The notes beneath the pieces were generated by a model. The model ran no database searches and was not told the origin of the DNA. It saw only the letters and a program-made list of their open reading frames with translations. A stretch of DNA of 64,000 nt from Poritiphilus flavus (lineage in GTDB: Bacteria > Bacteroidota > Bacteroidia > Flavobacteriales > Flavobacteriaceae): NCBI RefSeq assembly GCF_009901585.1, contig NZ_WXYO01000005.1, positions 248,001 through 312,000 on the forward strand, written 5' to 3'. Positions 1 through 64,000 of the stretch are shown here, one piece after another; positions within the stretch are counted from its first letter, which is position 1, and each line of letters starts with the position of its first letter. The position numbers were made by a program, and so were the translations under genes.

Positions 1-110
1 AAAAGACCAAAGCCAGGCTTATCGGGCGGATAGACGAAGAAGCTGCTTTTAACAAGCAGTTGGTAAAAGAATACGCCCAAAGATTGCTGCCTGCACTACA
101 GTCTTTATAG
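1..110 (+). CDS. C-terminal end of an unidentified protein (partial)
   Basis: An open frame enters from the left edge and stops at a TAG at 108-110. The visible 35 residues are charged and helix-like and end in RLLPALQSL. Nothing in so short a piece identifies a family. It converges on the glycosyltransferase gene, whose stop codon at 105 lies inside this gene's last codons, so the two 3' ends overlap by about six bases. Confidence 0.5.
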   Translation, partial: KTKARLIGRIDEEAAFNKQLVKEYAQRLLPALQSL

Positions 111-1607
111 GCGTTTGTAGATGGTAGCCTTACCTATTTGCTCCACAAATTGGTAGTGGACCTTTAGATACTTTTCAAAATAAGCATAAACTTCTTCCTT
201 GTTTTCGGCATTGAACGGGATCCTTTCACCTTTGGTAACAATAATTTCCGGGGCTTTGCTATTCAGAATAAATTGCAACTCTTCAAGGCTGCTCCCACGG
301 GGATTACGCATATAAGGAAACAACTGATCCCGCATGAGGTTAGAAGGATGTGTGGTGGCTTTTGTAGGAGGGTTTTGTCCGAGGTACCAATAGCCGATAT
401 GAAATTCCATGAACCAGATATTCTGTACATCCGGGAATTGAGCTGACAGGTATTTGGGAACTTCGATCCCCTCCCCATTGTACAAAGTATTTTTCTTCAA
501 ATAATTATTTGCGATGGCGTAGTATTCCAGGTAGCTTTCCGTAGGGGTGAGTAGTGCGAGAAAAAGCAGCGTCTTCCCTACTTTCTCGGTGGAAAAGAAA
601 GAGAAGTAAAATACAAAAGAGAGCAGCAGCAGTATCAAAAAGGGATACAGTTGGATAAGGTAATGCCCGTTGACCTTTCCAACCTTGTAAAACGAGAAAA
701 GAATACCGGAACAAGCGGCAAGCAGGAACAAAAGATGCCATTGATCCGGAATAGCTTTCTTTTTAATATTCCATCGAACAAATAATCCGATCAGGACAAC
801 AATAATGGCAATTGGCACCAGGGTATCCGTTCTTTCAGAAAACGGAATCCTGCCATAAGCAATGGACGCGCTGATCACGGATTCCCACCATATCGCACCA
901 TAGCCGTGGAAGTAGTACATGGTAAAAAGTATTGCTGCCGGCAAGATGATCCCGATACCCAAAAGGGACATTACCGACAGGGTCTTTAAAACGCCCTGCC
1001 GTAGATATGCCTGATAGCAATAGACCAGCACCAAAAGCAATATGGCGTAAGACAGATTTAATTTGGTCATAAATGCACCCCCCAGTAAGACTGCTGCCAA
1101 TAGCAACCTGGCAATATTTGTAGAGGAAGATCGTGTCAGCTGGTAATAACCGGCCAGGAAGAAGGCCATAGAAATATGTTCAGACATTACCCCCTGTAAG
1201 CTTCCGAACAAACTACTGAGAACCACAAAAAGAACGGAAGACCAGAAACCTAATTTAGGGCTATGTACCCTTTTTCCAATCTTGTATAGGTAAAGTGCTC
1301 CGAGGACCACCACCGCCACTCCTGCCAGGCGGAGCGCGACAAAACTTTTTCCAAAAAGCCCGATAATACCGGCGAAAAAAAGGAATACCAGCGGAGGTTT
1401 AAGGTCCCAAAGTTCAGTATAAGGGAAGTGCCCATCCAGCCAGGACTGCCCCATCAGGATAAAAGTGCTCTCATCCAGATCGATGTAGTCCCTAAAGAAA
1501 AACGGGAACCGTATGAAAAAAGCAATGCAAAAAAGGATGAGAAATACCCGCTTAGCCGTAAGTTTGTGGTAATCGGGAGTTAATGCTGTTATAATCTTAT
1601 CAATCAT
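105..1607 (-). CDS. GT39/ArnT-like membrane glycosyltransferase
   Basis: A 500-residue polytopic inner-membrane protein with about ten or more hydrophobic helices. The first external loop carries the RDYIDLDES and ELWDLKPPLV motifs typical of the PMT/ArnT (GT39-like) superfamily, which move sugars from polyprenyl-phosphate carriers to acceptors outside the membrane. The acidic residues of that loop are the expected catalytic site. The substrate cannot be read from the sequence. The ATG at 1607 is preferred over an upstream GTG at 1625. With this start it diverges from bioA with both start codons inside the same CATG, so each gene's promoter must lie inside the other's coding sequence. The C-terminal part looks like the usual short periplasmic domain. 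Confidence 0.75.
   Translation of the reverse strand: MIDKIITALTPDYHKLTAKRVFLILFCIAFFIRFPFFFRDYIDLDESTFILMGQSWLDGHFPYTELWDLKPPLVFLFFAGIIGLFGKSFVALRLAGVAVVVLGALYLYKIGKRVHSPKLGFWSSVLFVVLSSLFGSLQGVMSEHISMAFFLAGYYQLTRSSSTNIARLLLAAVLLGGAFMTKLNLSYAILLLVLVYCYQAYLRQGVLKTLSVMSLLGIGIILPAAILFTMYYFHGYGAIWWESVISASIAYGRIPFSERTDTLVPIAIIVVLIGLFVRWNIKKKAIPDQWHLLFLLAACSGILFSFYKVGKVNGHYLIQLYPFLILLLLSFVFYFSFFSTEKVGKTLLFLALLTPTESYLEYYAIANNYLKKNTLYNGEGIEVPKYLSAQFPDVQNIWFMEFHIGYWYLGQNPPTKATTHPSNLMRDQLFPYMRNPRGSSLEELQFILNSKAPEIIVTKGERIPFNAENKEEVYAYFEKYLKVHYQFVEQIGKATIYKRL
1559..1566 (+). promoter_or_regulatory. candidate -7 element of bioA (TAagTTTG)
   Basis: A perfect match to the Bacteroidota sigma-A -7 consensus TAnnTTTG lies 40 bases before the bioA ATG, inside the divergent glycosyltransferase gene. 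No TTTG -33 box stands at the usual spacing, so the call rests on the -7 match alone. Confidence 0.45.
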
Positions 1608-2943
1608 GAAAGGCGAGGTAAGCACATATCAACGAGAGAAAGATAACAAGGAAAATTCATTTAATGCAGGCGGATCAAAAAATCTCTCTGATAGGGATCA
1701 GCGACATCTCTGGCATCCGCTTACCCAGCACAAGACACATCCTAAAACCCTGGGCATTGTAAAAGCCAAAGGAGTAGTTCTCCGGGACGAGCATGGCAAA
1801 GAATATATAGACGGTATATCTTCCTGGTATACTGCGATGTACGGGCATTGTAATGATCATATCCTGGCGCGGGTCCAGGAACAAATGCAGGAGCTGGACC
1901 AAATAGTTTTTAGTGGATTTACCCATGAGCCGGCTGTGAGGCTCTCGGAAGAACTAATGTCCATACTTCCTGAGAATCAACAAAAGCTATTTTTCTCAGA
2001 TAACGGTTCTACTTCCGTAGAGGTTGGCATCAAAATGGCATTGCAATATCACTTTAACCGGGGCGAAAACCGAAAAGTGTTGCTTGCTTTTGAGGATGGA
2101 TTTCACGGAGATACTCTGGGAGCTATGTCTGTTTCAGGCCTCTCGGTTTACAACGGCCCTTTCGAAGATTTCTTTATAAGCGTGGAACGCCTTCCTGTAC
2201 CTAATAAAGAAACTATAGATGAATTGCTCAACGGGCTGGAGGATAGATTAAGCCAGGGGGACGTAGCCGCCTTTATTTACGAACCCCTGGTACAGGGGGC
2301 CGCGGCCATGAAGATGCACGCTCCTGAGGTTCTTGAACCCATATTGGATCTAATGCGCGCACATGGAGTTCCTACCATTGCCGATGAGGTCATGACAGGC
2401 TTTGGCAAAACAGGTAAATACTTCGCTTCAGACCAATTAGATACCAAACCAGATATCATTTGCCTTTCCAAAGCGCTTACGGCCGGGTTGATACCCATGG
2501 GAGCGACGAGCTGCACCCAACAGATCTACGATGCATTTTACAGCGACGAGATCGCCAAGGGCTTCTTTCACGGGCATACCTACACGGCCAACCCACTAGC
2601 CTGTACAGCGGCCCTGGCAGGAATAGAGTTATTAAAGTCGGCCGAAATCCAGGAAAACATCCAAAGGATAATTACCTCACATCAGCAGTTTGATGCCCGG
2701 ATAAGTAAGCACCCCAAAGTAAAAGAGACCCGTCAGTGCGGGGTGATCTACGCCCTGGATCTCAATATAGAAATGCAGCGTTACGGAAATCTAAGGGATA
2801 AACTATTCAGCTACTTTATGGATGAGGGTGTTTTTCTGAGACCCCTGGGGAATACTATTTACATTTTGGCGCCCTATGTGATCACGGAATCTCAGTTGGA
2901 TAAGATATACCTGGCCATAGAAGGATCCCTGGAGCTATTCTAG
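1606..2943 (+). CDS. bioA: Adenosylmethionine-8-amino-7-oxononanoate aminotransferase
   Basis: A class III PLP-dependent aminotransferase of 445 residues that makes 7,8-diaminopelargonate from 7-keto-8-aminopelargonate, using S-adenosylmethionine as amino donor, in biotin synthesis. Diagnostic stretches are HLWHPLTQHKT near the N-terminus, FSDNGSTSVE (cofactor phosphate pocket), FHGDTLGAMSVSG, IADEVMTGFGKTG (the Asp that contacts the pyridine nitrogen) and CLSKALTAG, with Lys289 as the Schiff-base lysine. About 28 residues precede the conserved start, but no later ATG, GTG or TTG is in frame before it, so the ATG at 1606 is kept. A ketosynthase gene and bioB follow on the same strand after the minus-strand Coa1-like gene. 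Confidence 0.95.
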   Translation: MKGEVSTYQREKDNKENSFNAGGSKNLSDRDQRHLWHPLTQHKTHPKTLGIVKAKGVVLRDEHGKEYIDGISSWYTAMYGHCNDHILARVQEQMQELDQIVFSGFTHEPAVRLSEELMSILPENQQKLFFSDNGSTSVEVGIKMALQYHFNRGENRKVLLAFEDGFHGDTLGAMSVSGLSVYNGPFEDFFISVERLPVPNKETIDELLNGLEDRLSQGDVAAFIYEPLVQGAAAMKMHAPEVLEPILDLMRAHGVPTIADEVMTGFGKTGKYFASDQLDTKPDIICLSKALTAGLIPMGATSCTQQIYDAFYSDEIAKGFFHGHTYTANPLACTAALAGIELLKSAEIQENIQRIITSHQQFDARISKHPKVKETRQCGVIYALDLNIEMQRYGNLRDKLFSYFMDEGVFLRPLGNTIYILAPYVITESQLDKIYLAIEGSLELF

Positions 2944-2956
2944 ATTGCAAGAACAC

Positions 2957-3385
2957 CTATTCCCAGTCAGATTCAAGCAAGTCGAACTCTTCGGAATCCC
3001 GAACCACTACCCTGATCTCGTGGTAGGTCCATTCCTCGCCCTCTCCCGTAGCCCGGATGTAAAGAGTGCCTGAATTCTTTGGCCCTGAAATAGGGATAGA
3101 CATGTCCGCGCTCTTTACACCGTTCTTCCACTCGTAATTGCCGCTCATTATCCCATCCTTTTCAATAGGACTTCCCATTAGCTCAATCATCTGATCATCA
3201 TTATTGATCTTTTCCAGGGCGTATTCATAGGGTGCGGATTCCTCGAACATTTTGGTAACCCCGAAGAAAATCGAGCTCACAAAGATCACAAACAGTACGA
3301 TCAGGGTCATACAACCACCAAGCGGCAACACCCATTTCCAGTTTCTTTTCCACCAGCTGGGTTGAGGTACTAATTCGTTGTCCAT
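2957..3385 (-). CDS. Coa1/Tim21-like membrane protein
   Basis: A 142-residue protein with a short cytoplasmic N-terminus containing PSWWKRNWKW, one membrane helix at about residues 18-42, and a periplasmic domain of about 95 residues. The domain (ALEKINNDDQMIELMGSPI, then a beta-rich end with GTLYIRATGEGEEWTY) resembles the Coa1 family, which includes cytochrome oxidase assembly factor 1. In bacteria the family is widespread and its role is not settled. It sits on the opposite strand between bioA and the ketosynthase gene and is not obviously related to biotin. Confidence 0.7.
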   Translation of the reverse strand: MDNELVPQPSWWKRNWKWVLPLGGCMTLIVLFVIFVSSIFFGVTKMFEESAPYEYALEKINNDDQMIELMGSPIEKDGIMSGNYEWKNGVKSADMSIPISGPKNSGTLYIRATGEGEEWTYHEIRVVVRDSEEFDLLESDWE

Positions 3386-3425
3386 AGTTTTTGAATGAAT
3401 CTGATTTTATGAAGATAAGAACTTT

Positions 3426-3433
3426 TATTTTTG
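3426..3433 (+). promoter_or_regulatory. candidate -7 element (TAttTTTG) of the ketosynthase gene
   Basis: A perfect TAnnTTTG match lies 19 bases before the TTG start at 3452. No clear -33 box is present at 19-21 bases. Confidence 0.45.
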
Positions 3434-3451
3434 CCGGAAATAGATTGACAT

Positions 3452-4618
3452 TTGAAAAACCAGGTAACTATAACAGCCATTGCTTCGGTCTCGCCTTTGG
3501 GCGTTTCGCCGGAGGAGATATGGCAGAATTATCTCAGCACTGAACATCTTTTCACCGAGAAAGAATTTGATCAGGGAATGGCCTGGGCGGCCTTTTTGTC
3601 GGATAGGGAAGTGCAGAACCTAAGGCAGTTCAGGACGCAAAACCCAAAATACAAGAATCTGGACCCCAGTGTGCTCTACGCCTTGTACGCTTCACGGAAG
3701 GCGGTTGAGCGTGCTGGCTGGCAGGCCGGTGAAACATTTGGAGTAAACATTGGTTCTTCCCGTGGCGCTACCTCCTCCCTGGAGAAGTACCACCGGGAGT
3801 TTATTGAAAACAACTATGTCGCTACCTTGACCTCACCCACGACAACCTTAGGGAACATCTCATCCTGGGTGGCCCATGACCTGCAAAGCCAGGGCCCGGA
3901 AATTTCCCATTCCATTACCTGCTCTACAGCCTTGCACGCCCTTTTGAACGGGGTGGCATGGTTAAATAGTGGTTTTACCGACAAGTTTTTGGTTGGCGGA
4001 AGCGAAGCTCCGTTAACTTCATTTACCATCGGGCAGATGCAGGCATTAAAGATCTATGCCAGCGACAGCGATGGCTTCCCTTGCCGTGCTATGGACATGG
4101 AAAAGAGTTCAAACTCCATGGTATTGGGAGAAGGGGCTTCTGTAGCCTGCCTGGAAGCCGGTGTTTCTGCGAATGCCCTTGCAGTAATTGAGGGTATAGG
4201 TTATGCTACAGAGCCTCTGGAGCATTCGGTTTCCCTTTCATCGGATGCCGTATGTTTTCAAAAGTCAATGAAGATGGCCCTGGGTGAATTATCACCGGAT
4301 GAGGTAGATGCCATCGTCCTGCATGCTCCGGGAACTGTAAAAGGAGACCTGGCAGAAAAAACGGCGATTGAAAAGGTCTTTTCTCGGAAGATCCCGCTCC
4401 TGACCACTAACAAGTGGAAAATTGGGCACACCTTCGGTGCTTCAGGAATGTTAAGTATAGAAATGGCCTTATTGATGTTATCCAGGCAAATATTTTTTCC
4501 GCTGCCCTATAAGGGGGAAAAGGCGCGGAAAGAAAATCTGAAAAGGGTTTTGGTGAATGCCGTTGGTTTTGGAGGTAATGCAGTCAGTATTTTATTGGCT
4601 CATCCAATGAGGGACTAG
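3452..4618 (+). CDS. Beta-ketoacyl synthase (KAS) in the biotin group
   Basis: A thiolase-fold ketosynthase of 388 residues, slightly shorter than FabF/FabB (about 410). The full active site is visible: nucleophile Cys157 in ITCSTALHA, His291 in HAPGTVKGD (matching the usual HGTGT), Lys321 in TTNKWKIG and His326 in GHTFGASG. It should therefore condense acyl and malonyl thioesters. The start is a TTG downstream of a good -7 element. It lies between bioA and bioB, and no bioF, bioC, bioH or bioD is in the window, so a role in building the pimeloyl precursor of biotin is plausible but inferred only from position. The alternative is a general fatty-acid or polyketide ketosynthase. Confidence 0.85.
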   Translation: MKNQVTITAIASVSPLGVSPEEIWQNYLSTEHLFTEKEFDQGMAWAAFLSDREVQNLRQFRTQNPKYKNLDPSVLYALYASRKAVERAGWQAGETFGVNIGSSRGATSSLEKYHREFIENNYVATLTSPTTTLGNISSWVAHDLQSQGPEISHSITCSTALHALLNGVAWLNSGFTDKFLVGGSEAPLTSFTIGQMQALKIYASDSDGFPCRAMDMEKSSNSMVLGEGASVACLEAGVSANALAVIEGIGYATEPLEHSVSLSSDAVCFQKSMKMALGELSPDEVDAIVLHAPGTVKGDLAEKTAIEKVFSRKIPLLTTNKWKIGHTFGASGMLSIEMALLMLSRQIFFPLPYKGEKARKENLKRVLVNAVGFGGNAVSILLAHPMRD

Positions 4619-4652
4619 TTAAATGTCCTTTGTACAACTATCCTGAACGGAA

Positions 4653-4685
4653 TTTGGAAATTCCATAGGATAACCACTATTTTTG
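4653..4685 (+). promoter_or_regulatory. promoter of bioB (TTTG-N21-TAttTTTG)
   Basis: A -33 TTTG at 4653-4656 and a perfect -7 TAttTTTG at 4678-4685 are 21 bases apart, within the range of Bacteroidota promoters. Transcription would begin near 4692. That rules out the in-frame TTG at 4683 as the start codon and supports the ATG at 4707. Confidence 0.65.
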
Positions 4686-4706
4686 ATTTCTAAACTAGTG
4701 CGACTT

Positions 4707-5807
4707 ATGAGTGAGGTAAAACACAACTGGACCAAAGAACAAATTCTCGAGATCTACAATAAGCCACTTATGGAATTATTGTACGAGGCTGCCGGAGTAC
4801 ATCGCAAATATCACGATCCGAATACGGTCCAGGTTTCTACCCTGCTTTCCATCAAAACAGGAGGGTGCCCTGAAGATTGTGGCTATTGTCCTCAGGCCGC
4901 CCGATACCACACAGATATTGAAGGCAACGACCTGATGTCCGTTAGCCATGTCAAGGCCCAGGCACTAAGGGCTAAGGCATCGGGCAGTTCAAGGGTTTGT
5001 ATGGGAGCGGCCTGGCGAAATGTAAAGGACGGCCCGGAGTTTGATCAGGTACTGGAAATGGTACGGACCATAAACAAACTGGATATGGAAGTTTGCTGTA
5101 CCCTTGGGATGTTAACCGAAAATCAGGCTAAACGCCTGGCTGAAGCCGGACTTTACGCTTATAATCACAACCTGGATACTTCTGAGGATTATTACAAGGA
5201 TGTGATCTCCACCAGGGCATTCGAAGATCGACTGGAAACTATCGGAAATGTCAGGAAAAGTAATGTTACCGTCTGCAGTGGCGGAATAATTGGAATGGGA
5301 GAGAAACTAGAGGATAGAGCGGGCATGTTGGTCGCACTTTCTACCTTGGACCCACAACCGGAATCCGTACCCATCAACGCACTGGTAGCCGTAGAAGGCA
5401 CTCCTATGGAAGATCTTCCACCCATTCCTATCTGGGATATGATCCGTATGGTGGCCACAACCAGGATCATAATGCCAAAAACCCAGGTGAGGCTCTCTGC
5501 AGGGCGCACCGAAATGAGTCCGGAAGGACAGGCCCTCTGCTTTTTTGCCGGGGCTAATTCCATATTCGCGGGAGATAAACTGCTAACTACTCCGAATCCG
5601 GATGTAAATGAAGACATGGAGCTTTTTAAACTACTGGGATTAAAACCGCAAAAGGCTTTTGCCAAAGGTTCCAAACCCGAAACCGTAGAGGCCGTGGAAT
5701 CTCAGTTAACGGACCTGGGTGAAAAACCAAAATGGTCTCGTCCGGGGCATACGATTTCCCGGAATGAGGAGGCTAAAATCCGCGCTAAAGAGAAGAATCA
5801 GTCTTAA
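4707..5807 (+). CDS. bioB: Biotin synthase
   Basis: A radical SAM enzyme of 366 residues that inserts sulfur into dethiobiotin to make biotin, the last step of the pathway. The radical SAM cluster motif is GGCPEDCGYCPQ with Cys54, Cys58 and Cys61. Other BioB signatures are AAWRNVKDGP, CCTLGMLTE, YNHNLDTSEDYY and VRLSAGRTEMSPEGQA. The last also holds an Arg of the [2Fe-2S] sacrificial cluster region. The ATG at 4707 gives the usual MSEVKHNWT beginning and follows a clear promoter. The protein has a slightly long basic C-terminal tail, as in other Bacteroidota BioB proteins. Confidence 0.96.
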   Translation: MSEVKHNWTKEQILEIYNKPLMELLYEAAGVHRKYHDPNTVQVSTLLSIKTGGCPEDCGYCPQAARYHTDIEGNDLMSVSHVKAQALRAKASGSSRVCMGAAWRNVKDGPEFDQVLEMVRTINKLDMEVCCTLGMLTENQAKRLAEAGLYAYNHNLDTSEDYYKDVISTRAFEDRLETIGNVRKSNVTVCSGGIIGMGEKLEDRAGMLVALSTLDPQPESVPINALVAVEGTPMEDLPPIPIWDMIRMVATTRIIMPKTQVRLSAGRTEMSPEGQALCFFAGANSIFAGDKLLTTPNPDVNEDMELFKLLGLKPQKAFAKGSKPETVEAVESQLTDLGEKPKWSRPGHTISRNEEAKIRAKEKNQS

Positions 5808-5847
5808 GCAAAGGTTAAATTTGCGAAATTTAATTGTAAGCTTTTTT

Positions 5848-5855
5848 TACCTTTG
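5848..5855 (+). promoter_or_regulatory. candidate -7 element (TAccTTTG) of the cupin gene
   Basis: A perfect -7 match 25 bases before the TTG start at 5881. A TTTG at 5820-5823 is 24 bases upstream, slightly wider than normal for a -33 box. Confidence 0.5.
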
Positions 5856-5880
5856 ATTCTTAAATTTAACCCATTCTCAG

Positions 5881-6744
5881 TTGGATTTACAAGAAATTCC
5901 AAGGGTGCCGACCATTACCAAAGAGGCATTTTTAAAGCAGTATTTTGGGCCACAGAAACCTGTGGTCGTAGAGCGCTTTATTGAGGATTGGCCTGCATAT
6001 TCCAAGTGGGATCTGGAATATATGAAGGAGGTGGCCGGAGAAAAGGTGGTACCTCTTTACGACGATCGTCCGGTAGATCATAAAGACGGCTTCAATGAAC
6101 CTCACGCCAGGATGAAAATGGCGGAATACGTTGAGCTGTTGAAGCGGGAACCCACCAAATTCAGGATTTTTCTCTGGAATGTACTCAAAGAGGTTCCCGA
6201 ATTACAAAAAGACTTCTCTTACCCGGATTTTGGGCTACGGCTTATGAAGAATCTACCCATGCTGTTCTTCGGTGGAATGGATTCCTATACTTTTATGCAC
6301 TACGATATAGACCTGGCCAATATATTTCACTTTCACTTTGAGGGAGAAAAGGAATGCGTACTTTTTGATCAGTCTCAAACCCCTTATTTGTATAAGATCC
6401 CTCATTCGTTGATCACCCATGAAAGTATTGACTTTAAGGATCCGGATTTTGAGAAATGGCCGGGATTAAGATATGCGAAGGGCTACAAGACGCATCTGAA
6501 GCACGGAGAGGTATTGTATATGCCCGAGGGCTACTGGCATTATATGCGTTATCTGACCCCTGGATTTTCCATGAGTCTGAGGTCTGTGGCCAGGAATCCC
6601 AAAAACCTGGGGAAGGCCCTTTACAATTTGCTGGTCATGCGGCATTTTGACAATCTAATGCGACGCATGAGGGGCCAGAAATGGATTGAATGGAAGAACC
6701 GCCAGGCTATTTTAAGGACAGACAGGCATTTGAATGGTGCCTGA
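5881..6744 (+). CDS. Cupin-like (JmjC-type) Fe(II)/2-oxoglutarate oxygenase family protein
   Basis: A 287-residue cupin_8/JmjC-like protein. The iron facial triad is visible as His140 and Asp142 in FMHYDIDLAN and His220 in PEGYWHYMRY. Proteins of this fold are mostly hydroxylases acting on protein side chains or small molecules, and the substrate here is unknown. The start is a TTG, chosen because a strong -7 element lies 25 bases upstream and the protein begins with the usual LQEIPRVPTIT. The C-terminal 45 residues are basic (RRMRGQKWIEWKNRQ). It converges on recX, with 17 bases between stop codons. Confidence 0.8.
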   Translation: MDLQEIPRVPTITKEAFLKQYFGPQKPVVVERFIEDWPAYSKWDLEYMKEVAGEKVVPLYDDRPVDHKDGFNEPHARMKMAEYVELLKREPTKFRIFLWNVLKEVPELQKDFSYPDFGLRLMKNLPMLFFGGMDSYTFMHYDIDLANIFHFHFEGEKECVLFDQSQTPYLYKIPHSLITHESIDFKDPDFEKWPGLRYAKGYKTHLKHGEVLYMPEGYWHYMRYLTPGFSMSLRSVARNPKNLGKALYNLLVMRHFDNLMRRMRGQKWIEWKNRQAILRTDRHLNGA

Positions 6745-6761
6745 AACTGACCAGAGTTGTA

Positions 6762-7235
6762 TTACCCGATCAGCTCCTGGATCTTCTCGTAAACCAAGTG
6801 CTTCTCCCAACCCCGGTACAACAGGTAATCTGCCAGTTTTCGCTTCCTTTTCAGGGTATTTTTTTCGGAGATCCGATCCAGCTTATTTTGGGCAAGTTCT
6901 GTCAGTTTTGCCTGATATGCTTCCTCGTTTAACTCGGTCAAAGCCTTTTGGATATTGTATTTGGATATTTCTCGTAAGCGCAACTCACCTACAATCCGTT
7001 TACGACCCCAGGACTTTTGGTTGAATTTGCCCCGGGTGAAAGCCCTGGCGAATCGCTCTTCGTTCAGGAAATTGGCCTGGATCAAATGGGCGATTATCTG
7101 ATCGATAGCTTCAGGGATCATCCGCATATCAGTAAGTTTACTGCGGACTTCCTTATGACAGCGTTCCTGATAGGCGCAGTAACGCTCCATTTTTTTGGTG
7201 GCTTCTGTGACTGTATAGGACTTGGAAAAGGACAC
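6762..7235 (-). CDS. recX: Regulatory protein RecX
   Basis: A 157-residue protein made of three-helix repeats. It has the RecX signatures YCAYQERCHKEVRSKL, FLNEERFARAFTRGKF and WGRKRIVGEL. RecX proteins bind RecA filaments and limit recombination and SOS activity. The length matches the family (about 150-160). recA is not in the window, so this is an unlinked copy, as is usual in this phylum. Confidence 0.9.
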   Translation of the reverse strand: MSFSKSYTVTEATKKMERYCAYQERCHKEVRSKLTDMRMIPEAIDQIIAHLIQANFLNEERFARAFTRGKFNQKSWGRKRIVGELRLREISKYNIQKALTELNEEAYQAKLTELAQNKLDRISEKNTLKRKRKLADYLLYRGWEKHLVYEKIQELIG

Positions 7236-7262
7236 TTTGATGCAAACTACAGAATAATCACA

Positions 7263-8456
7263 TCAAAAGAAATTATAACTGAGGACAAAGGCAAGTGAAG
7301 TATAACCGGATTCAAGAAATGCAAAATTACCCAGAAGTTGCCTCTCAGGGGCATAAACTACTTCCAGACCGTAGCTGTCCTTAAATCTAAAGCCCATTCC
7401 CAGATTAAATCCTATTCTGGACTCAATATCGTAATCATTGCCGATTTCATAATCGAATTTGGAATTAATCGGAGTATCAAAAATGGCTCCGGCATTAATA
7501 AAGATCTTGGAATGATCGGATAAAAAGAAGTAGTGTCTAAGGCCTAAGCTGGTTTCTATGGAGGCATAGTCAACGGAAACAATCTGGTTAATTAAAGCCT
7601 TTTCCCCTTCATAAGACTGATACATTGGGTTAATGTAGATTGACCACTTATTTCGGTTAAATGGCATCACAAGTTCAACTTGCGCACCAAATCTCAGTCC
7701 GATCATATTTCCAAAATCCGCATCCCGATTTTCGGTCTGGGTATTATTAATATCCAGTGAGGCGGAATTTGTGCCTACCCGGATACCCAGGTGAATTTTA
7801 TCTCCGGTTTTGGCTACAGCTTTTTCCGCAATTGTATAGGTATCGTCCATACAGCTGTTATAGTTGTGAAAGTAGCGTATAAGGTGTTTTTCGTTATAGG
7901 CTGTTTTTCTGGCATCAGCCAGGCTTAGACCTTCGCAGCGGAGTTGTTCCCAGATCTGATTCTTATATGCCAGATTTTCGCCAATCTGCCCGGATGCGCT
8001 TAAATACTTTTTATAAATAAGTTGTTCGGCATTGGAGTCGGATTTGCTGATAAAAAAGCGCTTTAAAGAACTATCTTCGTATGAATATAAGTTGGCATCT
8101 CCCTCCACCAAAACCTTAAGAAACAAGGTCTCGTTCTTGAATTGTGGTTCTTTGGTCTTGCTTAGATACTTAAGCTGCAAGCTGGATCGATCAATAGCTA
8201 CTTTAAATTTTCTGTAAGTGATTCCGCCTTCAATCCCGAACTCGGCTATGCCATATGTAGTAGCCTTTTGAGGCGCTTCGGATTCACCTAGCTTATATTC
8301 AAATTCAGTTGGGTTGCTTTTCCATCCGACATTCTTTATCAGGCAATTTGTTCGTTCACCCAGGTTATTAAGGAAATAACCCTTTTCGAACCTGATTTGG
8401 GCGTTGGAGTTAAGACTAAGTAAAACGAAAAATGCTAAAGGAATAAACTTATTCAT
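7263..8456 (-). CDS. Outer-membrane beta-barrel protein, function unknown
   Basis: A 397-residue exported protein. The ATG at 8456 gives a clean signal peptide (MNKFIPLAFFVLLSLNSNAQ), so the longer frame beginning at 8480 is not used. The first half contains a soluble domain (KGYFLNNLGERTNCLIKN, repeated short strands). The second half has alternating strands ending in SLAFVLSYNFF, a typical C-terminal barrel strand of the porin-family/OMP_b-brl type. I recognise no named family. It is separated from rng by a terminator. Confidence 0.7.
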   Translation of the reverse strand: MNKFIPLAFFVLLSLNSNAQIRFEKGYFLNNLGERTNCLIKNVGWKSNPTEFEYKLGESEAPQKATTYGIAEFGIEGGITYRKFKVAIDRSSLQLKYLSKTKEPQFKNETLFLKVLVEGDANLYSYEDSSLKRFFISKSDSNAEQLIYKKYLSASGQIGENLAYKNQIWEQLRCEGLSLADARKTAYNEKHLIRYFHNYNSCMDDTYTIAEKAVAKTGDKIHLGIRVGTNSASLDINNTQTENRDADFGNMIGLRFGAQVELVMPFNRNKWSIYINPMYQSYEGEKALINQIVSVDYASIETSLGLRHYFFLSDHSKIFINAGAIFDTPINSKFDYEIGNDYDIESRIGFNLGMGFRFKDSYGLEVVYAPERQLLGNFAFLESGYTSLAFVLSYNFF

Positions 8457-8542
8457 ATTTGGGACTTTTTGTTTCCACAAAACAGCACCAAATATAGTTA
8501 ATTCTCGTACAAATTTTTACAGAAGAATCTCATCAAAAACAA

Positions 8543-8577
8543 CAAAAAAAGCGACTCCGTCGCCGAAGTCGCTTTTG
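8543..8577 (-). terminator. rho-independent terminator after rng
   Basis: Ten-base arms at 8547-8556 and 8567-8576 form a hairpin with a ten-base loop. Read on the minus strand it is followed by a run of T. It begins five bases after the rng stop codon. Confidence 0.8.
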
Positions 8578-8581
8578 CATA

Positions 8582-10129
8582 TTATCTTATGGTTTTACCG
8601 TCTTTGTCTTTAAAGCGGTATTCGAGATAGGTGTATGCATCCCGAGGTTGTACTTTGATCCATTTTTTGTGCTCCAAAAACCATTTGGAACGAATGGATG
8701 GAAATCCTTTGGTGAGGTAGGCCGCAATAAAAGGATGCGTATTCAATACCAGTCCTTTGTCTTTGCTCTGTCCTTTTAATATTCTTTCAAGGTCAGTGTT
8801 TATCTTATCAATCAAAACGATGGGTGCATCCACTTCCTGGTCTATGCCACTTGGGTTCTCCTCTGTTGTTTTGATATTGACTTCGGGCCTTACCCTTTGC
8901 CTTGTTATCTGTATAAGTCCGAATTTACTCGGAGGCAGGATCTTGTGTTTCGCTCTGTCGTCTTTCATCTCCTCCCGGAGGTGATCGTAGAGTTTTCTTC
9001 TGTGATCCGGTTTAACCATATCTATAAAGTCTACTACTATGATTCCACCCATATCGCGTAAGCGCAGTTGACGGGCGATCTCCGAAGCAGCCAGAAGGTT
9101 AACTTCCAGAGCGGTGTCTTCCTGATTCTTGGCTTTGTTAGAACGGTTGCCACTATTCACATCGATGACGTGCAGGGCCTCAGTATGTTCTATGATTAAG
9201 TAGGCCCCCTTACTCATGGAGGCGGTTCTACCGAAGGAAGTCTTTATCTGCCGTTCGATACCGAATTTCTCAAAAATCGGTACGGAAGATTTATACAGTT
9301 TAACAATGGATTCTTTGGCGGGTGCAATTTCATGCACATAGTCTTTAATCTGGTTATAAAGCGTTTCATCATCTACATGAATACCCGTAAAACTGTCGTT
9401 AAATACGTCTCTGAGAATAGACGAGGCCCGGTTGAGCTCTACTAAGACCTTAGACGGGGTAGGTGCTTTATACAATTTCTTACACATTGCTGACCATTTG
9501 TTCAGCGAGTTTTGAAGATCCTTGTCCAGTTCCGCGACTTTCTTGCCTTCTGCTACTGTTCTAATAATTACTCCAAATCCTTTGGGCTTTATACTCTTGA
9601 CGAGTCTTTTAAGCCTGTCCTTTTCTTCCTTGCTTCCGATCTTTTGTGAAACCGAAACGCGGTCGGAGAAAGGAACCATAACTAAATATCGTCCGGCAAT
9701 AGAAAGTTCCGAACTTATTCTTGGTCCTTTGGTAGAAATGGGCTCTTTTACTATTTGTACTAATAAAGACTGATTAGCTTTGATAACTTGATTAATAGTA
9801 CCGTGCTTGTCAATATCTTTTTCGAAAGGAAAATTCTTTAAGGAATAATCTCTTAGTTTCCCTGTACTAACTCTCTTGATGAACTTTAACATGGAGGACA
9901 ATTGCGGCCCCAGGTCGTGATAATGAAGAAAGGCATCTTTCTCATAACCCACATTTACAAAAGCTGCATTCAGACCTGTAACGGGTTTCCGCACTTTGGC
10001 CAGTAGTATATCGCCAACGTTGAAATTATTGTTGTCTTCATCCTTGTGAAGTTCAATGAGTTTTCCATCCTTTAGCAGGGCAAAATCGACGGCATTGGAA
10101 TTAGATCTTATGATTAATTCTCTATTCAC
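8582..10129 (-). CDS. rng: Ribonuclease E/G family endoribonuclease
   Basis: A 515-residue RNase G-like enzyme for single-strand endonucleolytic cleavage in rRNA and mRNA processing. An S1 RNA-binding domain lies at about residues 35-120 (GDILLAKVRKPVTGLNAAFVNVGYEKDAFLH). The catalytic DNase I-like subdomain carries the metal-binding aspartates in LHVIDVNSGNR and GGIIVVDFIDM. It lacks the long degradosome scaffold of RNase E. The minus-strand order HU - 29-residue gene - rng is a conserved flavobacterial arrangement as far as I know. A terminator separates rng from the 29-residue gene. Confidence 0.92.
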   Translation of the reverse strand: MNRELIIRSNSNAVDFALLKDGKLIELHKDEDNNNFNVGDILLAKVRKPVTGLNAAFVNVGYEKDAFLHYHDLGPQLSSMLKFIKRVSTGKLRDYSLKNFPFEKDIDKHGTINQVIKANQSLLVQIVKEPISTKGPRISSELSIAGRYLVMVPFSDRVSVSQKIGSKEEKDRLKRLVKSIKPKGFGVIIRTVAEGKKVAELDKDLQNSLNKWSAMCKKLYKAPTPSKVLVELNRASSILRDVFNDSFTGIHVDDETLYNQIKDYVHEIAPAKESIVKLYKSSVPIFEKFGIERQIKTSFGRTASMSKGAYLIIEHTEALHVIDVNSGNRSNKAKNQEDTALEVNLLAASEIARQLRLRDMGGIIVVDFIDMVKPDHRRKLYDHLREEMKDDRAKHKILPPSKFGLIQITRQRVRPEVNIKTTEENPSGIDQEVDAPIVLIDKINTDLERILKGQSKDKGLVLNTHPFIAAYLTKGFPSIRSKWFLEHKKWIKVQPRDAYTYLEYRFKDKDGKTIR

Positions 10130-10248
10130 CTGAATCGATTTTTATTCATCTTTATAACAAGATGAATGGATTAAACAATAAATGTAACAGGTTGTATAAC
10201 CTGCTGAAATCCTATATTGGAATTTCTATGTCAATGAACGTATAAAAT

Positions 10249-10277
10249 GAAAAAGTAGTTACAGCAACTACTTTTTC
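10249..10277 (-). terminator. terminator after the 29-residue basic gene
   Basis: Perfect 11-base arms at 10250-10260 and 10266-10276 with a five-base loop, overlapping the stop codon of the small gene. Both strands end in five T, so it could act in either direction. Confidence 0.8.
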
Positions 10278-10357
10278 TTATGACGGTTAGCTCTCCTTCT
10301 TTTCTTTCTCTTATGGGTAGCTACCTTATGTCTTTTTCTTTTCTTACCACTCGGCAT
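10268..10357 (-). CDS. Very small basic protein, probable ribosomal protein (bL38 candidate)
   Basis: A 29-codon frame from ATG 10357 to TAG 10268. The product begins MPSGKKRKRHKVATHKRKK and ends RRRANRHKKK. About two thirds of the residues are Lys, Arg or His, the composition of a tiny ribosomal protein. It starts 21 bases after the HU gene and ends in its own strong terminator, so it is clearly a transcribed unit and not a chance frame. A novel ribosomal protein called bL38 was described from the Flavobacterium johnsoniae ribosome structure. I cannot compare sequences here, so the identity with bL38 is a guess from size, charge and taxon. Confidence 0.7.
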   Translation of the reverse strand: MPSGKKRKRHKVATHKRKKRRRANRHKKK

Positions 10358-10378
10358 AGAGTATTCTTTTTCCTATTA

Positions 10379-10669
10379 TTACTTTACTTGAACGTTGCTC
10401 TTAACGCCTTCAACAAAAACCTTTGCTGGCTTAAATGCCGGAATGTTATGAGCAGGGATCTTGATAGTGGTGTTTTTCGAAATGTTCCTGCCGGTTTTCT
10501 CAGCTCTTGTTTTGATAATAAAACTGCCAAAGCCTCTGAGGTATACGTTATCCCCATTTTCCAACGAAGATTTTACTTCCTCCATAAAAGTTTCTACAGT
10601 CGCTTGTACATCTCCCTTTTCGATACCCAGTTTTTCTGAGATTCTCGATACAATATCCGCTTTCGTCAT
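10379..10669 (-). CDS. HU/IHF-family DNA-binding protein
   Basis: A 96-residue nucleoid protein that bends DNA as a dimer. MTKADIVSRISEKLGI opens the helical dimerisation part, VYLRGFGSFIIKTRAEKTGRN forms the beta arm base, and IPAHNIPAFKPAKVF is the typical arm end with its intercalating proline region. It heads the conserved minus-strand group next to mutY, which is divergent. A perfect -7 element lies about 40 bases upstream. Confidence 0.92.
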   Translation of the reverse strand: MTKADIVSRISEKLGIEKGDVQATVETFMEEVKSSLENGDNVYLRGFGSFIIKTRAEKTGRNISKNTTIKIPAHNIPAFKPAKVFVEGVKSNVQVK

Positions 10670-10707
10670 TTTAAAATTTTAGTTTATCTGTAAGTTTTTC
10701 AGGCTTG

Positions 10708-10715
10708 CAAATATA
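10708..10715 (-). promoter_or_regulatory. -7 element (TAtaTTTG) of the HU gene
   Basis: On the minus strand TAtaTTTG matches the consensus perfectly and predicts a start site near 10701, about 30 bases before the HU ATG. No clear -33 box is seen. Confidence 0.5.
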
Positions 10716-10769
10716 TAAATATTATTCAATCTTTTCTCTTAATGAACTAATTTTAAGTATATAAACTGC

Positions 10770-10777
10770 TACTTTTG
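10770..10777 (+). promoter_or_regulatory. -7 element (TActTTTG) of mutY
   Basis: A perfect -7 match that overlaps the in-frame TTG at 10775, so translation must begin downstream, at the ATG at 10796. Confidence 0.55.
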
Positions 10778-10795
10778 CGACTTAGTATTGAGCCC

Positions 10796-11842
10796 ATGTC
10801 TTTTTCCGAAAAAATTCTCAATTGGTACGTGCAAAATAAAAGACAGCTTCCCTGGCGCAATACCACCGATCCCTATAAAATCTGGCTCTCCGAAATCATG
10901 TTGCAACAAACCCGGGTAGCACAGGGTATTCCTTATTACGAAAAGTTCGTCAAGAAGTACCCTACCGTACAGGATATGGCCGTGGCCAGCGAGCAGGAGA
11001 TCCTAAAACTCTGGCAGGGCCTGGGATACTATTCCAGGGCACGGAATATGCATCATACCGCCAGGAAGGTTACCGAAGAAATGGACGGAAAATTCCCGCA
11101 AACCTATGAGGGCTTAATTAAACTAAAAGGAGTAGGAGACTATACGGCAAGCGCTATTGCTTCTATCAGCTTCGGACAGCTGGAACCCGTGGTGGATGGG
11201 AATGTTTACAGGGTCCTTGCCCGATACTTTGGCGTGGATACACCTATCAATAGTGGCCCCGGCATAAAGTATTTCAAGAATTTGGCCAGGGAGCTTATGC
11301 CTGATGAAAATATTCGCGACTACAATCAGGGCCTTATGGAATTTGGGGCCATTCAATGCGCTCCAAAAAAACCGTATTGCCTGCACTGCCCCCTGAACGA
11401 TAGTTGTGTGGCACTTCAGAAGAACCTGATCGCGTCCCTTCCGGCTAAATTGAAAAACAACAGCATAAAAAAGAGATACTTCAATTATTTGGTACCATTG
11501 GATCCTAAAAGCAATACCAGGCTCCATAAACGAGAAGGAAAGGGTATCTGGCAAAACTTATATGAGTTTCCATTGATAGAAAGCCCTAAAGAACTGAATA
11601 TAAATGAATTAAAAGAGTTAATGCCCAAAGAAGCACCCTTTGCTGATCTGACGGAAGTTATAGCCTTCAATGCGGATAATATCGTACATAAACTCTCCCA
11701 TCAACATTTGTACACCCGGTTTTGGATCTGCAGAACCAGCAGCGAAATCGCCGATGGAATTACTCCGGCAGAATTGGAGGATTATCCTGTTCCGGTATTG
11801 ATAGCCGACTTCATCAAAACTCTCAAAATTTCGTACTTTTGA
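10796..11842 (+). CDS. mutY: A/G-specific adenine glycosylase
   Basis: A base-excision repair enzyme of 348 residues that removes A paired with 8-oxoguanine. Visible features are catalytic Glu33 in WLSEIMLQQTR, the helix-hairpin-helix LKGVGDYTASAIA at about residues 110-122, catalytic Asp134 in PVVDGNVYRV and the [4Fe-4S] cysteines Cys188, Cys195, Cys198 and Cys204 (C-x6-C-x2-C-x5-C). The C-terminal third is the NUDIX-like 8-oxoG recognition domain (LHKREGKGIWQNLYEFPL, KLSHQHLYTRFW). ssb follows after 16 bases, probably in one operon with gldE and gldD. Confidence 0.95.
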   Translation: MSFSEKILNWYVQNKRQLPWRNTTDPYKIWLSEIMLQQTRVAQGIPYYEKFVKKYPTVQDMAVASEQEILKLWQGLGYYSRARNMHHTARKVTEEMDGKFPQTYEGLIKLKGVGDYTASAIASISFGQLEPVVDGNVYRVLARYFGVDTPINSGPGIKYFKNLARELMPDENIRDYNQGLMEFGAIQCAPKKPYCLHCPLNDSCVALQKNLIASLPAKLKNNSIKKRYFNYLVPLDPKSNTRLHKREGKGIWQNLYEFPLIESPKELNINELKELMPKEAPFADLTEVIAFNADNIVHKLSHQHLYTRFWICRTSSEIADGITPAELEDYPVPVLIADFIKTLKISYF

Positions 11843-11858
11843 TCTTATTAGCAAAGTT

Positions 11859-12320
11859 ATGAGCGGAACATTGAATAAAGTGATGCTGATAGGGCATCTG
11901 GGAGACGAAGTTAAAATGCACTATTTTGACGAAGGGAACTGTATTGGGAGATTTCCACTTGCTACCAATGAGACCTATACCAATCGCCAGACCGGTGAAA
12001 AGGTGACCAATACTGAATGGCACAATATAGTTGTTCGTAACAAAGCCGCTGAAATATGTGAAAAATATCTCAATAAGGGGGATAAAATATATGTGGAAGG
12101 CCGCTTGAAAACGAGGCAATGGCAGGGAGAAGACGGAAATACGCGATATAGCACCGAAATTCACGTCCAGGATTTTACTTTTTTATCTACAAAACAGGAG
12201 AGCATGTCTAATGCTCAGGCCAAAACCGCACCCAATCAGCCGGCGAACACTCCAAAGGCACAGGACCAGCAGCCAAGCCAGGCGGTAAGTGAACCCGAGG
12301 AGGACGATCTTCCATTCTAG
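11859..12320 (+). CDS. ssb: Single-stranded DNA-binding protein
   Basis: A 153-residue SSB. The OB fold occupies residues 1-110 (LNKVMLIGHLGDEVKM, TEWHNIVVRNKAAEICEKYL, DKIYVEGRLKTRQWQ). It is followed by a Gln/Pro/Ala-rich linker and the acidic tip EEDDLPF that recruits repair and replication proteins. Start and length are normal. It stands between mutY and gldE, as in other Flavobacteriaceae. Confidence 0.95.
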   Translation: MSGTLNKVMLIGHLGDEVKMHYFDEGNCIGRFPLATNETYTNRQTGEKVTNTEWHNIVVRNKAAEICEKYLNKGDKIYVEGRLKTRQWQGEDGNTRYSTEIHVQDFTFLSTKQESMSNAQAKTAPNQPANTPKAQDQQPSQAVSEPEEDDLPF

Positions 12321-12344
12321 ATTTAATTCATTAATTTTTGACTA

Positions 12345-13673
12345 TTGGACCCTGACCCCCTTAGTTTCTTACTTCACTTTCTTGTATTAGATAGCGTTTT
12401 TTGGCTGAGGGTAGCCATATTAATAGTGCTGTTGTGCTGTTCGGCCCTGATCTCCGGAGCGGAGGTTGCTTTTTTCGGGCTGTCCCAAACAGATATCAAC
12501 GAAATCGCGGAAGAGAAAACCGTTAGAGGTAATATCATTGTAAAACTGCTGGATCGTCCTAAGAAACTACTGGCCACTATCCTTATTGCCAATAACGCCA
12601 TCAATATTGGTATTGTGCTCTTGTTCAATACCATAGGAGATACCATTTTCTCCAATATCAATTACGTATTGTTCGATATCGTCTCGGTTAGATTTCTCCT
12701 GGAAGTAGTTGTGGCGACCTCCCTGATACTGATGTTCGGTGAGATCCTTCCCAAGATCTACGCCAATCGTAACCGGAAAATGTTCGCCCATTTTATGGCT
12801 TATCCGCTGAAAACCCTTGATGTGTTGTTTACCCCGCTTAGCGCCCCTATGAGAAAGGTGACCATTTTGCTGTATGACAAATTGGGAAGGCAAAAATCCA
12901 ACCTAAGCGTAGATCATTTGTCCCAGGCACTGGAACTGACCTCCGAGGGCGATACCACCAAAGAAGAGCAAAAGATACTCGAGGGGATAGTGTCTTTTGG
13001 GAATACGGACACCAAACAGGTGATGCGACCCAGGATAGATATCTTTGCCCTAAGTGAGGATATGAAATTTCCTGAGATCCTCCAGGAAATAAAGAAGCAC
13101 GGCTACTCCAGGATCCCGGTTTTTTCGGAAAATGTGGACAATGTTCTGGGAGTACTCTATGTAAAAGACCTACTGCCGTATATAGACCGTAAAACCTTTA
13201 ACTGGACCGAACTGATACGGGAACCTTATTTTGTTCCGGAAAATAAAAAACTCGACGATCTGCTGCTGGAGTTCCAGGACAAGAAGAATCACCTCGCGGT
13301 AGTAGTGGACGAGTATGGAGGTACTTCCGGTATAGTAACCCTTGAGGATATCATAGAGGAGATCGTGGGGGATATTAGTGATGAATTTGACGATGAAGAC
13401 CTTATCTTTTCCAAACTGGATGACTTTACCTATGTTTTTGATGGGAAGACGACCTTGAAAGACTTCTACAGGGTTGCTAAAATTGAAGACGAGGAAGATT
13501 TTGAGGAACAAAAGGGTGAATCCGAAACCATTGCAGGGTTCGTTCTCGAAATATCCGGGAATTTTCCAAAAAGAGGGGAGAAGGTCCAATTCAAGAATTA
13601 TCAATTCCTTGTTGAAAGCCTTGACAAAAGGCGATTGAAACAAATAAAAATAACACTGCCAAATGCGTCTTAG
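12345..13673 (+). CDS. gldE: GldE-like CNNM/CorC family membrane protein
   Basis: A 442-residue protein with an N-terminal DUF21 (CNNM) transmembrane domain of three to four helices (about residues 15-195), a pair of CBS domains (MRPRIDIFAL to LEDIIEEIVGDISDEFD, about 225-350) and a C-terminal CorC_HlyC domain (about 365-440). The location between ssb and gldD matches GldE, a homologue of the magnesium/cobalt efflux family that supports GldD in gliding and type IX secretion. The start is a TTG 24 bases after ssb. The 3' end overlaps gldD by 11 bases, which suggests translational coupling. Confidence 0.9.
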   Translation: MDPDPLSFLLHFLVLDSVFWLRVAILIVLLCCSALISGAEVAFFGLSQTDINEIAEEKTVRGNIIVKLLDRPKKLLATILIANNAINIGIVLLFNTIGDTIFSNINYVLFDIVSVRFLLEVVVATSLILMFGEILPKIYANRNRKMFAHFMAYPLKTLDVLFTPLSAPMRKVTILLYDKLGRQKSNLSVDHLSQALELTSEGDTTKEEQKILEGIVSFGNTDTKQVMRPRIDIFALSEDMKFPEILQEIKKHGYSRIPVFSENVDNVLGVLYVKDLLPYIDRKTFNWTELIREPYFVPENKKLDDLLLEFQDKKNHLAVVVDEYGGTSGIVTLEDIIEEIVGDISDEFDDEDLIFSKLDDFTYVFDGKTTLKDFYRVAKIEDEEDFEEQKGESETIAGFVLEISGNFPKRGEKVQFKNYQFLVESLDKRRLKQIKITLPNAS

Positions 13674-14214
13674 GATCTTAATGGCACTGGGGCTGCTGTG
13701 GTGTGCCCTGTCTTGCAAAGATGAAGCCCTTCCCAAACCGAAAGCCATGTTAAGGCTGGAATATCCTGAGGTTCAGACGAACAGGGCCAATGTTGACCGC
13801 TTTAATTTTGAATACAATACCATTGCACAAATAAAGGAAGAGAATGATGGTTCTCTGACTATAGACTATCCATCCCTCAAAGGGGCGGTATTCATTACTT
13901 ATAAAGAGGTAGACGGGAACCTGGACAAATTGCTTTCGGACGCTCAAAAATTGTCTTACGAACATGTGGTAAAGGCAGACAACATATTAGAGCAACCCTT
14001 TGTCAACAATGAAGACAGAGTATATGGGATGTTCTACGAGGTTAAGGGGGATGCTGCCTCGCAAGCGCAGTTTTATGCCACAGATAGTATCCGGAATTTT
14101 GTTACCGGATCCCTGTATTTTTACGCCAAACCCAATTACGATTCTATTTATCCCGCCGCGGTCTATTTGCAAAAGGACATTAGAAGGGTAATGGAAACAC
14201 TTCGCTGGAATTGA
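13663..14214 (+). CDS. gldD: Gliding motility lipoprotein GldD
   Basis: A 183-residue lipoprotein. The signal peptide ends in the lipobox WCALSC and the mature protein continues DEALPKPKAMLRLEYP, a conserved GldD beginning. GldD is needed for gliding and type IX secretion. It overlaps the end of gldE and is followed after 13 bases by the dehydratase gene. Confidence 0.9.
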   Translation: MRLRILMALGLLWCALSCKDEALPKPKAMLRLEYPEVQTNRANVDRFNFEYNTIAQIKEENDGSLTIDYPSLKGAVFITYKEVDGNLDKLLSDAQKLSYEHVVKADNILEQPFVNNEDRVYGMFYEVKGDAASQAQFYATDSIRNFVTGSLYFYAKPNYDSIYPAAVYLQKDIRRVMETLRWN

Positions 14215-14227
14215 AAATCCACTGAGC

Positions 14228-15163
14228 ATGGAAAAACAAGAACTTCTGGAATGTCATGAGCGGATCAAACCTTATATACATAACACTCCTGTTCTACATT
14301 CCAGGCTGATTGACCGCTTGGTAGGTGCCGAGATCCTCTTCAAATGCGAAAATTTCCAACGGATGGGAGCCTATAAAATGCGCGGGGCCACAAATGCCTT
14401 ACTGCGGCTACCGGAATCAGAGCGGGCCAGGGGTGTAGTGACACATTCCTCCGGTAATTTCGCCCAGGCCCTGGCTTTGGCAGCCCAAAGCCTTGACATA
14501 AAGGCCCATATTGTTATGCCCTCTACGGCTCCTGTGGTAAAAAAGGCCGGAGTGTTGGAATACGGCGGTGAAATTACTATTTGTGAACCTACCCTGGAAG
14601 CCCGAAACCGTACAGCCGAACTTATTTCCAAAGAGACCGGCGCGACATTTATACACCCTTCCAATGAACCTGATGTGATCGTGGGGCAGGGTACCGCGGC
14701 CCTGGAACTATTGGAAGTTTCTCCTGACTTGCAATTTCTCTTTGCGCCTATCGGTGGAGGAGGACTTATAGCCGGAACGGCCATGGCGAGTCATTATTTT
14801 GGTATGGATTGCAAGGTTATCGGCGGTGAGCCATTTGAAGTGGATGATGCCTATAGATCTTTCCACAGTGGTAAGATCGAAACGAACAGCAGTACCAATA
14901 CCGTTGCCGATGGCCTTAAAACCGTGCTGGGGAGTAATACCTTCCCCATTATAAGACAATATGTTACGGACATCATCAGGGTCACAGAAGAAGAGATCAT
15001 CAGCGCTATGAGACTGATCTGGGAAAGAATGAAAATAATCGTAGAACCCTCCAGTGCGGTGGCTCTGGCCGCCCTAATCCGCGAAAAAGACCAGTATAGT
15101 GGCAAGCGGATCGGGATTATCATATCAGGAGGTAATGTAGACCTCAGCAGACTCCCATTCTAA
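14228..15163 (+). CDS. Threonine dehydratase / serine racemase family PLP enzyme
   Basis: A fold-type II PLP enzyme of 311 residues. The cofactor lysine is Lys50 in GAYKMRGA. SSGNFAQA contacts the substrate carboxylate and the glycine loop IGGGGLIAG holds the cofactor phosphate. It lacks the C-terminal ACT domain of biosynthetic IlvA and so resembles catabolic threonine dehydratases and serine racemases. Which reaction dominates cannot be told from the sequence. It may be cotranscribed with gldE-gldD because of the short gap. Confidence 0.85.
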   Translation: MEKQELLECHERIKPYIHNTPVLHSRLIDRLVGAEILFKCENFQRMGAYKMRGATNALLRLPESERARGVVTHSSGNFAQALALAAQSLDIKAHIVMPSTAPVVKKAGVLEYGGEITICEPTLEARNRTAELISKETGATFIHPSNEPDVIVGQGTAALELLEVSPDLQFLFAPIGGGGLIAGTAMASHYFGMDCKVIGGEPFEVDDAYRSFHSGKIETNSSTNTVADGLKTVLGSNTFPIIRQYVTDIIRVTEEEIISAMRLIWERMKIIVEPSSAVALAALIREKDQYSGKRIGIIISGGNVDLSRLPF

Positions 15164-15177
15164 ATTGATCTGGCTAT

Positions 15178-15603
15178 TTATTGACCTTGCAACAGCTTTT
15201 CAGCATTCGCGATGCTTGTGTTGATCTGATCGCGCATTTCCTTCACCTTTATCTCTTCCTCGTCCAGCCACAATTGCTTTTGTTCTGTCAATTCCTTTCC
15301 ATCCAGGATCTCGGCGGGTTCAAATCGATCTCCAAAACCTTTCATCCAGTCCATCATGGATTTATGTGAGGCCTGAAGGTCTTTCATGGCTTTATCGTAT
15401 TTCATTCCCATTTCAGTGGAATCTGCCCTGGGCTTTAATTCTTTGACCAGCTTTCCTATGGTACTCATTTTGGGCATTACTTCGTCGTGAATGGCCATAA
15501 CCTGGTCCATTTGCGAAGGTTCTTTTTCACTTTCGGCCTTCTGTTTACAGGAGCCACCCAGTAACAGGATCGCGCTAAGAAGAACAAGGATTTTCAACTT
15601 CAT
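15178..15603 (-). CDS. Helical lipoprotein, function unknown
   Basis: A 141-residue lipoprotein starting at ATG 15603. The signal LLSAILLLGGSC carries a lipobox Cys, followed by charged, helix-forming sequence with several methionines (DEVMPKMSTIGKLVKELKP, MMDWMKGFGDRF). Similar flavobacterial proteins have been labelled viral A-type inclusion protein, a name without functional meaning. A minus-strand -7 element TAatTTTG lies at 15625-15632. Confidence 0.7.
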   Translation of the reverse strand: MKLKILVLLSAILLLGGSCKQKAESEKEPSQMDQVMAIHDEVMPKMSTIGKLVKELKPRADSTEMGMKYDKAMKDLQASHKSMMDWMKGFGDRFEPAEILDGKELTEQKQLWLDEEEIKVKEMRDQINTSIANAEKLLQGQ

Positions 15604-15624
15604 ATTATTGGATTTATCGCTTGC

Positions 15625-15632
15625 CAAAATTA
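15625..15632 (-). promoter_or_regulatory. -7 element (TAatTTTG) of the lipoprotein gene
   Basis: A perfect match to TAnnTTTG on the minus strand, 21 bases before the ATG at 15603. Confidence 0.45.
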
Positions 15633-15692
15633 CAAAATTCACCCACAATTAATTCGTGAAAAAGTTCCATTTTTGTGTAAAAGCTACTTTGG

Positions 15693-16577
15693 ATGTACAA
15701 CGTAAACCGGAAGTGGATCTATCTGCTGTCACTTTCCGTCATTTGGGGCTCTTCCTTTATTCTTATTAAAAAAGCACTCTTGGGCTTCAGCCCTGTTCAG
15801 GTGGGTGCCATAAGAATAGTATTTGCAGCTTTATTTCTGCTTTTGCTTGGCTTTCGAGGTTTGCGCTCCTTATCTATGACCGATTGGAAGTGGATGATAA
15901 CGGCTGGCTTTTTAAGTTCTTTTTTTCCACCTTTTTTGTTCGCCCTTGCCCAAACCCAGATAGACAGCGGGGTTACTTCCATTTTCAATTCCCTGGCGCC
16001 ACTGTTTACGGCTGTTGTCGGGATACTGTTCTTTGGGGCTTTGGTAACTAGAAGACAGATCCTGGGGGTGTTCATTGGCCTTGCCGGCACTTTGATACTG
16101 TTCATTGCCGGAGCCAAACTGAATCCACATCAGAATTACTGGTACGCGACTTTCATCCTGCTCTCGGCCCTGGGATACGCCTTAAATATCAACATAATAA
16201 AAAAGCATCTATCTCATTTAAGTTCACTGACCATTACTTCGGCGAGTTTTGGAGGGGTCCTGCTGCCGGCTTTGATCGTTCTGGGAGCTTCAGATATAGG
16301 GAGTATAACATGGAGTTCTCAAAGCGTTCGTGTAGCCACGGCCTGTGTGCTTACCCTGGCCATACTGGGAACCGGGCTGGCAAATGTGCTCTTTAATAAG
16401 CTCATAAAGATCTCAAGTCCCGTATATGCGGCTTCGGTAACCTATCTTATCCCCCTGGTGGCGATTCTCTGGGGTTTATGGGATGGGGAGATCATTAACT
16501 GGGTACAACTGTTCGGGGGGATAGTGATCCTGCTTGGGGTATACCTGGTGAACAAAAAAAAGGCACCCCAATCCTGA
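15693..16577 (+). CDS. EamA/DMT family exporter
   Basis: A 294-residue inner-membrane protein with ten predicted helices in two similar halves of five. The first half holds the EamA signature WGSSFILIKKALLGFSPVQVGAIR. Family members export amino acids, metabolites or purines, and the substrate here is unknown. Its final codons contain one arm of the terminator that serves the opposite-strand protease operon. Confidence 0.85.
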   Translation: MYNVNRKWIYLLSLSVIWGSSFILIKKALLGFSPVQVGAIRIVFAALFLLLLGFRGLRSLSMTDWKWMITAGFLSSFFPPFLFALAQTQIDSGVTSIFNSLAPLFTAVVGILFFGALVTRRQILGVFIGLAGTLILFIAGAKLNPHQNYWYATFILLSALGYALNINIIKKHLSHLSSLTITSASFGGVLLPALIVLGASDIGSITWSSQSVRVATACVLTLAILGTGLANVLFNKLIKISSPVYAASVTYLIPLVAILWGLWDGEIINWVQLFGGIVILLGVYLVNKKKAPQS

Positions 16578-16586
16578 GATGCCTTT
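16554..16586 (-). terminator. terminator of the M16 protease operon
   Basis: Seven-base arms AAAGGCA (16559-16565) and TGCCTTT (16580-16586) form a hairpin. On the minus strand it is followed by a T run that lies within the end of the EamA gene. Confidence 0.65.
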
Positions 16587-16605
16587 AACAGTTTGGTAAA
16601 ACCAA

Positions 16606-18684
16606 TTATTCAAAATCCGCCTCAGTAACCTCTTTGTTGATCACGGCTTCCAGAAGTTTACTCTCCATGAGTTGTGGACCCATGGTCCCTATTTTAAGGG
16701 ATGGGAACATGATCCCGTCTACTTCCTGATAATCTTTAAAGGTAACTTCCTGATTTTGTGTTTGTCCGTTCATGCTGATCACAGTGGCCTCCTTTAGTTT
16801 CAAACCACTTTCCGTGTCGTAGAAGTAAGTGGCTTTTACCGCTTCTCCGGGAACTTCGATCTTATAAGCTTCCTTTCCATCAATACTTTCTGTTCCTACA
16901 AGCTTTGCCAATCCGCTTGCGGCTATTCCCTGTTCCGGGAAAATACCCATGAAGGCCAGCAGATCTTTTTGCATTTGAGGAGGAAGAGGCACTTTGTTGC
17001 CTCCTTGTTTCATAAACAGCTCATCGCCTTTGGCGATGACTCCCATCATAGGAGAATCATTCATATAAGTGGTCTGCGCATATTTATCCGCAGTCCTTTT
17101 CTCTTCGAGCTTGATCGTGGCTCCCATGGCACTTCCCTCATAAACCAGTTTCAGGGATTGGATCTTATCCACTTCCGCCTTACCGCCTATGGCCTCAAAA
17201 TACCTGGAAAGAACACTTTCTACGGTAACGCCATCCGGAATATCAGCTCCATATTCCGGCTTTTCGCTTATATCCGCCGTCTTGCTGTAATAGCGCATCG
17301 GTATGGTTTTTCCGTTGTAGGAGAGTTTTTCAAGGTTCTCAATCACATCACTTCCTTTTCCGGTAACCACTATTCTTGCTTTATCCGTTCCAAAATATTT
17401 CTGTGCGGCATGGGTAATGTCTTCCGCGGTAATGGCATTGATCCGCTCCAGGTAGGTGGTGTAAAAATCTTTGGGTAGGCCCTCAGTTTCAATATTCATG
17501 GCATACCTGGCAATGGTTTCCGGCCGTTCCAGGGCAATGACGAAACCTCCAACATACTCCGCCTTCACATTTTTAAGCTCTTCTGCGGTCACCGGCTCTT
17601 TAGTTATACGGTCAATTTCCCGAAGTATTTCCACAACGGAACTGTCTGTTACCATGTTTCTAACGCTGGCGGTGGCCCTGAAGATGGCAGGGGCATATTT
17701 GTCGTTGCCAATTCGGGAATACGAGCCGTAAGTATATCCTTTATCTTCCCTAAGATTGAGAAATAGCCTTGCTGTTCCGCTACCTCCCAGAATTCGGTTG
17801 GCCAACAGAGCCTTCAGGTAATCTTCGTCTTTCATTTTTAGATCTACCAGGTTCTGTACACTGATCTCGGATTGTACGGCATTGGGCATATCCACAAAAT
17901 TTACCTGGGTGTATTGAACGTCCGATGGTTTTGAATATGAAAATGAAGGAGGAGAGGCCTTGGTCCAGGGTGTAAAGTGGGTGGTTACCAATTCCTGGGC
18001 TTCCTCAAATTTGACATCACCAATAATGATCAGGTAGGCATTGGCAGGTACAAAGTAATCGGAATAGAACTTGCGTACATCACCCAGGGTCACATTATTG
18101 ACCGTCTCTTCTGAGGTAAACTCTCCGTAAGGATGTCCCTTTCCATAGGCCAGGGCACTTTCTACCCGGTCCGCAATGGCTGAGACGTCTTTTTCTCCCG
18201 CCTGTAGTGCAGTGATCAATTTCGCCTTTTCCTTTTCAAATTCTTCTTCGGTAAAGTTTGGATTAATTGCCGCGTCTGCCAGCAATTCCAATATTCTGGG
18301 GAAGTATTTGGACAGTGAAGCGGCAAAGGCGCTTTGCGATCCAAAATTGATCTGAGCCCCCAGGAAGTCTACCTCCTCATTGAATTCATCCTTAGAAATG
18401 GTCTTGGATCCGTTCCCCAGCAGGCTTCCTGTAAGCGTAGAAACACCGGCCTTGTCCCCTTCCAGAATGGGAGGGTTGTCTAAACTAAGCTGTATGGAAA
18501 CCCTGGGTAATTTGGAGTTCTCAACCACCATTACTTTCAGACCGTTATTGAGTTCAAAGGTCTTGGGTTCCTGTAAGTTTATCTCGGGCGATGGTCCCGG
18601 TTCAGGCATTTTAGTTCTGTCTATCTGGGCCTGCAATCCCTGCATAAGCAGGCAAGCGACAAAGATGTATATAGCTTTTTTCAT
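16606..18684 (-). CDS. M16 peptidase-family protein without the zinc site, with C-terminal lipoprotein-sorting-like domain
   Basis: A 692-residue exported protein with signal peptide (FVACLLMQGLQAQ). Residues about 40-460 are two M16 (pitrilysin/processing-peptidase) domains. The HxxEH zinc motif is missing: the matching helix reads VSTLTGSLLGNGSKT. The R/Y substrate-binding motif FLNLREDKGYTYGSYS is kept. This pattern marks the non-catalytic partner of a two-subunit M16 protease. From about 490 to the end is a beta-rich domain (GKAEVDKIQSLKLVYEG onward) resembling outer-membrane lipoprotein-sorting (LolA-like) folds. It lies 12 bases downstream of the catalytic subunit gene. Confidence 0.88.
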   Translation of the reverse strand: MKKAIYIFVACLLMQGLQAQIDRTKMPEPGPSPEINLQEPKTFELNNGLKVMVVENSKLPRVSIQLSLDNPPILEGDKAGVSTLTGSLLGNGSKTISKDEFNEEVDFLGAQINFGSQSAFAASLSKYFPRILELLADAAINPNFTEEEFEKEKAKLITALQAGEKDVSAIADRVESALAYGKGHPYGEFTSEETVNNVTLGDVRKFYSDYFVPANAYLIIIGDVKFEEAQELVTTHFTPWTKASPPSFSYSKPSDVQYTQVNFVDMPNAVQSEISVQNLVDLKMKDEDYLKALLANRILGGSGTARLFLNLREDKGYTYGSYSRIGNDKYAPAIFRATASVRNMVTDSSVVEILREIDRITKEPVTAEELKNVKAEYVGGFVIALERPETIARYAMNIETEGLPKDFYTTYLERINAITAEDITHAAQKYFGTDKARIVVTGKGSDVIENLEKLSYNGKTIPMRYYSKTADISEKPEYGADIPDGVTVESVLSRYFEAIGGKAEVDKIQSLKLVYEGSAMGATIKLEEKRTADKYAQTTYMNDSPMMGVIAKGDELFMKQGGNKVPLPPQMQKDLLAFMGIFPEQGIAASGLAKLVGTESIDGKEAYKIEVPGEAVKATYFYDTESGLKLKEATVISMNGQTQNQEVTFKDYQEVDGIMFPSLKIGTMGPQLMESKLLEAVINKEVTEADFE

Positions 18685-18696
18685 ATAGGGTAGTGT

Positions 18697-20019
18697 TTAG
18701 TTTTGTACTGGTGCTTCTGGCAGGTATTCCAGTTCCACACGTTGATTTGGTTTGAGATACTTGTTGGCCACTTCCTTGATCTCTTCCCGGCTTATGGACC
18801 GGTAGATATCGATTTCAGTGTTGATCAGGTTTGTGTCTCCGTATAGCATATGGTAGGTGCCCAGGGAATTGGCTATCCCGGCTATACTGCTATTGGCATT
18901 TACAAAAAGGTTCTCGAACTTATTTTGAAGTTTTTGATAGTCGCGTTCCGAGATAAGATCGGTTTGGATCTTTACGATTTCCTCGTCTATCTCAGCTATA
19001 AGGTCAGCCAGAGATGTTTCACCAACCGGCAAGGCCCCAACGATATAGGCTCCGTAATCTTCCTGCGATCCGTTAAAAGCGAAAACCTGTAAGGCCTGTT
19101 TCTGCTCGTCAACGAGTTTTTTGTAGAGTTTGGAACTCTTACCATCGCTCAGGTAAGTAGATATGACATCCAGCACATAGGCATCCCGCTCCGTCTGAGC
19201 CGGGGTTCTGTAGCCCATCAGGATGGCGGGGATCTGGATGTTGGGATCGTGATATTTGGTTTTTATAGTTTCAGCAATAGGGTCTTCTACGAATTCCTTC
19301 CGCACGATCTTGGCGCCCCTGGGAATGGGCCCGAAATAATCCTGGATCATTTTTTTGGTTTTATCCGTATCGATGTCCCCCGCAACAACCAAAACTGCAT
19401 TGTTTGGCACGTAGAATTTTTGATTGAATTCCTTGAAATCTTCAAGGGTAGCACCGGCAAGGTGCTCCATGGAACCTATGGTCTGCCAGCGGTAAGGGTG
19501 CTTTTTGAACAGGTTCACGAACATCTGCTCCCGCCATCTGCCATAAGGCGCGTTATCGTAACGTAGCCTGCGTTCTTCCTGTACTACTTCGCTTTGGGTA
19601 TCTACCCCTACCTTATTGATCACCGGATGCATTAGTCGTTCGGATTCCAGCCAAAGCCCTACCTCCAGGCTGTTGGATGGGAAGGTCTCGTAGTAATAGG
19701 TCCTGTCCTGATTGGTGGTGGCATTACCTCTGCCTCCGTTTGAGGCGACTATCTTATCCCATTCACCTCGTTTGATGTTCTTGGTTCCTTCAAAGAGTAA
19801 GTGCTCAAAGAAATGCGCAAAACCTGTCTTATTGGGGTTCTCATCTTTGGCACCTACATGGTAGAATACGGAAATATTCACTACGGGAGCCGTATTGTCC
19901 TGATGTAAAATAACATGGAGTCCGTTGTCCAGGTCGTATTCTTCAAAACTTACCTCCTGGGCTATTGCCATACTCCCAACAAAGAGCAGTACAAAGAACA
20001 TTAGCACTGTTTTTTTCAT
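18697..20019 (-). CDS. M16 family zinc metalloprotease (catalytic subunit)
   Basis: A 440-residue exported protease with a signal peptide ending AIAQ. The inverted zinc motif is His69-x-x-Glu72-His73 in GFAHFFEHLLFEG, with the distal zinc glutamate in the VQEERR helix about 76 residues on. Together with the downstream inactive partner it should form a heterodimeric periplasmic oligopeptidase for extended peptides. It is first in a two-gene operon. Confidence 0.92.
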   Translation of the reverse strand: MKKTVLMFFVLLFVGSMAIAQEVSFEEYDLDNGLHVILHQDNTAPVVNISVFYHVGAKDENPNKTGFAHFFEHLLFEGTKNIKRGEWDKIVASNGGRGNATTNQDRTYYYETFPSNSLEVGLWLESERLMHPVINKVGVDTQSEVVQEERRLRYDNAPYGRWREQMFVNLFKKHPYRWQTIGSMEHLAGATLEDFKEFNQKFYVPNNAVLVVAGDIDTDKTKKMIQDYFGPIPRGAKIVRKEFVEDPIAETIKTKYHDPNIQIPAILMGYRTPAQTERDAYVLDVISTYLSDGKSSKLYKKLVDEQKQALQVFAFNGSQEDYGAYIVGALPVGETSLADLIAEIDEEIVKIQTDLISERDYQKLQNKFENLFVNANSSIAGIANSLGTYHMLYGDTNLINTEIDIYRSISREEIKEVANKYLKPNQRVELEYLPEAPVQN

Positions 20020-20323
20020 TTTTTAGCGTTTAATTAATTATTTGATAAGTGGCCGGTCACAGATTCAGAAAATACCCTTTTTTTGATGGAAGCGATCCAG
20101 GGCGGGAACAATTCGAAACCACTGTTTTCTTCGTCTCAGAGTCCATTGGGATTTCTGTAATTAACCGGCGCAAAGTATTAGTATGCAGGGGCGTTCATAA
20201 GTTACACGAATATAATTTTTTTAGGCTTTTAAGGACGGAAAACCCAACTTCTTTAACAAGATTTTATGGGATAATTCGACAAGATTCATTAAATTCAAAG
20301 ACACAACCTAAAAGCCTTCGAGA
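20020..20323. other. intergenic region between the protease operon and the DUF4199 gene
   Basis: About 300 bases with the start regions of two divergent genes. I see no complete -7/-33 pair on either strand, no RNA gene and no convincing coding frame. Confidence 0.4.
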
Positions 20324-20779
20324 ATGAGATCTTTTGCGCTACCTATTCGATTTGGTATTGCCACCAGCGGTTGTTTAATTGCTTACTTTCTGATTCTTTC
20401 GCTGTTCGGGCTTCACACCAATGTTTTTTACAGCTTATTTAACGGGGTTATCACCGGCTTCGGGATTTACGAAGCCATAAAGTACTACAGGCTCCGGGAG
20501 AAGGATGGATTCACCTATGGAAAGGGTTTTGCCGCGGGAATGACCACTGGATTTGTGGCAACGCTAATCTTTACCATCTTCTTTGCCTTGTATTCCACAG
20601 AACTGGACTCCGGCTTTTTAGCGGAGCTTTCCACCGTTTTTTTTGAGGATTACAAGAATTTCGAGGGGATCGTATTTTTTACTGTAGCCATTATGGGATT
20701 TGCCACCACCCTGGTACTTACCTTATCCTTTATGCAGTTGTTTAAAACCTCGAATAACCTAAAGAAAAAATCGGCTTAA
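20324..20779 (+). CDS. DUF4199 membrane protein
   Basis: A 151-residue inner-membrane protein with four hydrophobic helices and the typical DUF4199 pattern: a helix pair, a short basic stretch YYRLREKDGFTYGKGFAAG, then two more helices and a Lys-rich C-terminus. The family is common in Bacteroidota and has no assigned function. In other genomes it often sits beside glycosyltransferases, which is not the case here. Confidence 0.75.
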   Translation: MRSFALPIRFGIATSGCLIAYFLILSLFGLHTNVFYSLFNGVITGFGIYEAIKYYRLREKDGFTYGKGFAAGMTTGFVATLIFTIFFALYSTELDSGFLAELSTVFFEDYKNFEGIVFFTVAIMGFATTLVLTLSFMQLFKTSNNLKKKSA

Positions 20780-20784
20780 AATCC

Positions 20785-20815
20785 CTTGCCAGTTCCTTAT
20801 TTAGCTGTATATTTG
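20785..20815 (+). promoter_or_regulatory. promoter of rplU-rpmA
   Basis: The -7 box TAtaTTTG (20808-20815) is perfect and a -33-like CTTG (20785-20788) stands exactly 19 bases upstream. The predicted start near 20822 leaves an 80-base leader before rplU. That is long enough for an autoregulatory structure, but I can see no known one. Confidence 0.65.
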
Positions 20816-20901
20816 CACCCGCCTTGGCAATATGGATCCCATTGGTTAGATGGCTCTTGCGTTATCAGGGCATTAAAAACTAAAATTATAATATACACGT
20901 T

Positions 20902-21441
20902 ATGTATGCAATCGTAGAGATAGCAGGGCAGCAATTCAAAGTTGCGAAAGACCAGAAGGTGTATGTTCACAGACTTAAGGAAGACGAAGGGAAGAAGGTA
21001 ACTTTTCACAATGTACTCCTTTTGGAAGACGGAAAGAACATCACTGTTGGCGCCCCGGCTATAGACGGAGCCGCTGTAGAGGCTAAAGTCGTTAAACATC
21101 TGAAAGGCGATAAAGTAATTGTCTTCAAAAAGAAAAGGCGTAAGGGATATCGCAAGAAAAATGGGCATCGTCAGTATTTGACAGAGCTAATGATCGAAGG
21201 TATCGTTGCAAAAGGCGCTAAGAAACCTGCAGCACCAAAAGCTGCTGCAAAGCCAAAGGCAGCTCCGGTAGAAGCTAAGGAGGCTCCAAAAAAGGCAGCA
21301 CCAAAGAAAGCTGCTGAGAAGCCGGTTGAAGATCTGAGTAAAAAGACTGTAGCTCAATTAAAGGAAATGGCAAAGGCTAAAGGAATTGAAGGAATTTCTT
21401 CAATGAAAAAAGCTGATCTGATCGCCGCATTGAGCAAATAA
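20902..21441 (+). CDS. rplU: Large ribosomal subunit protein bL21 with C-terminal SAP/Rho-N-like extension
   Basis: Residues 1-103 are a normal bL21 (MYAIVEIAGQQFKV, KKKRRKGYRKKNGHRQ). Residues about 105-142 form an Ala/Lys/Pro-rich linker. Residues 145-179 form a short helix-turn-helix module (LSKKTVAQLKEMAKAKGIEG, then SMKKADLIAALSK) of the SAP/HeH/Rho-N type, which usually binds nucleic acid. bL21 is normally about 103 residues, so the extension nearly doubles it. rpmA follows after 40 bases in the same operon. Confidence 0.95.
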   Translation: MYAIVEIAGQQFKVAKDQKVYVHRLKEDEGKKVTFHNVLLLEDGKNITVGAPAIDGAAVEAKVVKHLKGDKVIVFKKKRRKGYRKKNGHRQYLTELMIEGIVAKGAKKPAAPKAAAKPKAAPVEAKEAPKKAAPKKAAEKPVEDLSKKTVAQLKEMAKAKGIEGISSMKKADLIAALSK

Positions 21442-21481
21442 ATCATAAACCCCGGCCTGATCCGGGATAAATAAAAATATC

Positions 21482-21742
21482 ATGGCACATAAGAAAGGTG
21501 TTGGTAGTTCTAAGAACGGTAGAGAGTCGGAATCGAAACGCTTAGGGGTTAAGATCTTCGGAGGCCAGGCTGCCGTTGCAGGAAATATCATCGTAAGACA
21601 ACGTGGTACAAAACACAATCCCGGAGATAATGTATATGTCGGGAAAGATCATACCTTGCATGCCAAGGTAGACGGGATCGTAAAGTTTGAGAAGAAAACA
21701 GGAGGTAAATCATACGTATCCATAGAACCTTTTCAGGCCTAA
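21482..21742 (+). CDS. rpmA: Large ribosomal subunit protein bL27
   Basis: An 86-residue bL27 with [16 protein letters not shown] at the N-terminus, where the tail reaches the peptidyl transferase centre. The conserved [10 protein letters not shown] and [13 protein letters not shown] follow. The methionine is directly followed by AHKK, so no cleavable N-terminal extension of the Firmicutes type is present. A strong terminator closes the operon. Confidence 0.97.
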
Positions 21743-21762
21743 GCCCTGTACCAGATAAAATT

Positions 21763-21796
21763 AAAGCCCTGGCCGCACTGGTCAGGGCTTTTTTGT
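21763..21796 (+). terminator. terminator after rpmA
   Basis: Arms at 21763-21771 and 21784-21792 (AAAGCCCTG / CAGGGCTTT) with a partly paired loop, followed by six T. Confidence 0.85.
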
Positions 21797-21821
21797 TAAT
21801 AAATGTTTACTTTTTTCTAAA

Positions 21822-21855
21822 GATTGGATCAAATCAAGCCGGAATTGATCTAATC
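21822..21855. repeat. inverted repeat upstream of the TonB receptor/phytase genes
   Basis: GATTGGATCAA (21822-21832) and TTGATCTAATC (21845-21855) pair at 10 of 11 positions around a 12-base spacer. It lies about 85 bases before the receptor gene and has no T run, so an operator or leader structure is more likely than a terminator. Confidence 0.5.
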
Positions 21856-21939
21856 ATAATACAAACTTCAAACTTGTAAAACACGATTAGGGTTTGGAAG
21901 TGATTTCTTTATGGTTCAATAAACAACCACACTATAGCA

Positions 21940-24774
21940 ATGAAGAAATCACTATTTACTCTTGCCCTGATCTTCAGCTTCAGCGCCTGTCTACAGGGTC
22001 AAAACGGTAACATTCAAGGAACAATTTCAGATCAGAACGGGATCTACGTTCCGGGAGCAAATGTCATAATCTCCACAATTGGAAAAGGAGCCATTTCCAA
22101 TTTTGACGGGAAATTCACCATGGTAGACATACCAGAAGGTAACTATACACTACAGATTTCATACCTGGGGTATGGAGATATAGAGCAGGCAGTATCGGTC
22201 ATTTCGAATACAACAACCACCGTTTCCATCGTGATGACGCCAAAAAGCCTGGAATTGGATGGAGTGGAAGTAACAGCCTACGGACTAAGCGGTCAGGCAA
22301 AAGCTCTGAATAAGCAGAAAAACAACTTAAATATTACTAATGTGGTCTCTACGGATCAGATTGGGAAATTCCCGGATGCCAATATTGGGGATGCGGTAAA
22401 ACGTATACCCGGGATCACCATGCAGGTAGATCAGGGCGAAGCCAGGAATATCATTGTAAGGGGACTTTCTCCTCAGTTGAATTCTGTTACCCTGAACGGA
22501 AGCCGTATTCCTTCGGCCGAAGGAGATAACAGGAATATTCAGATGGACCTGATCCCATCAGATATGATCCAGACTATTGAAGTGAATAAGGCAGTCACTC
22601 CGGATATGGACGCGGATGCTTTGGGAGGTTCCGTAAACCTTGTCACCAGAACTGCCCCGCAAGGTTTCCGGCTGGCCGCTACAGCAGGTTCCGGTATCAA
22701 TTTTATTACGGATAAGCGGATCTTAAACGGCTCATTCCTGATCGGTGACCGTACCGCAAACGGGAAATTCGGATGGATGGTTGCAGCCTCCATCAACGAT
22801 AATGATTTTGGCTCAGATAATGTTGAGGCTGAGTGGGAGGATGAATTTGAATTCTTCAATGGCAGCGACACCGAAGAGGTTGATGTGAATCCTTATACCA
22901 AAGTCTTGGAACAAAGAACATATCTGGTGCAACGGATCCGTAGAAGTTTTTCTGCCAACTTCGATTTCCAATTTGATGCCAATAACTCTATCTACCTCAA
23001 AACCATGTATAACTGGCGTGACGATCGCGAAAACCGATTCCGCCTGGAGCAGGAGATCCTGGACTCGGAAGACATCGGAGCCGCAGATTTTACAGTGACT
23101 AACGGCATACCAACCAGATTTCCTGTAGAGGTGAAAAGACAGACCAAAGGAGGTATTGATGCAGATCGGAATGAAAACAGGCGACTGGAAGACCAAAGAA
23201 TGCAGAATTACACCCTGGGTGGGGATCACCTATGGGGCAAATTAAAGGTAAACTGGATGGGCTCTTACGCCCAGGCTTCCGAAGAAAGACCCAACGAACG
23301 ATATGCCGAATTTGAATCGGTATACAGTATCGACAACGATAATTCCGATCCTGAATTTCCCATTTTTACTGCCACGACCGCGGCGGATGCCTCTGATCTT
23401 GGGAGTTTTGAATTCGGAGAGATCACTGATGAAAACCAGTTTACTGAAGAAGAGGATTTCAACGCTTTCATAAACTTTGAATTGCCGGCAGATTTCTTTG
23501 GAAAAGGAGATGGGATCGTCAAATTTGGATTAAGGGGTCGCTTTAAGAATAAGATCAGGGATAACAATTTCTTTGAATATGACCTCGAAGGCACTTTTCC
23601 CACATTGGCTGCCGTCCCCACAAAAGACTATACTGATCCTGATTATCTGGCTGGAAGCCAATACCGTGCTGGATTGTATGCAGACGAGGCCTGGTTGGGC
23701 GGTCTTAGCCTGGTCAATGGAACAGCAGTTCCTGACGAGTTCCTGAGAGCCAACTTCGATGTGGAGGAAAACGTTTATGCCGCCTACCTGATGACGAATC
23801 AGAAATTGACGGATAACTTTAGCGTTTTGTGGGGCTTGCGGGTAGAGGCAACAGATATTACGGCTAAAGGAAACCAGATTGAGGACGAAGAAAATGTAGT
23901 GGGCGAGATCACAGAAGAAAGCTCCTATACCAACATAATGCCAGGGGTACATCTCAAATACGATATTACGGATAATACCATTCTGCGTTTTGCCTGGACC
24001 AATACCCTGGCCAGACCTAACTATGCAGACCTGGTCCCTTCCCTGGATGTCGTTTCAGGAGATGAGGAGATCTTTGTTGGAAACCCGGAATTAGACCCGA
24101 CCACGTCCATGAATTTCGATCTGATGGCGGAACACTACTTTACCAGTGTTGGTTTACTTTCCGGAGGTGTTTTTTACAAACGTATCAACGATTTCATTTA
24201 CACTTTCCAGGGCGAGGCCACAGATGATTCTCTGGGTGCCGGAACCACAGGCTTTAATGTCTTCCAACCTCTAAATGGGGATGACGCTTCGGTAGTCGGG
24301 GTGGAAGTGGCTGTTCAGCGGCAGTTGGACTTCCTTCCCGGTTTCGCGAAAAATTTTAGTCTCTACCTAAATTACACCTATCTGACCTCAAGTGCTGACG
24401 GGATCCGCAATGAAGACGGAGATGAGCGTACAGATCTCGATCTACCCAATACCGCTCCCAATATGTTCAACGGTTCTCTTGGTTATGCTGACAAGAAATT
24501 TACGGCCAGGTTGTCTATCAATTTCTCAGACGCTTATATTGATGAGATAGGAGGCAGGGCGTTTGATGATCGTTATTACGACGAGCAGTTATTCCTGGAT
24601 TTCAACGCCACCTTTGCCATAAATAAGAACCTGCGTATCTATGCGGATTTGAATAATATCACCAACCAGCCTTTGCGCTATTATCAGGGCATAACTTCCC
24701 GCACTCAGCAGGTTGAGTTTTATGAGAGAAGGCTTACTTTTGGTTTGAAATACGATTTGTTCCAGACCAATTAG
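21940..24774 (+). CDS. TonB-dependent receptor next to phytase
   Basis: A 944-residue outer-membrane receptor. It has a signal peptide (IFSFSACLQGQ) and a carboxypeptidase-regulatory-like domain at about 24-105 (GTISDQNGIYVPGANVIIST). The plug follows from about 125 (IGKFPDANIGDAVKRIPGI, then RNIIVRGLSPQLNSVTLNG) and then a 22-strand barrel ending RRLTFGLKYDLFQTN. No SusD partner is present. The phytase gene starts 60 bases downstream, so transport of inositol phosphates or their breakdown products is likely, by context only. Confidence 0.9.
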   Translation: MKKSLFTLALIFSFSACLQGQNGNIQGTISDQNGIYVPGANVIISTIGKGAISNFDGKFTMVDIPEGNYTLQISYLGYGDIEQAVSVISNTTTTVSIVMTPKSLELDGVEVTAYGLSGQAKALNKQKNNLNITNVVSTDQIGKFPDANIGDAVKRIPGITMQVDQGEARNIIVRGLSPQLNSVTLNGSRIPSAEGDNRNIQMDLIPSDMIQTIEVNKAVTPDMDADALGGSVNLVTRTAPQGFRLAATAGSGINFITDKRILNGSFLIGDRTANGKFGWMVAASINDNDFGSDNVEAEWEDEFEFFNGSDTEEVDVNPYTKVLEQRTYLVQRIRRSFSANFDFQFDANNSIYLKTMYNWRDDRENRFRLEQEILDSEDIGAADFTVTNGIPTRFPVEVKRQTKGGIDADRNENRRLEDQRMQNYTLGGDHLWGKLKVNWMGSYAQASEERPNERYAEFESVYSIDNDNSDPEFPIFTATTAADASDLGSFEFGEITDENQFTEEEDFNAFINFELPADFFGKGDGIVKFGLRGRFKNKIRDNNFFEYDLEGTFPTLAAVPTKDYTDPDYLAGSQYRAGLYADEAWLGGLSLVNGTAVPDEFLRANFDVEENVYAAYLMTNQKLTDNFSVLWGLRVEATDITAKGNQIEDEENVVGEITEESSYTNIMPGVHLKYDITDNTILRFAWTNTLARPNYADLVPSLDVVSGDEEIFVGNPELDPTTSMNFDLMAEHYFTSVGLLSGGVFYKRINDFIYTFQGEATDDSLGAGTTGFNVFQPLNGDDASVVGVEVAVQRQLDFLPGFAKNFSLYLNYTYLTSSADGIRNEDGDERTDLDLPNTAPNMFNGSLGYADKKFTARLSINFSDAYIDEIGGRAFDDRYYDEQLFLDFNATFAINKNLRIYADLNNITNQPLRYYQGITSRTQQVEFYERRLTFGLKYDLFQTN

Positions 24775-24834
24775 CAAGCGGTTAAATTTTACATCACAAA
24801 CACTTACCCGGTTCCGCCGGGTTTGTTTTATATT

Positions 24835-25854
24835 ATGAGCAACAAAGCTGTTTTTCACTTTTTTCTATTGATTTTTCTCTGCGCATGCGGCGGTCAGGTT
24901 CCTCCGGATGCCACCCCTGATATCATAACCGAAAAAACATTGCATGACACAGATGATCCAGCCATTTGGGTACATCCGGAAAACCCAGCCCAAAGTGTCA
25001 TTTTTGGAACGGACAAGGATACAGACGGGGCCATATATGCTTTCGGACTTGATGGAAAAGTCATTGAAAACAAAACTCTCCGGAATTTAAAGCGGCCAAA
25101 CAATGTGGATATTGAGTACGGCTTCGCGATTAACGATTCTGTGAGCACGGATATAATGGTCTTCACCGAAAGAGAAAGAAATCAGATCAGGATCTTTTCG
25201 GTGCCGGATATGAAACCGCTAGACCAGGGAGGGGTACCGGTATTCAAGGATGAAAAGAACCCTGACTACCGCCTGCCCATGGGTATTTCCTTGTATAAAT
25301 CGCCGATTGACCAGGCTGTATACGCTTTTGTTGGTCGGAAATCAGGTCCGGCCACAGGTTATATTTATCAATATGTATTGGAAAGTAAGGGCAATGGCTC
25401 TCTTAGTGCCAGGCTGGTACGGAAATTCGGTAAGTTCAGCGGTAAAAAGGAAATAGAAGCAATTGCTGTAGACGACCTTAATGGTTTTGTCTACTATGCC
25501 GATGAAGGTGTTTGCATTCGTAAATATCACGCGGATCCAGCCCTTGGAAATGAGGAGATCAGTTGTTTCGGAGGGGAGTATTTTGAACAGGACATTGAGG
25601 GGATTGCCCTTACAACCTGGCCTGAAAGTGAGAACTACCTGATCGTTTCCGACCAACAGCGCAACCAATTCAACATATTTTCCGCCCGGGACAATTCCTT
25701 CGTAAAATCAATCAATCTCGGAACTGTGGATACCGATGGATGTGAGGTGACAACGATTGGCCTGGGAACACGCTTTCCGAATGGCTTATTCGTAGCCATG
25801 CATAACGAAAGGGAGTTCTTCTTTTACGATCTGAAGATGCTGGGCCTGCCATAG
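24835..25854 (+). CDS. Beta-propeller phytase (3-phytase) lipoprotein
   Basis: A 339-residue lipoprotein starting at ATG 24835, with the signal ending LIFLCACGG. The mature part is a beta-propeller phytase (BPP): DDPAIWVHPENPAQS near the N-terminus, KRPNNVDIEYGF, EIEAIAVDDLNGFVYYADE, DIEGIALTTW and a final DTDGCEVT. Acidic residues in these blades bind the calcium ions that activate the enzyme. BPPs release phosphate from phytate. The lipid anchor suggests it works at the cell surface or in the periplasm with the receptor encoded just upstream. Confidence 0.88.
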   Translation: MSNKAVFHFFLLIFLCACGGQVPPDATPDIITEKTLHDTDDPAIWVHPENPAQSVIFGTDKDTDGAIYAFGLDGKVIENKTLRNLKRPNNVDIEYGFAINDSVSTDIMVFTERERNQIRIFSVPDMKPLDQGGVPVFKDEKNPDYRLPMGISLYKSPIDQAVYAFVGRKSGPATGYIYQYVLESKGNGSLSARLVRKFGKFSGKKEIEAIAVDDLNGFVYYADEGVCIRKYHADPALGNEEISCFGGEYFEQDIEGIALTTWPESENYLIVSDQQRNQFNIFSARDNSFVKSINLGTVDTDGCEVTTIGLGTRFPNGLFVAMHNEREFFFYDLKMLGLP

Positions 25855-25864
25855 ACACCCTGTT

Positions 25865-26833
25865 TTACACTGACCCGGATAAAAGCACGGATTTAAGAAG
25901 TTCAATCACTTTTTCGCCTTCAACATCCACACAAATGTTGATCTTTGGCCGGCCTTTCCAGGGCTTTAATGCTTCCCTTTCTTCCTGGTCAGTATCTCCG
26001 ACGGAGGGCCAGGTCTTCCCTCTGCCAACCCCTTCATGAGTAGCTACCCTTACCGGATAATTTTCGGTAGTGTAGTAATCCGGACGCATCAAATAGGCAA
26101 AAACAGAGGCATCGTGCAGATAGGTACCTTCAATTTTGTTGGCTCTTTTGAAAAAATCCAGGTAGAACAAATAGGCGGAGGTGACGTGCTTGTTAATCGG
26201 TGAGGGATTTTGAGTGATCTCATCAAAATCGCTTCGCCTTAAAAGGGTTCTATGGGTAACGTCCAGTCCGATCATAGTTACGGGCCATTCCGCACCGAGG
26301 ACCTCGTCCGCAGCCAGTGGATCTGAAAGTATATTGGCCTCGGCAGCCGGTGTGGCATTTCCGGGGCAAAATGGGTTTCCTCCCATAAGAACCACCTCTT
26401 TGACCTTGTGCTGAATTTCCGGCTTTTGCCTAAGGGCCAGGGCCAGGTTGGTCAAAGGTCCCAAAGCGACAAGCACAAGCTCGTTCGGAAATTTCATGAC
26501 CTGCTCAATTATAAATTCGTGGGCTGGGAGGGAAATAGCCTTATTCTTACTGGGTGGCTTATTGGTATTTCCCTGTCCGTCATCCCCGTGAATAAAGGGA
26601 ACACCTCCTCCAAATACACCCTCCAGCGGGTTAGCCGCACCTTTGGATACAGGGACCTCACTTCTGTCAAGCAGATCGAGCAATCGCAGTGCGTTTGTGG
26701 TGGTTATATCAATGGATACATTGCCAAATACAGTCGTAAGTCCCAGGATTTCAAACGCTCCGGAGGCAAAAGCGAATTGAATAGCCATACTGTCGTCAAT
26801 ACCAGGGTCTGTATCGATAATAATTTTATGCAT
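25865..26833 (-). CDS. Inosine/uridine-preferring nucleoside hydrolase
   Basis: A 322-residue hydrolase that splits ribonucleosides into base and ribose. The calcium-binding aspartate cluster IIIDTDPGIDDSMAI is at the N-terminus. LVALGPLTNLALAL and VVLMGGNPFCPGNATPAAEANI follow, and the catalytic-site TYLHDASVFAYL is near the C-terminus. It starts four bases after the deoxyribonucleotidase gene, so the two form a nucleoside/nucleotide salvage pair. Confidence 0.9.
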   Translation of the reverse strand: MHKIIIDTDPGIDDSMAIQFAFASGAFEILGLTTVFGNVSIDITTTNALRLLDLLDRSEVPVSKGAANPLEGVFGGGVPFIHGDDGQGNTNKPPSKNKAISLPAHEFIIEQVMKFPNELVLVALGPLTNLALALRQKPEIQHKVKEVVLMGGNPFCPGNATPAAEANILSDPLAADEVLGAEWPVTMIGLDVTHRTLLRRSDFDEITQNPSPINKHVTSAYLFYLDFFKRANKIEGTYLHDASVFAYLMRPDYYTTENYPVRVATHEGVGRGKTWPSVGDTDQEEREALKPWKGRPKINICVDVEGEKVIELLKSVLLSGSV

Positions 26834-26837
26834 AATT

Positions 26838-27359
26838 CTACAGCAATTTCGCGCCTATTTGTTGCCAGGAATCCGCTCGCTCAAATCCGTTTTGGTTCAC
26901 ATTATGCGGAGAGGTGAACATAATACTTCGCCCGTCGAAATGTTCCAGGTTATATGCGCGATCGTCTATCAGCACATCACCTTTGAGAATGTGTTTATCT
27001 CCGCAGAGAATTCGGTTCTTCCAATGGATAAAGGGAAAATATTCATCCAGCCAATCGCTCTTTTCCTGTAGCGAGTTAGGGAATTGCATAGCGGCGGAAG
27101 CAATGTATACTTCGTATTTGTCAGCCAATTCAGCCAGTACGGACTGGCTGTCCTTTATGGGCTCAAGTGTTCTGAAAAAGCCCGGTTGCCAGGCATGCTT
27201 CCTAACACTTTCCTGTCTTTCTTCCGGGACACTCTGCCAGACTTCTCCACCCATACATTGCTGACGGCTCAGGTTTTCCTTGAAATCCGTATTATACTGT
27301 ACAATATGGGCTCCGTAGGTGTCCGCAATCACTTCGTCCATATCCACAAAAAGAATCAT
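26838..27359 (-). CDS. 5'(3')-deoxyribonucleotidase family HAD phosphatase
   Basis: A 173-residue HAD hydrolase of the NT5C type. The nucleophile motif is FVDMDEVIAD (Asp6 nucleophile, Asp8 acid/base), followed by ASAAMQFP (motif II Ser) and LIDDRAYNLEHF (motif IV acidic pair). Members remove phosphate from deoxyribonucleoside monophosphates. It precedes the nucleoside hydrolase in a two-gene operon. Confidence 0.85.
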   Translation of the reverse strand: MILFVDMDEVIADTYGAHIVQYNTDFKENLSRQQCMGGEVWQSVPEERQESVRKHAWQPGFFRTLEPIKDSQSVLAELADKYEVYIASAAMQFPNSLQEKSDWLDEYFPFIHWKNRILCGDKHILKGDVLIDDRAYNLEHFDGRSIMFTSPHNVNQNGFERADSWQQIGAKLL

Positions 27360-27443
27360 AGGAATATTTTTTTGCGAAGTACGACAAAATGGATTTGAAA
27401 ATGAAATCCTTTTTAAAAGTTGACTTTTTGATAAAGCAAAGGG

Positions 27444-27989
27444 TCACTGTTTCAGGATATCCCTTATGATCTTAAGATGATGTTCCGTATGGATCTTAAG
27501 AAATTTCCTGGCAGTTCTTTTTCTCAAGTCTCCAAGGTATGGATGTGAAAAGTAAGAATCTGCCGGTAAGGAATCATAAGCGCTCAGGTTCTTGCGGGAT
27601 TGTCTAAGTTGAATATATAGGCTATCTGTGATGATGAGATCCGGCGGCCTTACGATCTTTGGAGATTCCGCCCGCCCTCTTGGAATACGATTTGTGATTA
27701 GCACCAAAGACCTGCCTGGATTGAAGCTGGCCTTGTAATTATCCGGATCTGATCTTTTTACTGCTTTATATATCTCATTGATTGTCCTAAGCGTATGGTC
27801 CAGATGCCATGAGATTGGCACTTTAGAGACCTTAGGGTCCAGGCTGTCCCGAAACTTTATATAGGATTCCAACTCATTGAGTTCCGGACTGAGAAATTGA
27901 GTTTGTGCCATATTCTTTTGCCAATTGGAGAAGACAACCAGGGAACCCAAGATAAGGAATAGGCCAATGACCAGTGCCTTTAACTTCAT
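27444..27989 (-). CDS. DinB-like (DUF1569-type) exported or membrane-anchored protein
   Basis: A 181-residue protein starting at ATG 27989, whose first bases overlap the stop of the SDR gene (ATGA). An N-terminal hydrophobic segment (LVIGLFLILGSLVVF) precedes a helical domain containing WHLDHTLRTINEI and HTEHHLKIIRDIL. These widely spaced histidines resemble the metal site of the DinB/YfiT four-helix superfamily (DUF1569). The substrate is unknown. The overlap shows translational coupling to the SDR gene. Confidence 0.65.
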   Translation of the reverse strand: MKLKALVIGLFLILGSLVVFSNWQKNMAQTQFLSPELNELESYIKFRDSLDPKVSKVPISWHLDHTLRTINEIYKAVKRSDPDNYKASFNPGRSLVLITNRIPRGRAESPKIVRPPDLIITDSLYIQLRQSRKNLSAYDSLPADSYFSHPYLGDLRKRTARKFLKIHTEHHLKIIRDILKQ

Positions 27990-28807
27990 GTTCTCAATAA
28001 TTTTTGGTGTTTGGTCATTCCTGCCATCACCGATTTCATGATCCGTATTTTTCCCCATCTCGGAACCGTTCTCAGCCCAAACAAAAGGGTTTTTGTAAGA
28101 CGTCCGGGGAAGACTGTCGGGCGTTTGCCAAGGGCCTTCAAAATGGGGATACCTATTATTTCTGGTTCCTGGGCATTGCCCATTTCCATATCAGCCCTCT
28201 TGGCAAATCCGCTTTTGACCGGGCCTGGTGCAGCGGTCAGTACAGAGACGCCATAGGGCTTAAGCTCGTGGTAAAGCGCCTCTCCCAGGGATTGTACATA
28301 GGCCTTTGATGCCGCATAATTTGCCGCATTCGGGACCCCCTGGAATCCGACAATGGAACTGAGCAGAATAATCCCTCCTTTTCCCCTCTCGGCAAAGCTT
28401 CGCGAAAAGTAATGGGTAAGCATGGCCAGGGCAAGGCAATTTACCTGAAGTAGCCTGAGCTCCTCAGCTGCTTCGTTCTGAAAAAACAGGCCTGATGTTC
28501 CATATCCGGCCGAGGCGACAAAGAGACCGATGTCCAGGTCGCTGGTGGCATCGATTAACTCGTATATCTCGGACATTGAAGAAAGATCAGCGACCACCGT
28601 CCTGGTCTTGATGGCGTATTCCGCTTGCAGCAGGGCAGAAAGGCCCTCCAATTGAATAGCCTGTCTTCCGGTAAGCACTAAGTTGATCCCGGATTCTGCC
28701 AGCCTCAAGGCGATTTCCCTTCCTATTCCCGAGCTAGACCCGGTTATCAGGGCCCAGGGCCCATATTGCTCCAGCAAATTTGCTTTTAATTTATTTGAAA
28801 GTCGCAT
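27986..28807 (-). CDS. Short-chain dehydrogenase/reductase
   Basis: A classical SDR of 273 residues. It has the Rossmann motif TGSSSGIGRE at 23-31, NADP-type residues after strand two (TGRQ), catalytic Ser151 and the Y164-x-x-x-K168 motif in NYAASKAYVQ. The C-terminal 60 residues are basic and hydrophobic, as in DltE-like/YqjQ-like SDRs. The substrate is unknown. It is coupled to the following DinB-like gene. Confidence 0.88.
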   Translation of the reverse strand: MRLSNKLKANLLEQYGPWALITGSSSGIGREIALRLAESGINLVLTGRQAIQLEGLSALLQAEYAIKTRTVVADLSSMSEIYELIDATSDLDIGLFVASAGYGTSGLFFQNEAAEELRLLQVNCLALAMLTHYFSRSFAERGKGGIILLSSIVGFQGVPNAANYAASKAYVQSLGEALYHELKPYGVSVLTAAPGPVKSGFAKRADMEMGNAQEPEIIGIPILKALGKRPTVFPGRLTKTLLFGLRTVPRWGKIRIMKSVMAGMTKHQKLLRT

Positions 28808-28970
28808 ATCAAATGGTTTAGATTATTTACTGTCTACACTGAGAGATTTATCCCAACCCCACCAAAAGGTGGTCCTTAGCCTGGCTGAAATGTTCCTGGA
28901 ACTTAAGGCTTCGGACCTCCTCTTAAGCGGGTTTCGGGGGATCTTGTTTTTTGAATCCATGTGAAGCTTT

Positions 28971-31358
28971 TTAGAATTGGAAGCGGTAGCCGAAATCAGG
29001 GAAAAACCCTATCTGATCCACCTGGTCTATATTATTGGTCAACCTGTTATACCTCCGAACGAAGACATTCTCATTGGCGGTTACATTCTGCAGATCCACG
29101 TAAAACTGATGGGAGCGCTTTTTGTTACGGCTATTGATCTTTATCCCGAATTTTACATCCCAACGGAAATAAGCGTCGTACTGTTGGCTAAAAGCCAGGT
29201 CTTCCTGTAATACCTCGAATCCGGATATACGAGATGCTTCAAGGTCTACAGGGGTAAAATAGCGTCCGCCGGAGGTAGTAAACCTGGTATCTACAAACCA
29301 GATATTTTTTCCTGAAGGGCCGGTTTTAAACTCCTTTCCTGCCAAAAGATTCACTACATAACCGTTGTTAAAGGGAGAGTTTCGCTCAATACCATCGCTC
29401 CCTTCGTATTTGCTCTCAAAGAATGAACTGGTAAAGAGCCCGTAAAACCCCTGACTAAAGAATTTTTCGACGGTCAGTTCAATACCCTGGTTATAACCAG
29501 TGCCCTCGCTCACCAGGGAAACCCTGTCGTTGTCAAAACCAAAGTCTGCTCCTTCTGTTAAGGTAGAGTAACTGGAGGGGAAGGGCTCCACAGCTGCCTT
29601 GTCTATATCCTGATAGTAAAGCTCAAGTTTTCCCCTCCAATTGCTACCCAATTTAACATCGTATCCTAATACATAGTGTTGGCTTCGAACGAAGTCAAGG
29701 TCGGTGTTGGTTTGAACCAGTTCTCCATTCACCTCTTCATTTAGAAATAATATGGGAAGCGGAACGGTCTGTTGATGCAAACCATAACCCAGGTTCAACT
29801 TGTGGTTGGGCGCCAGCTGGTAACTAAGTGCTGCCCTGGGTTCCAGTGCGAATTGTTCGTTGAGGTTACTGTATTGGGCGTGCAGGCCGGCATTGAACGT
29901 AATGTCTTCAGTTAATCGGAACTGCCCCTGCACATAGGGTTGAACAAGCAATACATTTTCATCTATATCCCTAAAAGTGAATAAGTCGGGATCCCCGTCC
30001 CCATCAGCGTCTGGTTGTTCTTCCCGGTCTCTCAACAGGCTTTCCACCCCAAAATTTTCCAACAATACACCGGCCCGAATTGAGGTTCGATTGCTTAATT
30101 TAGAATTGAAAAGGGTGCTGAAAGTAAGCCTGGTCTCCGTATCATCCACCTCGGTATAGGCGATGATACGTTCTTCTGCGGTATCCTTGTTAAAATAGCG
30201 ATTGGCGTCAAATTCGTTGCCGGAGAAAGAACCGGCCACTACAGTTCTGAGAAAGGAGTTCGACCCCAGTTTCAGTTGGTGTTTAAGTCCGGCTACGCCA
30301 AACCGCGAGATGACAAAGGCATCTTCGTCATCAGCAGCAAAAAGGTCGTCTTCGTCTATCTCATCACTTAAGAAATCGATATCTGAGGTTCCGAAAATCC
30401 CAAAAACTGAAAACCTGCCCGCGGCGCTCTTACCAAAATCAATATTAAAAGCAAGGTCATTGTAGTTTGGTACTGCACTGGTACCTCCTGCCCCGACTCC
30501 CAGAATACCAACCAGGGAGTATCTTGCAGCGATAAGAAAGGAACCGTTTTTCTTGCCCAAGGGACCTTCCGCGGTTGCCTCTACCCCTGTAAAGATTCCG
30601 GTTTGAAGTGCAAATTCGTAATTGTCCAGATTACCTTTTCTAAAGCCGAGATCAAAAACTCCACCTACCGCGTTTCCGTATTCTGCCGGAAAGGCGGAGG
30701 TAAGAAAGTCTGAATTTTTAAGCATGTTAGGATTCAAGGCGGAAACCGGACCTCCGGTAGTACCTGCAGTGGAATAGTGGTTAGGGCTTGGGATAGGGAT
30801 GCCTTCCAGCCGCCATAACAGACCAGTTGGGGAATTTCCCCGAACTACGATATCATTCCTACTGTCGTCCGGTGCGGAGACTCCGGCAAAGTTGGCCGCC
30901 AGTCTCCCCACATCGCTGCGGCCGCCAGAGAAACGGGTCACTTCTTCCAATCCAAATTGCCTGGCGGAGACCGTGGCCAGTTTATTCAGGGCCTGATCTT
31001 TATTGGTGTCTGTGGTAAGGATCACTTCGTTCAGCTGATTAAAAGATTCTATTAGCAGAATATTCAAGAATACGTCCTTACCAGTGGTGACCTCAATATT
31101 GGGTATCGTGGAGCTTTCGTAACCTATATAGCTAATGCGGATCACTTGTCTGCCTATTGGGACATTGTTCAGGGAGAACCTTCCGTCCATATCGGTGATC
31201 ACTCCAGTGGCCCTGTCCGCGTTTAAGAGTTCAATAGTGGCTCCATCCAGCGGGGTTTCCGATTGTTTGTCGATTACAAGACCTTTGATCGTTCCTGTCT
31301 GGGCGTATACCAGGTTGAGAAGGAATAAGAGGCTAAGGGTTAAAATGCTTTTTTTCAT
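28971..31358 (-). CDS. TonB-dependent receptor with carboxypeptidase-regulatory-like domain
   Basis: A 795-residue outer-membrane protein. It has a signal peptide (LLFLLNLVYAQ), a CarboxypepD_reg-like domain (GTIKGLVIDKQSETPLDGATIEL), a plug (RFSGGRSDVGRLAANFAGV, NDIVVRGNSPTGLLWRLEG) and a barrel ending FFPDFGYRFQF. It lacks a TonB-box-like SusC N-terminus and has no SusD neighbour. In this group of receptors without partner genes the ligand cannot be predicted. Confidence 0.88.
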   Translation of the reverse strand: MKKSILTLSLLFLLNLVYAQTGTIKGLVIDKQSETPLDGATIELLNADRATGVITDMDGRFSLNNVPIGRQVIRISYIGYESSTIPNIEVTTGKDVFLNILLIESFNQLNEVILTTDTNKDQALNKLATVSARQFGLEEVTRFSGGRSDVGRLAANFAGVSAPDDSRNDIVVRGNSPTGLLWRLEGIPIPSPNHYSTAGTTGGPVSALNPNMLKNSDFLTSAFPAEYGNAVGGVFDLGFRKGNLDNYEFALQTGIFTGVEATAEGPLGKKNGSFLIAARYSLVGILGVGAGGTSAVPNYNDLAFNIDFGKSAAGRFSVFGIFGTSDIDFLSDEIDEDDLFAADDEDAFVISRFGVAGLKHQLKLGSNSFLRTVVAGSFSGNEFDANRYFNKDTAEERIIAYTEVDDTETRLTFSTLFNSKLSNRTSIRAGVLLENFGVESLLRDREEQPDADGDGDPDLFTFRDIDENVLLVQPYVQGQFRLTEDITFNAGLHAQYSNLNEQFALEPRAALSYQLAPNHKLNLGYGLHQQTVPLPILFLNEEVNGELVQTNTDLDFVRSQHYVLGYDVKLGSNWRGKLELYYQDIDKAAVEPFPSSYSTLTEGADFGFDNDRVSLVSEGTGYNQGIELTVEKFFSQGFYGLFTSSFFESKYEGSDGIERNSPFNNGYVVNLLAGKEFKTGPSGKNIWFVDTRFTTSGGRYFTPVDLEASRISGFEVLQEDLAFSQQYDAYFRWDVKFGIKINSRNKKRSHQFYVDLQNVTANENVFVRRYNRLTNNIDQVDQIGFFPDFGYRFQF

Positions 31359-31607
31359 GACTTTCGATTTTGACTTTGTTCAAATCTGAAAAGTTTATTT
31401 CTGAGAGGAAATTGGAAAAACAGCAAACCGTATTATTTCGCATTGGGTTGTTGAGCTGATGTTTGAACAGGCATCAGACATAGGAAATGGTCCGGATCTC
31501 AGGTCAGCGGCCCGCGTGTCAGTTCAAGGTGGAATTCTACAATTCAACAGCCAATACCTTCCGTGAAGCTATCACTTCCGTATCTTTAGGCGAATATTGG
31601 CAAGCTA
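31359..31607. other. divergent intergenic region
   Basis: Start regions of a TonB receptor (minus) and a LytS-type kinase (plus). A near-consensus -7 (TAtcTTTA, 31581-31588) stands 19 bases before the kinase ATG. No RNA gene or coding frame is seen. Confidence 0.4.
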
Positions 31608-32714
31608 ATGGCTGTAATCACAAAAAAAGGTATCAAGAAATTCGGATTCCGGGTGGGCGTCATCGTCGGGGTGTATTTGCTCATTAAGCTCACTATAGAT
31701 CACAATTCCTTTAATAAGGAGCATATGGCGGATGGTGGATTTTTTAGTCCCGCCAGCCTTTTCTACTTCGGAACTGCTTTTTTCCTCTTTATGCTTACCT
31801 GGGAGAGTAATGATTGGCTGGTTCGAAGACAATTGAAGACCAGTAAGGGTGATGGCCTGGATCTAAGGAACAGTTTGCGAATACTTTTTGTAAATATGCT
31901 GTTCTTCATTCCAGCTGCTGCACTGATCTATTACCTCGGTATTTACGTATTTGACGAAATATGCCAAATCCATCCGGATGACCGAGGGTTGAGGTTCCGG
32001 ATTGATTTCTTTAGGGCGATGTTACTGGGTTTCACAGTAATCGTATTCAATCTTTTCTACCATTCTATGCGACAGAAAAGACATATTGAACAAAAAATGG
32101 CAGATCTGACCCGTGAGGTAACCGCTTCCAAGTACAATTCCCTTAAGAGCCAGATCAGCCCGCACTTTCTATTTAACAGCCTGAATACACTTACTTCCCT
32201 GATGTATGAAGATCGGGATCTGGCCTCAGATTTTGTCTCACGGCTGGCCTCCAGTTATCGTTATATTCTGGATAATCGGGAAGAAGACCTGGTTAGCCTG
32301 GAAAAAGAATTGAATTTTCTGGATTCTTTTAATTTTATGATGAAAGTACGCCATAGAGAATCCATAAAAATTGAAACCAGGATAGACCTGGATCCCGGAG
32401 AATTCAAAGTTCCTACTTTGAGCTTACAAATGCTGGTTGAAAATGCGATGAAGCACAATTATTATTCTGCTGAAAGACCTTTGGAGATATACATTTCTAC
32501 CATTGGCAAAGAAGCTTTGTCCGTAAAGAATAACCTTAGAAAAAGGGAACTTAGGGAAGAAACTACCCAACTGGGGCTAAAGAACATCCGAAAGCGATAT
32601 TCTTTTTATACCAATAAACAAGTACTGATCCGCGAGGATCGGGGAGATTTTGAAGTGATTATCCCATTGTTGGACCGCGAAGCTGATAAAATGAAAATCC
32701 TAGCCATATCCTGA
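31608..32714 (+). CDS. LytS/YehU-type sensor histidine kinase
   Basis: A 368-residue membrane kinase. Four hydrophobic helices lie in residues 12-150 with no large extracellular domain. Next comes the His_kinase (PF06580) region with phospho-acceptor His186 in QISPHFLFNSLNTLTSL, and an ATPase domain with the N box LQMLVENAMKHNYY and a short G box GLKNIRKRY. The partner LytTR regulator begins two bases after its stop. Confidence 0.92.
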   Translation: MAVITKKGIKKFGFRVGVIVGVYLLIKLTIDHNSFNKEHMADGGFFSPASLFYFGTAFFLFMLTWESNDWLVRRQLKTSKGDGLDLRNSLRILFVNMLFFIPAAALIYYLGIYVFDEICQIHPDDRGLRFRIDFFRAMLLGFTVIVFNLFYHSMRQKRHIEQKMADLTREVTASKYNSLKSQISPHFLFNSLNTLTSLMYEDRDLASDFVSRLASSYRYILDNREEDLVSLEKELNFLDSFNFMMKVRHRESIKIETRIDLDPGEFKVPTLSLQMLVENAMKHNYYSAERPLEIYISTIGKEALSVKNNLRKRELREETTQLGLKNIRKRYSFYTNKQVLIREDRGDFEVIIPLLDREADKMKILAIS

Positions 32715-32716
32715 GT

Positions 32717-33475
32717 ATGAAAGCCGTGATCGTAGAAGACGAACGAATTGCATCGCGGAGGCTTGCAAACCTGGTAAATGAGCTGGCACCGGAGATAGAG
32801 ATTACAGGAGAGATCACTTCTGTGGAAAGCGGGCTTAAGTGGTTTGATGACAATCCTATGCCAGACCTGATATTCCTGGATATTCAGCTGAACGACGGCT
32901 ATGGTTTTGATATACTGGATGCTATAGAAGATCATCCACCTGTAATATTTACAACGGCCTATAATGAATACGCCATAAGGGGATTTAAATACAATGGCCT
33001 GGATTACCTCCTGAAACCTATAGCCAAAGCTGATCTGGACAAGGCACTGAGAAAATACAGAAGGAGTAATAACCATTCGGATGAATTGATAAACCCTATA
33101 AAACTTCAGGAGCTCAAAGCGTTATTCCGTAAGGAGTACAAGCATCGTTTCATGGTAAAAGTGGGAAATCAGTTTAAAGCGTTCGATGTCGCCGATATAG
33201 CGTATTTCAAATCACATGAAGGCCTTATCTACCTCTATACTTTTGGAGGTCAGAGTTATCCGATCGAATATTCCATAGACCAATTGGAACAAATATTGAA
33301 TCCTGTGCAGTTTTTCAGGATCAACCGCAAGTTCATGGTCGCGGTAAGCGCTGTAAAGGAAATACATACTTATTTTAACAGCCGTCTGTTATTGAAGTTG
33401 CAGCCTAAAGATGAGGATCAGATCATTGTCTCCAGGGAACGCACTACCAATTTTAAAAGGTGGCTGGATATGTAA
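32717..33475 (+). CDS. LytTR-family response regulator
   Basis: A 252-residue regulator. The receiver domain (1-120) has acidic pocket EDE at 7-9, phospho-acceptor Asp55 in LIFLDIQLNDG and Lys in YLLKPIAK. The LytTR DNA-binding domain (about 140-250) has KVGNQFKAFDVADIAYFKS and FFRINRKFMVAVSAVKEI. It forms an operon with the LytS-type kinase. The target genes are not evident, but the upstream TonB receptor or the following SYLF gene are candidates by position. Confidence 0.93.
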   Translation: MKAVIVEDERIASRRLANLVNELAPEIEITGEITSVESGLKWFDDNPMPDLIFLDIQLNDGYGFDILDAIEDHPPVIFTTAYNEYAIRGFKYNGLDYLLKPIAKADLDKALRKYRRSNNHSDELINPIKLQELKALFRKEYKHRFMVKVGNQFKAFDVADIAYFKSHEGLIYLYTFGGQSYPIEYSIDQLEQILNPVQFFRINRKFMVAVSAVKEIHTYFNSRLLLKLQPKDEDQIIVSRERTTNFKRWLDM

Positions 33476-33560
33476 TCTGGCCCCTATTTCCTTAAATTCT
33501 GTTAATCCTTATTGCAATGGTGTAAAATGAAGTACCTTGTGTATACAATAACAAATACCT

Positions 33561-34091
33561 ATGAGATCACTTAGAACAATGTCCGCTGCAATACTTCTAT
33601 TGGTAGCATTCGGGCTTCAGGCACAGTCCAAAAAAGATAAGAAAATCATGAATGACGCCAAAAAGGCGAAGAAGACCCTGCTAAAGACCAGTCCTGGGTT
33701 AAAAAGCTTTTTTGATCAATCCGCAGGTTATGTGCTTTTTCCGAATGTGGGGAAAGGAGGCTTTATTATAGGAGGAGCTTCCGGGAATGGCGTAGTCTAC
33801 GAAAACGGTAAGGCCATTGGAATGGCCAATCTAAAAAAATTGAATGTAGGCCTGCAGGCTGGTGGCCAGGCTATAATTGAGATCATCTTTTTTGAGACGG
33901 ATGTGGACCTGATGCGCTTTAAAGAAGGGAAGTTCGCTTTTGCCGCTGAAGCTTCGGCCGTGGCTTTAAAATCAGGAGCAGCGGTAAATGCCAAATACAA
34001 AGACGGAGTGGCGGTTTTTGCATTACCCAAGGCCGGACTTATGGCGGATGCCTCCGTGGGCGGACAAAAGTTTGGATATAAGGCCTTTTAA
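33561..34091 (+). CDS. Exported SYLF-domain protein
   Basis: A 176-residue protein with a signal peptide ending GLQAQ and a SYLF (Ysc84-like) domain: SAGYVLFPNVGKGGFIIGGASGNGVVYENG, later a hydrophobic DVDLMRFKEGKFAFAAEASAVALKSGAAV. SYLF domains bind lipid. Bacterial exported members are abundant and poorly studied. A bidirectional terminator follows, shared with the convergent ahcY. Confidence 0.85.
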   Translation: MRSLRTMSAAILLLVAFGLQAQSKKDKKIMNDAKKAKKTLLKTSPGLKSFFDQSAGYVLFPNVGKGGFIIGGASGNGVVYENGKAIGMANLKKLNVGLQAGGQAIIEIIFFETDVDLMRFKEGKFAFAAEASAVALKSGAAVNAKYKDGVAVFALPKAGLMADASVGGQKFGYKAF

Positions 34092-34092
34092 G

Positions 34093-34135
34093 AAAAAACC
34101 CTTAGACTTCCCGGAGGGAGCTAAGGGTTTATGAT
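34093..34135. terminator. bidirectional terminator between the SYLF gene and ahcY
   Basis: Perfect ten-base arms AAACCCTTAG (34096-34105) and CTAAGGGTTT (34121-34130), with further pairing in the loop (CTTCC/GGGAG). A runs lie on the left and T-rich sequence on the right. Confidence 0.85.
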
Positions 34136-34156
34136 TTTTGTAGCTAATGCTGTGGT

Positions 34157-35473
34157 CTAGTACCTGTAGTACTCAGGTTTGAACGGACCGTTTACACTTA
34201 CACCGATATACTCTGCCTGATCTTCTTTCAGTTCAGTAAGTTCTGCACCCAAACGGGCAAGGTGTAATTTTGCTACTTTTTCGTCCAGGTGCTTTGGAAG
34301 CATATACACCTGATTTTCGTATTTGTCTGAATGGTTCCAAAGCTCAATTTGAGCCAGGGTCTGATTGGTAAATGAATTACTCATCACAAAACTTGGGTGT
34401 CCGGTAGCACACCCCAGATTTACCAGACGGCCTTCGGCAAGTACAATAACGTCTTTCCCATCAAGGGTATACTTATCTACTTGCGGCTTTATTTCGTCTT
34501 TGGTGTCGCCATAGTTCTCATTCAACCAGGCCATGTCGATCTCATTGTCAAAATGCCCAATATTACAAACGATGGCTTTGTCACGCATGGCTTTGAAGTG
34601 CTCTCCGCGAATAATATCCTTGTTTCCGGTTGAAGTAATCACCACATCGGCCTGACCAACTACAGACTCCAGTTTTTTAACTTCATATCCATCCATACAG
34701 GCTTGTAGCGCACAGATAGGGTCAATTTCAGTGACAGTCACAATGGCACCTGCCCCTCTGAAGGAGGCGGCTGTACCTTTACCAACGTCTCCGTATCCTG
34801 CAACTACAACGCGCTTACCAGCAAGCATGGTATCTGTGGCACGTCTTATGGCATCTACAGCACTCTCCCGGCAACCGTATTTGTTATCAAATTTCGACTT
34901 TGTTACGGAGTCATTCACATTGATGGCTGGCATGGGAAGGGTTCCGTTCTTTACCCTGTCGTACAGGCGGTGAACCCCGGTAGTGGTCTCCTCAGACAAT
35001 CCTTTGATATCCGGGGTGAGCTCAGGATACCTGTCCAATACCATATTAGTGAGGTCTCCACCGTCGTCCAGGATCATGTTCAGCGGTTTGCGGTCTTCCC
35101 CGAAGAAAAGGGTTTGCTCAATACACCAGTCAAACTCTTCTTCAGTCATACCTTTCCAGGCATAAACCGGAATTCCGGCAGCTGCGATCGCTGCGGCGGC
35201 ATGGTCCTGAGTAGAAAAAATGTTGCAGCTACTCCAGGTCACTTCTGCTCCAAGGGCGACTAAGGTTTCAATGAGTACAGCAGTCTGAATTGTCATATGC
35301 AGACATCCGGCTATTCTCGCTCCTTTTAATGGTTGCTGGGTTCCGTATTCTTCGCGCAAAGACATCAGACCGGGCATTTCGGCCTCAGCCAGTTCAATTT
35401 CCTTCCTTCCCCAATCTGCAAGGGAAATGTCCTTTACCTTGTACGGAACATAAGGTATTGTTTTGGTGCTCAT
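34157..35473 (-). CDS. ahcY: Adenosylhomocysteinase
   Basis: A 438-residue enzyme that splits S-adenosylhomocysteine into adenosine and homocysteine, recycling the product of methylations. Visible are [16 protein letters not shown] (substrate site), [41 protein letters not shown] (Lys and Asp contacts), the NAD-binding [18 protein letters not shown] and the C-terminal KPEYYRY that reaches the neighbouring subunit's NAD. Start and length are normal. Its promoter faces that of the phosphopantetheinyl transferase gene. Confidence 0.97.
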
Positions 35474-35565
35474 ATCTTTTTTTTTATTTTACTTTCGTTA
35501 AGTAGGAACCTTCAGAATGTCAACTGTCTAAGGTAGTGTAGTTGACCTCTCGAATTTCCCGCTTG

Positions 35566-35573
35566 CAAAGGTA
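35566..35573 (-). promoter_or_regulatory. -7 element (TAccTTTG) of ahcY
   Basis: A perfect minus-strand match about 93 bases before the ahcY ATG. It is only four bases from the plus-strand -7 of the divergent gene, so the two promoters must overlap. Confidence 0.55.
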
Positions 35574-35577
35574 ATGA

Positions 35578-35585
35578 TAACTTTG
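35578..35585 (+). promoter_or_regulatory. -7 element (TAacTTTG) of the phosphopantetheinyl transferase gene
   Basis: A perfect match that ends eight bases before the ATG at 35594, so the predicted transcript would have a leader of only a few bases or none. Confidence 0.5.
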
Positions 35586-35593
35586 ATCATCTC

Positions 35594-36229
35594 ATGCCTC
35601 TTTATAAAAAAATATCGGTAAAACAGGGGGTTACGGCCTATGTCTGGAAGGTTACAGAGCCGGAAGATGAGCTTGCTTCTGAGGTAAAACTTACAGATGT
35701 TTGTCAGCGTCGGATGGATGGAATGAAGTCTGAATTGCATCGAAGGGCATTTCTTAGCATCAGGCATTTGTTGAAGCAGGTGGGGTATACGGATTTTGAT
35801 CTTCATTATGATGATTTTGGGAAACCTCATTTAAAGGACGGGAATTTTATTTCCATATCGCACTCTCACGAATTCACAGGTATCATAGTCAGCAAGTCCA
35901 AAGAGGTTGGTATAGATATAGAAAAACAACGTGAGAAGATACTACGCATAGCCCATAAGTTTACGCCTATTGAGGAATACCGCACAATTGCAAACACAGA
36001 AGCGCTCATTCAGAAACTGACTATTGTCTGGGGTGCTAAAGAGTCGCTTTATAAGATTTACGCCACCCCGGGGCTTAGTTTTCTTCACCACATTTATATC
36101 AATGACTTTGCCATGTCTGCCATGGAGCTAAGTGGTGAGATCTTTTACAAGGGTAAAAAGTCAAATTACGAGATCTCCTTCCTGGAATTTGAAGGATTCA
36201 CCTGTGTATATGCCTTAAAGATGGGTTGA
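35594..36229 (+). CDS. 4'-phosphopantetheinyl transferase superfamily protein
   Basis: A 211-residue Sfp-like transferase that attaches the phosphopantetheine arm of coenzyme A to carrier proteins. The magnesium residues are Asp108 and Glu110 in VGIDIEKQ. The catalytic helix is WGAKESLYKIY (Lys149, Glu150, Lys154). The N-terminal half keeps the FLSIRHLL and DFGKPHL features of the superfamily. The carrier target is not encoded nearby. Confidence 0.88.
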   Translation: MPLYKKISVKQGVTAYVWKVTEPEDELASEVKLTDVCQRRMDGMKSELHRRAFLSIRHLLKQVGYTDFDLHYDDFGKPHLKDGNFISISHSHEFTGIIVSKSKEVGIDIEKQREKILRIAHKFTPIEEYRTIANTEALIQKLTIVWGAKESLYKIYATPGLSFLHHIYINDFAMSAMELSGEIFYKGKKSNYEISFLEFEGFTCVYALKMG

Positions 36230-36320
36230 ATTGGGATAAGATCAAGTCCAGGTTTAAGTCTAAGTCTAAGGCTAAGTTTAAGTCAAAGTATAAGTATAAG
36301 TTTAAGTTCAGGCTGAATGC

Positions 36321-36386
36321 GGGGGATTCTGAATCCCTCCCCAATTTCAAGTTATTTGATTTAACTGCATTTTAAAAGCAGGAAAG
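36321..36386 (+). repeat. 66-bp repeat unit, copy 1
   Basis: A short hairpin (GGGATTC at 36323-36329 against GAATCCC at 36331-36337) is followed by a 48-bp block (36339-36386) that recurs at 36591-36638 with 44 of 48 identical bases. Confidence 0.75.
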
Positions 36387-36447
36387 GTGAAGATTAAGTC
36401 CAAGCCTAAGTTTAAGATCAAGTTCAATTTGGAAGGAAGACTGTTTA

Positions 36448-36503
36448 CTGTTCACTGATTACTGTTCACTGATTACTGTTCACTGATTACTGTTCACTGA
36501 TTA
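36448..36503 (+). repeat. 14-bp tandem repeat, four exact copies
   Basis: The unit CTGTTCACTGATTA is repeated four times without change, with partial copies on both sides. No spacers are present, so it is not a CRISPR array. Confidence 0.9.
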
Positions 36504-36530
36504 CTGTCAAATGCCAACTGCTAACTGAAT

Positions 36531-36569
36531 TCATCCTCCGAAGCCTTGGCGAAGGGGGACTGCCTACTG
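36531..36569 (+). repeat. 39-bp dispersed palindromic element, copy A
   Basis: It contains CCTCCGAAGCC and GGCGAAGGGGG, which fold into a hairpin. Copy B at 57996-58034 matches 34 of 39 bases. A rearranged inverted copy is at 58301-58331. Confidence 0.75.
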
Positions 36570-36572
36570 AAC

Positions 36573-36638
36573 AAGGGGTTCTAAACCCCACCCCAATCTC
36601 AAGTTATTTGATTTGACTGCAATTCAAAAGCAGGAAAG
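36573..36638 (+). repeat. 66-bp repeat unit, copy 2
   Basis: A short hairpin (GGGGTT at 36575-36580 against AACCCC at 36584-36589) comes before the conserved 48-bp block. The hairpin bases differ from copy 1 but still pair. Confidence 0.75.
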
Positions 36639-36793
36639 ACAATGAGTCAATATGAAAATGTGAAAATGAGGAGGTGGATTATTGGATTGTTGAAAAATGT
36701 GGAATTAATGAAATTTGAGAATGTGACAATTTTAAAATTTGAAGATTGGTAACCGCCTTGAACTGCCAGTTGAAAGCTTTTATGGACTAAATT

Positions 36794-36828
36794 CGCTAAT
36801 CGCTAATCGCTAATCGCTAATCGCTAAT
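36794..36828 (+). repeat. 7-bp tandem repeat CGCTAAT, five copies
   Basis: Five exact copies followed by degenerate related words (CGCATAT, CTCAAATCGTATATCG). Confidence 0.9.
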
Positions 36829-36999
36829 CGCATATCTCATTTCTCAAATCGTATATCGTAAATCAGATATTGTATATCACCAATTTATGCTCCGTAAAGA
36901 AGTGAAGCAGAACTGTTCACTGTTTACTGTTCACTGATTACTGCTCACTGCCACTGCCCACCGTCAACTGCCTACTGCCAACTGTTCCCCCACTATACC

Positions 37000-37007
37000 T
37001 ATATTTG
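37000..37007 (+). promoter_or_regulatory. -7 element (TAtaTTTG) of the thiamine-binding-like/pnuC operon
   Basis: A perfect consensus match 47 bases before the ATG at 37055, at the end of the repeat region. No -33 box is evident. Confidence 0.5.
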
Positions 37008-37054
37008 CGGAATGAATAAGTAGATTTACCTTCATCTAAGCTTTGCCAATAGAA

Positions 37055-37315
37055 ATGAATATCTCCGTAGAATTAACCCTAAGTCCGCTACAACAGGATT
37101 TTGAAGAACCCATCATCCATTTTATCAAGAGCCTGAGGTCCTCAGGTTTTACCGTGCTTGAAAATCCGTTAAGTACCCAGATTTACGGCGATTACGATCA
37201 GTTGATGAGCTTGCTTCAAAGTGAGATCAAAGCCGCTTTTCAGTTGATGGACAAGGGCTTACTGTACATGAAGATCGTGAAATCTGACCGCAGCGACTAT
37301 GAGCCACATTTTTGA
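37055..37315 (+). CDS. Small thiamine-binding-like protein (MTH1187/YkoF type)
   Basis: An 86-residue ferredoxin-fold-like protein starting at ATG 37055. An earlier TTG at 37043 is possible but adds only PIE. The pattern NISVELTLSPLQQDFEEPIIHFIKSLRSSG, then TQIYGDYDQLMSLLQ, matches the small thiamine-binding proteins related to YkoF and MTH1187. It overlaps the following pnuC-like gene by 17 bases. If the assignment holds, the operon handles thiamine and not nicotinamide riboside. Confidence 0.6.
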   Translation: MNISVELTLSPLQQDFEEPIIHFIKSLRSSGFTVLENPLSTQIYGDYDQLMSLLQSEIKAAFQLMDKGLLYMKIVKSDRSDYEPHF

Positions 37316-37937
37316 CTGGATCTTTGCCCAATACGCAGACACCCCCGATTATTTGATCGTCCTGGAGATGATAGGGGTGCTCTTTGGTTTTCTTAGTGTT
37401 TGGTATGCTAAAAAGGAGAATATCCTAGTGTTTCCCACCGGTATTATCAGTACAGGAATTTTTGTTTATATACTTTGGATTTTTGGCTTACTCGGAGATA
37501 TGCTTATTAACGCGTACTACTTCTCTATGAGCGTCTATGGCTGGTACGTCTGGACCCGAAAAGTGGATGCAACCCATTTTATCCCTATAACCAGGACAAC
37601 GGATAAGGAAAAGGTATGGTCAATAGCGCTCTTCGGGGGTACCGTGATCTTTGTTGCTGTAGTCTATATCGTTTTTGAAAAATTTAATAATTGGACAGCC
37701 TACGTGGATACCCTGACTACAGCCATATTTTTTGTAGGAATGTGGCTTATGGCCCGCAAAAAGTTGGAGAATTGGACTTATTGGATCATAGGTGATATCA
37801 TCTCCGTACCACTTTATTTGTACAAAGGACTTATCTTTACGTCCCTGCAGTATTTGCTGTTTACCGTAATTGCCGTTTACGGGTATATCGCATGGAAGAA
37901 GCACTTAAACAAAAGCCCACAGACCTTATTAAGGTAG
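37299..37937 (+). CDS. PnuC/PnuT-family vitamin transporter
   Basis: A 212-residue inner-membrane protein of the PnuC fold (SWEET-like, about seven helices). It has WYAKKENILVFPTGIIS, MLINAYYFSMSVYGWYVWTRK and YGYIAWKKHL. PnuC members carry nicotinamide riboside. The PnuT subgroup carries thiamine and is common in Bacteroidota. The adjacent thiamine-binding-like gene favours PnuT, while the following NadR-like kinase would also fit PnuC. It overlaps the previous gene by 17 bases and the next by 46. Confidence 0.85.
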   Translation: MSHIFDWIFAQYADTPDYLIVLEMIGVLFGFLSVWYAKKENILVFPTGIISTGIFVYILWIFGLLGDMLINAYYFSMSVYGWYVWTRKVDATHFIPITRTTDKEKVWSIALFGGTVIFVAVVYIVFEKFNNWTAYVDTLTTAIFFVGMWLMARKKLENWTYWIIGDIISVPLYLYKGLIFTSLQYLLFTVIAVYGYIAWKKHLNKSPQTLLR

Positions 37938-38455
37938 TTGTATACGGCCCGGAATCCACTGGGAAAACTACTTTATCACAACAACTTGCAAGGCATTACA
38001 ACACCGCATGGGTACCCGAGTATGCCAGGGAATATCTTCAGGATAAGTGGGACAGGGAACAAAAAACCTGCGAACCCGAAGACCTGCTTCCCATTGCAGT
38101 AGGCCAAATGCATCTGGAAAATTCCCTGTCGGAACAAGCCGAAGAACTGCTTATCTGCGACACGGATCTTTTGGAGACCAAGGTATACTCCGAGGCCTAT
38201 TACGTTGGTTACTGTGATCCGCTTTTGGAGAAATACGCTCTGAAAAACAGTTATGACCTTTATTTTCTAACTTTTATAGACATTCCCTGGGAGAAAGACG
38301 ACCTAAGAGACAAGCCTGATGAGCGGGAACGCATGTTCCAATATTTCAAGCAAACACTTGAAAAATATGATAAGAAATTCGTTACTTTAAAGGGAGACAA
38401 AGAGTCCCGCTTATCTTTGGCAATACACCATATTGATAAACTACTGAAGAAATGA
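37892..38455 (+). CDS. NadR-like P-loop kinase
   Basis: A 187-residue AAA_28/NadR-kinase-type protein. The P-loop is GPESTGKTT (Lys25). WVPEYAREYL and ICDTDLLETKVYSEAYYVGY match the ribosylnicotinamide kinase domain of NadR. There is no adenylyltransferase domain. In this setting it probably phosphorylates the vitamin brought in by the PnuC-type transporter, which traps it in the cell. The substrate could be nicotinamide riboside or thiamine. The 46-base overlap with the transporter gene shows tight coupling. Confidence 0.85.
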   Translation: MEEALKQKPTDLIKVVVYGPESTGKTTLSQQLARHYNTAWVPEYAREYLQDKWDREQKTCEPEDLLPIAVGQMHLENSLSEQAEELLICDTDLLETKVYSEAYYVGYCDPLLEKYALKNSYDLYFLTFIDIPWEKDDLRDKPDERERMFQYFKQTLEKYDKKFVTLKGDKESRLSLAIHHIDKLLKK

Positions 38456-39987
38456 CGACATTCTCAGCGCAAGATTTGCAATTACTCGCTAATAAGGACA
38501 TCTCTCAAAAGCAAGTTCTGGATCAGATTGAAACATTTGAAGAAGGAATTCCCTTTGTTGAACTGGCAAAGCCTGCAATTGTATCAGACGGTATACTAAA
38601 GTTTACCGAGGCCGAAGAAACCGCGTTGATTTCGGACTTTGATGCCCATAAAAAAAATACGTCTCTGCTGAAGTTCGTTCCGGCCTCAGGAGCAGCCTCC
38701 AGAATGTTCAAAGCATTGTTTGCGTTTCTGGATTCATATGATCCAAAAGAAGATCTTGACAGCTTTATTGAGCGTACCGGAAATGCACAGCTCAGGAACT
38801 TTTTTAACGGTCTCAGCCGCTTTCCCTTTTATAAGAAGATAGAGGAACGCCTAGAGGACAAAAAATTGTCTGAAAATGAGAAGGCCGTCCATTTTGTCCG
38901 GGAAATGTTGTTGGAAGAAGGCCTCAATTTTGGATTTTACCCCAAGGGTTTGTTGCCTTTTCACGACTATGGAAAGTACACCGCCACTCCTTTTGAAGAA
39001 CACCTAAAGGAGGCCAGTGATTATGCTGCTGTAGATGGGGAAGCACATTTGCATTTTACCATCTCAGAACAACACATATCCCTGTTTTCAAAAGAATTTG
39101 AGGCTATAAAAGAACGGGTTCTGGAAGAGACCGGAACGGAATATCACGTTAGCTATTCTTACCAAAAAGCCTCAACGGATACTATAGCTGTTACCCTGGA
39201 AAATGAACCTTTCAGAAATTCTGATGGCACTATACTATTCCGGCCAGGAGGTCATGGAGCACTTATTGAAAACCTCAACGAACAGCATGCGGATATTATC
39301 TTTATTAAAAACATAGACAATGTAGTAGTACCCAAATACGCGGTTGAGGTGGGCAATGGCAAAAAAGTACTGGCAGGCCTTCTCTTGCGGCTGCAAAAAG
39401 AGACTTTCAGAATGGCCGAATTACTGGAGACCGGGACCCTGGAAGTGGGTCAGCTGGAAGAGATCAAAGCTTTTTTGGAAGACCAACTCAATGTACGCTT
39501 TTCGGAGAAATTCTCAAGTTTTAGTATCGCAGAACAAATAGAAGTACTTAAAGATAAGATCAACAGGCCCATTCGTATTTGTGGGATGGTTAAGAACGAA
39601 GGAGAGCCAGGTGGTGGACCATTCTGGATCACAGATCGCCATGGGCACGTATCCCTACAGATTGTTGAGTCTGCCCAGGTGGATATGTCAGACGAAACAC
39701 AAGAGGGTATTTTTAAGGGTTCCACCCATTTCAATCCGGTTGATTTGGTTTGCGGTGTTCGGAATCACAAGGGTGAGAAATTCAATCTCCTGAATTTTGT
39801 GGACAAAAAGCAAGGCTTTATTACCTCCAAGACCCAGGAGGGAAAAGAGCTCAAGGCTCTGGAGTTACCCGGACTTTGGAATGGCGGAATGGCCTTTTGG
39901 AATACGGTGTTTGTAGAAGTACCCTTAGTTACCTTTAACCCGGTAAAGACGGTGAACGATCTCCTAAAGCCTGCACACCAGGTCTGA
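38452..39987 (+). CDS. DUF4301 family protein
   Basis: A 511-residue cytoplasmic protein matching DUF4301, a family nearly limited to Bacteroidota. LKFVPASGAASRMFKALF near residue 75 looks like a nucleotidyltransferase glycine-rich loop. FRPGGHGALIENLN, DIIFIKNIDNVV and GEPGGGPFWI are other conserved stretches. A sugar-nucleotide pyrophosphorylase-like fold is possible but not shown. It overlaps the kinase gene by four bases and ends the four-gene operon. Confidence 0.8.
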   Translation: MTTFSAQDLQLLANKDISQKQVLDQIETFEEGIPFVELAKPAIVSDGILKFTEAEETALISDFDAHKKNTSLLKFVPASGAASRMFKALFAFLDSYDPKEDLDSFIERTGNAQLRNFFNGLSRFPFYKKIEERLEDKKLSENEKAVHFVREMLLEEGLNFGFYPKGLLPFHDYGKYTATPFEEHLKEASDYAAVDGEAHLHFTISEQHISLFSKEFEAIKERVLEETGTEYHVSYSYQKASTDTIAVTLENEPFRNSDGTILFRPGGHGALIENLNEQHADIIFIKNIDNVVVPKYAVEVGNGKKVLAGLLLRLQKETFRMAELLETGTLEVGQLEEIKAFLEDQLNVRFSEKFSSFSIAEQIEVLKDKINRPIRICGMVKNEGEPGGGPFWITDRHGHVSLQIVESAQVDMSDETQEGIFKGSTHFNPVDLVCGVRNHKGEKFNLLNFVDKKQGFITSKTQEGKELKALELPGLWNGGMAFWNTVFVEVPLVTFNPVKTVNDLLKPAHQV

Positions 39988-40032
39988 CACATCCCTAATT
40001 GATCATTCTTGTCTGAATGAACAGCGGTAGAT

Positions 40033-40055
40033 AAGTGTGTAAATCTTACACACTT
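40033..40055. promoter_or_regulatory. candidate activator-binding palindrome (UAS) 1
   Basis: AAGTGTGTAA (40033-40042) and TTACACACTT (40046-40055) form a perfect ten-base inverted repeat with a three-base spacer. The core GTGTA-N5-TACAC (40037-40051) recurs at 41080-41094 with 13 of 15 bases identical. A further half-site TTACACA lies at 40066-40072. The centre is 116 bases upstream of the GG of the downstream promoter element. The expected binder is the NtrC-family regulator encoded at 41845. Confidence 0.65.
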
Positions 40056-40158
40056 TTAGAATCGCTTACACAGCATTATACATTCCTTAAAGCTTTACTA
40101 AGACAAACAAATATCTGTAAATCAGGAGTTTAAAATGATTTTGGCCTAAAGCGGCCGA

Positions 40159-40174
40159 TGGCATCATTTTTTCT
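40159..40174 (+). promoter_or_regulatory. sigma-54-like promoter of the first PepSY-like gene
   Basis: TGGCAT-CATTT-TTTCT resembles the sigma-54 -24/-12 consensus TGGCAC-N5-TTGCA. It lacks the G of the -12 GC. The same element with two changes precedes the paralogous gene at nearly the same distance (48 versus 47 bases from the conserved C to the ATG). No TAnnTTTG housekeeping element lies between it and the gene. Confidence 0.55.
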
Positions 40175-40220
40175 CTCACAATAGCGATTACAAAACAAGG
40201 TTTAATTAAAAACACATGAA

Positions 40221-40526
40221 ATGAAAAAATTAGTTTTGATTATCGCATTGGTTGCCGGAAGCTTTGCAACTTTTGCTCAGGATACTGAAGAAGTACAGGC
40301 AACCGCCACAGAAGTAATGGAAGAAGCACAAGACAATTTTGCTGCTATTGAAGTCGCTGAACTTCCTGCTGCAATTACCGAGGCTCTGGCCAAGGATCAC
40401 CCTGATGCTACTATCAGCAAAGCTTATACTAATGAAGAAGGACAGTACAAGCTCGAAGTTGCCAAGGCTGACGGTACAGAGGTTACCCTTTACGCCGATG
40501 CCGAAGGTAACTGGTTAGAAATGTAA
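40221..40526 (+). CDS. Small exported PepSY-like protein (paralogue 1)
   Basis: A 101-residue protein with a signal peptide (MKKLVLIIALVAGSFATFAQ). An acidic, Ala-rich helix follows, then a PepSY/beta-lactamase-inhibitor-like beta domain (ELPAAITEALAKDHPDATIS, YKLEVAKADGTEVTLYADAEGNW). It aligns without gaps to the gene at 41264, with 59 of 101 residues identical. The function is unknown. The mature protein is strongly acidic. It is probably switched on by the neighbouring NtrC-type regulator through the shared upstream elements. A perfect hairpin terminator closes the unit. Confidence 0.85.
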   Translation: MKKLVLIIALVAGSFATFAQDTEEVQATATEVMEEAQDNFAAIEVAELPAAITEALAKDHPDATISKAYTNEEGQYKLEVAKADGTEVTLYADAEGNWLEM

Positions 40527-40577
40527 TAAGTAAGCGTTTTTTATATAGAGTTAATTAGTTTTTGGTTAGTTTGGTTT

Positions 40578-40618
40578 AGAAAGCCCCTGGAGGAATTCCT
40601 CCAGGGGCTTTCTTTTTT
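40578..40618 (+). terminator. terminator after PepSY-like paralogue 1
   Basis: A perfect palindrome at 40578-40613 with 18-base arms, followed by six T. GAATTC is at its centre. Confidence 0.9.
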
Positions 40619-40669
40619 ATGTGACTTTTTTCAAATGACGATGTCTAGCCGTATAAGTAAAGAGAACAT

Positions 40670-40852
40670 ATGTTGTTAAGACAGTTTTTTAGCTCAGTTC
40701 TTTGGGCTCTGGCCTGGGTGTTATGCCTGATTTTTGCCTCCTGGCAGCTTCAGGATGAGGAATCTCAGCAGTGGGTAAATGAACATACTGAGCAGCAGGT
40801 TGAATTGATTAAAAGACAAACTGAGGTAGCAACTAAAGCAATTGGTGATTAA
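40670..40852 (+). CDS. Small membrane protein, unknown
   Basis: A 60-residue frame beginning at ATG 40670. A hydrophobic segment (SSVLWALAWVLCLIFASW) is followed by a charged, Gln/Glu-rich helix (DEESQQWVNEHTEQQVELIK). It lies between the two PepSY-like paralogues with its own downstream hairpin. I know no family. The frame could be chance, but the membrane helix plus amphipathic tail and its position make it worth keeping. Confidence 0.45.
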   Translation: MLLRQFFSSVLWALAWVLCLIFASWQLQDEESQQWVNEHTEQQVELIKRQTEVATKAIGD

Positions 40853-40946
40853 AAATCAACCCTGGGGAACGATGGCTAACACTGTTCAGTTCTCTCGTGA
40901 GTTGAACCGGGCTATAGAAGGTCTATACTAACCGCCTTTTACGTTT

Positions 40947-40954
40947 GTGTGTAA
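40947..40954 (-). promoter_or_regulatory. isolated GTGTGTAA half-site
   Basis: The reverse complement of the TTACACAC half-site seen in both candidate activator sites. It lies about 140 bases upstream of the second palindrome. Confidence 0.3.
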
Positions 40955-41022
40955 GTAGCTATATGTTAAATTCCATGTTCAATTTGAACTGTCGTTAGAC
41001 TTCATGGACTGGTTGGTTTTTA

Positions 41023-41078
41023 AGCCCTGAGATCCGGATGACTCCTGCGGTCATAGCTGTGTGATCAGGGCTCTTTTT
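41023..41078 (+). terminator. structured terminator between the small membrane protein gene and paralogue 2
   Basis: Outer arms AGCCCTGA (41023-41030) and TCAGGGCT (41065-41072) enclose an inner stem (ATGAC against GTCAT). Five T follow. Confidence 0.7.
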
Positions 41079-41079
41079 C

Positions 41080-41094
41080 GTGTAGATTTTACAC
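41080..41094. promoter_or_regulatory. candidate activator-binding palindrome (UAS) 2
   Basis: GTGTA-N5-TACAC, identical in spacing to the core of site 1 and matching it at 13 of 15 bases. Its centre is 117 bases upstream of the GG of the promoter element (116 at the first gene). A second half-site TTACACAC follows at 41119-41126, 32 bases from the centre. At gene 1 this distance is 22, a difference of about one helical turn. Confidence 0.6.
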
Positions 41095-41202
41095 AACTTT
41101 GGGATGGCTTTCCCACAATTACACACCTCGTAATTATGGCATCGTAATAATAAAATAATGACAATCAGTGAGTTAAAAAGAAATTTATGTTCATGAAATT
41201 CT

Positions 41203-41218
41203 TGGTATCATATTTTCA
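41203..41218 (+). promoter_or_regulatory. sigma-54-like promoter of the second PepSY-like gene
   Basis: TGGTAT-CATAT-TTTCA, the counterpart of the element at 40159-40174. The downstream sequences of both genes also share GTTTAATTA before the ATG. Confidence 0.55.
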
Positions 41219-41263
41219 ATAGACCAGAAGAGTTTAATTAGAAAGAACATAAAATATATCATC

Positions 41264-41569
41264 ATGAAAAAATTAATTTTTGCAGCAGTATTGTCACTTG
41301 GAAGTCTAACGGCCTTCGCTCAGGATGCAGAAGAGGCTCAGGCAGATGCCACTGAAGTTGTAGCAGCTGCTCAGGACGACTTTTCTGAAATAGCTGTGGA
41401 AGAACTACCGGAAGCAGTAACCGCTGCCGTGGCAAAGAATTACCCGACTGCAACTATAAATAAAGCATACGTTAACGAGGCGAAGCAATTCAAACTGGAA
41501 GTTTCTTTAGAAGATGGTACTTCCGGAACCCTATACGCTGACGAGAACGGAAATTGGATCGAACAATAA
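41264..41569 (+). CDS. Small exported PepSY-like protein (paralogue 2)
   Basis: A 101-residue protein with a signal peptide (AVLSLGSLTAFAQ) and the same layout as paralogue 1: acidic helix, then the beta domain (ELPEAVTAAVAKNYPTATIN, FKLEVSLEDGTSGTLYADENGNW). The pair arose by duplication including the promoter region. The PepSY-like fold occurs in protease inhibitors and envelope sensors, so an envelope role is likely, but none is known. Its own terminator follows and the NtrC-type regulator gene comes next. Confidence 0.85.
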   Translation: MKKLIFAAVLSLGSLTAFAQDAEEAQADATEVVAAAQDDFSEIAVEELPEAVTAAVAKNYPTATINKAYVNEAKQFKLEVSLEDGTSGTLYADENGNWIEQ

Positions 41570-41611
41570 AAATAACTTGAGTTATTTGTTTTGTATCAAG
41601 TTGGTTTGGTT

Positions 41612-41646
41612 AGAAGGGGGTCGTTACGGACGGTCCCCTTCTTTTA
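41612..41646 (+). terminator. terminator after PepSY-like paralogue 2
   Basis: AGAAGGGG (41612-41619) pairs with CCCCTTCT (41635-41642), followed by a T-rich tail. Confidence 0.75.
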
Positions 41647-41713
41647 TTAGGAGATTTGGCAACCAGCTTTATTAAGTTTGAAAAACATTCAATCTGAACA
41701 AGATTGAAACCCC

Positions 41714-41740
41714 AGCCCCGCATAAGACGGGGCTTTTTAT
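41714..41740 (+). terminator. second hairpin terminator before the regulator gene
   Basis: AGCCCCG (41714-41720) pairs with CGGGGCT (41728-41734), followed by TTTTA. It lies about 100 bases after the previous terminator, so either it is a backup or a short transcript ends here. No coding frame is seen between them. Confidence 0.7.
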
Positions 41741-41844
41741 TTGGCAAATGGCATTCTGATCTTAAGGGATCGTCCTCATATTTTTTCGTTTTCTTCTAGT
41801 CTTCATCGCGTTTTTTTACGTACATAGATAACAGGAAAGTTTTT

Positions 41845-43197
41845 ATGCCAAACATCTTGATCATCGAAGACGATGCTGCCTTTTGCCAGATGCTCCAAAG
41901 GTTTTTGACTAAAAAGGGTTATGAGGTACAAAGCAGCTTTACTGCCCCGGATGCCAAAGAAAAATACAGAACCAACACTTTTGACCTGGTGCTAACGGAT
42001 CTGCGGCTACCCGATTGCAATGGTATTCAGTTACTTGCAGATATTAAAGCTACTTCTCCCCAAACTGCAGTTGTGCTAATGACCGGTTATGCGGAGGTTG
42101 GATCGGCAGTAGAAGCCATGAAACAAGGGGCTGCGGACTATATATCCAAACCATTTACCCCTGAAGAAGTGGTTGAAGTGATCGAGAACGCCCTGAAACC
42201 TGAAAAAAGCAGCAAGAATTCTTCTAAAAACCCAAAGAAACAGGAATCCCAAAAGACCACTGAAAATTTTACCATGATAAATGGTATAAGTGAGGCCTCT
42301 AAAAAGACCAATGAATACATCAAATTGGTAGCCCCTACGGATATGTCAGTGCTGATCACTGGCGAGAGCGGTACTGGGAAAGAGGTCAGCGCAAGGGCCA
42401 TCCACAATAATAGCCCAAGAAAGGATTTTATGTTCGTTGCCGTAGATTGTGGTGCCATACCCAAAGAACTGGCTACAAGTGAGTTTTTCGGTCATGTTAA
42501 AGGCAGTTTTACCGGGGCTATTGAAGACAAAGTCGGGCATTTTGAAGCAGCTAACGGCGGAACCCTTTTCCTGGATGAAGTTGGAAATCTATCTTACGAG
42601 AACCAGATCCAATTGCTCCGGGCACTGCAGGAACGAAAAATTAAAAGGGTAGGGAGCACCAGGGAGGTAGCCGTAGATGTAAGGATCATAACCGCTACTA
42701 ACGAAGATCTCCAAAAAGCTGTTGAAAAAGGGGTGTTCCGCGAAGATCTATACCATAGGCTGAACGAATTTTCAATTGCAATCCCTTCGCTCAAGGAACG
42801 AAAAGATGACATCCTGCTTTTTGCAAACCTGTTTCTGGATAAGGCCAATCAGACCCTCGGGAAAAAGATCCTTGGCTTTTCTGATGAGGTTACGGAGCTT
42901 TTTTACAGCTACCGATGGCCAGGGAATCTAAGAGAGCTCAAAAATGTAATCAAAAGAGCTGTGCTACTTTCCTCAGGAGAAACTGTAAACACGGAGGTGC
43001 TGCCAGGGGAATTGCTACAACCTCAAGCCGAAGAAGCTATTTCTGCTGATGAATTCTCCAGAGCGGATTACGAAAAAGAACAGATCATTAAAGCGCTTAA
43101 ACAAACCAACTTTAACAAATCCAAAGCGGCTAAATTACTCCGGGTTACAAGGAAAACGCTTTATAATAAGATCAATTACTATAAGTTGGACTTTTAG
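41845..43197 (+). CDS. Sigma-54-dependent response regulator (NtrC family)
   Basis: A 450-residue activator. The receiver domain (1-120) has phospho-acceptor Asp52 in LVLTDLRLPD and Lys102 in ISKPF. The AAA+ domain (about 145-380) has Walker A GESGTGKE (173-180), the sigma-54 contact loop GSFTGA (220-225, a permitted variant of GAFTGA), Walker B LFLDEV (241-246) and the arginine-finger region EDLYHRL. A Fis-type helix-turn-helix lies at the C-terminus (NKSKAAKLLRVTRKTLYNKI). It converges with the hybrid kinase gene (26-base overlap). Its likely targets are the two PepSY-like genes upstream. Confidence 0.93.
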   Translation: MPNILIIEDDAAFCQMLQRFLTKKGYEVQSSFTAPDAKEKYRTNTFDLVLTDLRLPDCNGIQLLADIKATSPQTAVVLMTGYAEVGSAVEAMKQGAADYISKPFTPEEVVEVIENALKPEKSSKNSSKNPKKQESQKTTENFTMINGISEASKKTNEYIKLVAPTDMSVLITGESGTGKEVSARAIHNNSPRKDFMFVAVDCGAIPKELATSEFFGHVKGSFTGAIEDKVGHFEAANGGTLFLDEVGNLSYENQIQLLRALQERKIKRVGSTREVAVDVRIITATNEDLQKAVEKGVFREDLYHRLNEFSIAIPSLKERKDDILLFANLFLDKANQTLGKKILGFSDEVTELFYSYRWPGNLRELKNVIKRAVLLSSGETVNTEVLPGELLQPQAEEAISADEFSRADYEKEQIIKALKQTNFNKSKAAKLLRVTRKTLYNKINYYKLDF

Positions 43198-45649
43198 AGA
43201 TTCGCTCTTTTAGCGAATCCAATAGGGCTTTGGTGGTTGTCTCTAACCGCTGCAAGAAGGCTTCCAAAGGCATGTTTGCCTCAAGTTCTGATTCCTCAAT
43301 TACCTCAAGTTCCTCCAGATCCTTTACCGCTTCCGCTACTTTGAGTTGGCGGAACATAGGTAGCATCCTATGGGCTATATCATTGATATTCCCAAAATCC
43401 GATCCTGAAATAGCCTCGGACAATTTGGCCAGATTAGTCTCCGTATCCTTTATAAATGTATATAACACTTCGTCCATAGCAGCGGTGTTCTCACCAAGAA
43501 AAGAAGCGATGACATCCAGACTGTAAAGACCGCCCTGTTCTTCAGTCGCGATTGTTTTTTCGTTGCTTTCTTCCAATGAAAAATGCGAAGGGAACAACTG
43601 TTGAAGTACTTCCAGGAATTGCTGCTTGGTAAAAGGCTTGCTGATCACTTCGGCAAAACCCTCTTTTTTGTAGCGGTCCGGGTTTAGATCCCGTCTTCCG
43701 GTCATTGCCAGCACCGCCTGGCCTTTGAAATGGTTGTATGCTTCAGAATTAAGTCGTTTTAGCACTTCAAAACCATCTATCCTCGGCATTTGAATGTCCG
43801 TTAATACCATATTGTAATCCAGCGAAGCATCAGTCGTGATTTCCTCAAAATCCGAAAAAGTATGCGCCTGAATACCCAATCCGCTACAAACCTCCTTTAA
43901 GAGTTGCAAAAGGGAGCTGTCATCATCAATGATCAGTATGGTAAAAGGTTTGGATAGGCGGATCAGCTTCTCTTTTTGTTTAACGACAGGAATTTCCGAG
44001 ATCTTCAAAGGCAACTCCAGGATAAAGGTGCTTCCCTTCCCTTCCTCACTTTGCAAATTGATGGAACCTCCTAGCAGTGTAGCCAGTTTTTTGGATATGG
44101 TCAATCCCAGACCGTACCCACCGTATTTTTTTTCAATATCTACTTCTGCCTGGGTGAATTCCCTGAATATATATTGTTGTTTTTCTTTTTGAATCCCTAT
44201 CCCACTGTCAATCACCTTGATAACAACCATACAATTTAGATCCTGAACCTTTGTAAAACTGGCCTCCAGCTTTACATGGCCTTTATGGGTGAATTTGTAA
44301 GCATTGCCCACAAGATTCGTGACAATTTGCCTGATTCTATGTGGATCTCCAATAACAGGTTTCTCCAGTTGCTCGTCAATGTCAAGTATAAGTGAAACCG
44401 GCTTATTCCTATACAACTCTCTTAAATTTTCTGCTGTTTGATGTAATACTTCAGACAGAATAAAAGGTATGGTCTCTACCTTGATTTTCCCTGCCTCCAG
44501 TTTAGAAAAATCAAGCAGGTCGTTAACCAGGCTCTCTACGTACTCCGATGAGGACCGCACTTGCTTGAGGTAAAGGCGCTGTTTTTCTGACAGTTCGGTA
44601 CTGTCTATGAGTTCGGAATATCCGCTAATAGAACTCAAAGGCGTTCTCAGGTCATGGCTAACCGTAGAGATGAGTTGCTCCCGGCTTTTCAATAGAGATT
44701 CGGAATATTTCTTTTCCTGTTCAAGTCGTTGCCTGTAGGTTTGAATTTTCCAGAAATCCCGGTTGATCAAAAAGGTAAAAACCCCTACGATAAGGAAGCC
44801 CAGAAGGGCTGCCAGCCCGGCCAGTCTTAAACTTCTTCTTACCGCCGCTTGTTTACGGACGTTCGCATTATAGGTATTAACCATAACCTCCTGTTCAAAA
44901 GCGGCAATGATACTCCTTAGCTTTTGGGAGAGTTCCATATCATTTTGGTTGATCTTGGCCTCTTTCTGTTCCAGGGAACGCTGCTTTCTGGAATCTGTAA
45001 GTTTTGCCTGGTTCAGTAGGGCCTTGGAAACGTTCAATATGGAGTCTACCTTTTCCGCATTCATAGGATCGTTCTCATTTTTAGGAACGTTTTCATTCAG
45101 ATAATCCGCAATGTCCCGAATTACGCTTTGAGCCTTGGGCGAGAGCTCCGAGAGATTGGGAGCCAGGGCTTCCGGGGTGATTCTACCCAAAGAGGCTTCC
45201 ATGCGTTTGAATTCCTCCAGGGCCGCATCCAGGGAGCTGTTAGCGTCGTTTCTGGCCTTGAGGTTTCGCAATTCGTTGCTATTGGCCACTTTTTGAAGCA
45301 ATAGCGTCTGTACACTATCCAGCAAGCCGATCTGATAACTGCTTTCCGAAAGCCCTTTAAGAGTATCGATCTCAACACATATGGAATCAATTTTTAAGGA
45401 GTAGGCCTTGAAATTCGTGCCAGTCTTGGTCTGTAAAGCCAGCTTGGAAAGGCTCTCTGCTTCGTACAAGCGAGTGAGTAAAGAGCTGGTTTTTAATAAT
45501 TTGGAATCGCTTTGGTCTACGGTTTCAGGAAAGAGATACACCTTGATCTCAGAAAAGATAAAAAAACCGATAACCGTAGTGAGTATACCCAGAACAATAT
45601 AGCTAAGCACAATTTTTAGGTTGAATTTGTTCCTGGATCTCTCGTTCAT
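43172..45649 (-). CDS. Hybrid sensor histidine kinase with receiver and HPt domains
   Basis: An 825-residue kinase starting at ATG 45649. A membrane helix (about 12-36) comes first, then an alpha-helical periplasmic sensor of about 235 residues without a recognised family, and a second helix (275-296). HisKA follows with His332 in STVSHDLRTPLSS, then an ATPase domain (NLVGNAYKFTHKG, DSGIGI, GYGLGLTISKKL). A receiver (about 568-685) has Asp618 in VLTDIQMP, and an HPt-like end has His760 in INDIAHRMLPMFRQL. The phosphorelay would pass to the convergent NtrC-type regulator. The overlap of their 3' ends fits joint function. Confidence 0.92.
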   Translation of the reverse strand: MNERSRNKFNLKIVLSYIVLGILTTVIGFFIFSEIKVYLFPETVDQSDSKLLKTSSLLTRLYEAESLSKLALQTKTGTNFKAYSLKIDSICVEIDTLKGLSESSYQIGLLDSVQTLLLQKVANSNELRNLKARNDANSSLDAALEEFKRMEASLGRITPEALAPNLSELSPKAQSVIRDIADYLNENVPKNENDPMNAEKVDSILNVSKALLNQAKLTDSRKQRSLEQKEAKINQNDMELSQKLRSIIAAFEQEVMVNTYNANVRKQAAVRRSLRLAGLAALLGFLIVGVFTFLINRDFWKIQTYRQRLEQEKKYSESLLKSREQLISTVSHDLRTPLSSISGYSELIDSTELSEKQRLYLKQVRSSSEYVESLVNDLLDFSKLEAGKIKVETIPFILSEVLHQTAENLRELYRNKPVSLILDIDEQLEKPVIGDPHRIRQIVTNLVGNAYKFTHKGHVKLEASFTKVQDLNCMVVIKVIDSGIGIQKEKQQYIFREFTQAEVDIEKKYGGYGLGLTISKKLATLLGGSINLQSEEGKGSTFILELPLKISEIPVVKQKEKLIRLSKPFTILIIDDDSSLLQLLKEVCSGLGIQAHTFSDFEEITTDASLDYNMVLTDIQMPRIDGFEVLKRLNSEAYNHFKGQAVLAMTGRRDLNPDRYKKEGFAEVISKPFTKQQFLEVLQQLFPSHFSLEESNEKTIATEEQGGLYSLDVIASFLGENTAAMDEVLYTFIKDTETNLAKLSEAISGSDFGNINDIAHRMLPMFRQLKVAEAVKDLEELEVIEESELEANMPLEAFLQRLETTTKALLDSLKERISKSPTYSN

Positions 45650-45735
45650 GTGGCGGATTCGTTGTGGGGGTATGATATACATACGAATTATCGGGTGTAT
45701 ATGGCTTATTTCAGCCATCAAATTATTTTGAGCTT

Positions 45736-45769
45736 TATTGTGATTAATTCGAATTAGACATTATTTTTG
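45736..45769 (+). promoter_or_regulatory. promoter of the TPP-riboswitch transcript
   Basis: The perfect -7 TAttTTTG (45762-45769) has ATTG (45737-45740) 21 bases upstream as a -33-like box. Transcription would start just before the riboswitch aptamer. Confidence 0.6.
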
Positions 45770-45773
45770 CACC

Positions 45774-45885
45774 ATCTCAAAGGGGTGCTTAAATTTTGCA
45801 GCCATCCGGTAAATCCTGAAGTTGTAAAGGCAAGCTGAGATCATACCCAATGAACCTGGGCGGGTAATGCCGCCAAGGGACCGGG
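45774..45885 (+). promoter_or_regulatory. TPP (thi-box) riboswitch
   Basis: The conserved thiamine pyrophosphate aptamer parts are present in order: AGGGGTGC, GCTGAGA, TACCC, TGAACCTG, CGGGTAATGCCG and AAGGGA. It lies about 140 bases before the TonB receptor start. A GCGATA/TATCGC hairpin follows within 45.89-45.92 kb and may belong to the expression platform. No clear T-run terminator is seen, so control may act on translation. Confidence 0.92.
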
Positions 45886-46022
45886 CGTTAAGGCGATATC
45901 ACCAGATATTGTTATCGCGCAGTAACAGTTAGTTCTAAGACCACTGTCTTCGCGGGGAATGCGCTCAAAAATCAATGTATAACCAGAATAATAGCCCCTT
46001 TTATTCGTGAAATTATTTGCGA

Positions 46023-48194
46023 ATGAAAACTATTGTTATTACAACCGCATGCTTCTTCCTGGCGGCGACTACTTTTGGCCAGGAACAGTCCAGGGACAGC
46101 CTGGAAGGAAAAAAAATTGTCCTGGATGAAGTGCTGGTCTCTGCTGTCAGGGTCACTAAGGAGTCACCAGTTACTTTTTCCAATCTTGACAAAGAACGAA
46201 TTGCACCAAGAAACCTGGGTCAGGACATACCCATCCTGATGAATTTTCTACCCTCGGTGGTTACCACCTCCGATGCCGGGGCGGGTATTGGATATACGGG
46301 TATCCGGGTTCGCGGAAGCGATGCTACCCGTGTAAACGTCACCATTAATGGAATTCCCTACAATGATTCCGAATCTCATGGGACATTTTGGGTGAATATG
46401 CCTGATTTCGCCTCTTCTACCGAAAATCTTCAGTTGCAGCGTGGGGTAGGAACCTCCACCAATGGGGCCGGAGCCTTTGGGGCGAGCCTTAACCTGCTCA
46501 CCGATGCCGTCTCGGAAGAGGCCTATGCGCAGGTAAATACCTCAGCCGGGAGCTTCAATACCTTTAGGAGCAATGTAAAGTTCAGTTCCGGGATACTGAG
46601 TGATCATTTTGAAGTATCCGGTCGCCTGTCCCGCATCATTTCGGACGGCTATATAGACCGTGCATCCTCTGAACTGGAATCTTATTTTCTTCAGGGCGCG
46701 TATAAGGATGATAACACTCTGATCAAAGCCCTGCTCTTTGGCGGGCATGAGATCACCTATCAGTCCTGGTTTGGGATTGATGCGGCTACCCTGGCGGCAG
46801 ACCGTACTTTTAATCCGGCCGGAATGTACACCGACGAGAATGGCAACACCCAATTCTATGAGAACGAGGTAGACAACTACAAGCAAGATCATGCGCAATT
46901 GCATTGGAATGAAGTAATTTCACCGGAATGGAGCACTAATATCGCATTGCACTACACCAGGGGGAGAGGGTTTTTTGAACAATTCCGGGAAGATGATGAT
47001 TTTGCTACCTATGGATTTGTACCCTTCCTGATGAATGGTACAGAGGTAAATACCACCGATCTGATCCGAAGACGCTGGCTGGACAATGACTTTTATGGAA
47101 CCGTTTTTTCTGCCCAGTACGAAAAAGATGCCTGGAAAACCATCCTGGGAGGAGGTTACAACATCTATAAGGGAGATCACTTCGGAGAAGTAATCTGGGC
47201 ACGAATGGCTGGAAGCGGAGATATTCGCGATCGATATTACGATGATAATTCTGAAAAAACCGATCTGAATCTCTTTGCTAAAGCCCATTATCAGCTCAAT
47301 TCACACTGGAGACTGTTCGCGGATATGCAATATCGCAGGGTGGGGTATGAAGCAAACGGGGCCGATACCGGAATCGTGGATGATACCTTTTCTTTTTTCA
47401 ATCCAAAGGCAGGTATTACCTACGACCTGAATAAGAACCACAACTTTTACTTTTCCTATGCCCGTGCCAACCGGGAGCCCAACCGGAACGATTACGAAAA
47501 TGGGAATCCGAGGCCGGAACAACTGAATGATTATGAGTTGGGTTGGCGTTTTGTCTCCCCCAAGGTGCAATTGAACACCAATGTTTATTATATGCGATAT
47601 AAAGACCAATTGGTGCTCATCGGAGAACTCAATGACGTGGGTGCTCCGCTCAGGGCGAATGTAGGGGACAGCTACAGGCTTGGCCTGGAGGTGGATGCAG
47701 ATCTTAGCCTGGGAAGTCAATTCAGATGGCAGCCTAACGCTGCCCTAAGTACCAACAGGAATGTGGATTTTGTATTTCAAAGGGATGGGGTTTTAGAAAA
47801 CCTGGGAAATACCAACATTGCCTTTTCTCCAGGGATCATTCTGGGGAACAGGCTGGTGTATATGCCACAGGAAAAGCTTCAGATAGCTGTACTTACAAAA
47901 TTTGTAGGCAAACAATATATGGGGAATATAGACTCTGATGTTTCGGTATTGGACAGCTATTCCCAAACAGACCTGAACATCCAATTTGAAATTCCAACGG
48001 CATCCTTTATCAAGAGTATTGTGCTTTCAGGCCTCGTTAACAACATTTTTGATGAAAAGTATGTCTCCAATGGCTATTTTTTCACCTTCGATGATGATTT
48101 TACGAATCCGGGAACGGTCACAACTGTAGAAGGTGCCGGTTTCTACCCACAGGCGGGGATCAACTTTTTGGTTGGAGCTGCGGTTAATTTTTGA
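46023..48194 (+). CDS. TonB-dependent receptor, probable thiamine transporter
   Basis: A 723-residue outer-membrane receptor starting at ATG 46023. It has a signal peptide (FFLAATTFGQ), no carboxypeptidase-like domain, a plug with VLISAVRV-like strand (VLVSAVRVTKESP), TGIRVRGSDATRVNVTING and SHGTFWVNMPDFASS, then a barrel ending in INFLVGAAVNF. The TPP riboswitch directly upstream predicts that it is repressed when thiamine pyrophosphate is plentiful, so the ligand is most likely thiamine or a derivative. The inner-membrane step could be the PnuT-like protein at 37.3 kb. Confidence 0.92.
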   Translation: MKTIVITTACFFLAATTFGQEQSRDSLEGKKIVLDEVLVSAVRVTKESPVTFSNLDKERIAPRNLGQDIPILMNFLPSVVTTSDAGAGIGYTGIRVRGSDATRVNVTINGIPYNDSESHGTFWVNMPDFASSTENLQLQRGVGTSTNGAGAFGASLNLLTDAVSEEAYAQVNTSAGSFNTFRSNVKFSSGILSDHFEVSGRLSRIISDGYIDRASSELESYFLQGAYKDDNTLIKALLFGGHEITYQSWFGIDAATLAADRTFNPAGMYTDENGNTQFYENEVDNYKQDHAQLHWNEVISPEWSTNIALHYTRGRGFFEQFREDDDFATYGFVPFLMNGTEVNTTDLIRRRWLDNDFYGTVFSAQYEKDAWKTILGGGYNIYKGDHFGEVIWARMAGSGDIRDRYYDDNSEKTDLNLFAKAHYQLNSHWRLFADMQYRRVGYEANGADTGIVDDTFSFFNPKAGITYDLNKNHNFYFSYARANREPNRNDYENGNPRPEQLNDYELGWRFVSPKVQLNTNVYYMRYKDQLVLIGELNDVGAPLRANVGDSYRLGLEVDADLSLGSQFRWQPNAALSTNRNVDFVFQRDGVLENLGNTNIAFSPGIILGNRLVYMPQEKLQIAVLTKFVGKQYMGNIDSDVSVLDSYSQTDLNIQFEIPTASFIKSIVLSGLVNNIFDEKYVSNGYFFTFDDDFTNPGTVTTVEGAGFYPQAGINFLVGAAVNF

Positions 48195-48207
48195 GATAAC
48201 ATATTGT

Positions 48208-48645
48208 CTAGTTGGAAATGACAACGGAGCCCCCGCTAAGGGTTGCCCTGTATTCCAGCATATCGTAATACCGGCTTCCGTCATCCGGGCGATCCAGTTG
48301 TTGTCCTGTAAACAGGCTGTATTCGAAGTTTTCGCAGGAACAAATGGCGTTCTGACCCTCAATGGTCATGGTGGAGCAGGAATTTGGAGCGTGGTTGGGG
48401 CAGCTGGCTTCGAATGCCCGGAAGATGTCGAATCCGGTATTCATCACAAAAACACCTCGTGTGCCGACGCCCTGGCTATTCACGTATACCGCGTTCCCCG
48501 GGTTGGTAAGCGGGCTGTACAGCGGTAGATTGAGATTCAGATCGAAGCGAAAGTTTATTTCCTGTAAAAAGGGGTTACGCCTTTCATTGTCATTGTCGCA
48601 GGCCAATAGGAAAACCAGCAATATCAGGGCACTAATTCTTCGCAT
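48208..48645 (-). CDS. Degenerate Rieske-like lipoprotein
   Basis: A 145-residue lipoprotein with the lipobox LVFLLAC. The C-terminal half (ASCPNHAPNSCS, TIEGQNAICSCENFEYSLFTG) resembles a Rieske [2Fe-2S] domain of the nitrite-reductase small-subunit type. The canonical C-x-H and C-x-x-H ligand pairs are not intact: CPNH has one residue too many and the second His is replaced. It is probably a non-iron relative. Similar proteins are frequent in Flavobacteriaceae. Confidence 0.65.
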   Translation of the reverse strand: MRRISALILLVFLLACDNDNERRNPFLQEINFRFDLNLNLPLYSPLTNPGNAVYVNSQGVGTRGVFVMNTGFDIFRAFEASCPNHAPNSCSTMTIEGQNAICSCENFEYSLFTGQQLDRPDDGSRYYDMLEYRATLSGGSVVISN

Positions 48646-48694
48646 TCCGAGGGATCATTTAAGTGTTTCCAGACAAAAGTGAACAAAAATTCCG

Positions 48695-48702
48695 TATCTT
48701 TG
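48695..48702 (+). promoter_or_regulatory. -7 element (TAtcTTTG) of greA
   Basis: A perfect match 131 bases before the greA ATG. It implies a leader of about 125 bases. Confidence 0.55.
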
Positions 48703-48820
48703 CGTTAAATCCTCTCTAAAAAACCGGCTGATAGCAGGGTATTCGAAGGGGATTTTCTATTTATAACGTGAAACCTGTCGGTAAAAGTGCCTGAGAGGTC
48801 TCCCGTTTATTGTATTAACT

Positions 48821-48828
48821 AAAGGAGG
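48821..48828 (+). promoter_or_regulatory. unusually strong Shine-Dalgarno of greA
   Basis: AAAGGAGG stands five bases before the ATG at 48834. Most Bacteroidota genes, including those in this window, lack such a site, so this one stands out. Confidence 0.75.
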
Positions 48829-48833
48829 AAGTC

Positions 48834-49307
48834 ATGAGCAAGGTATCTTACTACACTGCAGAGGGATTAAAGAATCTAAGAGATGAGCTGAACCATCTGA
48901 AGGATGTGGAACGGCCTAAAGCATCACAGGCCATTGCAGAAGCAAGGGATAAGGGAGACCTGTCGGAAAATGCCGAGTACGATGCGGCTAAAGAGGCCCA
49001 GGGTTTGCTTGAGCTTAAGATATCCAAATTAGAGGAGACCCTGGCAAATGCCCGGCTTATAGACGAGTCTCAATTGGATACCTCCAAAGTACTGGTGCTC
49101 TCGACGGTGAAACTGAAGAATCAGCAGAACGGTATGGAGATGACCTATACCCTGGTAGCCGAAAGCGAAGCAGATCTTAAATCGGGTAAAATATCTGTAA
49201 CCTCACCTATCGGAAAAGGGCTTTTGGGCAAACAGGTAGGAGAAGTAGCCGAGATTACCGTTCCTAACGGGGTTTTGAAATTCGATATTTTAGAGATTTC
49301 CAGATAA
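48834..49307 (+). CDS. greA: Transcription elongation factor GreA
   Basis: A 157-residue Gre factor that rescues backtracked RNA polymerase. The N-terminal coiled coil (residues 1-78) has the acidic tip GDLSENAEYDAAKEAQG. The C-terminal FKBP-like domain has SPIGKGLLGKQVGEVAEITVPNG. Length and start are normal. It has its own promoter, long leader and terminator. Confidence 0.96.
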   Translation: MSKVSYYTAEGLKNLRDELNHLKDVERPKASQAIAEARDKGDLSENAEYDAAKEAQGLLELKISKLEETLANARLIDESQLDTSKVLVLSTVKLKNQQNGMEMTYTLVAESEADLKSGKISVTSPIGKGLLGKQVGEVAEITVPNGVLKFDILEISR

Positions 49308-49313
49308 GGTGGT

Positions 49314-49342
49314 AAAAACCTCTTGATATCAGAGGTTTTTTG
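49314..49342 (+). terminator. terminator after greA
   Basis: Ten-base arms at 49314-49323 and 49331-49340 with a seven-base loop and a T run. Confidence 0.85.
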
Positions 49343-49352
49343 TTTCAATTAT

Positions 49353-49374
49353 TATTTAGATATTTGTCTAAATA
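49353..49374. promoter_or_regulatory. operator-like palindrome before the ArsR-family gene
   Basis: TATTTAGA (49353-49360) and TCTAAATA (49367-49374) form a perfect eight-base inverted repeat around TATTTG, a -7-like word. It lies ten bases before the ATG. An ArsR-family protein binding here would block its own promoter, as SdpR does. Confidence 0.65.
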
Positions 49375-49383
49375 TATAATTGT

Positions 49384-49638
49384 ATGAATCATATTTTCAA
49401 AGCACTCAATGACCAGACCCGAAGGGACATTTTGATGCTTTTGAAAGAGAAGGACCTTACAGCAGGGGAGATCGCTGATAAGTTCAGTATCTCAAAACCC
49501 AGCATCTCGCATCATCTGGATATACTGAAGCGTGCAGATCTGGTTTATAGCGAGAAAAAAGGCCAGTTCGTGCATTATTCCATAAACACCACCATAATAG
49601 ATGACATTTTACAATGGATATTCAATCTTAAAAACTAG
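49384..49638 (+). CDS. ArsR/SdpR-family autorepressor
   Basis: An 84-residue winged-helix regulator (NDQTRRDILMLL, TAGEIADKFSISKPSISHHLDILK, GQFVHYSIN). No metal-binding cysteines of the ArsR metal sensors are present, which fits the SdpR subgroup. An SdpI-like gene starts three bases after its stop, so the pair resembles the Bacillus sdpRI operon. Confidence 0.87.
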   Translation: MNHIFKALNDQTRRDILMLLKEKDLTAGEIADKFSISKPSISHHLDILKRADLVYSEKKGQFVHYSINTTIIDDILQWIFNLKN

Positions 49639-49641
49639 GTC

Positions 49642-50292
49642 ATGAAAATCAGTTTCAAAAAAGAAATTCCCCTGATAATTGTTGCACTACTGCCTTTTGC
49701 CTATCTGGCATATGTATGGAATTCACTGCCCGAAAAAGTTCCGCTACACTACAATATGGAGGGAGAGGCAGACCGTTATGGCGATAAGGCGGAACTGCTG
49801 CTTATCCCCTTCTTATTACCAGTCCTTATATACCTTATTTTGCTGATGGTGCCAGCAATTGATCCCAAAGGCAAGATCCAGAAAATGGGTAACAAATATC
49901 AACAGCTCAGATTTATTTTGGTCTCCTTTATGTCTGTACTGGCCTTGTTCATTCTGTTTATGGTTTCAAGCAATTCGAATTCCTATCTCAACCTGATCTA
50001 TGCCTTGCTAGGATTTCTATTCGTTTTACTAGGCAATTACTTCAAAACCTTAAAACCTAACTACTTTATCGGTATTCGTACTCCCTGGACCCTGGAGAAC
50101 GAGACTGTTTGGAAAAAGACCCATATTCTCGGAGGTAAACTTTGGTTTGTAGGAGGTTTACTCATCGTATTGTGTTCCTTCCTGATCAGTGGAAAGGCCT
50201 TTTTCGTGTTCTTTATCAGCGCGGTTCTTCTATTGGTGCTGATACCTTTTGTTTATTCCTACCTGGAGTTTAAAAAACTGGAGAAGGTCTAG
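49642..50292 (+). CDS. SdpI-family (DUF1648) membrane protein
   Basis: A 216-residue protein with about six membrane helices. It has the DUF1648 N-terminal signature SLPEKVPLHYNMEGEADRYGDK and the SdpI motif FIGIRTPWTLENETVWKKTH. In Bacillus, SdpI gives immunity to the SdpC toxin and sequesters SdpR. No sdpC-like toxin is in the window. It is translationally coupled to the ArsR-family gene. Confidence 0.88.
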   Translation: MKISFKKEIPLIIVALLPFAYLAYVWNSLPEKVPLHYNMEGEADRYGDKAELLLIPFLLPVLIYLILLMVPAIDPKGKIQKMGNKYQQLRFILVSFMSVLALFILFMVSSNSNSYLNLIYALLGFLFVLLGNYFKTLKPNYFIGIRTPWTLENETVWKKTHILGGKLWFVGGLLIVLCSFLISGKAFFVFFISAVLLLVLIPFVYSYLEFKKLEKV

Positions 50293-50341
50293 TTCGGATA
50301 ATGAGGGGTTTTGGCTATCTTAGATTAAAACTAAGAAACCT

Positions 50342-50734
50342 ATGTCGAGCATTTTCACCAAAATTGTCCGGGGAGAGATTCCCAGCTATAAGATTGCAGA
50401 AAATGATGATTATTTTGCTTTCCTGGACATCAACCCGAATTCCAAAGGGCATACGCTTTGCATTCCAAAAAAAGAAATAGATAAGATCCTGGACCTGGAC
50501 CGCGAAACCTACCTGGGGTTAATGGATTTTTCCCGAAAGGTCGGAAAAGCCATTGAAGCCGCGGTCGACTGTCAGCGGGTTGGAATAACGGTGATCGGGC
50601 TTGAAGTACCCCATGTACACGTACATCTCATTCCATTGACCAGTATGGCTGATGCCACCTTTCAGCGAAAAGTTTCCATGGAACCCGCGGAATTTGAAGC
50701 GGTGGCCGAAGCCATCCGTGCTAAACTTGAATAA
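50342..50734 (+). CDS. HIT family hydrolase
   Basis: A 130-residue histidine-triad protein with FTKIVRGEIPSYKI at the start, FLDINPNSKGHTLCIPK, and the triad VPHVHVHLIPL. Members split nucleoside phosphoramidates or dinucleotides. It overlaps the convergent zinc-ribbon gene by 14 bases at the 3' ends. Confidence 0.92.
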   Translation: MSSIFTKIVRGEIPSYKIAENDDYFAFLDINPNSKGHTLCIPKKEIDKILDLDRETYLGLMDFSRKVGKAIEAAVDCQRVGITVIGLEVPHVHVHLIPLTSMADATFQRKVSMEPAEFEAVAEAIRAKLE

Positions 50735-51077
50735 TGCCTTCCCGGTAAAGATATACGCCAGTGCCGGCCAGGGCAATCAATAATACCAGAAGTAAATAGA
50801 ACAAGGCTGTGAATTTTACCGCGCTGGCCTTTGGAGTGACCATTTTTTGGTAGTAATCAAAGATCCGTTCAATATCATCGGTCCAATTTACAGGATAGAT
50901 CACTGAGTCGCACTTATTACACTTGATCTGACTCGATACCTGAGCGGTGATCCTGTGAAACAATCGGTTATGCGTGTGCCGCTGATAAAAAGTAAGTTTC
51001 ATGTCCCGGTTATAACACTCAGGGCAATTGTTCGTGATTTCAGCCTCTTTCAAGACAACTAAGGATTCCTTTTTCAT
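50721..51077 (-). CDS. Zinc-ribbon-like membrane protein
   Basis: A 118-residue protein with two Cys pairs (NCPECYNRD and IKCNKCDSV) that would bind zinc. One membrane helix (TALFYLLLVLLIALAGTGVYL) lies near the C-terminus. No named family is recognised. It follows the histidine kinase gene by two bases, so it may take part in the same process. Confidence 0.65.
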   Translation of the reverse strand: MKKESLVVLKEAEITNNCPECYNRDMKLTFYQRHTHNRLFHRITAQVSSQIKCNKCDSVIYPVNWTDDIERIFDYYQKMVTPKASAVKFTALFYLLLVLLIALAGTGVYLYREGIIQV

Positions 51078-51079
51078 GA

Positions 51080-52228
51080 TCAGGGGTTTACTTTAAGGGA
51101 AATCTGCATTACAGTCCCCTCCTTACTCGAAGTAAGCACTTTGATCCTGCCCTTGTGGTACTCTTCCACAATTCGTTTCACCAGCGAAAGCCCTAGCCCC
51201 CATCCTCTTTTTTTTGAGGTCACCCCGGGATTGAATATAGTTTGGTAATCACTTTTCGGGATCCCGTGGCCGGTATCTGAAACCAGTACATTGACATACC
51301 GGCCTTCAGGTACGATCTCAATGGAAATACTTCCCTTGCCTTTCATAGCATCTATGCCGTTCTTAACCAGATTTTCAATGGTCCAGTTATACAAAGAACT
51401 GTTTAAAAGAACCGGAAGTTGGGTCACTTTGGAATCGAAGGTGAAATGGATCAATTTGGAACTGCGCAGTTTTAGATATTCGTAAGCGCACTTGGTTTCT
51501 GCTACAATGTCTTTTTTTTCAAGTTTAGGTAGCGATCCGATCTTTGAGAATCGTTCCGTAATGGTTTGGAGTCTGGTAATATCTTTCTCGATTTCCTGGC
51601 TGATCTCAGGGTTGATCTCTTCTGCTTTCAGCAATTCGCTCCAACCCAGTAAGGAAGTCAGAGGAGTTCCAATCTGATGAGCGGTTTCTTTGGCCATTCC
51701 GGCCCAGAGCTTATTTTGTTCCGAAGCTTTATTCGTTTTAAAGAAAAAGAAGATCACAGCCCCAAAGAGAAATATGATCAGCATCAGGGCAATAGGATAG
51801 TATTTTAGCTTATTGAGCACCTCTGAATTCCCGTAGTACAGCGTGGCCAGGTGCTCTCCCTTATAATCTATGGAAATTGGGGTGTTTTCAGCACCGAACC
51901 TGGCTATTCGGCTCTTGATATAATTGGTGTCCTGAGCCTCTTCCTCCGGTATATTATTGGTTTTGGTAGATCCGTCCTTGTTGACCAGGATCATAGGGGT
52001 AGAGGTGTTGTTTTGGAATATCTTTACGTGTAGGTTCCCCAGATCACGGTCTTCCGAAGACTGTAGCAGCTCCGATTGGGCGGTGGCCCAGATCTCCATT
52101 TTGTGCCGCTCTTCTTCCTTAAATTTTTTAAAAAAACTATTGGTATTCCACAAAATAAGACTTACGATAACAAAAGATGCTATCAGCAAAACAAGGTTGG
52201 AAGTTTTCCTTTTCGAACTAAAGTTCAT
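51080..52228 (-). CDS. Sensor histidine kinase (HQIGTP type), orphan
   Basis: A 382-residue kinase with membrane helices at 11-27 and 146-163, enclosing a sensor of about 115 residues. The H box is AKETAHQIGTPLTSLLGW (His184), a variant of HELRTP common in Bacteroidota. It is followed by an N box (NLVKNGIDAMKG) and G boxes (DTGHGIP, GWGLGLSLVKRI). No response regulator is adjacent. The zinc-ribbon membrane protein gene follows after two bases. Confidence 0.9.
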   Translation of the reverse strand: MNFSSKRKTSNLVLLIASFVIVSLILWNTNSFFKKFKEEERHKMEIWATAQSELLQSSEDRDLGNLHVKIFQNNTSTPMILVNKDGSTKTNNIPEEEAQDTNYIKSRIARFGAENTPISIDYKGEHLATLYYGNSEVLNKLKYYPIALMLIIFLFGAVIFFFFKTNKASEQNKLWAGMAKETAHQIGTPLTSLLGWSELLKAEEINPEISQEIEKDITRLQTITERFSKIGSLPKLEKKDIVAETKCAYEYLKLRSSKLIHFTFDSKVTQLPVLLNSSLYNWTIENLVKNGIDAMKGKGSISIEIVPEGRYVNVLVSDTGHGIPKSDYQTIFNPGVTSKKRGWGLGLSLVKRIVEEYHKGRIKVLTSSKEGTVMQISLKVNP

Positions 52229-52322
52229 CCAATGGCTTAATAGACCTTAAAGATAACTCAATTTGGGCTAAAATGTTGTATTGGACCTCTCTCGAAAGGT
52301 TTTAAATAGCTCACAATTTATG

Positions 52323-52330
52323 TACCTTTA
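52323..52330 (+). promoter_or_regulatory. near-consensus -7 (TAccTTTA) of the flavin reductase gene
   Basis: It ends six bases before the ATG at 52337, so the transcript would be almost or fully leaderless. Confidence 0.4.
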
Positions 52331-52336
52331 CCGCCT

Positions 52337-53227
52337 ATGAATAAAACCATTTCTATCGTTCCTTCGGAGCTCTCAACAGGAGAATTACACGGCTATCTGT
52401 TAGGGGCGGTAGGGCCCAGGCCAATTGCTTTTGCAAGTACCATCAGTGAATCCGGGGTTCCCAATTTATCACCCTTCAGTTTCTTCAACGTTTTTAGCGC
52501 GAATCCCCCCATTCTGATCTTTTCCCCTGCCAGGCGTGTAAGGAACAACACCACAAAGCACACCCTGGAAAATGTTATGAATACCATGGAGGTGGTTATC
52601 AATATTGTGAACTATGACATCGTCCAGCAGATGTCGCTCTCCAGTACAGAATATCCGGAAGAGATCAATGAGTTTGAAAAGTCCGGGCTTACCATGCAGG
52701 AATCAGAACTGGTAAAACCTTACAGAGTTGCGGAATCTCCGGTGCAGTTTGAGTGCAAAGTGACCAAAGTGGAACCGCTGGGGGAAGAAGGGGGTGCAGG
52801 GAACCTGATCTTTTCCGAAGTGGTCAAAATGCATATACACCAGGCTGTCTTAAGCGAAAATGGCGGGATTGATCAACACAAGATCGATCAGGTGGCCAGG
52901 ATGGGAGGAAATTGGTACAGCAGGGCCAGGCTCGGAATGTTTGAAGTTCCCAAACCGCTTTCCACACTTGGAATTGGCGTAGATCAAATCCCTGAACAAA
53001 TTAGATCCAGTAAAGTTTTAACCGGGAACGACCTGGGCTTATTGGGCAATATAGAACAACTTCCCAGTCAGGAGGAAGTAATAGCATTCAAGGAGTCCTT
53101 CGTTGAGATCAAAGAGCTATTAGATGCAACTGATGAAATTAGCCTGCATCGAAGAGCCCAGGAATACCTGAACGAAGGAGAAGTGCTTTCTGCCTGGAAA
53201 TTATTACTGGCTGCAGATACCATCTGA
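52337..53227 (+). CDS. Flavin reductase-like FMN-binding protein
   Basis: A 296-residue protein of the flavin reductase/split-barrel family. It has VGPRPIAFASTISESGVPNLSPFSFFN (FMN site), PPILIFSP, KHTLENVMNTMEVVINIV and a basic MGGNWYSRAR. Relatives reduce flavins or act on aromatic compounds, and the substrate is unknown. The methyltransferase gene follows after two bases. Confidence 0.85.
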   Translation: MNKTISIVPSELSTGELHGYLLGAVGPRPIAFASTISESGVPNLSPFSFFNVFSANPPILIFSPARRVRNNTTKHTLENVMNTMEVVINIVNYDIVQQMSLSSTEYPEEINEFEKSGLTMQESELVKPYRVAESPVQFECKVTKVEPLGEEGGAGNLIFSEVVKMHIHQAVLSENGGIDQHKIDQVARMGGNWYSRARLGMFEVPKPLSTLGIGVDQIPEQIRSSKVLTGNDLGLLGNIEQLPSQEEVIAFKESFVEIKELLDATDEISLHRRAQEYLNEGEVLSAWKLLLAADTI

Positions 53228-53229
53228 CA

Positions 53230-54042
53230 ATGAAAGGATTAAAGCGAATACAGCTATTTGAATTTGAAGACTTTGAATGGTTTCCAGGATGGTTACGGTC
53301 TTGTATGACCAGGCTCATCGTAATACTCCAGAGTATGATCCGCACGGATCAGGCCATAGCTGTACTCATAGCCAGGGTGTATAAGGAGAAGGGTATAATG
53401 CCTATCGTAGATCTGGGGTCCGGTGCAGGAGGGATGATGCCGGATGTTCTTGGGTTACTCAAAAAACAGGGATACGATTCGGCCACACTATTGATGACAG
53501 ACCTGTATCCCAATGAACAGGCCATAGCAAAATTCAACGGAAAGGAAGATCCTTCCGTCCGTTATTCGGAACAATCTGTAGACGCCACCAACATGAGGCA
53601 AAGCCCGGAAGGCCTTAAAACCATGATGAACAGTTTTCATCATATGAGACCTGAGCAGGCCAAAAAGATACTTGCAAGCGCCAAAGATGCCAGAACTCCA
53701 CTCCTGATCTACGAAATGGGAGAAAACAAAATGCCATTGTTCATTTGGTGGTTGTTTTTACCGCTTTCACTACTGATCCTGATGATCATGGTGCTGTTTA
53801 TGACACCATTTGTTAAACCGATGACCTGGCAACAGCTCATTTTTACGTATCTTATACCCATTATACCAATCTGTTATGCCTGGGACGGGCAAGCTTCAAT
53901 GCCCAGAATGTACGCTCTCAAAGACATCGACATTTTGCTGGAGGATTTGCATGGCAATGACTACAAATGGGAACACGGTGCGGCATTAAAACCAGACGGA
54001 AAGAAACAGGGAACCTACATTTTAGGACTACCCGTAAATTAA
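53230..54042 (+). CDS. Membrane-associated SAM-dependent methyltransferase-like protein
   Basis: A 270-residue protein. Motif I IVDLGSGAGGMMPDV near residue 60 and TDLYPNEQA (motif II) mark a class I SAM methyltransferase. Two membrane helices (FIWWLFLPLSLLILMIMVLF and a second at IFTYLIPIIPICYAW) are inserted in the C-terminal third. The substrate is unknown. A membrane-located lipid or quinone-like acceptor is possible. It is probably cotranscribed with the flavin reductase gene. Confidence 0.75.
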   Translation: MKGLKRIQLFEFEDFEWFPGWLRSCMTRLIVILQSMIRTDQAIAVLIARVYKEKGIMPIVDLGSGAGGMMPDVLGLLKKQGYDSATLLMTDLYPNEQAIAKFNGKEDPSVRYSEQSVDATNMRQSPEGLKTMMNSFHHMRPEQAKKILASAKDARTPLLIYEMGENKMPLFIWWLFLPLSLLILMIMVLFMTPFVKPMTWQQLIFTYLIPIIPICYAWDGQASMPRMYALKDIDILLEDLHGNDYKWEHGAALKPDGKKQGTYILGLPVN

Positions 54043-54078
54043 ACTATAGAATTTTAATAATTAAACTAAAGAGGATTG

Positions 54079-54456
54079 ATGGAATTACAGGGAACAATTA
54101 AGCTGATAGATGAAACTAAGACCTATGGCAACAATGGCTTTAGAAAGAGAGAAATGGTAATTACAACGGAGGAGCAATACCCACAGCATATTTTGATTGA
54201 ATTTATACAAGACAAATGCGACCTGCTGAATAATTATAAGGTTGGGGAACCTGTAAAGATCAGTATCAATATCCGGGGACGTGAATGGACAAATCCTCAG
54301 GGAGAAGTAAAATATTTTAACTCCATTCAGGGGTGGCGTATCGAAAAACTTCAGGAAAGCGGAACAGAGGAAAACATGCCGCCCGTTCCGCCCATAGAGG
54401 CTTTTGAGCCTGCGGATGAACTCAATGAGGAAGATCACGACGACCTTCCGTTTTAA
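54079..54456 (+). CDS. DUF3127 protein with SSB-like acidic tail
   Basis: A 125-residue protein starting at ATG 54079. The core (LQGTIKLIDETKTYGNNGFRKREMVI, YKVGEPVKISINIRGREW) is an OB-like beta barrel of the DUF3127 family. The C-terminus is a Pro/Glu-rich linker ending HDDLPF, very close to the EEDDLPF tip of the SSB protein in this window. That tip is the protein-recruiting end in SSB, so this may be a second single-strand-binding-like protein. Confidence 0.8.
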   Translation: MELQGTIKLIDETKTYGNNGFRKREMVITTEEQYPQHILIEFIQDKCDLLNNYKVGEPVKISINIRGREWTNPQGEVKYFNSIQGWRIEKLQESGTEENMPPVPPIEAFEPADELNEEDHDDLPF

Positions 54457-54488
54457 GCCGGGGTTCTGGCAGCTTAACAATGCATTAG

Positions 54489-54522
54489 CGGCCTCGGAGT
54501 TTGTGACTTTAGAGGCCGTTTA
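54489..54522 (+). terminator. weak hairpin terminator after the DUF3127 gene
   Basis: CGGCCTC (54489-54495) pairs with GAGGCCG (54512-54518), followed by a short T-rich stretch. Confidence 0.45.
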
Positions 54523-54559
54523 GTTGTGGAGCCCGTAGGGTGTAACTAAAAGTAGGCGT

Positions 54560-55936
54560 ATGAAATTGACCAGGCTAGTAGAGGATATCTTCAGAAAATA
54601 CCTGCCTTCCCCATTCACTATTGCCGTACTGCTAACGGTCCTGACACTGTTACTGGCCCTTGCATTTACCGAAAATACTTCCGACGGAAACCATCTGGTA
54701 TTGCTGCTGTCCTTTTGGGAAGCCGGCATCTGGAACAATGGTTTGTTGGTTTTTGCATACCAGATGATGCTCATATTGGTGCTGGGGCATGTGTTGGTCT
54801 TGAGTCCGCCAATGGAAAAGCTGATCCTCAGGCTAACAGGCCAGGTTACCAATTCCGCCAACGCCGCGGTGCTGGTTGTGCTGTCTACGATGCTGGTAGC
54901 ATTTTTTAATTGGGGCCTGGGCCTGATCTTCGGCGCGATTTTGGCTAGAAAGGTCGGGGAATATGCCCAATCTCAACAGATCCCGATAAACTATCCCCTG
55001 GTAGGTGCCTGTGGTTATGCCGGTCTCATGGTGTGGCATGGAGGGATAAGCGGTTCAGCCCCCATAAAGGTTTCTGAGGCAGGCCATTTAAGCGACCTGA
55101 TGAAGAATTTTTCCGACCCTCAGCTTTTGGCGCAACTGCCAGATACCATTTCTACCTCGGTTACGGTCTTTAGTTCCTGGAACCTTATCGTTTTTGCCGT
55201 AGTAGTTATACTGGTCTCCCTGCTTGCGTACAGACTGGGAAAAACTACCAAAACAGAGGCTTTCAGGCTAACGGCTTACCAGTTTCAGGAAGATAAGCAT
55301 GTAAAGGTAAAAGGGGCAGAAAGACTGGATCGATCGAAACTTTTTGCCATTGGTTTTGGATTGCTCATAATCGCGGCCTTTAGCCTGCAATACTCCGGAA
55401 TGTTGAGATCTCTGAATATTACCCCTAATATGCTGAACTTTTTTATGCTCGGCCTCGCTATAATCCTTCACGGTAGTTTCAGGAGGTTTCTGCTGGCAGT
55501 GGAAGAAGCCATTGGGGATACCGCCGGAATTCTGATCCAATTCCCACTCTACTTTGGCATAATGGGAGTGATGGGCAATAGCGGAATGATAAGTGGTATA
55601 TCGGACTTCTTTGTCTCTATCTCCAATGCAACCACTTTACCGATATTTACCTTTTTTAGTGCCGGATTGGTCAATATCTTTGTACCTAGCGGAGGCGGAC
55701 AATGGGCAGTACAGGGTCCTATGGTCCTGGAATCAGCAATGCAGCTGCAAGTTCCCTTGCCCAAGGCTATAATGGCTTTGGCCTATGGAGACCAGGTGAC
55801 GAATATGCTTCAACCCTTCTGGGCTTTACCCCTACTGGGGATTACCCGGCTTAAGGCCAAAGAGATCCTGCCTTATACACTGCTGTTTATGTTGGTTGGT
55901 GTTATTGTCTATATTTCCGGCCTCTTATTGATCTAG
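54560..55936 (+). CDS. Short-chain fatty acid transporter (AtoE-like)
   Basis: A 458-residue inner-membrane protein of about twelve helices. It has YLPSPFTIAVLLTVLTL, FFNWGLGLIFGAILARKV, YAGLMVWHGGISGSAP and FVPSGGGQWAVQGP, all typical of the AtoE/SCFA transporter family. It is expected to take up acetate, butyrate or acetoacetate. No ato catabolic genes are nearby. aat follows after 20 bases. Confidence 0.88.
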   Translation: MKLTRLVEDIFRKYLPSPFTIAVLLTVLTLLLALAFTENTSDGNHLVLLLSFWEAGIWNNGLLVFAYQMMLILVLGHVLVLSPPMEKLILRLTGQVTNSANAAVLVVLSTMLVAFFNWGLGLIFGAILARKVGEYAQSQQIPINYPLVGACGYAGLMVWHGGISGSAPIKVSEAGHLSDLMKNFSDPQLLAQLPDTISTSVTVFSSWNLIVFAVVVILVSLLAYRLGKTTKTEAFRLTAYQFQEDKHVKVKGAERLDRSKLFAIGFGLLIIAAFSLQYSGMLRSLNITPNMLNFFMLGLAIILHGSFRRFLLAVEEAIGDTAGILIQFPLYFGIMGVMGNSGMISGISDFFVSISNATTLPIFTFFSAGLVNIFVPSGGGQWAVQGPMVLESAMQLQVPLPKAIMALAYGDQVTNMLQPFWALPLLGITRLKAKEILPYTLLFMLVGVIVYISGLLLI

Positions 55937-55956
55937 GTCGCATCATTGAATGGAGA

Positions 55957-56628
55957 ATGAAGAAGAAAAGTAATCCTATCACGTTTTTGTCAGACCGACT
56001 CGAATTTCCACCGGTTGAGAATGCCGATTCTGAGGGCTTGCTTGCCTTTGGCGGGGATTTGAGCCCGGAGCGCTTGATACTGGCTTACAAAAACGGCATA
56101 TTTCCCTGGTTTAATGAGGATTCCCTGATACTCTGGTGGAGCCCGGATCCGAGGATGGTGCTTTATCCGGATCAGATCAGGATTTCCAAAAGTATGCGAA
56201 AGGTACTCCGGGACGGAACGTTCAGGCTTACAAAAAATACCGCATTTCCACAGGTACTTGAGGGATGCGCCACAGTTAGCCGAAAGGGCCAACAGGGCAC
56301 ATGGATCACTGAAAAAATGAAGGAAGCCTATATGACCTTACATGAAAGGGGAGTGGTACATTCCTATGAAGTTTGGCAGGGGGAAGAGTTGGTGGGAGGT
56401 TTGTACGGTGTAGATCTGGGACATATTTTCTGTGGGGAAAGCATGTTTAGCAAGGTGGATAATGCTTCCAAATATGCCCTGATACGGCTTGCGGAGCATC
56501 TGAAAACCAAAAACTACAAATTTATCGACTGCCAGCTATACACTGCACATTTGCACAGCCTGGGTGCCGTTGAAATACCACGGTCAGAATTTATACGAAT
56601 ACTAAAGGGAGATCACCAGGGAGCTTAG
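55957..56628 (+). CDS. aat: Leucyl/phenylalanyl-tRNA--protein transferase
   Basis: A 223-residue enzyme that adds Leu or Phe to proteins with N-terminal Arg or Lys, marking them for ClpAP (N-end rule). FPPVENADSEGLLAFGGDLSPERL, GIFPWFNEDSLILWWSPDPR and the central GGLYGVDLGHIFCGESMFS are diagnostic. It overlaps the end of the convergent DUF2490 gene by 27 bases. Confidence 0.95.
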   Translation: MKKKSNPITFLSDRLEFPPVENADSEGLLAFGGDLSPERLILAYKNGIFPWFNEDSLILWWSPDPRMVLYPDQIRISKSMRKVLRDGTFRLTKNTAFPQVLEGCATVSRKGQQGTWITEKMKEAYMTLHERGVVHSYEVWQGEELVGGLYGVDLGHIFCGESMFSKVDNASKYALIRLAEHLKTKNYKFIDCQLYTAHLHSLGAVEIPRSEFIRILKGDHQGA

Positions 56629-57294
56629 CAGGAAAAGTACATCTTGCCGCTCCTGGGTAAAATCTTCCCAGCGGTATTCCACTCCGGTCTGCAAACGGGT
56701 TTTTTGATTTAACAGCCAACCCAATTGAAATGTAAGGCGTTCATCCAGCTGTGGGCTCTGCGCTTTGGCCACACTTAACAGGCTTTCCAGGCTTGCTATG
56801 AAGTAAGCTTCACCCACATCGAGTTTTTCTCCCTGTAACGGACGGTCCAGAGCAAACCGATACCGGAATCTATGCACCGTGAGTGACTCAAAGATCCTTT
56901 GCTCCGTTCTCAGTCGATGTCCAAATCGGATTATATTGGGTTTTTGAACGAGATTGTATTGTTGTGTAAGCCTGAATTCATTGCCGCGGTCCTTTTCAAA
57001 AAGCTTCCGGAAACGGTATTGCAGTCCCAGGGCAATACTCTGGTTATCCCTGATTTTTAACTTGGAGAAATGGGCGAGGTCCAGTTGCCTGCCCCGAAAT
57101 ACTACGGCTTCATCTTCAAAGATGAAGTTGCGGTTGGTGAGACTAAAGTTATGGGAATAGTTGGTTGCTACCCCGTAGTTAACACTAAATTGAGGCTGCC
57201 AGTAAGCCGTAAGTCTCTCCTGTCCACGGCATAAGCCGCATACCCAAAGTAAACCAAAAAGTAAGAGACTAGGCTTAGTACAGTACATGGTCAT
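56602..57294 (-). CDS. DUF2490 outer-membrane protein
   Basis: A 230-residue exported beta-barrel-like protein (signal LLFGLLWVCGLCRGQ). The DUF2490 features RLTAYWQPQFSVNYGVATNYSHNF, IALGLQYRFRKLF and RTEQRIFESLTVHRFRYRFAL are visible. The family forms small outer-membrane barrels of unknown role. Its start overlaps the end of the upstream gene by 20 bases, so the two are coupled. Confidence 0.82.
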   Translation of the reverse strand: MTMYCTKPSLLLFGLLWVCGLCRGQERLTAYWQPQFSVNYGVATNYSHNFSLTNRNFIFEDEAVVFRGRQLDLAHFSKLKIRDNQSIALGLQYRFRKLFEKDRGNEFRLTQQYNLVQKPNIIRFGHRLRTEQRIFESLTVHRFRYRFALDRPLQGEKLDVGEAYFIASLESLLSVAKAQSPQLDERLTFQLGWLLNQKTRLQTGVEYRWEDFTQERQDVLFLLSSLVISL

Positions 57295-57877
57295 AATTTG
57301 CAGGCAGGGATCTTCTTAGTTTCAGGAAGTTCCCTGAAGCATCAAAAAGTATCTCGTAATCCTGGTATTCCTCCTCCTGTTTTCCCGAAATAATGAATTC
57401 ATAATTAAGAGTTGGTAGCAGAAGATTTTGAAAGGCATTTTTTAAGGTGATTTCTGGGTTTTCCCCAGGAGATGCCACATATTGCTGTTGTATCTTACGA
57501 ATGCGGAATTTCTTAAAACTTTGACGCAAGTAGCTGTTAATTTGGTTCAGACTCTCATTGGGAAGGTCTATTTCACGGATAAGGATCTCAATGTCTTCCA
57601 ATTTACCTGCTTCACTAAACTCCACGCTGTATTTTAGCCTGTCTTTTTTAAACTTTACCTCATAGCTTGTTCTGTTGCTGTCTATCTCCTTGTAAAATCG
57701 GATCTTTTTGGCGTTTTCTAGCTTTTCTTTGAGAAAGTCCACGGCCTGCTCGGGAAATTGGGATTTTTTGATACGGAATTCACGTTCTCGTTTCACCTGG
57801 GGAACTGTCTTGTCCTGCGCAACCATTGTTCCGCCGTATAAGAATAAAAGTATGAGTATAGCTATAGTCTGTTTCAC
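57275..57877 (-). CDS. Exported protein of unknown function
   Basis: A 200-residue protein with a signal peptide (IAILILLFLYGGTMVAQ) and a mixed, charged body with two similar halves (YSVEFSEAGKLEDIEI and YEILFDASGNFLKLRR). These repeated D/E-A-x-G-x-L-x-x strands resemble PepSY-like domains. It is coupled to the DUF2490 outer-membrane protein, so it probably acts in the same envelope process. Confidence 0.7.
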   Translation of the reverse strand: MKQTIAILILLFLYGGTMVAQDKTVPQVKREREFRIKKSQFPEQAVDFLKEKLENAKKIRFYKEIDSNRTSYEVKFKKDRLKYSVEFSEAGKLEDIEILIREIDLPNESLNQINSYLRQSFKKFRIRKIQQQYVASPGENPEITLKNAFQNLLLPTLNYEFIISGKQEEEYQDYEILFDASGNFLKLRRSLPANYDHVLY

Positions 57878-57995
57878 TGATGTAAGTATAAGTTAAAGTT
57901 TAAGATCAAGTTCAAGAAGTGGGTTTTAAGTGTTGAATTATAAGTTTTCAAGTTACAAACTTGTATAGTCAGGAACTGATTGCTGCCTGCAGATC

Positions 57996-58034
57996 TCATC
58001 CTCCGTAGCTTTAGCGAAGGAGGACTGCCCACTG
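57996..58034 (+). repeat. 39-bp dispersed palindromic element, copy B
   Basis: It matches 36531-36569 at 34 of 39 positions. The core is CCTCCGTAGC-TTTA-GCGAAGGAGG. Confidence 0.75.
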
Positions 58035-58300
58035 CAAATTGTTTACTGACAACCTGTTGGCGCGGATTTCCACCAGAGGCGGACAAGGTGCAATCCGTTC
58101 TTCTTCTAGCTACCGAGAGATTGTATCTCGTGGTCATTCCAAACTTACAAAAAACTAAAACCAGTTAGTCAGGATTTGTAATTCGGGCGCATTATTCCTT
58201 TTTGCTTCCCCAAAAAGGAAAACAAAAAGGGGACTTTTTGGATAGTCATTTTTAAAGAAGAGCTTTAAAACTGGAGCCAATCTTCTAAATCGGCTCCAAG

Positions 58301-58331
58301 CTCCTTCGCCGAAGTAGCTCGGCTACGGAGG
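58301..58331 (-). repeat. dispersed palindromic element, inverted copy C
   Basis: On the minus strand it reads CCTCCGTAGC, then a 12-base insert that extends the hairpin, then GCGAAGGAG. Confidence 0.6.
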
Positions 58332-58671
58332 CTGAAAGGTTTCGCCGATTCTTAACTAAGTCTGTCTCCTATGCTGCCCAAAAAGAGGGTTCTTAATCAA
58401 GGTTTTTCATTAGATTTAAGCCGAAGGTTTTAGGAAATAGCGGTGCTGCCAGCGGAAGTGCGTTTCGCCACTTTGCTTTGGAACCCCAATTTTTAAGCTA
58501 ACTAAGTTAGGCGAAAAAGGTGATGTAGGGTTAGCAGTAGCCGTGGTTTTGCAATACGGGCATTTCATTTTTTCCATGCCCTAATTTAGAACACAAGGCT
58601 GTATTAACTGCCCATTCTACGGGCTATAATCTATTCCTTTCTTTTGGGTATCTCATTATATCCATAAAAGT

Positions 58672-58697
58672 AAAGGCTAACCATTAGGTTAGCCTTT
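58672..58697 (-). terminator. terminator after the orphan immunity gene
   Basis: Perfect 11-base arms AAAGGCTAACC and GGTTAGCCTTT with a four-base loop. The minus strand continues with a T-rich sequence. Confidence 0.7.
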
Positions 58698-58764
58698 GAT
58701 AATCATTTGTTTATAATTTAAGGTTTCGTCATGCTCTAATTTGGAACATTACCCTATCTGGTCC

Positions 58765-59061
58765 TTACCAAAACTTCCAAAACGGTTTGATAACCTTTTT
58801 CTTATATTCTTTTAATTGTTTCAAAGTATCATGCTTTGTTTTATTTTTCTCAAAATCTCTAAAATCGATATCTAAAATAGACCCGGCTCCGCCCCATATA
58901 TTGTTCGAATTGTAATTTTTTTTAAATATTTCTAAATCATCTTTTTCAATAGCATAAATTAGATTCTTAATCTCCGATGAATTTCTAGAAAAACCTTCTT
59001 CATTGAGTAGAGAATTTAGCTTTTTCAGCCCAATTATTACTTCTTTTTTATCTCTGTCCAC
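58765..59061 (-). CDS. Probable immunity protein of the orphan Rhs tip
   Basis: A 98-residue, Lys/Asn-rich, mostly helical cytoplasmic protein with GTG start at 59061 placed directly after the TAA of the toxin gene (TAAGTG). It has no family match that I recognise (KEVIIGLKKLNSLLNEEGFS, NIWGGAGSILDIDFRDF). Its position right behind an Rhs C-terminus and its low G+C are the usual signs of a cognate immunity protein. Confidence 0.6.
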   Translation of the reverse strand: MDRDKKEVIIGLKKLNSLLNEEGFSRNSSEIKNLIYAIEKDDLEIFKKNYNSNNIWGGAGSILDIDFRDFEKNKTKHDTLKQLKEYKKKVIKPFWKFW

Positions 59062-60417
59062 TTAAAAATTCACTTTAAATATTTGATTTGGACTCCATCT
59101 AACAGTATTCCAGGAGTTTTTTATTATAAGTTCCGGAACTAACCGTCCGAAATTTCCGTGCGCCGGAATTGCCATTCTAATTCCAGAAATATTTTTAATC
59201 TGAACAGATCCTCTTATCATTAGGTTTCCAGAATTAACTCTTAATCCTTTTGTAGGAAGTCCTGCAAAATTTCTGAATGTACCTCCATATAATCTTGGGT
59301 TTATAAATGTCCATGAATTTCCAAATCTACCAGCACCCCCACCATATACTCGATAAACTGGTATTGAAGTACTCCCCATATTGCCTAGGGCAGCCCCTAA
59401 GTTCCTCAATAGGCCAGCACCTAGAAAGACAGGAGAGCTAAAGTGCATAGGTTCTGCCAAACCAGATCTCATGAAAGCCCTACGACTATTGTTTCCGTGT
59501 TTCAATCCATTTCCGTAAGATAACAAAAAGTCGTAGAATCCATCCACGGTTGATCGCGAAGCCATAAAACTTAGATAAGCATCATAACTTCCTTGTATTT
59601 CCATTGAACCATTATCCCATCCCCCTATATATCGAGAAAGGTTCTCAGCAACAGGTCTAATAATTTTGGCATATGCATGACTCGTATACCATCCAGATTC
59701 TGAGCCAGAAACCCCGCCAGCGTGGTAAAACTCCGTAATAGTGTGTGAGTCTTGACCCGTTTCCGACCTTAAAGGCAATTCCTTTGTCCTTGTCTGTCCT
59801 TCTTTGGGACATTCGTCACAATCTACACTTCTACCATTGCTTCCTGAGAACGTACCATCGCCACTATTTGTCCATTTGGTGGAACCACTCCCAGAATTGT
59901 TCCAAATATCATTTATCAACGACTCTGCATCGGCACCTGAAGGGTCAGACCAATAAATGGGACTGTTATCAAAGGCATTGTAGGCAGATTGTGAGTGGTG
60001 TGTTACCGGGTCAATTGATGTAAACCTTGCCGTGGCTGGGTCGTACTGCCTAAAATCCATCTCCATCATATTGTACCCAAGAGATTCCTCCCTCTCAACG
60101 CCATTGTACTCGAACGTGTGGTCACGGCCATTCTGAGCAGTACTATACCCTTGGTGCTTAAGCCCAAAAGGATAGTAGTTGTTAATCTCTCGGATCTCAG
60201 TGGATGCCGTAATGATTCCGTCACCATTGTCATCGCCATAGGCCAACCGAATGTTCCCCAAATGGTCTTTGTACTGGTAGATATAATCATAGCCCCCACT
60301 ACCATCGGGCTCTAGATAGCCTTCAGGCTGATTAAGGAAATGTAGGTTACCCAGCTCATACACGTAGTTGCCCGCTTGGCCAACGCGCCGCCTGGCCTGT
60401 TCGCTAAAAATACCCAC
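59062..60417 (-). CDS. Orphan Rhs tip, C-terminal part with putative toxin domain
   Basis: A 451-codon frame. It holds the end of the Rhs core (NYVYELGNLHFLNQPEGYLEP, YQYKDHLGNIRLAYGD, a degenerate PVTHHSQSAYNAFDNSPIYWSDPSG boundary) and then a variable domain of about 290 residues. The last 120 residues include VYRVYGGGAGRFGNSWTFINP, FRNFAGLP and VPELIIKNS. The spaced Arg, Ser and Glu could be the R-S-E triad of an ADP-ribosyltransferase-like toxin, which is an inference. The frame has no natural start. It continues the upstream fragment after a one-base shift. Confidence 0.7.
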   Translation of the reverse strand: MGIFSEQARRRVGQAGNYVYELGNLHFLNQPEGYLEPDGSGGYDYIYQYKDHLGNIRLAYGDDNGDGIITASTEIREINNYYPFGLKHQGYSTAQNGRDHTFEYNGVEREESLGYNMMEMDFRQYDPATARFTSIDPVTHHSQSAYNAFDNSPIYWSDPSGADAESLINDIWNNSGSGSTKWTNSGDGTFSGSNGRSVDCDECPKEGQTRTKELPLRSETGQDSHTITEFYHAGGVSGSESGWYTSHAYAKIIRPVAENLSRYIGGWDNGSMEIQGSYDAYLSFMASRSTVDGFYDFLLSYGNGLKHGNNSRRAFMRSGLAEPMHFSSPVFLGAGLLRNLGAALGNMGSTSIPVYRVYGGGAGRFGNSWTFINPRLYGGTFRNFAGLPTKGLRVNSGNLMIRGSVQIKNISGIRMAIPAHGNFGRLVPELIIKNSWNTVRWSPNQIFKVNF

Positions 60418-60427
60418 CGGGTATTTT
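60407..60427. repeat. perfect palindrome at the Rhs frame break
   Basis: AAAATACCC and GGGTATTTT, nine-base arms with a three-base loop, lie exactly where the two orphan Rhs frames meet. The main rhs gene has no such sequence at the matching place. Confidence 0.75.
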
Positions 60428-60631
60428 CTTAACGCTCCATCCTGTCACAGAACTTACCGAAGGTTGCTCCACTACCTTGCGTAGTTTTACCCCCGTGGCG
60501 TCATAAATATATGTAATCTTTTTCTGATCGCTGTTATCAAACTTTATTTGTATAGGTAGGTTTAAATGGTTGTAGCTGATCCCATCTACACTGCTGGTGC
60601 CAATACCTTTGTTCAGGTCTCGGACCATATT

Positions 60632-61022
60632 GCCGTTGGCATCATACCAATAGTCCTGGCTGTCAGCTGTGCTGTCCTTGAAGCCATAACTGTCGTTCCC
60701 ATCGTCCCGAACCTTGTAAAGCTTGTTACTTAGCTCGCTGTTGTGGTAGTCATAATCCAGCACATCCATATTACCAAAGGAGGTGGCCCCGGTATTGGTA
60801 TGCCCCTTGCGGGTGAGAGATAAGATGTTCCCGTTCTTATCGTAAGTGATATTGGAAGTGGAATAACGGTGAGGCTGTGAATTATCCCCAAGGTTAAAAG
60901 CGGCCAGTTCCAATCGGTTCAGGGCGTCGTACTCATAGCGATACCGGCGCAAGATATTGTCATTGGCCGTTTTCCAGGCGGTCTCAGCGATATTACCGTT
61001 GTAAAGGGGCGCTCCTCCGTAT
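60632..61022 (-). repeat. Rhs-core direct repeat, orphan copy
   Basis: About 390 bases nearly identical to 63566-63956, same orientation. The left boundary coincides with the variable region and the right with the point where the orphan loses homology to the main gene. Confidence 0.85.
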
Positions 61023-61257
61023 CGGGGTTTTGCTACAGCTATTTGTCTATTTAGATTTTAGGTAGATGTCCACACGGATTTCAAGTCCTTGCTATCTGGT
61101 TTTATGAATTACTAACTCTTTGGCCTTTGTTTTCAGGCCACCAGTCTCAGACCTGTCTGCCAAAAGGTAGACTGGCGGTAGCGGGGATCGGTTAAGGTTC
61201 ATATATTTGTCTTGAACCGTAATTTACAGGCATTTATAACCGTTTAAATCTAGTTCT
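61023..61257. other. intergenic region between the orphan Rhs tip and the XRE gene
   Basis: A stretch of about 235 bases. It holds an imperfect hairpin (GTCTGCC/GGTAGAC, about 61155-61172) and the promoter/operator of the XRE gene (next entry). No coding frame is seen. Confidence 0.4.
61196..61218 (+). promoter_or_regulatory. promoter with operator-like inverted repeat before the XRE gene
   Basis: GGTTCA (61196-61201) and TGAACC (61213-61218) flank a perfect -7 element TAtaTTTG (61202-61209). A repressor bound here would cover the promoter, which fits autoregulation by the XRE protein encoded 40 bases downstream. Confidence 0.55.
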
Positions 61258-61596
61258 ATGATGTCATTTGACAAGAGTATCGCTTCTTTGAGGAAGGAGC
61301 TTAAAATGTCCCAAACAGACTTGGCGAGCCAACTCAATACGTCCGTCCTCGTAATCTCCAATAATGAGCGTGATGTGATAACCTTTTCCGTGGACACCGC
61401 CAAAAAACTGGAAAATCCTCTCAATACCTCTGTCGGTTACCTATTGGGCGAAAACGACAATGCGGAACTTTACAAAAGCCCTGAGATGCTTAAACGGCTT
61501 TGGGATATTTCCGAGTTCAAGGAAGAGGACAGGAAGTACATCCTCTATACCCTTGATGCCCTTATCAAAAACGTAAAACTTAAGTCCATAGGTTAA
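61258..61596 (+). CDS. XRE-family helix-turn-helix regulator
   Basis: A 112-residue protein with a Cro/CI-type HTH at residues about 8-62 (IASLRKELKMSQTDLASQLNTS, then VISNNERDVITFS) and a helical C-terminus (LKRLWDISEFKEEDRKYILYTLDALIKN). Similar small regulators occur beside mobile or toxin modules. The lipoprotein gene starts one base after its stop, so the two form an operon running against the Rhs genes. Confidence 0.8.
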   Translation: MMSFDKSIASLRKELKMSQTDLASQLNTSVLVISNNERDVITFSVDTAKKLENPLNTSVGYLLGENDNAELYKSPEMLKRLWDISEFKEEDRKYILYTLDALIKNVKLKSIG

Positions 61597-61597
61597 G

Positions 61598-61975
61598 ATG
61601 AAGTATCTAATTTTCCTTCTTGCTCTGTTCGTACTTAGTTGTAATTCACAAGCAAAAAACTGCTCTGACTTTAGAACGGGAACTTTTAAATATTTAGATA
61701 AGAGCTTAGATCATATTACTATTACACGTAATGATTCTATTCAGGTCGAATACAATAGTAAAGATGATATAACCATTATAACCAATGTTGAATGGAAATC
61801 TCGATGTAGGTATATTTTAACATATATAGATGTTACTAATTACGAATATCGAGATGAGATCATTGGTAAAAAAATATATGTGAAGATTCTCGAGACTGAT
61901 GGTGAAACTTATGTTAGCCAAGTTTCCAGTAGCACTACAGAGTTAAAAACTACTATGATAAAGATAAAACAGTAG
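61598..61975 (+). CDS. Small A+T-rich lipoprotein, unknown
   Basis: A 125-residue lipoprotein (signal LLALFVLSC). The mature part is beta-rich with many Thr, Ser and Asp residues (FRTGTFKYLDKSLDHITITRNDSI, YEYRDEIIGKKIYVKIL). Its base composition is clearly more A+T-rich than the core genes. Operon partner of the XRE regulator. An envelope-located immunity protein is one possibility, but no data in the sequence prove it. Confidence 0.6.
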   Translation: MKYLIFLLALFVLSCNSQAKNCSDFRTGTFKYLDKSLDHITITRNDSIQVEYNSKDDITIITNVEWKSRCRYILTYIDVTNYEYRDEIIGKKIYVKILETDGETYVSQVSSSTTELKTTMIKIKQ

Positions 61976-62000
61976 CCTTCCCTAGGATCTAAGGAAGGCT
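61974..62000. terminator. bidirectional terminator between the lipoprotein and membrane immunity genes
   Basis: AGCCTTCC (61974-61981) pairs with GGAAGGCT (61993-62000), with extra pairing inside the loop. T-rich sequence follows on the plus strand and it lies between convergent genes. Confidence 0.7.
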
Positions 62001-62017
62001 AACTTTTCCATTCCCAT

Positions 62018-62230
62018 TTAATTTTTCAACTTCTTTTTTAAGATACGATTAGCTATAAAAAGTGCAATTGTTATTGAAAAAAAAATTAAGGCCGTTCTGT
62101 TTATGTCTTCTATATTTCTTTTCTCTCCGTAGTCTCTTAAAATATAATTTATGAGAATAATAATATCGGTCATTACTAAGACGACCAAAAAATAATATAC
62201 TATTTTAGATATCGTTCTAAGAGCCATCAT
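62018..62230 (-). CDS. Two-helix membrane protein, probable immunity to the main Rhs toxin
   Basis: A 70-residue protein with two membrane helices (IVYYFLVVLVMTDIIILINYIL and LIFFSITIALFIANRIL) and a basic C-terminus (KKKLKN). It starts six bases after the stop of the main rhs gene. The location immediately 3' of an Rhs C-terminus is the normal place of the immunity gene. A membrane immunity protein suggests a toxin that acts at or in the membrane. ATG 62230 and ATG 62227 are both possible starts. Confidence 0.6.
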   Translation of the reverse strand: MMALRTISKIVYYFLVVLVMTDIIILINYILRDYGEKRNIEDINRTALIFFSITIALFIANRILKKKLKN

Positions 62231-62236
62231 TGATTT

Positions 62237-64000
62237 TTATAATTTTCTTCTTAGGTTTAAGTCTACCTTAGTATTATCTTGAGCTTGAACTCGAAAGAGC
62301 CTAGGATCTTGTCTAGTACTACTTTGTCGCCTTGTGCTTGGACTCTGAACGGCTGACCTTACTTGACTTGAAACAAAATCAACTCCCTTTCCTACTGCCT
62401 TTTGAACTGTCTTGTTGCCACTGATTTTCATGTTAGGAATAAATTCTTTGACTTTATCGGTAGCAACTGAAAATGAAAAGTCAACTGCAACATCGGTCAT
62501 ATCTTTGTTTATACCTCCAATTTCAACACCACCCTCTGATGTTACATCAACCGTTGAAGCAACAAGAGTTTCAATTGCTTTTTCCGTTACTTTACCTCCA
62601 GGGATTAATTTGGATGTGGCAAGATCTAGAGAAGCATCGAACAGATCAGCATCGCCCGCACCCTCTGTTAAAGCTGAGCCCACGTCAATATCTTCGCCTG
62701 ACAAACCTTGTTCTGCAACATTAAAAGCAGTTTGAACACCCACTTGTTTCAGCAAGTTTTTTGTGATAGCTCCCTTGGTGAACAAAGCATCGGCCACCAA
62801 ACCTGTAGCAATTGCGCCTCCCCCAGCATTAGCTTTGTGGATTTCCAGAAACTCTTCCTTAGTTATCTCTCCACCTAACAACTGTCTATTCCATCTATCT
62901 TGATTCAAATCTGCCGAACTTTCCAATCCTTCTAATTCAGCTGCGTGGATAGGTTGGTTCGATGAGAACTGATAGGTTGTCATCCAAGAGTAATCCTCTG
63001 CCAAGGGATCCAATTGCCAGAACCTGCCAATTGAGGGGTCATGAACCCTATACTTCCATTCATAGACATCTAAACTTAAATCTTCGTTCAGTTCCTGTCC
63101 TTCAAATTTCCATTTTTGTGCTGTACTATTACCACTTGAAGATATTACCTCATTATACCCTTCATGTATCATGCCATAAGGGTAAAAATTCGACTCTTCG
63201 ATTATCTCAGAAGAAGGGTCTATACTTCCATTCCCATCAGCATCAGTATAGCTTAATCTCACGTTACCTATATTATCAACATATTGGTAAACATAATCAT
63301 AATTTCCTGAACCATCAGGTTGTACATAACCTTCTGGGTTGCTGAAGAATTGAAGGCTTCCATTTTCATAGATAAAACTTCCAGCATAGTCCGTTTTAGT
63401 AGTTACACTCCCTTCGGTCTTTGTCTTCTGCAACTTTATGCCCTCTGCATCATATATAAAGTCGATTGTACCGCTATTGGAGCCACTTACGGTTATTTTC
63501 GTGGGAACGTTTAGGTAGTTGTAATCAATATCGGTAATCCCCTTATTGGCATCGGAGGTCAAATTGCCATTAGCATCATACCAATAGTCCTGGCTGTCAG
63601 CTGTGCTGTCTTTGAAGCCATAACTGTCGTTCCCATCGTCCCGAACCTTGTAAAGCTTGTTACTTAGCTCGCTGTTGTGGTAATCATAGTCCAGCACATC
63701 CATATTGCCAAAGGAGGTGGCCCCGGCATTGGTATGCCCCTTACGGGTGAGGGTCAGGATGTTGCCGTTCTTATCGTAGGTGATATTGGAAGTGGAATAA
63801 CGGTGCGGCTGTGAGTTATCCCCAAGGTTAAACGCAGCCAGTTCCAATCGGTTCAGGGCGTCGTACTCATAGCGATACCGGCGTAAGGTATTGTCGTTGG
63901 CTGTTTTCCAGGCGGTTTCCGCGATATTGCCATTGTAAAGGGACGCACCCCCGTATTGGGTATCATTGTAATTGATCCCAAAAGCAAACAGATCACTGCC
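62237..64000 (-). CDS. Rhs/YD-repeat polymorphic toxin protein (partial, 3' end)
   Basis: The frame is open to the right edge and encodes at least 587 residues. YD repeats are visible (YRYEYDALNRL, ITYDKNGNILTLTRKG, YWYDANGNL, IDFIYDAEGIKL). The Rhs core end follows (YQYVDNIGNVRLSYTDADGNG, FYPYGMIHEGYN, YRVHDPSIGRFWQLDPLAEDY and SSNQPIHAAELEG). The variable C-terminus of about 230 residues begins there. It has a Gly/Ala-rich hydrophobic stretch (GGGAIATGLVADALFTKGAI) and ends basic (STRRQSSTRQDPRLFR, LNLRRKL). I recognise no toxin family. Rhs proteins of this phylum are large secreted or cell-surface proteins used against competitors. Confidence 0.85.
   Translation of the reverse strand, partial: GSDLFAFGINYNDTQYGGASLYNGNIAETAWKTANDNTLRRYRYEYDALNRLELAAFNLGDNSQPHRYSTSNITYDKNGNILTLTRKGHTNAGATSFGNMDVLDYDYHNSELSNKLYKVRDDGNDSYGFKDSTADSQDYWYDANGNLTSDANKGITDIDYNYLNVPTKITVSGSNSGTIDFIYDAEGIKLQKTKTEGSVTTKTDYAGSFIYENGSLQFFSNPEGYVQPDGSGNYDYVYQYVDNIGNVRLSYTDADGNGSIDPSSEIIEESNFYPYGMIHEGYNEVISSSGNSTAQKWKFEGQELNEDLSLDVYEWKYRVHDPSIGRFWQLDPLAEDYSWMTTYQFSSNQPIHAAELEGLESSADLNQDRWNRQLLGGEITKEEFLEIHKANAGGGAIATGLVADALFTKGAITKNLLKQVGVQTAFNVAEQGLSGEDIDVGSALTEGAGDADLFDASLDLATSKLIPGGKVTEKAIETLVASTVDVTSEGGVEIGGINKDMTDVAVDFSFSVATDKVKEFIPNMKISGNKTVQKAVGKGVDFVSSQVRSAVQSPSTRRQSSTRQDPRLFRVQAQDNTKVDLNLRRKL
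63566..63956 (-). repeat. Rhs-core direct repeat, main-gene copy
   Basis: The counterpart of 60632-61022. It encodes the segment from YGGASLYNGN to the YWYDANGN motif. Confidence 0.85.

Follow-up and report, generated by a model that had tools for sequence, protein, structure and literature searches.

The two PepSY-like genes in the window (the whole 64,000-nucleotide stretch of Poritiphilus flavus DNA analyzed here) very probably belong to a dedicated NtrC-type sigma-54 regulon, in which autonomous enhancer-promoter units drive PepSY-like genes. The features of the locus are listed below; both predicted transcription starts were derived from the usual sigma-54 distance.

40035..40056, + strand: predicted palindromic enhancer site of PepSY-like gene 1 (agtgtgtaaatcttacacactt), center about 40044-40045; the strongest motif upstream of family members
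40066..40072, + strand: half-site TTACACA of gene 1, in phase, two helical turns downstream of the right arm of the palindrome
40159..40173, + strand: predicted sigma-54-type promoter of gene 1, TGGCAT-N5-TTTC, with GG at -24, C at -12 and T at -13; predicted start ~40185
40221..40526, + strand: PepSY-like exported protein 1, 101 aa, with a signal-like segment at the N-terminus
40578..40613, + strand: predicted intrinsic terminator 3' of gene 1, strong and GC-rich
41078..41099, + strand: predicted palindromic enhancer site of PepSY-like gene 2 (ttcgtgtagattttacacaact), center about 41087-41088
41119..41125, + strand: half-site TTACACA of gene 2, in phase, three helical turns beyond the right palindrome arm
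41203..41217, + strand: predicted sigma-54-type promoter of gene 2, TGGTAT-N5-TTTC; predicted start ~41229
41264..41569, + strand: PepSY-like exported protein 2, 101 aa
41612..41642, + strand: predicted intrinsic terminator 3' of gene 2, strong and GC-rich
41845..43197, + strand: NtrC-type response regulator, the presumed activator, with a receiver, a sigma-54 AAA+ domain with a GSFTGA loop and a Fis-type HTH
43172..45721, - strand: hybrid histidine kinase, the presumed sensor, convergent to the regulator, with HisKA, HATPase and receiver domains

An earlier note on this DNA had described a palindrome, a half-site and a promoter-like element upstream of both PepSY-like genes, and each element was found at its position when the sequence was read out. 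The palindrome cores, GTGTAAATCTTACAC (40037-40051, center 40044) and GTGTAGATTTTACAC (41080-41094, center 41087), are equal at 13 of 15 bases, and the perfect arms of the first reach AAGTGTGTAA-N3-TTACACACTT. The TTACACA half-sites begin at 40066 and 41119, which is 22 and 32 bases from the palindrome centers. The remark in the note that the two half-site positions differ by about one helical turn was right, and the quantized spacing seen across the family extends it. The promoters read TGGCATCATTTTTTC (gene 1) and TGGTATCATATTTTC (gene 2), with the GG 116 or 117 bases from the palindrome center and the last C 48 (gene 1) or 47 (gene 2) bases ahead of the ATG. The suggested genome search for GTGTR-N4-TTACAC gave only two matches in 4,989,619 bases, both of which are the palindromes of the PepSY-like genes.

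Each PepSY-like gene is followed by its strong, GC-rich terminator, and the two genes are therefore separate transcription units. The possibility that the palindrome is the terminator of the upstream DUF4301 gene was rejected, as it has no terminator-like score. Between the two PepSY-like genes lies an open reading frame of 60 aa (40670-40852) with an N-terminal hydrophobic stretch. It was considered as an additional member and rejected, because a search of 69 related loci found no homolog of it; it is probably outside the conserved unit.

The profile of the small protein matched 105 of 300 Flavobacteriaceae genomes. In 47 of the 49 loci of the first set, the window included, the PepSY-like genes adjoin an ortholog of the sigma-54 response regulator seen in the window, and these orthologs, the window excluded, are 54-71% identical. 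Of 69 loci, 58 contain the regulator, 57 the convergent kinase and 46 the DUF4301 gene. Relatives with the locus include Zobellia, Maribacter, Arenibacter, Cellulophaga, Euzebyella and Pricia. Comparison of the orthologous upstream regions, as proposed in the note, showed that the layout and the regulator-kinase pair are conserved across the family.

Leader genes were defined as those with no other family member within the preceding 250 bp (n = 83, from the window and related genomes). The pattern TGGYAY-N5-TTTC was found upstream of 48 of the 83 leaders (shuffle mean, 0.17) and GTGTA-N5-TACAC upstream of 35 (shuffle mean, 0.07); the TTGC form of the promoter pattern was found upstream of none of them. 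None of the 15 internal genes had either pattern or the TTGC form. A motif search from random starts in the leader upstream regions recovered both the palindrome and the promoter, and a search for the perfect palindrome in 100 genomes gave 19 sites, many of them directly upstream of family members, compared with 1 for the reversed control. The promoter pattern alone matched 83 times genome-wide, compared with 68 for the reversed control, so that only its combination with the palindrome and its position are informative; a genome-wide target list based on this pattern was abandoned for the same reason. The occurrence of the palindrome at two places in the genome, the contrast with shuffled sequence and the motif search from random starts indicate that the layout is not due to chance. 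Some loci (L027, L083, L091, L094, L112 and similar ones) contain tandem PepSY-like genes, with up to four copies per locus, and copies close behind another copy are without their own enhancer and promoter.

The genome contains one rpoN and six genes with a strong sigma-54 activator domain. The response regulator of the window has the domains PF00072, PF00158 and PF02954 (receiver, sigma-54 AAA+ and Fis-type HTH, respectively). The GSFTGA loop was found in 46 of 47 regulator orthologs, while the loop reads GAFTGA or GAFTDA in the other activators of this genome. GSFTGA is listed among the loop variants expected to keep activity (PMC4641369).

The distance between enhancer and promoter was analyzed in 94 leaders that were above the score thresholds and had a distance of 95-135 bp from the palindrome center to the GG; the thresholds and this range were the author's choice, and 1 of 74 leaders scored earlier lay outside, at 50 bp. 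The observed distances were only 102-108, 115-121 and 127-132 bp, forming classes at about 104, 117 and 128 bp. No leader of the 94 fell into the gaps at 109-114 and 122-126 bp, where a uniform spread would have placed about 33, and in a later set none of 36 leaders did. The resultant was 0.76, or 0.77 when each locus contributed a single leader, compared with 0.38 for the 99.9% null, although nominal probabilities overstate the evidence because the sequences are related. The control distance from promoter to ATG showed no period (0.19). The best period of the enhancer-promoter distances was 11.5-12.4 bp, which is somewhat longer than 10.5 bp. Most half-sites lay 21.5 or 31.5 bp away from the palindrome center, in one orientation by 66 to 1, and their distance to the GG clustered near 73, 84, 95 and 107 bp. 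The quantized distance implies helical phasing; most simply, activator and polymerase would need fixed helix faces to meet through a short loop.

The genes are related as paralogs and orthologs, and inheritance from a shared ancestor, without constraint, might instead account for both the layout and the spacing classes. The classes do cluster on the tree, and its well-supported branches force only two to three changes per class. However, the spacer has diverged (median ungapped identity of 0.39, compared with 0.32 for shuffled sequence, and none of 316 pairs above 0.7), yet its length stays quantized, and internal genes close behind a family member are without the motifs. Parsimony on the weakly resolved tree gave 17 changes among the three classes. 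Independent in-phase shifts were therefore several, their number being uncertain, and ancestry alone is a very improbable explanation compared with constraint on the helical phase.

In all but one scored leader, the palindrome center lies between about -126 and -156 relative to the presumed start, a distance typical of AAA+ activators. This bears on the alternative that another factor, for example of the CRP/FNR or MarR type, binds the palindrome while the neighboring regulator acts elsewhere. The size of the palindrome suits many dimeric factors, and binding by the regulator is deduced from linkage alone. In contrast, the linkage is strict, and the palindrome is in fixed phase with a sigma-54-type promoter, which requires an AAA+ activator. 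Another binding factor is thus unlikely, and the neighboring NtrC-type regulator is the better candidate for the palindrome.

The PepSY-like genes without a nearby regulator (2 loci of the first set and 10 of the later set) allowed the unit to be viewed apart from its neighborhood. The ten later loci had not been used in training the motif models by which they were scored, and nine of them showed the palindrome-promoter layout, some with a weak promoter score; in the remaining one, leader L229 was scored and the layout was absent. The palindrome was weak at some scored leaders. In G065 and G045, which have such loci, a regulator ortholog (69% or 63% identical) is encoded elsewhere in the genome. 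The layout was kept without a regulator nearby, and therefore the unit belongs to the gene itself and is more than a feature of its neighborhood. With a complete enhancer-promoter unit at each PepSY-like leader, copies could increase in number or change position without leaving the regulon. The idea in the earlier note of a duplicated enhancer and putative sigma-54-type promoter served by the adjacent sigma-54 response regulator is supported by rpoN, the activators, the conservation and these unlinked genes.

The GG at -24 was present in about 98-99% of the 83 leaders, and the C at -12 was at the canonical sigma-54 distance in 90%. The base at -13 was T in 73, C in 15, G in 4 and A in 2 of 94 leaders, so that 90 of the 94 are without the consensus G. 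Deviations in the -12 part are known from validated promoters (PMC12316311), and for this reason the motif is named sigma-54-type and not a member of the consensus. The missing G, in a motif known here from sequence, could also mean that the element belongs to another sigma factor or is unrelated, without involvement of sigma-54. This is highly unlikely in view of the GG and C, which hardly vary and lie exactly at the sigma-54 spacing, and of the adjacent sigma-54 activator, whose AAA+ domain is intact and whose loop variant is expected to be functional (PMC4641369). A sigma-54-type promoter is the preferred reading.

The earlier note had suggested that the -12 half is a lineage variant, i.e., that the sigma-54 of these bacteria reads a -12 element without G at all promoters. 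RpoN of the window's genome (L051:1711-3168) has a V in place of E. coli E378, within the HTH recognizing the -12 element, which would suit this idea, but R383 and the RpoN box are kept. Moreover, the control promoters of the family retain the G at -13, in 28 of 28 cases for groES and 24 of 24 for grpE, compared with 4 of 94 here, where the groES and grpE counts take in only promoters recognized by the search patterns. Mapped starts of groES and grpE in Flavobacterium psychrophilum carry the sigma-54 motif SM4 (PMC9723704). The grpE promoter reads TGGCAG (TGGCAGTACTTTTGC), and in the same genome as the window an osmC-like gene next to another activator has a canonical promoter, TGGCAC-N5-CTGC, in which the TGC is kept. 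The V at the E378 position cannot explain the difference at -13, because the promoters compared share one genome. A lineage-wide variant can therefore hardly be upheld, and T or C at -13 belongs to the PepSY-like regulon and not to the sigma-54 of the lineage. The interpretation in the note stands in its sigma-54-type enhancer-promoter part but not in its lineage-variant part; what goes beyond that first reading is the quantized enhancer-promoter distance and, from promoter comparison, the regulon-specific T at -13. Judged by these promoters, the sigma-54 of the family meets two kinds of -12 element.

Some other features were observed around these comparison genes. At grpE loci (L254, L236, L250 and others among L230-L259), the presumed sigma-54 promoter is itself a near inverted repeat (TGGCAGTACTTTTGCCA), and a conserved direct repeat, TGACATTTTGACATTTT, lies a short way upstream; repeat and promoter are almost invariant across the family. 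Most groES upstream regions (L180-L209) have a second TGGCATTTTTT element about 38-42 bp before the sigma-54-type promoter. The activator adjoining the osmC-like gene (L047:3597-6161) has cyclic-nucleotide-binding and PAS domains and no receiver; its gene is located behind a Dps-like gene and directly before the osmC-like gene.

The difference at -13 might reflect an activator code, in which promoters of the GSFTGA-loop clade carry T or C at -13 and those of other activators carry G, so that selectivity would lie partly in the -12 element. Such a code is conceivable because the L1 loop of the activator touches the -12/-11 region (PMC7175178). Co-variation of loop and -13 base was looked for inside the regulator clade, and none was found: the locus of the only GAFTGA ortholog, L106, still has T at -13, and the promoters with G at -13 (L032, L088 and L100) adjoin GSFTGA regulators. 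The code is considered doubtful.

The small proteins may be called PepSY-like by sequence only weakly. PF11396 was the best family by count, for 17 of 18 homologs with E values up to 1, and the window protein scored 18.6 bits, below the curated cut-off of 28.3. A single-sequence model of the window protein had a pLDDT of at least 90 for about half of the residues. Its five best PDB matches were periplasmic DUF2874 proteins of Bacteroides, with modest scores (E, 0.02-0.2; TM, 0.38-0.43).

In the proposed mechanism, the hybrid histidine kinase would sense a signal, probably an envelope-related one, and pass phosphate to the NtrC-type response regulator. The regulator would bind the palindrome TGTGTAA-N3-TTACACA and would also occupy, cooperatively, the half-site that lies downstream, in phase, at two or three helical turns. 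A loop of about 104-130 bp would then bring it to the RNA polymerase-sigma-54 that waits at the -24/-12 promoter. Opening of this promoter, with T or C for G at -13, would lead to expression of the small exported PepSY-like proteins, whose role may be related to the envelope.

With this model, a proposed regulator, sensor and regulon are assigned to exported proteins that form a widespread family of unknown function. It also provides a family-wide natural test of whether sigma-54 enhancers need a fixed helical face, in which more than 100 natural enhancers agree and both palindrome and half-site are quantized. Finally, the sigma-54-type promoters are consistently without the -13 G that sister promoters in the family keep, and the role of this base (silence, activator dependence or activator choice) is testable in the culturable Zobellia, Maribacter, Arenibacter and Cellulophaga.

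Among known systems, the qrr genes of Vibrio (LuxO, sigma-54) likewise have sites for an NtrC-type activator ahead of a sigma-54 promoter, at distances in helical-turn-like steps; their loop lengths of about 80-120 bp, in steps of ~11 bp, were read as tolerance of whole turns (PMC4740811). They differ in phylum, regulator, small-RNA targets and tandem LuxO sites, whereas here there are a palindrome and a half-site, both quantized, and no G at -13. For nifLA of Klebsiella pneumoniae, activation by NtrC depends on the face of the helix (Minchin 1989, as cited in PMC7408454), which is the dependence proposed here for an NtrC-type activator. As described there, it was shown by experiment at one promoter, while here it is deduced from natural variation over many genera. 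The sigma-54 regulon of F. psychrophilum (motif SM4) is in the same family, and starts have been mapped at its sigma-54 promoters, which serve envelope and protein-quality genes; the available text of PMC9723704 names no PepSY-like target or enhancer. The groES and grpE promoters of the family keep the G at -13, unlike the PepSY-like promoters. The periplasmic PepSY_like/DUF2874 proteins (PF11396; PDB 3due, 3db7, 4dsd and 3elg) are, like the window protein, small exported Bacteroidota proteins and are its best fold matches, although its Pfam score is under the cut-off and its fold scores are modest.
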